From a virus, in the IMG/VR virus record IMGVR_UViG_3300037840_000441, positions 1 to 25,643 of that record: a stretch of 25,643 bases of DNA; one strand, given 5' to 3'. The translations under genes were made by a program, and so were the position numbers. The notes below the pieces were generated by a model, which was not told the origin of the DNA, ran no database searches, and was given only the letters and a program-made list of their open reading frames with translations. This document shows, piece after piece, positions 1 through 25,643 of this stretch (its first letter is position 1; each line of letters opens with the position of its first letter).

Positions 1-15
1 CTCAAGTGTAGGAGA

Positions 16-927
16 TCACTGCAGCGCTGGTTGAACCACCAAGCTGGCTGATTCATGGCCGACGGTGAAGCCCCGGATCAGAGAACCGCTCACGGTTGAG
101 CTGGCCACCATTGAGACCGTAAGGGCAGTGGGAGGCACTGTTCCTGCTCCCACCACCATATTCGCCGAAATACTGGCAGTGAGAGAAACCAAAACCGATG
201 GTGAAGCAGTAACAACAGCGTTGGCCGTAATCGCAGCCGTCAACGGCTGTCCCTCGCCATTTGCAGCCGTTACTGCAGAGCTGCTTGAAATAGCAGTCGT
301 CAGAGCAACGTTCTCGGCGTTGTTGGCTGTAACCGCCAGCGAAGCTGTAATCGAGGCAATGAAGGGACCTTGTGCCTGGCCAGTCATTGACATCGAGGAG
401 GCGATTGATGTCGTCAACGCCACATTCTCGTGATTGGCTGCCGCCAATGCCATTGAAGGTGAAATCGATACAGTAAGCGCTACCGACTCCGCATTCGACG
501 CCGTAACCGCCAACGAGGGTGAAATAGAAGTGGTGAGTGCGACACTTTCGGCATTATTGGCCGTTACCGCCAACGAAGAGGAAACTGCTGCTGTCAACGC
601 CACGCTCTCAGTGCTCGATGCAGCAACCGCCAATGAAGGTGAAATGGACGCAGTGAGTGCCACCGCCTCTGCATTGGCAGCCGTAACGGTGAGCGACGGC
701 GAAATGGCTGCTGTCAGTGCCACTTTTTCGGTGTTGGCCGCCGTGACCGCTGACGACGAAGAGATCGCTGCCGTCAGAGCCACGCTTTCGGTATTGGATG
801 CGGTAACAGCCAGCGACGACGTGATCGCAGCCGTGATTTGAATCGTGACAGCGTTCGTCGTTGGGTACCCGCGAATAAAGACGCCCCGTACCGCCGTTCC
901 TCGAACACCAGATAAATAGGCAGCCAT
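16..927 (-). CDS. Repetitive Ala/Ser/Thr-rich phage surface protein with 20-residue repeats
   Basis: This 303-residue protein is probably a tail or surface-decoration protein; I do not recognise a named family. After about 30 residues it is built from around twelve repeats of exactly 20 residues with the approximate consensus ALTxxISxSLAVTAxNAESV (residues 31-275). The register shifts once, near residues 181-195. The pattern alternates short hydrophobic and Ser/Thr residues, which suggests a repetitive beta structure such as a fibre or solenoid. The start is ATG at 927, which overlaps the stop of the upstream gene as TGATG. A longer in-frame extension to 1341 has no support because it reads antisense-like sequence through the neighbour. 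The many Ser and Thr residues would be possible glycosylation sites for the glycosyltransferases at 15376-18180, but that link is inference. Confidence 0.8.
   Translation of the reverse strand: MAAYLSGVRGTAVRGVFIRGYPTTNAVTIQITAAITSSLAVTASNTESVALTAAISSSSAVTAANTEKVALTAAISPSLTVTAANAEAVALTASISPSLAVAASSTESVALTAAVSSSLAVTANNAESVALTTSISPSLAVTASNAESVALTVSISPSMALAAANHENVALTTSIASSMSMTGQAQGPFIASITASLAVTANNAENVALTTAISSSSAVTAANGEGQPLTAAITANAVVTASPSVLVSLTASISANMVVGAGTVPPTALTVSMVASSTVSGSLIRGFTVGHESASLVVQPALQ
103..837 (-). repeat. Tandem 60-bp degenerate coding repeats
   Basis: About twelve consecutive 60-bp units encode the 20-residue repeats of the protein at 16-927. The units differ clearly at the nucleotide level while keeping the amino-acid pattern, so they look like old duplications under selection rather than a recent expansion. 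One unit, near residues 181-195, is out of register. Confidence 0.85.
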
Positions 928-2270
928 CAGTGGGCTCCCGCTCCGGGCGACAATCGCAGGCCGCAGACCATTGCTGAAGCAAGGCTCGATCCGGCACTGG
1001 TAATAACCGTCAGTACGCCCGTCGAGGGTACCGAAAGGATCATCTGGAGGAAGTTGCCCCCGGTGGTGTCCGAGCCGACCGAGATCCAGCCAGAGCCGGG
1101 CGTGAAGACCCCGGTCGGGAACATGCCGACCGAAGCGCAGCCGATACTGCCCGCATGTACCGATCCCGATGTCGAGACGGTCGTGAGGTTCGACGTCGCG
1201 AGATAGCTGCCCACCGAATCGGTCGACAGTGGTGGCAGGTTGGCGAACTCCAATAGGAGCCAGCACGGGGTCTGAATACCGACCGGCGCGTAGGTGACCG
1301 TCAGAGTGGTGGCTCCTCCCTTGGCCGAGGGACAAACCCATACCGACCAGTTGAGACCTTGGGAGTTGTCGGCTCCCTGATCTGCCATCTTGACCCAGGT
1401 ATTTCCGGCCGTGTCGGTCAACGTGATGGTGGTGCCCGATTGAATGTGGGTGTTCCCGACGTAGCTTGCTCCGGTGATGAAGGCGACCAGAGTGTTCCCG
1501 ACTGCCGGGTTGACCGGGTAGGCCTGGGAAGTCTGCGTGGCCGGGTTGGTGAAGTTGGCGGGTGGCACCGGCTCGGAGAACGAGGTCTGGACGAGGTGCG
1601 GAGCGCTCGCAGCGACCCCAACCTGCTTGAAGGTCACAACGATTCCCATCGTAACCGTGGCCCCCGTCAGCCCTGTCCAGGCCGCCGATGAGGTAGACCC
1701 TGCACTCGTCCCCGTGTCCACGTTGTCAGCAATCCAGAACTGCTGGGTGGCATCGACGAGGCGGGAGGCATATCCACTCGGGACGGTGGCGGCACTCATG
1801 TTCCCTGTCACCACCGAGAGAGCGAGGTCATGATTGCCAGTAAGATTGTAGGCCGTGGTGACGGTCAACGAGGTCGTCGTTCCCCGGGCAATCCCCTGCT
1901 GATCGAGCAGCTCGAATCCACTGCCGCCGCTGTACTCGGCAATCCAGATGTTGAGGCCGGTGATGGCGTGTGGCTGCCAATCGGCCAGAAGGGCGGTAAC
2001 AGTAGGCGTTCCCGCAGCAGGGTGCTCACAAATCCAAATGTCGATGCCCTGAGTGGAGGCGCTGGTTGTCGACTCCGTTACCTGCCGCCATTTGTTAGTC
2101 CCGTCCGACACCTGTCCACAGGTGGCGACTCCAAGCGATGCCGTCTCCCGAGACACCACACAAACAAGCAGGTTCCCGGCGGTCACCGCCTGGCCGTAAG
2201 TGGCCGAAATAGTCCGCTGACCGCCTGTCAGCCGTGACCCCTCAGTGGACTGAACCAGGGCGAAAGTCAT
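927..2270 (-). CDS. Tail/adhesin-like protein with two tandem beta-rich domains
   Basis: This 447-residue protein probably sits on the virion surface as a tail or receptor-contact protein. It contains two related copies of a domain of roughly 210 residues. Each begins with LVQ(S/T), then has a 'GN-LLV/TLV' strand, a 'SDGTNKW'/'TDTAGNTW' turn, a 'IWICEHP'/'VWVCPSA' strand and an 'IAEYSG'/'LLEFANL' strand. These are the marks of an all-beta jelly-roll-like module often seen in environmental phages. The start chosen is ATG at 2270, overlapping the upstream stop as ATGA; an ATG at 2345 lies inside the methyltransferase gene. It overlaps the downstream repeat protein by one base. Exact function is not known. 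Confidence 0.85.
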   Translation of the reverse strand: MTFALVQSTEGSRLTGGQRTISATYGQAVTAGNLLVCVVSRETASLGVATCGQVSDGTNKWRQVTESTTSASTQGIDIWICEHPAAGTPTVTALLADWQPHAITGLNIWIAEYSGGSGFELLDQQGIARGTTTSLTVTTAYNLTGNHDLALSVVTGNMSAATVPSGYASRLVDATQQFWIADNVDTGTSAGSTSSAAWTGLTGATVTMGIVVTFKQVGVAASAPHLVQTSFSEPVPPANFTNPATQTSQAYPVNPAVGNTLVAFITGASYVGNTHIQSGTTITLTDTAGNTWVKMADQGADNSQGLNWSVWVCPSAKGGATTLTVTYAPVGIQTPCWLLLEFANLPPLSTDSVGSYLATSNLTTVSTSGSVHAGSIGCASVGMFPTGVFTPGSGWISVGSDTTGGNFLQMILSVPSTGVLTVITSAGSSLASAMVCGLRLSPGAGAH

Positions 2271-2740
2271 TGGTCTGCCTGAAACAACAAAAGGCCCCGC
2301 GGCGTTGGCAAGTTCACCCAGCGCCACCCATCGAGCTGCGGCCACAGGTCGCGGCTGTCGTGCATCGCCATGACGGCGTCGGGCGCAAGATGGGGCCGCA
2401 GGTGCTCAAGCTCAAGCAGCCGAACATCGACGCCCGAATCGAGGAAGGCGAAATCGACCGGACGGTCAGGAATGAAATCGAGCGACGACCCATGGATCAC
2501 GGTGACGGGGAGCCCGATCGTCGCCTCTCGGGAAAGTTCTACACCGACCGCGTCGATCTCGACCGTGACGAGGTGTCCAACCTCCAGCGCCTCGCCAATG
2601 GCCTTGGCCGTAGTGCCGTGGTAGGTGCCGGTCTCGATGACGTAGCGAGGTTGGATAGAGCGGACCAGGCTGACCAGCAGATCGACGACCGGCTGCTCAA
2701 CCTCTATACGCTGCGCGTCGACCGGGGCGTGACCGAACAT
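2267..2740 (-). CDS. Small class I SAM-dependent methyltransferase
   Basis: This 157-residue protein has the core of a Rossmann-fold methyltransferase of the O-methyltransferase / cephalosporin-hydroxylase-like type. The SAM-binding motif I is ETGTYHGTTA at residues 36-45. The acidic end of strand 2 is EID at 61-63, and a strand-4 motif VDFAFLDSGVD lies at 95-105. It lies between two tail-type structural genes. It starts two bases after the stop of the upstream gene and ends in an ATGA overlap with the next, so it is co-expressed with virion genes. That location suggests a target on virion or cell-surface glycan rather than DNA, but this is inference. At 157 residues it is close to a minimal methyltransferase core. 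Confidence 0.8.
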   Translation of the reverse strand: MFGHAPVDAQRIEVEQPVVDLLVSLVRSIQPRYVIETGTYHGTTAKAIGEALEVGHLVTVEIDAVGVELSREATIGLPVTVIHGSSLDFIPDRPVDFAFLDSGVDVRLLELEHLRPHLAPDAVMAMHDSRDLWPQLDGWRWVNLPTPRGLLLFQADQ

Positions 2741-2741
2741 C

Positions 2742-3965
2742 TCATACGAACTCGACGGCGATATTGGAGTTGAGGTAGGCCGCCCCTGCCGTCATCGTCC
2801 CGGCCGCGCCCTGCTGCCATAGGAGCTGCGCGTAATAGGTCCCCGGCGGGGTCGCGACGACCCCGGTCGTGAACATCACCGTGCCGTCGCTGGCGACCGC
2901 CACCTTGACGATACCGACTCCGTAGGTCTGTCCGGCGTTGGTCGCTTGGGCCGTGACGGTCAGCGTCGTACCAGCCGCGGCCGATGAGCCGAGGAAGGCC
3001 AGGTTGGCCTCAATCCTGACGAGCCGGGTCGGACCGGCGGGCACGATGAAGGGAGCAATGAACGACGTGGCGCTCGCTACCTGCAAGGGCACCGCGGCGG
3101 CGGCGTTCGTCGTGGTGATCGTGTTCTGGAACTGCTGCCAGCCGATTACCTTCGGGTAGGGCTGGGTGCAGTACATGAGGTTGCCAAGGCTGTCGCACAC
3201 TCCGATGGGGAGTGCGCCCGTCACGTTGTCGCCCGTGGTGACGATTCCCGCTCCCGTGATAACGCCTCCCGAGGTGATCCCGGTGAGGAACCCCGCCGAC
3301 GTGCCGGTGAACTGGATGACGTAGAGGACCGGCGAGCCGGTGCCGCTGGTGTGGTTGATCACCGCCCACCCTCCGCCCGATGGGAACGAGGACGAAGAGG
3401 CGACCGCCAGTTGGTTGCTCGTCAGCGCCGAGATCGTCTGCCCGGTCGACCCGGCGGCGACGGTCGACGAGGGCTGGGCGATGGTCGACCCGCTGCCTGG
3501 TATGCCCTGGAAGAAGCCGACAGTAGCGGCACCAGCGACGGCAATGGCTATCCGAATCGTGTTGAAGCACGTCCCGCTACTAACCAAGGCCGGAGAGGTA
3601 GTCCAGTTCGGCACAGCGGTGTAGTTGACGACGGCCGCTCCACTCTGAATGTTGATATCAACATAGGTGTCATTGCTGGCCGCAAAGGCGTGAGAGGCGA
3701 CGGCTCCAACCGTATAAAGTATGCCGTTGACGGCTATGGTTCCAGCGGCCATCGCACAAGTCAGGCCCGAGGTAACCGACCACGTGCAACCCGATACGAC
3801 ATACGCATACTGGGTCCCCACATAAGGGAGTTGGTCATAACCCGCACTGTCTCCAGCGGTCGAACCATCGAGCAGTGCAGTGAACTTGTGACTATTCAGG
3901 GGAATGTTCGCCGTCGGCTGGCCGAAGGCGTTGAGCGGGATGGCGGAGGCCGGTGAATAACCCAT
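2742..3965 (-). CDS. Tail fibre-like structural protein
   Basis: This 407-residue protein is rich in Gly, Ala, Ser and Thr and is predicted to be beta-rich. Its N-terminus (AFGQPTANIPLNSHKFTALLDG) resembles the entry segment of phage tail fibres that reads 'DLNGHKITNL'. The C-terminal 120 residues (after VIGWQQFQNT) look like a compact beta-sandwich head. The start is ATG at 3965, overlapping the previous stop as TAATG; the longer in-frame extension to 4094 is antisense-like and has no start signal. It sits in the tail-gene block next to the 412-residue protein. It is probably part of the host-binding apparatus, but the precise role cannot be read from sequence. Confidence 0.8.
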   Translation of the reverse strand: MGYSPASAIPLNAFGQPTANIPLNSHKFTALLDGSTAGDSAGYDQLPYVGTQYAYVVSGCTWSVTSGLTCAMAAGTIAVNGILYTVGAVASHAFAASNDTYVDINIQSGAAVVNYTAVPNWTTSPALVSSGTCFNTIRIAIAVAGAATVGFFQGIPGSGSTIAQPSSTVAAGSTGQTISALTSNQLAVASSSSFPSGGGWAVINHTSGTGSPVLYVIQFTGTSAGFLTGITSGGVITGAGIVTTGDNVTGALPIGVCDSLGNLMYCTQPYPKVIGWQQFQNTITTTNAAAAVPLQVASATSFIAPFIVPAGPTRLVRIEANLAFLGSSAAAGTTLTVTAQATNAGQTYGVGIVKVAVASDGTVMFTTGVVATPPGTYYAQLLWQQGAAGTMTAGAAYLNSNIAVEFV

Positions 3966-5203
3966 TAGTTGATGTCCCAGTTCGTGCCGTTGTAGACAAA
4001 CAGATAGCTCTGGTACTGCACCATCGTGAAAGAAGCGTTGCCGTCGACGGTGCCAACGATACTGAGCGTGTTGTTGGCAACTTGCTTGACCCACACCCAG
4101 CTTCCAGTCGGCGGTGAGGTCGGAAGGGTGAAGTTACCATTACCGGCGTAGTTGGTCCGATAGTTGGTGCCGATCACCGCCGGATTCGGATCGGCGGTAA
4201 CCGTCAAAAGGTTATAGACGGGGTTGTTCAACCGAGTCCAGGTCTGAGCGGTCGTGTCGATAGTGATACCAGCTGAGGGAACAGCTATGTACCACTGTGT
4301 TCCCACATTAGAAGTTCCATTCTGGATGTTGATCGTACGACCGGTTGTAACCACTCCACCTGAGAGCCAGTCAGACGGGCGGCTGAGAGCGGATGCCGCA
4401 CCGTTCCACACCCAAGGGCCGTTCTGCGATGCTGTGTTTTGGGCGGTAAGGAGAACAGTGTCGAGACCCGAGGAGACAAACGAAAAGCCGTCCACTGAAG
4501 CTGGTGCCGAGGCAATGTTCACGTTGGCAGTGGCCGCCGCCTGAGCGGATGCCAAAGCCGGGACACGAAGATTGAACCGCCCGGTTCCCTTGGTGGGAAC
4601 GTCGGAAAGATTCTGACCTTTGATGAGTACCCCGAGATCAACTGTCTTGTCGACGATGTTCCCTGTGGTCGGGTTGACAATCGAGGAAAGAGTGCCGAGG
4701 ATCGACGTGGCATTGAAAGGAACGACTACCTCAGCCAGCACGACATCCGTATTCGGATCCACCGATGCCTGAGGTGTGGCCGCAGACGAGTAACTCATCG
4801 GGCCCTTCACCGGCGCCAAACAAGTGCTGACCGGTGTATTACGAGTCCAAGCTCCTACCAAACCGACGGGAGGAGTCCCTTGAACCACAGTGGCAGTGAC
4901 CGATCCGAACTGGGCTCGAAGCACGACAGTGTCACGTCGATCCCCAGCCGAAGCCGCACCAATGGCCAGCCCTGATGTCCCAGCAAAAGAGTACAGCGTC
5001 CCGCCGATGATCACTGATCCCGCCAACACATCGACGCTCATTGCCCCGGCGCCATGTTGGGTCACCAAGCAGCTTGTTCCACCAGCCACCACTCCGCTGC
5101 CGAAGGAAGCCTGAATACCTCCGACAAATGCGTCAACGTCATCGTAAACCGCCATTGCGTCGAAGGCAGGTGACTCCTGAAGAGTCGGCATCAACGCTGC
5201 CAT
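3965..5203 (-). CDS. Large tail/minor structural protein with 'TxQNG' domain
   Basis: This 412-residue protein is likely a tail fibre or baseplate-type structural protein. The N-terminal 200 residues contain a beta-rich region with GG and SV-AGSVIIGGTLYSF segments. Around residues 220-320 there is a phage module recognisable by 'NIASAPASVDGF', then 'VLLTAQNTASQNGPWVWNG' and 'RPSDW', which recurs in many phage tail proteins and also in the 122-residue protein at 11313-11681. The C-terminus (LLTVTADPNPAVIG to GTNWDIN) resembles another common fibre-tip module. The start is ATG at 5203, four bases past the upstream stop codon's last base, with no intervening ORF. It overlaps the next gene by one base. 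Confidence 0.82.
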   Translation of the reverse strand: MAALMPTLQESPAFDAMAVYDDVDAFVGGIQASFGSGVVAGGTSCLVTQHGAGAMSVDVLAGSVIIGGTLYSFAGTSGLAIGAASAGDRRDTVVLRAQFGSVTATVVQGTPPVGLVGAWTRNTPVSTCLAPVKGPMSYSSAATPQASVDPNTDVVLAEVVVPFNATSILGTLSSIVNPTTGNIVDKTVDLGVLIKGQNLSDVPTKGTGRFNLRVPALASAQAAATANVNIASAPASVDGFSFVSSGLDTVLLTAQNTASQNGPWVWNGAASALSRPSDWLSGGVVTTGRTINIQNGTSNVGTQWYIAVPSAGITIDTTAQTWTRLNNPVYNLLTVTADPNPAVIGTNYRTNYAGNGNFTLPTSPPTGSWVWVKQVANNTLSIVGTVDGNASFTMVQYQSYLFVYNGTNWDIN

Positions 5204-5206
5204 GCG

Positions 5207-5407
5207 TTACACCTCAGTTTCGGAGTTCACCACAACAGCTGCGTCGATTTCAGTGACCCCTGGCTCCGCTGGATTTGATTCTTGCCGCCCGGCGAAGGCG
5301 GCGTACGCAGCTTCGAGCTTCTCCCGATGGGCCTCGTGCTCCTCGGCGCTCTCGCCCTCCACGCATTCCAGCTTGGCGGCGTCGAGTGTTTCTTGTTCAG
5401 CAGACAT
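5207..5407 (-). CDS. Small acidic protein, 66 aa
   Basis: Unrecognised protein of 66 residues. It is strongly acidic in its first half (runs of E with KLECVEGESAEEHEAHREKLEAA), probably helical, with a Val-rich tail. It has a good ribosome binding site, TAAGGAG, which overlaps the stop codon of the upstream gene and lies 6 bases from the ATG. It sits between a head-tail type gene and the first large tail protein. Small acidic helical proteins in this position can be tail assembly factors, but nothing here proves that. Confidence 0.75.
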   Translation of the reverse strand: MSAEQETLDAAKLECVEGESAEEHEAHREKLEAAYAAFAGRQESNPAEPGVTEIDAAVVVNSETEV

Positions 5408-5416
5408 GGCAGCTCC

Positions 5417-6172
5417 TTAGGTCAGCGTGATCGTGATGGCGCTGCTGGCGAATGAGAGGGTGATGCCCGAAGCATTGACCGCCTGCGGGGTACCGAGGGC
5501 ACCGAAGGCCAACACATTGCCACCGGCCAATGTCGGGGCATCGGCGATGAACATCTGGATGAGGTTGGTGGAACCAGTACTCCAGGCCGCTGTTGAGGCC
5601 GGGAAGGAGAAGGGCCCACCAGCCGTCAGCACCGACGGCGTGGCGGCGGTCGGCAGCGGCCAGTTCGCCTGGGTGTTGGGCACCACGATACGGGCGTACG
5701 AGCCCGAGGAAGTGGGCTCACCGGACAGGATATTGGCCTGGGTGGCGCCCGATGTCGCCTGGGTGCTCAGCCCGATGTAGAGCGTGTTCAGCTGCCAGGA
5801 GGGGATGGCGGTTGTAGCTCCCCCGGCCGAAGACCCACCACCAAGAAAGATGAAATCACCGACCGTCAACACGAGCCCCATCGACTGAGAAGCGATGGTC
5901 AGTGACGTGGCGGCCGATCCGGTCAGGAGGAAGGCGTGCGGATTGGTGTACTGGTTCTGCGTGGCACCAGAGCCCGGGTGACCAGTCCAGATCTGCGCCG
6001 TAGTGTTCGGTGTCTGATCCATGTTGCCCGACGCACCACCAGTGGCAAATGAACCGGTGGCAATGGCAGTCTGGGCGGTCGCCGCTGCAGCAATGGTGGT
6101 GCGCACACACCCACAGCAGTTGCCGAACATGGCCGAAAGGATGGCCTGCTCACTGTATTGAACGTAGGGCAT
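5417..6172 (-). CDS. Phage tail fibre-like/connector structural protein
   Basis: This 251-residue protein matches a widespread phage structural module. The motif 'LYIGLSTQ' is followed by 'GEPTSSGSYARIVVPN' and then 'AWSTGSTNLIQMFIADAP', with a final 'LAFGALGTPQAVNASGITLSFASSAITITL'. In many phages a short protein of this pattern lies between the capsid and tail genes. Here the N-terminus is longer and carries a Cys cluster (GNCCGCVR near residues 17-24) and an Ala/Thr-rich stretch. The start is ATG at 6172 with an AAGGAG site 7 bases upstream. The role as a virion component is well supported; the exact location in the particle is not. Confidence 0.82.
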   Translation of the reverse strand: MPYVQYSEQAILSAMFGNCCGCVRTTIAAAATAQTAIATGSFATGGASGNMDQTPNTTAQIWTGHPGSGATQNQYTNPHAFLLTGSAATSLTIASQSMGLVLTVGDFIFLGGGSSAGGATTAIPSWQLNTLYIGLSTQATSGATQANILSGEPTSSGSYARIVVPNTQANWPLPTAATPSVLTAGGPFSFPASTAAWSTGSTNLIQMFIADAPTLAGGNVLAFGALGTPQAVNASGITLSFASSAITITLT

Positions 6173-6188
6173 GTGTCTTCTCCTTAAA

Positions 6189-6491
6189 TCACCATTCGAC
6201 CGTTACGGTTGGAGTACCGGCCGACAGAAAGCGAACGGATGGGATGGCCATGTGATCGCCAAACAATGGCGGCTGCAGCACGACCTGAGCCCCCAGTACG
6301 GCCGGGATTGGACGCTGCTGATCCGGCACTTCAGTGCTACCGCTTGGTGTAACCGGATCATTTCCATCGGCAGTCACAAAGATTTCTGCCGCTGTGCCCG
6401 AAGACTGAGTAACAACGATTCGGCCGGTCGGGGCATCCAAAGTAAGACGAGAAATCGATCCCGCCGCTAATGTGACTTGTTCGGATGCCAT
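6189..6491 (-). CDS. Small beta-rich virion-associated protein, 100 aa
   Basis: This is a 100-residue protein of unknown family with alternating hydrophobic strands (VTLAAGSISRLTLDA, RIVVTQSS, EIFVTADG). Its position, directly after the capsid and the 170-residue gene, resembles small head or head-tail proteins. ATG at 6491 is chosen because it lies after a GGGAG ribosome binding site and just past the upstream stop; the in-frame ATG at 6536 lies inside the upstream gene. Its stop is 16 bases before the next start, and that gap carries the next gene's AAGGAG. Confidence 0.75.
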   Translation of the reverse strand: MASEQVTLAAGSISRLTLDAPTGRIVVTQSSGTAAEIFVTADGNDPVTPSGSTEVPDQQRPIPAVLGAQVVLQPPLFGDHMAIPSVRFLSAGTPTVTVEW

Positions 6492-6501
6492 TCGTTCTCC
6501 C

Positions 6502-7014
6502 TCAGGAAATCCACTGCCTGATGAGCCCTCGCTCATTCAGATGCTCGGCGACAGGAAGGGGAACCCGATATTGGACACCTTCTTTGAAGGTGAAGTTGTT
6601 CGGCTCCCCGTTGCGCATTCCGTAGGTCATATCCTCGATGTCGGCATCGACCCGGATGGTGGCCATGGTGGACCGGGCCACCTCCACCGGCGGCTGGGTG
6701 AAGGCCCGCTTCGAGGCGACCGGTGTGGGCACATCGGCCGGATCCTCCTGGCCGGTGAGCACCGGCTCCGACTGGAAGAAGCCGCCCCGTTCGGGCGGAT
6801 CCTCGACCACCACCGTGCGGGCAGCTGTCGGCGTGTCGACCCGCTCACCGGACTGGGGATCCCAGATGCCGGTCTGCTGGGCGTTGCGCTCTTGAGCATC
6901 AGCCATGGCCACTTCTTCGGCCCGATCTGACACCTCTTTCACCTGTGCCTTTGCTGCCTGCTGCTTTGCTCGGCCGGTCATGTCTCCGGGCGAGAGCCGA
7001 TTTTGTCCTGGCAT
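6502..7014 (-). CDS. Conserved phage head-region protein, 170 aa
   Basis: The N-terminal 115 residues are polar and Pro/Gln/Glu-rich and probably flexible. The C-terminal 55 residues carry the motif 'VDADIEDMTYG', then 'NNFTFKEGVQYRVP' and 'AEHLNERGLI'. I recognise this as a short domain often encoded just downstream of the major capsid protein in actinobacteriophages and related phages; its role is not established. ATG at 7014 is chosen because GGAGA lies 9 bases upstream and the gene then begins right after the capsid gene. A longer in-frame stretch reaching 7362 runs antisense-like through the capsid gene and is not used. Confidence 0.8.
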   Translation of the reverse strand: MPGQNRLSPGDMTGRAKQQAAKAQVKEVSDRAEEVAMADAQERNAQQTGIWDPQSGERVDTPTAARTVVVEDPPERGGFFQSEPVLTGQEDPADVPTPVASKRAFTQPPVEVARSTMATIRVDADIEDMTYGMRNGEPNNFTFKEGVQYRVPLPVAEHLNERGLIRQWIS

Positions 7015-7072
7015 ACCGGTATCTCCGTTTCTACGGGGACCTGTCGTCCCGTGTTCCCATGGATGCTGCTTC

Positions 7073-8065
7073 TCAGTTGGTGTTGGCGATGACGACCGAG
7101 AAGTCGGTGATGAGCCCGAGGCCCCAGATGGCGTACCAGGCCAGCGCATGCTCACGACCGAAGTCGAGAACGCCACCGTCACGCAGCTCGACGGGCAGCG
7201 AGATCGCATGACCGAAGGCGTTGTCGCCGATGAAGATCGACTGGTAGTAGTTCGCCGGGGTGGCCGCTGTGTTGAGCGCCTGGTTGACCTGTGTGGTCTC
7301 GATGAACACGGTGTCATAGAGACGACCGATTTCGCCGAGAGCGAAGTTTCCGGGCGCCGCATACTTGGTCACCTCGATGAACTCGGGGGTGTCCCTGAGT
7401 CGCCGGGACTGCGCCGGGGCGAGGAAGCATACGTAGGTCTCACCGAGCCGGGGCACATTCTTCGACGCCAGGGTCAGGACGGCGTCCTTGACCAGTGGCG
7501 GAGTGAAGTAGTACGTCCCGGTAAGGCCGTTCGTCGACGTGGCGGCGGTGCCGATGTCGTACGGCGACTGCGTCGACCGCGGGGTGAGGGTGGCGACCTG
7601 GCTGTAGCCGAAGATGACCGAGCTGGCCAGCAGCAAGGTGTTCCTCGCCGAGAAGTCGAGGAACTGGGCCATGTTACGGCCGAGAAGACGAGAGGCCGAG
7701 GCCATGACGTCATCGAAGGAAGCGTTGAGCAGAAGCTCGGTCACCGACACGGCGAAACCTTGCTCGGCCACCGTGATCGAGAACTGGCTGGCGGTCAGCG
7801 CCACCGTCTGGAGGCGCACACCTTCAACGAGCTGACTGGCATTCGGCAGGTTGTTGTACCGCATGAAGTTGATGGTGAGCCCGGGTTGCACACCCAGCTC
7901 GGTCTTCTTCACGGCGAACTGCTCGAACCGCAGAATCGGCATGGCCTGGAAAAGGATCTCCTTCGACCAGATGGTCTGGATTGCCTGTCCCAGCGTGTTG
8001 TTGGCGCCGGAGTAGCCGGTGGGTGAAGCGGCCAAATATGGGGTACCCGTGACTGCACTGGGCAT
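7073..8065 (-). CDS. Major capsid protein, N4-gp56 family
   Basis: This 330-residue protein forms the icosahedral shell. It carries the features of the N4-gp56 type of HK97-fold capsid protein. These are an early 'IQTIWSKEILFQAMPILRFEQF' segment, 'TINFMRYNNLP', 'VTVAEQGFAVSVTELLL', and a diagnostic C-terminus 'LPVELRDGGVLDFGREHALAWYAIWG' followed by 'GLITDFSVVI'. The start is ATG at 8065 behind a very strong ribosome binding site (AGGAGGAGA), as expected for the most abundant virion protein. It follows the scaffold gene across a 133-bp gap. Confidence 0.95.
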   Translation of the reverse strand: MPSAVTGTPYLAASPTGYSGANNTLGQAIQTIWSKEILFQAMPILRFEQFAVKKTELGVQPGLTINFMRYNNLPNASQLVEGVRLQTVALTASQFSITVAEQGFAVSVTELLLNASFDDVMASASRLLGRNMAQFLDFSARNTLLLASSVIFGYSQVATLTPRSTQSPYDIGTAATSTNGLTGTYYFTPPLVKDAVLTLASKNVPRLGETYVCFLAPAQSRRLRDTPEFIEVTKYAAPGNFALGEIGRLYDTVFIETTQVNQALNTAATPANYYQSIFIGDNAFGHAISLPVELRDGGVLDFGREHALAWYAIWGLGLITDFSVVIANTN

Positions 8066-8198
8066 GATTAAGTCTCCTCCTAATCGAGAGTTGGGAAGCC
8101 TTCAAATGCCCGGCTCTGGCAGCCACAAAATGCTGGTTTCTACTTCAAATCCCGACCACATCAAATCAGCCACAGATACTGCAAACAAGTCACATTAC

Positions 8199-8984
8199 TC
8201 AGGGCGCATACAGACCTTGCTCCTTTACCCGCTGGCTTCCGGCCCCGAGGAGCTGCTGGCGGTATTGCTGATACTCGGCCATGTCCATGTTGGCGATTTC
8301 AGCGGCCGTAAATGTGCGCGTGTTATCCTGACCCTGACCGGTCATGTCGACCGGTGGTGCACCTGACACCGGTGGGGCGAGCTGACGCCGATTGTTGACC
8401 CCGGCCTGCTGCACCTCTGCCACGATCTCGGCCGTTTTGGCTTTGACCATCTCGATCCGCTGATCGATCTGTTCTTTGGTGGCGCCCTCGACGAACTCGA
8501 CAAACTGAGGAGCGATGTTGTCGTTCTCTTCCTGCAACCGCTGATAGCGGTAGCCGCTGATCTCGGCGAACTCCTGCTCCTTCTGGCGGAGCGCACGCTC
8601 CTGATCCCGATCGGCTTGCATCTGGGCGAACCGCTCTTCCCAGGATTGAGAGGTCTGGGCCAGCTGCTCCTGCAGTGACATCGCCTCTTCTTGGCGCTTG
8701 CGCTCTTCCTCTTCGGCGGCGGCCTTAGCCTCTTCCTCCAGCCGGAGACGCTCTTCGCGCTCTTCGCTCAGTGTCTTGAGTTGCGCCTTCTGTTCTTCGA
8801 TTTGCGGATAGAGCTTGTCCTTCTCCTCCTGACGCACACGCTCACGCTCGGCATTGATCATTTCCTCGACCGTTTTGCGATCGAGTTTGTCATCGGCCGC
8901 CGGAGGGGTTTGCTGCGGAGGGACGTTCACCACAATCGGCTGCGGCTGCGGTGGGTTTTGGTAAATACCTTGATCCATGGTCAT
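8199..8984 (-). CDS. Capsid scaffold protein
   Basis: This 261-residue protein sits between portal and major capsid genes, the usual place for a scaffold. It has a Pro/Gln-rich N-terminus and then a long charged coiled coil (residues about 35-165, with many E, R, K and Q). The C-terminal part 'FTAAEIANMDMAEYQQYRQQLLG' is a typical end for phage scaffolds that contacts the capsid protein. The start at ATG 8984 has AAGGAG eight bases upstream. An upstream in-frame ATG at 9053 has no ribosome binding site, so the 23 extra residues are unlikely. The scaffold would be lost from the mature head. Confidence 0.88.
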   Translation of the reverse strand: MTMDQGIYQNPPQPQPIVVNVPPQQTPPAADDKLDRKTVEEMINAERERVRQEEKDKLYPQIEEQKAQLKTLSEEREERLRLEEEAKAAAEEEERKRQEEAMSLQEQLAQTSQSWEERFAQMQADRDQERALRQKEQEFAEISGYRYQRLQEENDNIAPQFVEFVEGATKEQIDQRIEMVKAKTAEIVAEVQQAGVNNRRQLAPPVSGAPPVDMTGQGQDNTRTFTAAEIANMDMAEYQQYRQQLLGAGSQRVKEQGLYAP

Positions 8985-9095
8985 TTCAGATTCTCCTTGA
9001 CCTTCGGTTTCTACAGAACGGGGCACAATACGACGTTTTACAGTTACAACCATTCAGTCGACATTAAGACGCCCGACTCCCCATCAGGAAGTCAC

Positions 9096-10691
9096 TTAAT
9101 CGTCGGGGCCCTTCAGAGGATTTCGAAGCTGGGGAATCTTGGTCCCGGCCGCCAGGGTGTTCATTTGCTCCAGGAGCTTCTGGGCGTCGGGATCATTACC
9201 GATCCCGGGGAGTGCTCCCTGGCCCGCTCCGGCCGGGGTGACACCGGGGCCACCGGCGGATGGCACACCACCAGGCTTCTCCTGGCCGCCCTCCTCCTCA
9301 GCTCCCTCCATCGGGACGCCGGTCAGCATGGAAATCAGCACCTTGATCTGGGTATTCAACAGATCGAGGGCACCCTGTTCGAGGGCGTCCTGGTGCAGCT
9401 CGTTGAGCAGCTCTTCAAGCTTCTCAGCCGGATAGGCCTCACCCAGCTTCTTGAGGGCGCCGCGCTTGGATTCGAGCCCGATGGCCATCTCGGCCTGGAT
9501 CTCATTGAGGGCCACCAGCTTGTCGAGGGGCAGCGGGGAGGCAAAGGCCACCGTATTCCGGTAGGTGAGTGGATCGGCCGGATCGAGCACCTCGAACTGG
9601 CCCTCTTCGAGCGGGGCGTCCCGGGTCGGGTCCAACTCCAGCAGCTCGGGCATGTAGAGAACAGCCGTGCGGATGATCAGCTCGTTGAGCTGTCCAAAGC
9701 CCGCTTGGTACTGGGTGATTTTCTGATGGAACTTCTGCATGAGCGGAAGGAACTGCAATGACAGTGCCACCCCTGAGGTGTTGCTGATCTCCTGCGGCTG
9801 GCCGAGGGCGTTGACCGGGATGCCGACGATCTCGTGCATTTTGTCCTTGAGCATTTGCAGCCATGCCAACGGGCCCTCCAGCTGCGCACCCAGCTCCAGG
9901 TTCATGATCTTGGCTTTGTCATTTGGAATGGCCCAAACCTTCTTCGGGCCGCGTTCGAGGTTGTTCGCCTTGGCGCCGAGGATGATCGTGGTCGGGCTGA
10001 CGATGTCACTGATCAGTGCAGCGGTCTCGTTGTACTGCCGGTTGAGATCGGTGATGTCCTGGATGTCGGAGAGCCCCCATGGGCTAGACGGCACCTTGGT
10101 GTTCGAGATGTGCACGAACGGGATCATCCCGAGCGGGTTCTCCTGGCTCTCCACCAGCTCGTCGTTGATAAACGCCTGCATGGCGTCCTCGGTCCACAGC
10201 TCGGTGAAGGAGAAGACCTGCCGGGTACCTTCGAGAGCCGTTCCCCAGAACCGGTATTTCATCTTGAACCGGATCATGCGGGTCATGTCGTGCGGGTGAT
10301 ACTCGGGGAAGCAGAAGGCCGAGTTGAGCGGCAGGATGCGGATCTTGGCCGGATGCATATTTCCGGCCGGGTCATCGAAGGCATCTTCGTAGGCCACCTT
10401 GAGGAAGCAGTCACCCGACACCGAGCCCTGCTGCATGGCCTCCCACATCACCGCTTCTTTGCCCATCGGCTGGTGCTCTTCCCACACCGTACGGAGCAGC
10501 TCGGGCACGATGGCCTCGGTGGCGTGCGGACTCTGAAAGTTCACGCCATTGGTCAAAGCGAAGTTGGTCATGAAATCAGAGAAGGCCTTCGTCCAGTTGA
10601 AGACCGGTTGCGGCTCACCGATTTCCCGCTTGTAGCTCCAGTGGTGACCGAGATAGAAGGCCCAGTTCGATGCATAGCTGGGGTAATCGAT
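9096..10691 (-). CDS. Portal protein, main reading frame (5' end shifted out of frame)
   Basis: This frame encodes most of an SPP1-gp6-type portal, the dodecameric ring through which DNA enters and leaves the head. The first ATG in this frame is at 10571, giving 491 residues. However, strongly portal-like sequence continues upstream without a start (YPSYASNWAFYLGHHW, then YKREIGEPQPVFNWTKAFSDF) as far as a TGA at 10694-10692. The missing N-terminus is in another frame at 10693-10824. A single extra base between 10680 and 10686 explains the break, and the joined protein would be about 575 residues. Conserved segments include 'QQGSVSGDCFLKVAYE', 'WGLSDIQDITDLNRQYNE' and 'NALGQPQEISNTSGVAL'. The scaffold follows 111 bp downstream. 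Confidence 0.9.
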   Translation of the reverse strand: MDYPSYASNWAFYLGHHWSYKREIGEPQPVFNWTKAFSDFMTNFALTNGVNFQSPHATEAIVPELLRTVWEEHQPMGKEAVMWEAMQQGSVSGDCFLKVAYEDAFDDPAGNMHPAKIRILPLNSAFCFPEYHPHDMTRMIRFKMKYRFWGTALEGTRQVFSFTELWTEDAMQAFINDELVESQENPLGMIPFVHISNTKVPSSPWGLSDIQDITDLNRQYNETAALISDIVSPTTIILGAKANNLERGPKKVWAIPNDKAKIMNLELGAQLEGPLAWLQMLKDKMHEIVGIPVNALGQPQEISNTSGVALSLQFLPLMQKFHQKITQYQAGFGQLNELIIRTAVLYMPELLELDPTRDAPLEEGQFEVLDPADPLTYRNTVAFASPLPLDKLVALNEIQAEMAIGLESKRGALKKLGEAYPAEKLEELLNELHQDALEQGALDLLNTQIKVLISMLTGVPMEGAEEEGGQEKPGGVPSAGGPGVTPAGAGQGALPGIGNDPDAQKLLEQMNTLAAGTKIPQLRNPLKGPDD

Positions 10692-10824
10692 TCAGCCTGG
10701 GTCCATGGACCTCAAACTCTTCATCTGCGAGTTCGACCAGACCCAACGGGCTGATAGCGATCGTAAGATCGGACGATGCGGCGCGATAGCTGGGGCTGAC
10801 AAAGCTGATAGCGATTTCAATCAC
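10615..10824 (-). CDS. Portal protein N-terminal fragment before the frameshift
   Basis: Only the first 46 or so codons are meaningful. The segment 'SPLGLVELADEEFEVHGPRLNR' is the expected beginning of the portal, and after the frame break the same frame reads nonsense to a stop at 10615. The start given is GTG at 10824. A near-perfect ribosome binding site, GGAGGTGATT, overlaps this GTG, so the true start could be a little downstream, but no ATG is available in frame. The start overlaps the last 8 bases of the HNH gene, which suggests translational coupling. Whether this is a sequencing error, a real mutation or programmed frameshifting cannot be decided here. Confidence 0.7.
   Translation of the reverse strand: MIEIAISFVSPSYRAASSDLTIAISPLGLVELADEEFEVHGPRLNRLPQLCIELGLLSRSPLELQAGNR
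10750..10815. repeat. 12-bp direct repeat pair spaced 54 bp
   Basis: GCTGATAGCGAT occurs at 10804-10815 and again at 10750-10761 on the plus strand, within the portal N-terminal coding segment. The spacing is 54 bp, exactly 18 codons, so an in-frame insertion or duplication of 18 residues is possible. Collapsing the repeat would leave an open start segment that reads straight into 'SPLGLVELADEEFE'. Confidence 0.6.
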
Positions 10825-11308
10825 CTCCCTCTACAAACTCGCCGGTCTGACCGGCGAGATAGGCGATGGCCCGAGCCAACGTCTCAACATTCTCCTGAAA
10901 ATAACCAAGACCTTGGTTGCAGGGACTACAGAGTAGGCCTCTCACAACACCAGTTACATGGTCATGGTCAACATGAAAATGATCGCTTCGCTGTCGAGGG
11001 TTGTCTGTTCGGCAGATGGCACATTTGCCGTCTTGTTCCTTCAACAGCCGGAGGTAATCACCGTGAGTAATCCCGTATTTCGAGAATAGTTTCTGCTCTC
11101 GCTCGTACTCTCGCTGGTGTGGTATCTCATTGCGCCGACGAAGAACCCTCAACCGATTGCCGTCGAACCGCCTGCATTCCCACGAGCAGTACACGCGATC
11201 ATCGAACCGAGCCCACCACGCTTCTTGGATTTCAACCGCACAAGAAGGACGGTCACAGCGTTTCCCGGGCTCGGCTACCCGGCCTTGGGCGTAGTGTCGC
11301 TGAGTCAC
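10817..11308 (-). CDS. HNH endonuclease, recombination endonuclease VII type
   Basis: This 163-residue nuclease has two metal-binding parts. The first is a Cys pair set at C18, C23, C41 and C45. The second is an endonuclease VII-type beta-beta-alpha-metal core: C96-x2-C99, then 'HVDHDHVTGVVRGLLC' with C127, C130 and N131. Family members cut branched or nicked DNA during phage packaging or act as mobile HNH genes. GTG at 11308, four bases past the preceding stop, is chosen; the open frame upstream to 11443 lies inside the 122-residue gene. Its 3' end provides the ribosome binding site of the portal gene and overlaps its GTG. A packaging-linked role is plausible given the portal neighbour. Confidence 0.85.
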   Translation of the reverse strand: MTQRHYAQGRVAEPGKRCDRPSCAVEIQEAWWARFDDRVYCSWECRRFDGNRLRVLRRRNEIPHQREYEREQKLFSKYGITHGDYLRLLKEQDGKCAICRTDNPRQRSDHFHVDHDHVTGVVRGLLCSPCNQGLGYFQENVETLARAIAYLAGQTGEFVEGGD

Positions 11309-11312
11309 CGAA

Positions 11313-11681
11313 TCACGGGACGTTGGTGAACCCAGGCTGACCACTACCCCGCCAGTTGGTGGTGTAGAACCACGTAGTGCCCTGGTTCTGCGCCGTCCCG
11401 GGCCCGGGGGCGGCTGCGATTTGGACGTTGGGATCAACTCCACCGCCCAGTGTCATCACCGGAATGGGCCCGTTGGCATCGGCAAACCAAATCCCATTCT
11501 GGGTCGTGTTGGTCTGATCGGCCAGCAAAAAGTACTGGCCATTCTGGATGCTGATTGAATCGATCGTCGGCTGCGGGAGAGTCCCGGGGGTAAATGACCC
11601 ATTGGTGAAGTTTGATGTCGAGGGCACATTCGTTGACGCTACGGCGGCAACGATGTATGTGGCTGAACCCGCTCCAGGCAT
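11313..11681 (-). CDS. Short tail-type protein with 'TxQNG' domain
   Basis: This 122-residue protein consists almost wholly of the module also present in the 412-residue tail protein at 3965-5203. It shows 'IDSISIQNGQYFLLADQT', 'TTQNGIW' and a C-terminal 'GTTWFYTTNW'. This looks like a stand-alone copy of a tail-fibre domain. The start is ATG at 11681 with AAGGAG eight bases upstream. It lies between the zinc-ribbon protein and the HNH nuclease, away from the main tail block, so it may be a separately evolving fibre tip or decoration protein. Confidence 0.78.
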   Translation of the reverse strand: MPGAGSATYIVAAVASTNVPSTSNFTNGSFTPGTLPQPTIDSISIQNGQYFLLADQTNTTQNGIWFADANGPIPVMTLGGGVDPNVQIAAAPGPGTAQNQGTTWFYTTNWRGSGQPGFTNVP

Positions 11682-11744
11682 GTCGATTCTCCTTATTCGA
11701 AAGACTTGCCACCAGGATGTCAGCCAAGAGGTGCAGCTACCTAG

Positions 11745-12047
11745 TCACCGCCGGTTATAGAAGCCCTGCACTGCTCGATCGATTTCAGGATTTTCTTGGC
11801 GCTCTTTCCATGAGACGTAGCGGCTGTGCTTCGGCAGGGCACCGCTCTTCAAAAGCCTCTTCGGCACTTGGCAGTGCGGGCAGACACCTTGACCGGCGGA
11901 ATGGCCGGTGACGTAGGTATAAGGAACCGGCTTACCGGCGACGTCTACGGTTCCCTCGGGAAAACGGACCTCATGGTAATCACCGATACCGGTGGGTGTT
12001 CCGATAACCGGCTGACAGTTCGAACCTTCACACGTCATTCTCGCCAT
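11745..12047 (-). CDS. Small zinc-ribbon-like protein, 100 aa
   Basis: Unrecognised 100-residue protein with two Cys pairs: C6-x3-C10 (CEGSNC) and CPHC near residues 57-60. His and basic residues follow, which suggests one bound zinc. The C-terminal half (VPKRLLKSGALPKHSRYVSWKER) is basic and could contact nucleic acid or a partner. The start is ATG at 12047, nine bases past the stop of the tiny basic gene. That stop, TAGGA, doubles as a weak ribosome binding site. Co-transcription with the 51-residue basic protein suggests a shared role. Confidence 0.7.
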   Translation of the reverse strand: MARMTCEGSNCQPVIGTPTGIGDYHEVRFPEGTVDVAGKPVPYTYVTGHSAGQGVCPHCQVPKRLLKSGALPKHSRYVSWKERQENPEIDRAVQGFYNRR

Positions 12048-12056
12048 GCTGAAATC

Positions 12057-12212
12057 CTACTTCTTCCTCGATCCCTTCTTGATCACGCCATTGGCCATTT
12101 TGTCTGCTTGCCCAGCCGACATTCCTCTGTCAAGCCCAGACTGACGCACGTGACTCCACTGACGCTTCTTCTTCTTGGTGTTGGCCTTCTTGGTGTGCTG
12201 TTGTGCAGGCAT
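12057..12212 (-). CDS. Tiny basic protein, 51 aa
   Basis: This 51-residue protein is very rich in Lys and Arg. It begins MPAQQHTKKANTKKKKRQ, then 'WSHVRQSGLDRGMSAGQADKMA', and ends GVIKKGSRKK. The pattern W-x-HV-x-S-x-L-x-RG-x-S-x-G-x-A resembles short bacterial and phage proteins annotated as plasmid-stabilisation-like or Rho-domain-like; no function is proven. A strong ribosome binding site, AAGGAG, lies about seven bases before the ATG and overlaps the stop of the upstream fibre gene. It would be missed by callers with a length cutoff. DNA or RNA binding is likely from charge alone. Confidence 0.72.
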   Translation of the reverse strand: MPAQQHTKKANTKKKKRQWSHVRQSGLDRGMSAGQADKMANGVIKKGSRKK

Positions 12213-12221
12213 GGTCTCTCC

Positions 12222-13178
12222 TTAGGTTGATACCAATGTGACAGACAAGAAGTTGAAAGCATCATTTGTGGTGGTCTGAGCAGCGCTTGCACTATTGATT
12301 TGGTAACCCTGGAGTGTGACTTTCTGCCCAGCGGTGATGAACAATCGGTCATCATGCACCATCGAAATCGGGTCGGCAGTCTGGGCTCCTGGGGTCGGAA
12401 ACACATCGCCGCCGAAGGTGGCCGGACCACCGGCTATGTAAATCCAGGCGTACTGACGAATCCACGTACCCGAAAACCCAGAGTTTCTGATCTGACCGGT
12501 AACGGCGTAGTAACCAGTCACCGGTACAACCAGTCCATTGCCGTTCTGGGTCATACCTCCTGAAAGATTGTCGAGAACACTGAGGGCCATCTCAAGCTGG
12601 GTGTTGTTGAGCATGATTTGGGCACCGGATATGTGAGCCTTACCACCCGGATTCGAGCCCAGAGCATTGACCTGCACCCAAGTGCCCGGTGTACCGCCTA
12701 CCGTGCAGACCCAGAGCACATTGGCCGAATCCAAAAATGCTTGACCCTCCGACCACAGCCCCACCACTGGCGCACCTGTGTGCGGCGTGGTCAGCTCACC
12801 GGCAATAATCACCGGCCCGAGCCATTCGAGGCCCGTCGAACCACTTCCACCGATGGTGAGCACCTGTCCACTCGTTCCTATGGCGGGGAGAGGAGACAGT
12901 GTCGACGACGTGGTGATCGGAACCTCGGCGATCACATACCAAATACCCGGCGTATAGAAGAGGGTGACCGATGCCCCGGCCGAAAGGGTGACCGACGCCT
13001 GCTGCGGCGTGGCCTGTTGTGGATTGGTAATCGAGTCGAGCCCCGTAGCCAACACCAAGACAGTTCCACTGCCAGAGTTGATCAGTGTGTTCTTCGTTCC
13101 CATCGGCGGCGCGGCCGGGAGAGCAATGGGACTGCTGTCTTCGATTACTGAGTTTTCATTCGGTACAGCGGTGCGCAC
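12222..13178 (-). CDS. Tail fibre-like protein with C1q/TNF-like C-terminal head
   Basis: This 318-residue protein is probably a receptor-binding or decoration fibre. The N-terminal 100 residues form a beta-rich region (NTLINSGSGTVLVLATG, SVTLSAGASVTLFYTPGIWYVI). A spacer with 'GTSGQVLTIGGSGSTGLEWLGP' follows, which is a typical tail-fibre linker. The C-terminal 130 residues (LVVPVTGYYAVTGQIR, then GQKVTLQGYQI and FNFLSVTLV) resemble the C1q/TNF-like jelly-roll seen at fibre tips. The start is GTG at 13178, directly after the lysin stop (TGAGTG), which implies reinitiation; the next ATG would remove 25 residues. It lies beside the lysin gene. Confidence 0.78.
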   Translation of the reverse strand: MRTAVPNENSVIEDSSPIALPAAPPMGTKNTLINSGSGTVLVLATGLDSITNPQQATPQQASVTLSAGASVTLFYTPGIWYVIAEVPITTSSTLSPLPAIGTSGQVLTIGGSGSTGLEWLGPVIIAGELTTPHTGAPVVGLWSEGQAFLDSANVLWVCTVGGTPGTWVQVNALGSNPGGKAHISGAQIMLNNTQLEMALSVLDNLSGGMTQNGNGLVVPVTGYYAVTGQIRNSGFSGTWIRQYAWIYIAGGPATFGGDVFPTPGAQTADPISMVHDDRLFITAGQKVTLQGYQINSASAAQTTTNDAFNFLSVTLVST

Positions 13179-14006
13179 TCAAACAATGACCTGCTCAATG
13201 CCCCAAGCGGGAGAACCAACCGCTTGGGTGGCCTCGAAGGCCGTCCCATGGATGTCGACGGCACCGATGACGAGCCACGCCCCGTCGACCTGGATGGTGG
13301 GCACCTGATCAGGATCCCACGAAATGTTCGCCACGGGGCCGTTGCTGGGATCGGCCAGCTTGGCCACGTTTTGACCGTGCCAGGCGCCGGTGGCCGGGTC
13401 GCGGTAATAGTGACCGAGCGCTCCGAGGAACACCGAGGTTCGATGGCGTTGCCCGTTGGCGTTGACGAATGGGGAAACTCCGGGCATTTTGTCTACCTCC
13501 GGTGAAGGTGGGATGGGTGAGGGTGAAGGGTCGATGCCGGGCAGGTAGTCGACCACCACGGACAGGTCATAATCGCCGACATCGATGTACTGGTGACCGA
13601 CATCGGTGACCGGATTGATGAGCACGGGTCCGGGGCCCGGGTAGGCCGCCGGGAATAGGCCAGGGAGCGGCACGCCCTGTGACGAGAAGGCGTTGAGGAC
13701 GTCCTGGCGCCATGAATCAGGGAAGTAGAGAAGCGGCCCTCCGTGCCCTTGCTGCCGCCGCTTCGCTATCCAGGGCGGTCCCTGAGCCGGAACGCCGTTA
13801 CCCGTCTCTAGGTCAAGCATGTCGCCCTGGTCGTCGTTCGGGTTGGTGGTGATCCGAATGACGGTCATGCCGGGATAGGCCGCAGCAATGGCCGCTGCGT
13901 CGGGCCAGTTTCCGTCGTCATACCCCATGGCGACCGAGATGCCGGGGTTGGCTGCGATGGCCTCGGCCACCCCGGACACAAAGATGTCGTCAGCGGCCGT
14001 TCTCAT
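13179..14006 (-). CDS. GH25-like lysin/cell-wall hydrolase
   Basis: This 275-residue protein has an N-terminal glycoside hydrolase 25-like TIM-barrel domain (residues 20-158). It shows 'AMGYDDGNW', 'MTVIRITTNP' and the candidate catalytic D65-x-E67 in 'MLDLETG'. It also has 'GHQYIDVGDYDLSVVVDYLPG' near the end of the barrel. This pattern fits lysozyme-like enzymes that cut the peptidoglycan glycan chain. A Pro/Ser linker (159-172) leads to a second domain of about 100 residues (ALGHYYRDPATGAWHG, then WGIEQVIV), perhaps for wall binding. ATG at 14006 overlaps the preceding stop as ATGA. No signal peptide is seen, so a holin or virion delivery would be needed. Confidence 0.75.
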   Translation of the reverse strand: MRTAADDIFVSGVAEAIAANPGISVAMGYDDGNWPDAAAIAAAYPGMTVIRITTNPNDDQGDMLDLETGNGVPAQGPPWIAKRRQQGHGGPLLYFPDSWRQDVLNAFSSQGVPLPGLFPAAYPGPGPVLINPVTDVGHQYIDVGDYDLSVVVDYLPGIDPSPSPIPPSPEVDKMPGVSPFVNANGQRHRTSVFLGALGHYYRDPATGAWHGQNVAKLADPSNGPVANISWDPDQVPTIQVDGAWLVIGAVDIHGTAFEATQAVGSPAWGIEQVIV

Positions 14007-14191
14007 CTGAGGTCAGAGCCCCAGCGAGTCTTACTCAGGCAGGGTTTGAACTCCTGCTGATCCTTTGCCCGCGTAAGCATCGCTGGGGCCCAGTTGTTCC
14101 CGTGCTTCTCGTTGATGTGCTCGTCCATCTCTGCTTTCGAGGATGTGGTCAGTCCACACACCCGGCACAGCTGACGAACGACGGCCCGCAT
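14003..14191 (-). CDS. Small C2H2-type zinc-finger protein, 62 aa
   Basis: This 62-residue protein has a canonical single finger C9-x2-C12-x12-H25-x4-H30 (CRVCGLTT then MDEHINEKH), followed by a basic tail. C2H2 fingers of this spacing bind DNA or proteins and are found sporadically in phages. The ATG at 14191 overlaps the upstream stop as TAATG, and its own stop overlaps the lysin start as ATGA, so it is tightly coupled to both. The role is unknown. Confidence 0.78.
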   Translation of the reverse strand: MRAVVRQLCRVCGLTTSSKAEMDEHINEKHGNNWAPAMLTRAKDQQEFKPCLSKTRWGSDLR

Positions 14192-14826
14192 TAGGCCTTG
14201 TTGCAGTAGACGGCAATCTCCAGGTTGGCCGCAGAACCGACGCTGGCGCCGCTCCCGGCGGCCGTGATCACAAACGACAGCACGTCACCGGCATGAAGCC
14301 TCGACGCCGGGGTCAGCGTCTGGTTATTCAGATCGGTGTAGGTGTTGTCCGGGGCGGTGAGCGCATTCAGCTGGTACTCGTAGAAGCTCGGCGGTGAGGT
14401 CACCGGCAACGAGGTCCCTGACGAAGTGGACTGCGCCGTGAAATACCCGGTCGTGCCCGAGGGGCCCGGCAGCGGATAGTTGAGGGCGTAGGGCTTGTTG
14501 GCCACCACGGCCGGAGCCGAGGTCACACCGTTGGTCGTGGCCGTCCCGAGAATGGTCGGCACGTTGGCCGCCGTCCACAGGTTGTACGGATTGGTCACGG
14601 CCTGGTTGGCCGCACCGGCGGGCACGCTGGTCACCTGCGAGGTGGGCACGTTGCTGATGTTGACGGCTACGCCGTTGTTGGTACCCGGGGCTGTCGAAAC
14701 GAACAGCAGCATGCCGATGACGTCAAGATCACACGGGGCAATGAAGCGCTGTGTGATGGTGGAAGCCGAAACGCTTGCGAGGAAGCGCTCGACGATCTCA
14801 AGATCTGGGTAAAGACCGGTGGCCAT
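14191..14826 (-). CDS. Beta-rich virion protein, 211 aa
   Basis: Probable structural or decoration protein of 211 residues. It is rich in Val, Thr, Ser, Ala and Pro with few charged residues after the first 40 (VAVNISNVPTSQVTSVPAG, then RLHAGDVLSFVITAAGSGAS and LEIAVYCNKA). The C-terminal strand pattern resembles other phage beta-sandwich proteins. It has a strong AAGGAG site eight bases before ATG 14826. I do not recognise a family name. It begins the block of structural genes after the glycosyltransferases. Confidence 0.78.
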   Translation of the reverse strand: MATGLYPDLEIVERFLASVSASTITQRFIAPCDLDVIGMLLFVSTAPGTNNGVAVNISNVPTSQVTSVPAGAANQAVTNPYNLWTAANVPTILGTATTNGVTSAPAVVANKPYALNYPLPGPSGTTGYFTAQSTSSGTSLPVTSPPSFYEYQLNALTAPDNTYTDLNNQTLTPASRLHAGDVLSFVITAAGSGASVGSAANLEIAVYCNKA

Positions 14827-14915
14827 TTTGTGTTCTCCTTGATGAGACGGTTATTTACCCAGCCGGTCCTGGGGGCACAAAAAGGTTCTCCGAACTGCAG
14901 GGCACAAAATCGAAA

Positions 14916-15311
14916 TCAATCGGTGACGGTCTCAGGGGACCGGCGCTCGTAACGGCCGCCGGAGCGGATCACGTCGCCGAAGGTCACCGGAGGCTCGGTC
15001 ACACCGCCCACGAACTCGGACAGCACACTCGGGGCGTCCACCCACGAGGCGGAGCCCACATGGGCCCGCTCGGCCATCACTTGGTCGGCGTGCTTGTACT
15101 GGCTGTCGGGGTTGTTGTGGTTCGGACTCCCCGGGCCGGTGATGTAGCCGTCGCCCATCCCCTGCTGGAAATCGTCAGGGACGTCGGTGTCGGTGGCCAG
15201 ACCCTCTTCGAACCGAAGCGGACCCTGATCGCCCGGCATGTTCGGACCCATCGTCCGCTGATAGGTCTGCGGCGTGCGTTCTGGCGGGATATTTGATGGG
15301 GCAATCGTCAT
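14916..15311 (-). CDS. Hypothetical hydrophilic phage protein, 131 aa
   Basis: Unrecognised protein of 131 residues. It is polar, Pro/Gly/Asp-rich and likely partly disordered in its first half (SNIPPERTPQTYQRTMG, then PGSPNHNNPDSQYKHAD). The C-terminal half is more ordered (WVDAPSVLSEFVGGVTEPPVTFGDVI). It has an AAGGA site about 10 bases from ATG 15311. It stands between the glycosyltransferase operon and the 211-residue structural protein, so a minor virion role is likely but unproven. Confidence 0.7.
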   Translation of the reverse strand: MTIAPSNIPPERTPQTYQRTMGPNMPGDQGPLRFEEGLATDTDVPDDFQQGMGDGYITGPGSPNHNNPDSQYKHADQVMAERAHVGSASWVDAPSVLSEFVGGVTEPPVTFGDVIRSGGRYERRSPETVTD

Positions 15312-15375
15312 GGACCGCTGTTCCTTTCAGTCCGGTTTGACGACTATTTGAACAGCCGCCCCAAAGCAATACCAG

Positions 15376-16059
15376 TCACCTAAGTTCGCTGACGATTTGC
15401 TGCATCATCTGCGGGTTTGCGTACGCTTCCCGGTACCGATTGCACAGCCTTCGGTTGTCCATGAAATGAGGCTGATCGAAGCACTCCTCTTCGGGATGGA
15501 GATGCCAAAGGTGGTAGAGCGGCCCTGGTACCCGGGCGATCTGCTCGACCAAGGTGTGGAGCGACATCTGGAAGGCCCGATCCTCTTCGCCCCAGCCGAT
15601 GAAACGCTCGTCATAGCCGCCGACCGTCTCGAAGGCCTTGCGCGACACCACGATGCACCCACCAACCGCCGGTTCGGGGTATTCCTCTGATGGAAAGATG
15701 TACTCACAGAGCAACCCAGACCGAACGCCTCGGCGAAACACCACTGAGGATCCTTCTGTCAGTGAGTTGTAGGAGTCATAGGGAAATACCCATTGCCGTT
15801 CACCATCTTCCACCATGCTGATGGCCGTTTTAAGCTGCGGCATCGGAACGTAGGAATCGGCATCAACGAAAACGAGCGTGTCGCTTCGAGCCGCCATGGC
15901 CGCCATGTTGCGAGCCACCGACCGATTGAACTCCCCGCCGTTGGTCAGGGTGATGACTTCGTCGTCGGGAAAACTGTGGGCCAAGTGTTGATGAATATAA
16001 TCGAGTGACTCCACCCGGTGCGGTTCATCGGATCGGAACGGAATCAGGAACGAGATCAC
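15376..16059 (-). CDS. Glycosyltransferase, GT2/GT7C-type
   Basis: This 227-residue enzyme has a GT-A fold and transfers a sugar from a nucleotide-sugar donor. Seen in sequence are an N-terminal 'ISFLIPFRSDEPHR', a donor segment 'NGGEFNRSVARNMAA', and the metal-binding 'VFVDADSYVP'. The acceptor-side motif 'GGCIVVSRKAFETVGGYDERFIGWGEEDRAF' is typical of the galactosyltransferase C-terminal domain. GTG at 16059 is chosen because it overlaps the upstream stop (GTGA) and follows AAAGGGG; an in-frame GTG at 16080 is the alternative. It is the last of four glycosyltransferase genes. Confidence 0.88.
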   Translation of the reverse strand: MISFLIPFRSDEPHRVESLDYIHQHLAHSFPDDEVITLTNGGEFNRSVARNMAAMAARSDTLVFVDADSYVPMPQLKTAISMVEDGERQWVFPYDSYNSLTEGSSVVFRRGVRSGLLCEYIFPSEEYPEPAVGGCIVVSRKAFETVGGYDERFIGWGEEDRAFQMSLHTLVEQIARVPGPLYHLWHLHPEEECFDQPHFMDNRRLCNRYREAYANPQMMQQIVSELR

Positions 16060-16670
16060 AGCAGCCCCTTTGCGTGCCACTCCATTTGATATTCGGACTG
16101 GATTTGCGAGTAAACCTGAGAGTGTAGGCCAATGTCCTGATTCCTGCTCTCGGAACGGACGTGCACCCGATAGACAGCTTCAGGACAAGTGCTGAGCTGA
16201 GCCCCGTGCAGTCGGAGCCGGATCCAAAGATCCCAGTCTTCGAGCACCGGCAGATTGCGGAACCCACCCACCTCGTAAAAGAGGTCCCGCCGGATCATGG
16301 TGCCGATGACCAAATGGTTGCCGACCATGAAGCCGCCCTGATGCGGCGGAATGAGGACCGGGTAATCATCCTCCCGCCCGTCGACCACCCCGAGCGTCGA
16401 GGGCTGGCGCAAATCGCCCTCCCCCTTTAGCATGAACTCGATATACCGGGGATCCAGCTCGTCGTCGGCGTCAAGGAAGATCAGCCAGTCGGCCATGGCC
16501 TCACCGGCGCCGACATTACGGGCGTGGGAGAGATCGCTGCTCCCGTGGCTGCGCAGAATGGTCTCAGGCCGGACAGTCTGATTCTCCGCTGAGGCTACGG
16601 CCCGCTCGGCCAAATCATCCCACAGCTCCTGATTGCCGTAGGTCGCTACAACAACGTCGACGGTGTCCAT
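16056..16670 (-). CDS. Glycosyltransferase family 2
   Basis: This 204-residue GT-A enzyme begins 'MDTVDVVVATYGN'. It carries 'SHARNVGAGEAMADWLIFLDADDELDP', in which the DADD is the metal and nucleotide-sugar binding motif. It also has 'EVGGFRNLPVLEDWDLWIRL', where the ED of 'LEDWDLW' is the usual catalytic-base region. ATG at 16670 is preferred over a TTG at 16700 because it begins right at the first beta strand. The start overlaps the end of the previous glycosyltransferase by about 25 bases in another frame, and the end overlaps the next by four bases. Confidence 0.88.
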   Translation of the reverse strand: MDTVDVVVATYGNQELWDDLAERAVASAENQTVRPETILRSHGSSDLSHARNVGAGEAMADWLIFLDADDELDPRYIEFMLKGEGDLRQPSTLGVVDGREDDYPVLIPPHQGGFMVGNHLVIGTMIRRDLFYEVGGFRNLPVLEDWDLWIRLRLHGAQLSTCPEAVYRVHVRSESRNQDIGLHSQVYSQIQSEYQMEWHAKGLL

Positions 16671-17413
16671 GTGCTTCGCATCGTCGACCTGTACGGCCAA
16701 GGAGATCTGACCAGTTGTTTGTCATCGGCCAGGATCGATTCCACATGGGCGCTCGAATGCCCGAGCCTGAACCGGTACCGCTCGTATTTGAGCAGCTGGT
16801 CTTTGAGGTCGGCGTAGCCGTAATGCAGGATGGCCACGGTGTCGGTCTGATACCAAGGGCCGCCCATCACGTAGTTGGGGACGGCAGGCGCTCCGACCTC
16901 GCCCTGGACATACTGTCCATTCGGCCGGAAGGCAAAGAGCCGGGGGGCGTGGATGGTACCCCACAGCCGATCGGTACGGATTAACGGACAGCCGTCCTCA
17001 TCGAAGCCGAAGACCTCGGGAATGTCGAGGTTGACTGCCACATGGGACCCGGCGGCGTGAATGACCTTCTCCAGCGAGTCCCGAACGTCGGCTGGGTGGG
17101 CACTATGCCAGCACACCAGCAGCTCGTCGCAGTCGATGACCAGGATCCAGTCTCCCGGACGCGGGGCCATATGGTTCTGGAAGGCATCCCAGGCACCGCC
17201 CCGGAACATTCCCTCGTCCTCGGCAAAGCTCGGGATGAAATCAGCCCTGATCTCGCCGGAGCAGTTCAAATCGTGGGCGATCTCGGGGGTTTCGTCAGTC
17301 GAACGGTCGTCGTAGAAGAAGAGATCGTCGAGGATATCGAGGTGGTGCTCCAGCATCGGAATGAGGTAACGGCTGGCCTCATTCCGCCCGACGGTGAGCC
17401 CAAAGATCCTCAT
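16646..17413 (-). CDS. Glycosyltransferase, GT2/GT92-like
   Basis: This 255-residue enzyme is of the type that starts 'IFGLTVGRNEASRYLIPMLEH'. It has the motif 'FFYDDRSTDETPEIAHDL' and a metal-binding 'WILVIDCDELLV', followed by 'WGTIHAPRLFAF'. This is a subgroup of family 2-like transferases often found in phage and polysaccharide loci. The ATG at 17413 overlaps the upstream stop as ATGA. Its final 20 residues (SPWPYRSTMRSTWTPSTLL) are encoded in the overlap with the next gene and may be non-functional tail. Confidence 0.87.
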   Translation of the reverse strand: MRIFGLTVGRNEASRYLIPMLEHHLDILDDLFFYDDRSTDETPEIAHDLNCSGEIRADFIPSFAEDEGMFRGGAWDAFQNHMAPRPGDWILVIDCDELLVCWHSAHPADVRDSLEKVIHAAGSHVAVNLDIPEVFGFDEDGCPLIRTDRLWGTIHAPRLFAFRPNGQYVQGEVGAPAVPNYVMGGPWYQTDTVAILHYGYADLKDQLLKYERYRFRLGHSSAHVESILADDKQLVRSPWPYRSTMRSTWTPSTLL

Positions 17414-18180
17414 TCACACAAAATGCCATGGGCGGCGCAGGCTTGTCGATGCATCTGCTGGGAGACGGCGAACTGCTGATCGGCCCAACCACCGTGGGGG
17501 CTGGCGGCATGCCAGTAGTGGGTCATCTTCACCGGCCCGTAATAGACGCATTTAAAGCCATGGGCCCGAGCATGTAGGGAACAGAACATCTCATCGAAGT
17601 AATGCGGCGTCTCCAGAAAGGCGCCTACTGCCCCCGGGCTCGCCTGCTGGTACATCACGCAGCTGGTCAGCTTCTGCCAGAGCGCCCGTTTGATGAAATA
17701 GAGCGAGCCGGACACCGAGAGGGCGTCTTCGAGAATGTCGGAGTACTGCCCTTGGTCGTGCTCATTCCAACCCCGCTGGCGCGGAGACTGGTCCGGGCCC
17801 ACGATGCCCCCGGCCGTGATTTGATTCTGCGCATTCACCTGCCGGGGACCGAGCACACCCCAGTCCTCGTTGTAGCGGAGGGCGTCGTAGCACTCGGTGA
17901 AGCCGCCGCTGAGCACCGTATCCGCATTAGCCAAGAGAATGACATCGTTCTTTCCTTCAAACGCCCCAATGTTGCACGCCCGCCCGTACCCGCAGTTCTC
18001 TTTGATTGGAATATAGGTATCACCCAGAACTGGATAAGTATCACCCAGAGCTGGGTCGGGGGGATCGACGTCCACCACCGTGAGCGTGCAGCCGAGAAAC
18101 TTCACCTCGTCATATGACTTGGCGAAATCGAGCAACAGTTGAGGCGTCTTATAGCTGACCACCACCACGTCAACGGCCAT
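17410..18180 (-). CDS. Glycosyltransferase family 2, rhamnosyltransferase-like
   Basis: This 256-residue enzyme shows the pattern 'DVVVVSYKTPQLLLDF', then 'CGYGRACNIGAFE' and 'VILLANADTVL', typical of WbbL/rhamnosyltransferase-like family 2 enzymes. Acceptor-side motifs 'GSLYFIKRALWQKL' and 'HYFDEMFCSLHARAHGFKCVYYG' follow. A 7-residue tandem duplication, LGDTYPV/LGDTYIP, encoded by a 21-bp repeat, lies near residues 46-59 in the donor half. The ATG at 18180 overlaps the upstream stop as TGATG. It is the first of four consecutive glycosyltransferase genes. Confidence 0.88.
   Translation of the reverse strand: MAVDVVVVSYKTPQLLLDFAKSYDEVKFLGCTLTVVDVDPPDPALGDTYPVLGDTYIPIKENCGYGRACNIGAFEGKNDVILLANADTVLSGGFTECYDALRYNEDWGVLGPRQVNAQNQITAGGIVGPDQSPRQRGWNEHDQGQYSDILEDALSVSGSLYFIKRALWQKLTSCVMYQQASPGAVGAFLETPHYFDEMFCSLHARAHGFKCVYYGPVKMTHYWHAASPHGGWADQQFAVSQQMHRQACAAHGILCE
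18017..18058. repeat. 21-bp imperfect tandem duplication
   Basis: Two adjacent 21-bp units (18017-18037 and 18038-18058, each beginning GTATCACCCAGA on the plus strand) duplicate seven codons in the glycosyltransferase at 17410-18180. They are nearly identical in their first 17 bases, so the duplication looks recent. Confidence 0.7.
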
Positions 18181-18464
18181 CAGTGGGGCCGCACCTGACG
18201 GGTCGGGCGCTCGGGAAGCAGATCGCCCTGTCGCACCCCCAGCTCTTTGGCCATAACATAGAGCGCTTGAGCCCCCAACCCGATCTCGCCCAAATAATCC
18301 GCATCTCTGGTGCGGCGAAACTCTGGAACGTAGCGGTTGAGGGTGGCCAGCGTTATGTCGAGCTGCTCGATGATCTCGTTGTTGCCGAGGCGGGTTACGC
18401 GCTCGGCCAGTGCCAGCAAATCGGGAGCGTCAAACTCAGGCGCCTTCTTCCGTCGCTTCCTCAT
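18180..18464 (-). CDS. Hypothetical protein, 94 aa, helical
   Basis: Unrecognised protein of 94 residues with a very basic N-terminus (MRKRRKKAPEF). A predicted helical body follows (LLALAERVTRLGNNEIIEQLDITLATLNRYVPEF, then GLGAQALYVMAKEL). The middle part could be a helix-turn-helix-like fold (NNEIIEQLDITLATLNRYV), but this is uncertain. The ATG at 18464 lies 29 bases inside the upstream gene in a different frame, and its stop overlaps the first glycosyltransferase start. It could be a regulator or small assembly protein for the operon. Confidence 0.7.
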   Translation of the reverse strand: MRKRRKKAPEFDAPDLLALAERVTRLGNNEIIEQLDITLATLNRYVPEFRRTRDADYLGEIGLGAQALYVMAKELGVRQGDLLPERPTRQVRPH

Positions 18465-18744
18465 GCGCCCTCCACAATGAAATGTCGTCGACCGACGTGT
18501 CCATCCATTTGGGGTCGAACCAGCGATCGTCTTTGAAATCCTCTTCGACGTCCTTGTCGAGGCTCCGGGTCCAGAACCCGATCACCAGGCCGACGAAGGA
18601 GCGCCAGGGGAACACTAGCGCCTTGCCCCGCCGCCAGGGTGGGTTCATCTCGGTGATGCCGACCCGGTGCACCGGGAAGCTGGTCTGACACATCTTGACC
18701 TTGGCCAGATACAACGGACCTAATGAATGCTCGTGAACCGCCAT
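18436..18744 (-). CDS. Hypothetical protein, 102 aa
   Basis: Unrecognised protein of 102 residues. Its sequence has a Trp/Phe-rich centre (MNPPWRRGKALVFPWRSFVGLVIGFWTRSLDKD) and an acidic C-terminus. The hydrophobic centre is too short for a confident membrane segment. The start at ATG 18744 is supported by GGAGAG five bases upstream and by lying just past the stop of the papain-like gene. The longer in-frame stretch to 18996 runs antisense to the Pro-rich linker of that gene and is rejected. Confidence 0.7.
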   Translation of the reverse strand: MAVHEHSLGPLYLAKVKMCQTSFPVHRVGITEMNPPWRRGKALVFPWRSFVGLVIGFWTRSLDKDVEEDFKDDRWFDPKWMDTSVDDISLWRAHEEATEEGA

Positions 18745-18754
18745 TTGCTCTCCA

Positions 18755-19756
18755 TCACGTGATGTGTCCGCCGATGGACTCCACCCAGGCGATGATTTTA
18801 TCTGCCTCGGCTCGGATCCTGTCAACTTCTTCCTGAGCCATCTCCTCCAGCCGCTGGATCCAGCCCGGAGAGGGCGTCGGTGTGGGCGGAGGAGGTCCCG
18901 GCGGCGGAGGAGCGGGTGGGACTGGAAGAGGCGTAGGCTGCGGCTGTGGCGGCGGCGCAGGCTCGGGCTGCGGTGCGGGAGCCGAGTCGCCGCCACCGAT
19001 GGCCTGCAGGTCAGCCAGAAGCTGGGGCTCGAACTTGGCCAGCTGCGCTTCGGTGGTGATGATCAGGTAGGCCTCACCGTTCGGGTTCTGCACCAAGCAC
19101 TGCGTAATCCAATCATTGGTGGCGTCTTGGAACTTGCCCCACGTGCCAACTTTGTGCGGGCCACTGGCTGTCGCCATGTAGTTCCAAATGACGCAGTGGC
19201 CGTCCTGGGGGTCAGGCTGCAGTCCGGCCGGATCGAAGGGCTGGCCGTTGTTGAACTGCGTCTCGTTGTTGTCGGTCAGATTGACGCCGATGTAGAGACC
19301 AAATCCCTCGCCCATCAGTGAGGCGCACACCGACACGTTGGTGTGATCGACCGGACACCAGGCCTTGATGAATCCTTGCTGGAAACACCAGTGCAGATAA
19401 TCGGGAAGATTTACCCCCGGCCCGGGAGGAGGCTGATTACCGTCATAGGCGTTGTACCGATCGACAGCGAGAGTGCTGTCCGGCAATGGCCCCGGCACTT
19501 GGGCCGCCACCGCCTGCACCATTTCCTCATGCACCTCACCGCATGCTCCGCAGTTTCCATACTGGTCGTTCCCCATCATGCCCAGATTGATCAAGCCTTC
19601 AGTGACATCGACCGGGAAGACGGCAGGCCTCGGGCCGCCGAGCATGTATTCGTGCGCCCATTTGAGTGGGTACCGTTCATCCGGCGGTTTGACGGGAAGG
19701 CGACCACGTAACAGCGTCGGCGGCGGGAACTGCTCGGGGTTCAGGACGTCAGTCAT
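18755..19756 (-). CDS. Papain-like cysteine protein with Pro-rich tail
   Basis: This 333-residue protein matches a family of phage and bacterial papain-like proteins in its first 250 residues. 'NDQYGNCGACGEVHEEM' carries the candidate nucleophile (C69, possibly C72). 'DGHCVIWNY' carries H187, and 'VGTWGKF' at 203-209 is the third element. 'GFGLYIGVNLTD' fits the same fold. A long Pro-rich linker (about residues 259-297) and a short charged C-terminal helix follow. It may be a protease or amidase, or a catalytically altered binding protein. No signal peptide is seen. ATG at 19756 is chosen because of the TGATG overlap with the KTSC gene and the GAGGAAGG site; a GTG at 19765 is the alternative. 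Confidence 0.72.
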   Translation of the reverse strand: MTDVLNPEQFPPPTLLRGRLPVKPPDERYPLKWAHEYMLGGPRPAVFPVDVTEGLINLGMMGNDQYGNCGACGEVHEEMVQAVAAQVPGPLPDSTLAVDRYNAYDGNQPPPGPGVNLPDYLHWCFQQGFIKAWCPVDHTNVSVCASLMGEGFGLYIGVNLTDNNETQFNNGQPFDPAGLQPDPQDGHCVIWNYMATASGPHKVGTWGKFQDATNDWITQCLVQNPNGEAYLIITTEAQLAKFEPQLLADLQAIGGGDSAPAPQPEPAPPPQPQPTPLPVPPAPPPPGPPPPTPTPSPGWIQRLEEMAQEEVDRIRAEADKIIAWVESIGGHIT

Positions 19757-20091
19757 CAGTCCCACCTTCCTCTGTGGTAATCGAACTGGTTGAGCACCCG
19801 ATTGACGAACTTGCCGGGCGATTGGCTTCGCTTCAGATTGGCCCAGATATTCGGCGGCACACCTTCATAGGTCCACGGGGTACCGGTGCCATGTGGCTTC
19901 ACAAAGCGGACGTAGAGCCGACTCGAATCGGGATCGTAGGCCGCCTCCTCGATGCGTGAGGAATCGAAGACGTACCAGTTCGAGGGAACCTCGTCGTCCT
20001 CGATCGGTGATGCCGACGTCAGAGAAGCCGGATTACTAGCGATTTGCGTCTCGGGGATCTGATTGATCGACGGCGGCCGACGGTTGGGCAC
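19756..20091 (-). CDS. KTSC-domain protein, 111 aa
   Basis: The C-terminal part (residues about 44-107) is a KTSC-type domain. It reads 'SSRIEEAAYDPDSSRLYVRFV', then 'WTYEGVPPNIWANLKRSQSPGKFVNRVL'. This small domain occurs at the ends of lysyl-tRNA synthetases and alone in many phages, possibly binding RNA or protein. The first 40 residues are low-complexity and probably disordered. The start is GTG at 20091 with GGAGGAG 9-10 bases upstream; no ATG is nearby. It overlaps the next gene as TGATG. Confidence 0.83.
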   Translation of the reverse strand: MPNRRPPSINQIPETQIASNPASLTSASPIEDDEVPSNWYVFDSSRIEEAAYDPDSSRLYVRFVKPHGTGTPWTYEGVPPNIWANLKRSQSPGKFVNRVLNQFDYHRGRWD

Positions 20092-20126
20092 CGAAGCAGT
20101 CTCCTCCGCCGCCCAGGCGCGAGAAA

Positions 20127-20162
20127 GGCACCGACCGCCCGAGGGGCCTGGGGGCCGGTGCC
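20127..20162 (-). terminator. Possible weak transcription terminator hairpin
   Basis: A 7-bp perfect stem, GGCACCG/CGGTGCC, with a GC-rich loop that can form more pairs, lies just downstream of the membrane-protein gene. On the minus strand it is followed only by TTTCTC, so the U-tract is poor. It may attenuate transcription or be a structural element; support is weak. Confidence 0.35.
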
Positions 20163-20176
20163 CTTCCTGTTACAGG

Positions 20177-20590
20177 CTAAAGGATGGATTTGCCGGATGC
20201 CTGGCGGCCGAGAGCTACCGCACCCAACACGAGCGCACCGGCGAGCACGATGCCCTCGTTGCGATTGGACTTGAGGTGCGCTTCGACGGCGAGCACGTCC
20301 TGCAGACTCGGATCGAATCCCTCTCGGCGCAGCTGCAGTTCGATCTCCTGCACGGAGGGAATGCGCTTGGTTGCCACCTTGAGGGCCCGATCGGTCGTCC
20401 AGAGGAAGCCGCAGAACAGGACGAGCATCCAGAAGCCGACCACACCGCCGAGGAGGTAGGTCCCGGCGTAGTTGACGGTCTTGGAGGCAGGATCAGCCGT
20501 GGCGAACTCGATAAGCCCGGCAGCGCCACAGGCCAGACTGGCCACGACGGCGGTGATCCAGAACCACTCTCTCCAGCTGATCTTTTCCAT
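20177..20590 (-). CDS. Small membrane protein (holin candidate)
   Basis: This 137-residue protein has two clear membrane segments (about residues 9-29, WFWITAVVASLACGAAGLIEF, and 44-66, YLLGGVVGFWMLVLFCGFLW) and a third, shorter hydrophobic C-terminal stretch (GIVLAGALVLGAVALG, about 113-128). A charged helical part lies between (TKRIPSVQEIELQLRREGF). The size, topology and place among late genes make a holin or lysis-linked role possible. However, the lysin-like gene is about 6 kb away, so this is inference. ATG at 20590 has only a weak ribosome binding site. Confidence 0.72.
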   Translation of the reverse strand: MEKISWREWFWITAVVASLACGAAGLIEFATADPASKTVNYAGTYLLGGVVGFWMLVLFCGFLWTTDRALKVATKRIPSVQEIELQLRREGFDPSLQDVLAVEAHLKSNRNEGIVLAGALVLGAVALGRQASGKSIL

Positions 20591-20654
20591 GGTCCCAGTG
20601 TAATCCCAAATCAGCGCATTAGAGCGTTAAATCCAAATCCGCAGCTCGGGAAGA

Positions 20655-22493
20655 CTAGAGTCCGAAGGCGGATTTGATATCAGCCGCCCCGACGGCGTTG
20701 TTCTGCAGCGGCACACCGGCGTTCTCTTCCAGCCAGCGGGTCAAGCCGTAGTGGGTGTAGATGCCGGTAACCACCTTGCCGGACAGGCCTTTGTGGACCA
20801 CGGTGAAGGCCACATTGTTTCCGGCGCTGGAGTCATCCTCATCGGTGACGATGATGATGGTGAGACGGCCCGAGGTGTAATCCGGCCCGGCCTGGAGGTT
20901 CGGGATCCAGGTCTGCAGGAAGGCATTTGCTTGGGCCGCCGTCCCGTCGTGCCAGTCGTTCTGGAGGTTCGGCGTGATCTCGCCGGTCACCGGAAGGGTC
21001 CCGGCCGTGATGTCGCCCTGGAGTGCCGTCAGGGGGACGTCGTTGGCATTGCAGTTGGCCCGGCTGGTGGCGTTCGTCCAGTAGGCCCACGGCCCGTGCC
21101 GAGGCGCATAGTTGCCGGAGCCGCTCGGGTCGCAGTTGGACGGCATCGACTCCTGGTAGGCCTTGGCTGATTTCCCGGCGGCCAGGGTCTGATCCCACAC
21201 GCTTCGGTCACCGCTCGCCGTCGGCCCACAGCCCACCCCGCAGTCGGAGGAAGTGCCGTAGTTGGTCCCGCCAAAGATTTCCAGATAGTTGGGCAAGCTC
21301 GGGTGCCCGATGGCGAAATAACTGGTGGCCTTTCCGTAGGTGTTCGCCAAAGTGTTGAGGTACGGCATTTGGGCGTAGGACTCGGCTTGGGAGTGATTCT
21401 CCTCCATGATCACCATCACTTTGGACCCCGTCGACGGCATGGTGGTCGAGGTACTGGTCGATGTGGAGGTGGACGTTGACGTCGACGTCGAGGTGCTGGT
21501 CGACGTCGAGGTGCTCGTGCTCGTCGAGGAGGAAGTCGTGGTGGTGCTCGTCGTTGTCCCCGGCGGCGGGATGATGTTGTGCATGGCGTCGACGTACTGA
21601 CCAAACCCCGAGGAACTCGACCACCCGCACGAGGTGACCGGCGTCTGGTTCTGACCGCCGCCCGGGACCACGCATCCAGCGGTGCTCTCAACCTGTGTTC
21701 CCTCCCCATATTCATCCCAGGTCGTGATTAGCTGTAAGGGCTCGTTGCTGTTGACCATCGCCTGGAGGTTCGAATCCCAAGCGCTCACGCTGCGGGCGAG
21801 CCGAGGCGACGTCTCGTTAGCCTTCCAGTAGCCGGGGGAGGCGGTGAAGCTGAAGCCCGGCTGATGGTCGGTGGCGACGGCCGGGCCGTACTGGTGCCAG
21901 CCGTTCGGTTGGTCGGCACAGGACTTGTAGCCCGCAAAGACACGAAGCGTCAGATAGAAGCCCTCCGAAGCATTGGCCTGGGCCCAACGGGTGGCATCGG
22001 CACAGGAGCTGTCGTTGTAGACGTAGATGGTCGGTTTGTTGTCCACCCACAGGTACCGGGTGCTGGTGGTGTACTTCGATTTGATGTAGGCCAGGTCCGA
22101 AGCGATCGAAGCCTCATTGGTCGAGGGTTGCTCATAGTAGATCGACCATTTGAAGCCGGTGTCCGCCGCCCCGTTGAGGAGAGCGGGCATGACCGAGTCC
22201 TCCTGGGAGCCCTGGCCCCACCAGGAGACGAAAGCGGCATTCAAGTGGCCGTACTGCATGGCCGCTATCTGCTGTTTGATGATGGCCGGGTCGTTCGAGC
22301 TGTAATACCCGGCCGTGGGAGTGTAGTGACTGAACGGATTCAACGATTGTTGGTTCCAGGCGTTCGGATACCAGGGGTAAAAAACGGCAGCCCTAATCGG
22401 CGGGGTGGTATTTCCCCCCGGAACACACATAGCGGCAGTAGCGCCGAGGAGAAGCAATGGGGCCAAGACCAAAACAGCACGTCTGAGAACCAT
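20655..22493 (-). CDS. Secreted GH99/GH71-like domain fused to phosphoesterase domain
   Basis: This 612-residue protein has an N-terminal signal peptide (RR, then AVLVLAPLLLLGATA). Residues about 33-305 form a GH99/GH71-like TIM barrel: 'AAVFYPWYPNAW', 'AFVSWWGQGSQEDS', 'YLWVDNKPTIYVYN' and 'LITTWDEYGEGTQVES', the last holding likely catalytic Glu residues. A Ser-Thr repeat linker spans about 312-352. Residues 356-612 form a phosphoesterase domain of the acid phosphatase/phospholipase C type. Its motifs are 'MEENHSQ', 'GHPSLPNYLEIFGG' (candidate nucleophile Ser), 'ITPNLQNDWHDGT', 'VTDEDD' and 'HYGLTRWLEENAG'. All expected motifs are present. The likely substrates are host surface or environmental glycans and phosphate esters. 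No good ribosome binding site precedes ATG 22493. Confidence 0.85.
   Translation of the reverse strand: MVLRRAVLVLAPLLLLGATAAMCVPGGNTTPPIRAAVFYPWYPNAWNQQSLNPFSHYTPTAGYYSSNDPAIIKQQIAAMQYGHLNAAFVSWWGQGSQEDSVMPALLNGAADTGFKWSIYYEQPSTNEASIASDLAYIKSKYTTSTRYLWVDNKPTIYVYNDSSCADATRWAQANASEGFYLTLRVFAGYKSCADQPNGWHQYGPAVATDHQPGFSFTASPGYWKANETSPRLARSVSAWDSNLQAMVNSNEPLQLITTWDEYGEGTQVESTAGCVVPGGGQNQTPVTSCGWSSSSGFGQYVDAMHNIIPPPGTTTSTTTTSSSTSTSTSTSTSTSTSTSTSTSTSTSTSTTMPSTGSKVMVIMEENHSQAESYAQMPYLNTLANTYGKATSYFAIGHPSLPNYLEIFGGTNYGTSSDCGVGCGPTASGDRSVWDQTLAAGKSAKAYQESMPSNCDPSGSGNYAPRHGPWAYWTNATSRANCNANDVPLTALQGDITAGTLPVTGEITPNLQNDWHDGTAAQANAFLQTWIPNLQAGPDYTSGRLTIIIVTDEDDSSAGNNVAFTVVHKGLSGKVVTGIYTHYGLTRWLEENAGVPLQNNAVGAADIKSAFGL
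21438..21557 (-). repeat. Ser-Thr dipeptide repeat linker coding region
   Basis: About 120 bp encode an alternating Ser-Thr linker of roughly 40 residues joining the two domains of the secreted enzyme. Codons vary, so the repeat is maintained at protein level. On the other strand it reads as a Val/Asp/Glu-rich frame that is not a gene. Such linkers are typical O-glycosylation sites in secreted actinobacterial enzymes. Confidence 0.85.
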
Positions 22494-22523
22494 GTGAGGG
22501 TCACGGTACCGACCGCACCCTTA

Positions 22524-22541
22524 TGAGGTCACGTCACCTCA
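22524..22541. promoter_or_regulatory. Dyad symmetry element upstream of the secreted enzyme
   Basis: The 18-bp sequence has 6-bp arms, TGAGGT and ACCTCA, around CACGTC, so it is almost a full palindrome. It overlaps the stop codon of the upstream gene and lies about 31 bp before the start of the GH99-phosphoesterase gene. It could be an operator, but no clear promoter is visible next to it. Confidence 0.35.
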
Positions 22542-23381
22542 AGCTGCCACCAAGAGTTCACGTTGCGGCCGCTGACCGAAGGTGAGGTTTCCCTTGTCGA
22601 CGACGTAGTCCTCGTCGTGTTCGAGGAACAGCTTCTGGGTCATCCACGCATCAGGATCCGGCAGCAGATGACCATTCGGCTGATAATCCGGGTGCACACA
22701 GAAGCTCGCCGAGCGTTGCCCATGGTGGTCGAGCAAGTGCACATTGCCGGACTGACCACCCTTGCAGTCGATCCGCCACCGCCGTCCCCGGTTGGACCGG
22801 ACAAAGATGCACTTGGCCGTCTGGAAGGTCTCCCGCTGCTCGGGCGTGAGCACTTCGAGAAAGGTGATGAGAGCCCGCTCCTTGGCCTTGTCTTGAACTT
22901 TTCGGGCCTCGGCGTACAAGCGCTCAGATTCAGCCCGACGCAGCGCCTCTTGATGGCGCCACTGATCCATTCGTACCCGCTCCGCTTCGATCTGCTCGGG
23001 TGTGAGCGCCTGGGGCTGAGCTACCCACTGGGTCCACACCACATCGGGCGGTATGTAGTTGTTCCCGGTGATGAGGGTGCCGGTAGTATTCATCGCCGCC
23101 CACCCGTTCCAAATCTGATTCGTCCCGGCGCTAATCGGCATTTGATTTGTTCCTATGTAGTTGGTCCCGAGCGTGGTGGCAGTGATGTAGTTCTGCTGCT
23201 GATACGGAATGTATTGGAGCTGAAGGGGAGTGGTGTACAGAGTCGGGCCGCCGAAAGTCATGGGAGCTGGAGGGTCCGGCACCCGCCGAGGGTGAAATCG
23301 ACCACGCTTCTTGGCTTTGTTCCGTTGCTCGACAGCATGACGAGCTTCTTTACGCCGCCATTTAGACGGGGAAATCGGCAT
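22539..23381 (-). CDS. Conserved phage protein, 280 aa, with C-terminal 'wRIxxGxxGNVxLL' domain
   Basis: The protein has a basic N-terminus (SPSKWRRKEARHAVEQRNKAKKRGR) and a low-complexity middle rich in N, T, Q and Y. A coiled-coil stretch (EQIEAERVRMDQWRHQEALRRAESERLY) follows. The conserved C-terminal domain includes 'RRWRIDCKGGQSGNVHLLDHHG', 'ASFCVHPDYQPNGHLLPDPDAWMTQKLFLEHDED'. I recognise that C-terminal pattern from many environmental phage and bacterial proteins, but it has no known function. ATG at 23381 lies two bases past the upstream stop; the in-frame extension to 23594 lies inside that gene and is not used. Confidence 0.78.
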   Translation of the reverse strand: MPISPSKWRRKEARHAVEQRNKAKKRGRFHPRRVPDPPAPMTFGGPTLYTTPLQLQYIPYQQQNYITATTLGTNYIGTNQMPISAGTNQIWNGWAAMNTTGTLITGNNYIPPDVVWTQWVAQPQALTPEQIEAERVRMDQWRHQEALRRAESERLYAEARKVQDKAKERALITFLEVLTPEQRETFQTAKCIFVRSNRGRRWRIDCKGGQSGNVHLLDHHGQRSASFCVHPDYQPNGHLLPDPDAWMTQKLFLEHDEDYVVDKGNLTFGQRPQRELLVAA

Positions 23382-23383
23382 GA

Positions 23384-23659
23384 TCAGCCGCCACGAAGAG
23401 CAGGGGCCAGGATCAGTTTCTCGGCGGCGGGGTCGAAAGAACGGATTACCTCGTCTTTGGATCCGTTGCGCTTGACCGAAAACGCTTGATAGCCCTTGGC
23501 CTTCAGCTCGTCGAAGGTCCGTTCGGCCGAAGCCACCTCTTCGGGCTTGTCGGGATCCCAGACGATGCGGGTGTCGCCGGAGGCGTCGAGACAAACCAGG
23601 ACACCTTTACCCGCTTCGAAATCATCCTTGTCGGCTTCCTTGGCCAGGCTGATGGTCAT
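23384..23659 (-). CDS. Conserved small phage protein, 91 aa
   Basis: This 91-residue protein is of a type seen repeatedly beside the gene that follows it here. The pattern is 'GVLVCLDASGDTRIVWDPDKPEEVASAERTFDELKAKGYQAFSV', then 'GSKDEVIRSFDPAAEKLILAPALRGG'. No function is known. It has a good ribosome binding site (GAAAGGAAA) about 7 bases before ATG 23659. Two candidate promoters lie upstream, so it may head the long leftward transcript that carries the structural genes. Confidence 0.8.
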   Translation of the reverse strand: MTISLAKEADKDDFEAGKGVLVCLDASGDTRIVWDPDKPEEVASAERTFDELKAKGYQAFSVKRNGSKDEVIRSFDPAAEKLILAPALRGG

Positions 23660-23719
23660 GATGCTTTCCTTTCGTCAGGTGACAGGATTACTGGCTACAG
23701 ACAACGAGAGGTCCCGCCT

Positions 23720-23748
23720 TCTCTAACACGGCCGGAAAGAACCGTCAA
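23720..23748 (-). promoter_or_regulatory. Candidate promoter for the leftward operon
   Basis: On the minus strand TTGACG (23748-23743) is followed after 17 bases by TAGAGA (23725-23720). This is a fair match to a housekeeping sigma promoter in high-GC bacteria, except for the last base of the -10 box. It would start transcription about 55 bases before the gene at 23384-23659. Confidence 0.4.
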
Positions 23749-23846
23749 CTGATTGTGATGGGTACCGAGGGGACGCACACGCACGCCTCCAACTCCGGCG
23801 GAAGAGAGTGAGGCTCAGTGATACCCCGGTACCCACCACAGACCGG

Positions 23847-23874
23847 AGCCTATCTATCGCCCTGGGTGTGTCAA
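23847..23874 (-). promoter_or_regulatory. Second candidate promoter for the leftward operon
   Basis: On the minus strand a perfect TTGACA (23874-23869) is followed after 16 bases by TAGGCT (23852-23847). The -35 box overlaps the stop codon of the zinc-finger gene. The gap from 23660 to 23870 holds no gene on either strand, which supports a regulatory role. Confidence 0.4.
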
Positions 23875-24131
23875 ATGTCCAGCTTGCGTCTTTTGATCAC
23901 GATTGTGTTTGGAGAGATTTTTGGTTTCTTTGGGCCGATTACACCCACGCCGTCGTTGTGCAGTCGAAGCCACATGTTGAGCCGACCTTGATGATTCGCA
24001 GTTCTCCGCACCGGCCGTTGTTCCTTCCGATTGTAGGACCAACAATGCTCTCCTTCCGAAGCGGAGCACTCAGGACACGGCAGTGTGCGCACCTCAGTTC
24101 GAGACGGCCGGTAATAAAACACCTCGGGCAT
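23871..24131 (-). CDS. Phage DNA-binding-type zinc finger protein, 86 aa
   Basis: This 86-residue protein begins with a finger of the kind common in actinobacteriophages. It has 'CPECSASEGEHCWSYNRKEQRPVRRTANHQGR', with C19, C22, C30 and H47 as likely zinc ligands. The rest is basic (PKKPKISPN, IKRRKLDI). It probably binds nucleic acid. ATG at 24131 has a GGTGAG site about 6 bases upstream. It is the first gene to the left of the AT-rich intergenic region and could regulate it; that is inference. Confidence 0.8.
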   Translation of the reverse strand: MPEVFYYRPSRTEVRTLPCPECSASEGEHCWSYNRKEQRPVRRTANHQGRLNMWLRLHNDGVGVIGPKKPKISPNTIVIKRRKLDI

Positions 24132-24213
24132 GTGGACTCACCGTAATGAGAGATCGCGGGAGGAGCAACTGAAACAAACCGGTCCAGGTCAGAGACTTTT
24201 TACCCCCGGAAAC

Positions 24214-24243
24214 TTGACAGATTTTGGGAGATCTGGCTACCGT
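24214..24243 (+). promoter_or_regulatory. Candidate plus-strand promoter in the intergenic region
   Basis: TTGACA (24214-24219) is followed after 18 bases by TACCGT (24238-24243). It points away from the coding direction of all genes here. The only downstream structure before the antisense side of the next gene is the 14-bp hairpin followed by TTTTT, so a short RNA is conceivable. Confidence 0.35.
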
Positions 24244-24311
24244 GGCAGACCTACGGGTTGGCCTATCCTCATATTGTGAGTTGATAGAGGATCATTCCCG
24301 AGTCTCTGGCA

Positions 24312-24366
24312 TATAGAGAATGTTTGAAAAGAGAGATTAGAGATTCTGATTTAAACATTCTCTATA
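24312..24366. repeat. 14-bp perfect inverted repeat
   Basis: TATAGAGAATGTTT (24312-24325) and its exact complement AAACATTCTCTATA (24353-24366) are separated by 27 bases. On the plus strand the stem is followed by CGTTTTTCTC, so it could act as a terminator-like hairpin. On DNA it could be a binding site for a dimeric regulator or replication initiator. Confidence 0.8.
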
Positions 24367-24388
24367 CGTTTTTCTCTATTACGTTTTT
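24358..24388. repeat. Tandem TTCTCTAT iteron
   Basis: The unit TTCTCTAT(T)ACGTTTTT occurs twice in direct orientation (octamer starts at 24358 and 24372). An inverted copy of the octamer lies at 24313-24320, and a 7-of-8 inverted match lies at 24284-24291. This spacing looks like an array of protein-binding sites. Confidence 0.65.
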
Positions 24389-24417
24389 AAATGCGTAATG
24401 GTCTCATGGCGGCGGGA

Positions 24418-24663
24418 TTACGATTTGCTTCCGGCGGGCTTTTCAGGATTTGGCTTTTCCGGCTCTCCGACTGGGACATAGACCGCGGTGAAACACTGCG
24501 AGCAGGTGGTCCACCCTTCGGCTTTGGGAGACACGACGTGGCGGTTGCTGCCGATGCAGATGGTCCGTGGCGTTTTCTTGATCTGCTCAAACGCCGCATC
24601 CAGGGTTTCCCGAGTCAATGACGTTGTCGCGGTGTTGACCTGTGACTGCCAGTAGTCGCTCAT
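24418..24663 (-). CDS. Small Cys-containing protein, 81 aa
   Basis: Unrecognised 81-residue protein with a helical first half (TRETLDAAFEQIKKTPR). A Cys motif follows: C36 in 'ICIGSNRHVV', then C54-x2-C57 in 'TTCSQCFTAVYVPV', suggesting a zinc ribbon. A Pro/Lys-rich tail ends it. ATG at 24663 overlaps the stop of the upstream 49-residue gene as ATGA, with GGAGAG just before it. The in-frame ATG at 24723 lies inside that gene. Confidence 0.72.
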   Translation of the reverse strand: MSDYWQSQVNTATTSLTRETLDAAFEQIKKTPRTICIGSNRHVVSPKAEGWTTCSQCFTAVYVPVGEPEKPNPEKPAGSKS

Positions 24664-24809
24664 GGCTCTCCGACTGGGGGGTGAAGGGGCGTTCCATGTC
24701 GCCAACCGAACCGCTTGATGCACATGCAGAACCGGCAGAGAGCGCCGGTCGGATCGTCATTGGCCGGGTGGCTGGCGATGTCGTGGTGACAGTTCGGACA
24801 TTCGTTCAT
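24660..24809 (-). CDS. Tiny zinc-ribbon protein, 49 aa
   Basis: This 49-residue protein begins MNECPNCHHDI and has a second Cys cluster, LCRFCMCIKRF, so C4-x2-C7 and C25-x2-C28 (plus C30) can bind zinc. AAGGGGAG lies 5 bases before the ATG. Both ends overlap the neighbours as ATGA, which strongly supports a real, translated gene despite the short length. Confidence 0.75.
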   Translation of the reverse strand: MNECPNCHHDIASHPANDDPTGALCRFCMCIKRFGWRHGTPLHPPVGEP

Positions 24810-25303
24810 GGTTCTCCCCTTAGCTTCAGAACGGCATCAAGCGGGCAGTCGGTGGCGTGGGGTGGCGCGGTCTTGAAATGCCACTCACAGGCGGGGCACC
24901 AGGCGGGCTTGCCTTCGACTATCGCTTCCCCAACCTCTCGCCATAGCTCTACCTCGCCCCGGAGCCGTTGGACCTCGGCCTCGGCCTTGTCCAAAGCGTC
25001 CCAACATTCCTTGTATCCCGCCTTCCAATAGTCCCGCTCCCGTTCCAGCTCCTCCACTCGCTGGCGGAGGGAGAGGTTCTCTGGCTTCCAAGAGTTAGCA
25101 ATCTTGTAGGCGAACTCGTCCCGTTCCCGCTGCATAGCGACATACCGTTCCCACGGTCCGGGCACTCGGTAGCCGTAGAAGTGGGGTTCACCGCGCTCGA
25201 CGTGCCCCTCGTCCTTCAGGCAGATGTGGTCGCACTGTGGCTCGTCAATCGGGACTTGCCCCAGCGGCTCAGGTGCTTGGGCTGGATCAGTCGAGGAGGT
25301 CAT
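24806..25303 (-). CDS. Coiled-coil protein with Cys/His motifs, 165 aa
   Basis: The 165-residue protein has an N-terminal 'QCDHICLKDEGH' motif and a central coiled coil (LSLRQRVEELERERDYWKAGYKECWDALDKAEAEVQRLRGEVELWREV). A C-terminal Cys/His group, 'CPACEWHFKTAPPHATDCPL', completes it. The layout suggests a zinc-stabilised, dimeric, accessory protein. ATG at 25303 has AAGGAGG 6 bases upstream, inside the end of the previous gene. Function is not known. Confidence 0.78.
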   Translation of the reverse strand: MTSSTDPAQAPEPLGQVPIDEPQCDHICLKDEGHVERGEPHFYGYRVPGPWERYVAMQRERDEFAYKIANSWKPENLSLRQRVEELERERDYWKAGYKECWDALDKAEAEVQRLRGEVELWREVGEAIVEGKPAWCPACEWHFKTAPPHATDCPLDAVLKLRGEP

Positions 25304-25460
25304 AGACTGCCTCCTTCTCGTGACACACGTCGATCACGGTGCAGAGCTGGAACTCACCCGGATTGCGTTCCCACACCTGGGCCAAGATGTCGGCAGGCGA
25401 GAGAGCGGTGTCCGTGTCTTGCATGACCTCAACAATGGCGTGGGTGAAATCACTAGGCAT
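25287..25460 (-). CDS. Hypothetical protein, 57 aa
   Basis: Small helical protein (FTHAIVEVMQDTDTALSPADILAQVWERNPGEFQLCTVIDV). The 'SPADILAQVW' part could be a winged-helix-like segment, but it is too short for a firm call. ATG at 25460 with GGAGG seven bases upstream is chosen over the ATG at 25511. It overlaps its upstream neighbour by 8 bases and its downstream neighbour by 17, typical of this dense block. Confidence 0.68.
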   Translation of the reverse strand: MPSDFTHAIVEVMQDTDTALSPADILAQVWERNPGEFQLCTVIDVCHEKEAVYDLLD

Positions 25461-25643
25461 ATACGGCCTCCAGGTAGTCGATGGGCTTGTTGTGTCGCTC
25501 GGCGTACTCAATCTCGCTGCGGGTGCTATCTCCGATGTAACCGCCGACGTTGAGGACCAGTACCCGGTCCGCCAGGTCGATCTTGCGTTTGTGCAGCTCG
25601 TCCAGCCCGTCCTTCACCGGGTGACCGATGGTGCATTCCTCGT
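25453..25643 (-). CDS. Partial nucleoside deoxyribosyltransferase-like protein (5' end beyond window)
   Basis: Only the last 62 residues are present. They read 'IGHPVKDGLDELHKRKIDLADRVLVLNVGGYIGDSTRSEIEYAERHNKPIDYLE', in part. This is the C-terminal half of a small Rossmann-like domain of the DUF4406/nucleoside 2-deoxyribosyltransferase-like group. In it 'ADRVLVLN' is strand 3, 'GDSTRSEIEYA' holds the conserved Ser and Glu, and 'KPIDYL' is the last strand. Such proteins are common in phage accessory regions and may act on nucleotides. It is truncated by the window edge, not broken. Confidence 0.75.
   Translation of the reverse strand, partial: EECTIGHPVKDGLDELHKRKIDLADRVLVLNVGGYIGDSTRSEIEYAERHNKPIDYLEAVYA

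Follow-up and report, generated by a model that had tools for sequence, protein, structure and literature searches.

An exported GH99-like glycosidase–phosphoesterase fusion in a soil phage, and its recurrence in other viruses and in bacteria

Introduction

GH99 endo-α-1,2-mannosidases and mannanases such as BtGH99, BxGH99 and human MANEA carry their catalytic pair within an EW[H/G]E motif, and by the W/Y189 rule those with tryptophan at position 189 favor mannose in the −2 subsite (PMC11025385). In GH71 enzymes the first dyad acid is aspartate, and a C-terminal β-sandwich is present (PMC12394665). Bacteroides degrades yeast mannan that bears phosphate by combining a GH99 endo-mannanase with phosphatases (PMC10154615). 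Infection of Streptomyces coelicolor by phiC31 requires polyprenol-phosphate-mannose-dependent glycosylation (PMC5882110), a precedent for mannosylated receptors.

Glycoside hydrolases have been reported as auxiliary genes of soil viruses (PMC6460857). The gene described here is likewise a phage-borne carbohydrate-active enzyme gene, but couples the glycosidase to a phosphoesterase. In the open-access literature, of which our coverage was incomplete, we found no phage pairing of GH99 with a phosphoesterase described. For a vinegar virome, GH99 appears only as a table entry, and we rejected a mangrove-virus “GH99” as a precedent, as the paper labels it glucose-6-phosphate isomerase. Both domain families are known; their joining is undescribed in the open-access literature searched.

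Results

We analyzed a window of 25,643 nucleotides that comprises the entire IMG/VR record IMGVR_UViG_3300037840_000441. A sequence-only reading had reported a 612-residue open reading frame in it, and the frame has exactly the bounds given there (Table 1); it lies on the minus strand, which that reading left out. The plus strand over the same positions contains stops in this frame and is not open, and the ATG at 22493 is the only in-frame start codon. The encoded protein, P0001, consists of an export signal, a GH99-like barrel, a Ser/Thr linker and a PF04185 phosphoesterase. The predicted export signal agrees with hydropathy: residues 6–24 are the sole hydrophobic segment, with only residues 1–27 exceeding a 19-residue mean of 1.6, and no lipobox was seen by eye in the signal region. 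The linker has 41 residues, 22 of them threonine and 17 serine.

The reported two-domain fusion with its Ser-Thr linker held up, both Pfam profiles scoring above cut-off (PF16317, GH99, 55.3 bits against 33; PF04185, 52.5 bits against 23) and both AlphaFold2 models being confident. Judged from sequence, the fusion is not a chance joining, because the complete arrangement is found again, at 58% identity, in a second phage contig (L075). The protein belongs to no PHROGs family, an NCBIfam search returned only low-complexity noise from the linker, and fold matches in BFVD were all weak and multidomain.

Table 1. Features of the window and forms of the GH99-like gene in viruses (PE, phosphoesterase)
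Feature	Position	Strand	Basis or remark
Head module: portal, scaffold, major capsid protein	7073..10571	-	Homology; the contig's phage anchor
Four GT2-type glycosyltransferase genes	15376..18180	-	Syntenic with G039, 44-62%
KTSC-domain gene	19756..20091	-	Syntenic with G039, 61%
137-aa membrane protein, downstream of fusion gene	20177..20590	-	Weakly like gene at G039 counterpart position: 36% over 59 aa, E 8e-6
CDS, exported GH99-like + phosphoesterase fusion (P0001)	20655..22493	-	ORF and Pfam profiles
Residues 1-22, probable Sec signal peptide (MVLRR, hydrophobic core, ATAA)	22428..22493	-	Judged by eye
GH99-like (β/α)8 barrel, residues 24-311	21561..22424	-	PF16317, AlphaFold2 model, PDB fold matches
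E121, counterpart of BtGH99 E154	22131..22133	-	PDB alignment
E261-Y-G-E264, counterpart of BtGH99 catalytic pair E329/E332	21702..21713	-	PDB alignment
Ser/Thr linker, residues 312-352	21438..21560	-	Sequence composition
PF04185-type phosphoesterase, residues 353-612	20658..21437	-	Pfam, AlphaFold2 model, fold matches
E365-N366, EN motif, putative metal ligands	21396..21401	-	Conservation of 90% or more across 26 relatives
HPSLPNY, residues 397-403, S399 putative nucleophile	21285..21305	-	P398, S399, Y403 invariant in 26 relatives; role by analogy
D551-E552, putative metal/catalytic residues	20838..20843	-	Both invariant in 26 relatives; role by analogy
GH99-PE fusion, viral			Window, G001, L076/L077 group, L109 (PE half of L109 below Pfam threshold, called by local profile, 82 bits)
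PE-GH99 fusion (reverse order), viral			L090
Separate neighboring PE and GH99 genes, viral			L095, L098
GH99 fused to Metallophos (PF00149), viral			L079, L092, L099, L108, L116
GH99-like without phosphoesterase, viral			L094, archaeal virus APOV1

The model of the N-terminal domain (pLDDT 93.2, built on 47 relatives) finds its best solved folds among the GH99 endo-α-mannosidases (PDB 4ad0 and 4acz, E 9e-17 to 4e-15), with GH71 a distant second (E 6e-9 against 9e-17). The domain had been called “GH99/GH71-like”, of which only the first half stands: we rejected membership in GH71 on that distance, on glutamate rather than the required aspartate at position 261, and on a model that is barrel only. 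E261 and E264 are invariant among the 47 relatives and E121 is conserved in at least 90%. W92, in an SWWG motif, appears in our own alignment to be the counterpart of the mannose-setting Trp189. The phage domain therefore shares with BtGH99, BxGH99 and human MANEA the barrel, equivalents of three acidic residues and a tryptophan at the putative −2 subsite position, but it is shorter, reads EYGE in place of EW[H/G]E, is fused to a phosphoesterase and is viral. Its structural identity to characterized GH99 enzymes is only ~17–19%, so that the sugar and the linkage may differ.

The model of the C-terminal domain (pLDDT 94.1, built on 26 relatives) has a predicted alkaline-phosphatase-superfamily fold, with phospholipase C and AcpA as top PDB folds (E 8e-11). 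It shares fold and motif set with the nearest solved structures, the PF04185 phospholipases C PLC-N and RePLC, a GPE phosphodiesterase and Francisella AcpA; the EN, HPSxPNY, DE and histidine motifs are all conserved in the 26 relatives, H515 being invariant and H581 kept in most, with a putative metal or catalytic role by analogy. Unlike known PF04185 phosphoesterases the phage domain is fused to a glycosidase and is a short form, missing about the first 100 profile positions; short forms annotated “alkaline phosphatase family protein” on Streptomyces and Nostoc plasmids are ~33% identical to it. Structure prediction against GH99, GH71 and PF04185 folds, which the sequence-only reading had proposed as a check, thus matched the first and the last, and its candidate catalytic residues are retained in both domains across the relatives.

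The phage origin supposed by the sequence-only reading is supported, and the contig is a soil phage akin to Streptomyces phages. In the major capsid protein it reaches 71% identity to Streptomyces phages LuckySocke, Alone3 and BRock, the last described as a virulent myovirus of 112.5 kb (PMC7453282); further matches to LuckySocke come from portal, scaffold and a gp71 homologue. Nearer still is G039 (93% in the capsid), which shares gene order with the window from the capsid gene via the four glycosyltransferases to the KTSC gene. The window's portal gene is split over two frames near 10.69 kb (10618–10830 and 9096–10691, minus strand) and that of G039 is a single frame; the split is probably a sequencing frameshift. 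A 336-residue protein at 18755–19765 (phrog_19005) looks like a papain/C39-type peptidase, having a GNC..C motif followed later by a histidine; it has a distant relative at the matching place in G039.

In G039 the fusion gene's position is taken by a sugar-nucleotide epimerase (PF01370, with a match to GDP_Man_Dehyd as well), and elsewhere in that region lies a GH39-type glycosidase (glycosidase and epimerase at L200:17948–19078 and L201:1213–2211). Glycan-related cargo seems to be exchanged at this site. The fusion gene is absent from LuckySocke-type phages, including BRock, in the phage collection searched, and from 22 related IMG/VR records examined, some of them 100–112 kb long. We therefore rejected the idea that phages of this group carry it as standard and regard it as a lineage-specific accessory gene at a variable glycan-related site, dispensable in view of those 22 records.

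The sequence-only reading had also called such a protein unusual in a phage, a view that wider searching did not support. Finding viral relatives required alignment-based queries; a single-sequence scan of viral contigs gave none. A full-length homologue, 58% identical, lies in an 87-kb contig (L075/G001) of an unrelated phage, whose portal, capsid and tape-measure genes are likewise unrelated to those of the window. Among 14 virus lineages with a GH99-like gene and readable context, 12 join it to a phosphoesterase, PF04185 in seven and calcineurin-like Metallophos (PF00149) in five (Table 1). In the first three Metallophos records tested the fused domain is the sole PF00149 match in the record. 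Hallmark phage genes were confirmed in the window, G001, G002, G005, G006 and G010, all six of which carry the pairing, while the viral status of L090, L092, L095, L108, L109 and L116 is the IMG/VR label. We rejected the idea that the viral copies all share one origin with the phage of the window, as the 12 other viral records with relatives, 11 of them with a GH99-like gene, are without its capsid gene, though these fragments may not span that gene.

Further afield, orf10 of the Betaguttavirus Aeropyrum pernix ovoid virus 1 (APOV1; L002:3085–3939), annotated as a hypothetical protein, shares the GH99-like domain and keeps an NE..E motif, but is only 26% identical and has no phosphoesterase. 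Viral contig L086 (7848–10538) fuses a PF04185 phosphoesterase to a different glycosidase, GH16, and in L085 (6429–8744) and L087 (6441–8768) PF04185 follows a long N-terminal domain that begins with a membrane segment.

The pairing also occurs in bacteria. Among 66 GTDB host loci, picked by GH99-domain patterns only, 28 have a GH99-like gene with a phosphoesterase, fused in 13 (six PF04185, seven Metallophos) and as neighbors within ~4 kb in 15. PF04185 occurs in 12 loci against ~0.5 expected (Poisson P ~5e-13; 97 copies per 92.7 Mb in 24 of these genomes, scaled to 0.49 Mb of loci) and PF00149 in 22 against ~1.2 (217 copies in the same 24 genomes), figures that overstate independence as the loci are partly related; kinship notwithstanding, the enrichment is large. 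A search of host genomes for the same two-domain order, also proposed earlier, succeeded: fusions L009, L010 and L022, in Friedmanniella, Acidimicrobiales and Chloroflexi MAGs, have the identical domain pair and order, but unlike the phage copy are chromosomal, some with extra linker modules. The bacterial relatives are exported, bear CBM96 modules and have purple acid phosphatases as neighbors. Thirteen host loci adjoin GT2-GtrA/DPMS or PMT-type glycosyltransferases, where ~0.3 are predicted from the density of PF04138 (53 in 92.7 Mb). The DPMS/GtrA and PMT families are typical of polyprenol-phosphate-sugar glycosylation and are not specific to mannose.

On a GH99 tree whose bootstrap is not fully settled, the viral label changes ~8–10 times, fusion to PF04185 8–9 times and fusion to Metallophos 9–10 times, well-supported branches forcing four changes in each case. 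The window and G001 cluster with the Acidimicrobiales MAG fusion L010, their nearest cellular kin, and L076 groups with a Friedmanniella/Propionibacteriaceae pair. From these groupings, viral fusions arose or were acquired more than once, in at least two cases from actinobacteria, and by the sequence phylogeny fusion with a phosphoesterase has been gained repeatedly. The phosphoesterase tree places the window together with G001 and L081; the last is a phage phosphoesterase protein whose gene adjoins that of a terminase.

Discussion

We propose, with about an even chance of being right, that the fusion is a mobile exported enzyme that cuts α-mannosyl-type linkages and hydrolyzes phosphate esters in extracellular phosphorylated glycans. 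In the mechanism that we infer, for activity and substrate as for timing and phage benefit, a horizontally mobile accessory gene would yield a product exported by the host Sec pathway. Its N-terminal domain would cut internal α-mannosyl-type linkages, by analogy with GH99 in a retaining reaction through a 1,2-anhydro intermediate using E261 and E264; its C-terminal domain would hydrolyze the phosphate esters of this type of polymer, and the two activities together would break phosphorylated extracellular glycans from both sides. The likeliest target would be a mannosyl or phosphoglycan coat of the actinobacterial host or its neighbors, and the payoff for the phage may be receptor loss, easier release, or exclusion of rival phages.

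Several observations bear on the substrate. One glycosidase is joined to either of two non-homologous phosphoesterase folds, in phages and bacteria alike, and the best explanation is a shared substrate in which glycosidic bonds occur alongside phosphate esters. The chemistry of GH99 enzymes together with the host gene neighbors points to α-mannosyl glycans, rather than to the teichoic-type substrate first envisaged. We favor attack on surface phosphoglycans, in line with one of two roles offered by the sequence-only reading, because of this shared-substrate pairing and by analogy with Bacteroides mannan degradation and the phiC31 receptor requirement.

The main rival, which we consider rather unlikely and which resembles the other of those two roles, is a nutritional auxiliary gene whose product would digest environmental phosphorylated mannans such as fungal phosphomannan, the infected cell importing mannose oligosaccharides and phosphate for phage replication. 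It fits the Bacteroides precedent, the CBM96 modules and purple-acid-phosphatase neighbors of exported host relatives, the glycoside hydrolases of soil viruses, and the fusion of phage phosphoesterases to other glycosidases, such as GH16 in L086. However, an extracellular product is shared, making a gain within one lytic cycle doubtful; no transporter or uptake gene lies beside the fusion gene; and the host neighborhoods examined hold glycosyltransferases, not uptake systems.

Alternatively, the phosphoesterase may act on a target unconnected with the glycan, the fusion merely sharing an export signal between, for example, a phospholipase C or scavenging phosphatase and a wall-glycan hydrolase. 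PF04185 does include phospholipase C and acid phosphatase, PLC-N and GPE phosphodiesterase are among the top folds, phages L083, L084 and L089 carry free-standing phosphoesterase genes, and the long Ser/Thr linker permits independent action. We nevertheless judge this improbable, as activities that are not jointly useful would hardly account for a recurrent pairing that spans both domain orders and two non-homologous phosphoesterase folds.

That a host gene sits on a chimeric or misclassified contig is barely credible: the gene is missing from close phage relatives and the ~3 kb to its right (22.5–25.6 kb) has nearly no homologues, but gene order is kept with G039 up to the adjacent KTSC and membrane genes, on which ground we rejected the host contamination that the sequence-only reading had named as fatal, GC is even along the window, the gene at 23384–23659 matches phage Rctr197k, and the same fusion stands in an independent phage record (L075/G001).

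Returning to surface-phosphoglycan attack, unrelated phosphoesterase folds swapped onto one glycosidase in phages and hosts are strong genomic evidence for coupled activity, and therefore for a widespread, as yet unnamed phosphorylated extracellular glycan. The recurrent joining suggests a real and so far undescribed attack on phosphate-bearing sugar coats. A broader reading, which we offer as possible though somewhat doubtful, is that phages of soil actinobacteria and of their neighbors repeatedly assemble an exported “phosphoglycan breaker”, a GH99-like domain with one of two unrelated phosphoesterases, that would strip mannosyl/phosphate glycans acting as phage receptors or surface coats, as a phage counterpart of receptor-destroying enzymes. 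The fusion offers a concrete, assayable enzyme for asking what purpose the carbohydrate enzymes exported by phages serve, and which phosphoglycans soil actinobacteria and Chloroflexi carry.

The host loci hold further variants. Among bacterial clusters (L014, L022, L023, L025, L059, L061, L063 and others), those of Chloroflexi contain GH99-like, phosphoesterase, CBM96, DPMS/GtrA and PMT-type genes, and those of Micromonospora contain DPMS/GtrA and PMT genes without a phosphoesterase; together they possibly represent an undescribed system of extracellular glycosylation and processing. A Streptomyces plasmid protein (L003:1792–3804) combines an N-terminal sigma-70 region and a GH99-like domain on the outer side with what is probably a membrane segment, and is perhaps a glycan-reading membrane sensor. 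Comparably long upstream parts occur at the Streptacidiphilus and Catenulispora loci L037, L044, L048, L049, L053 and L057.
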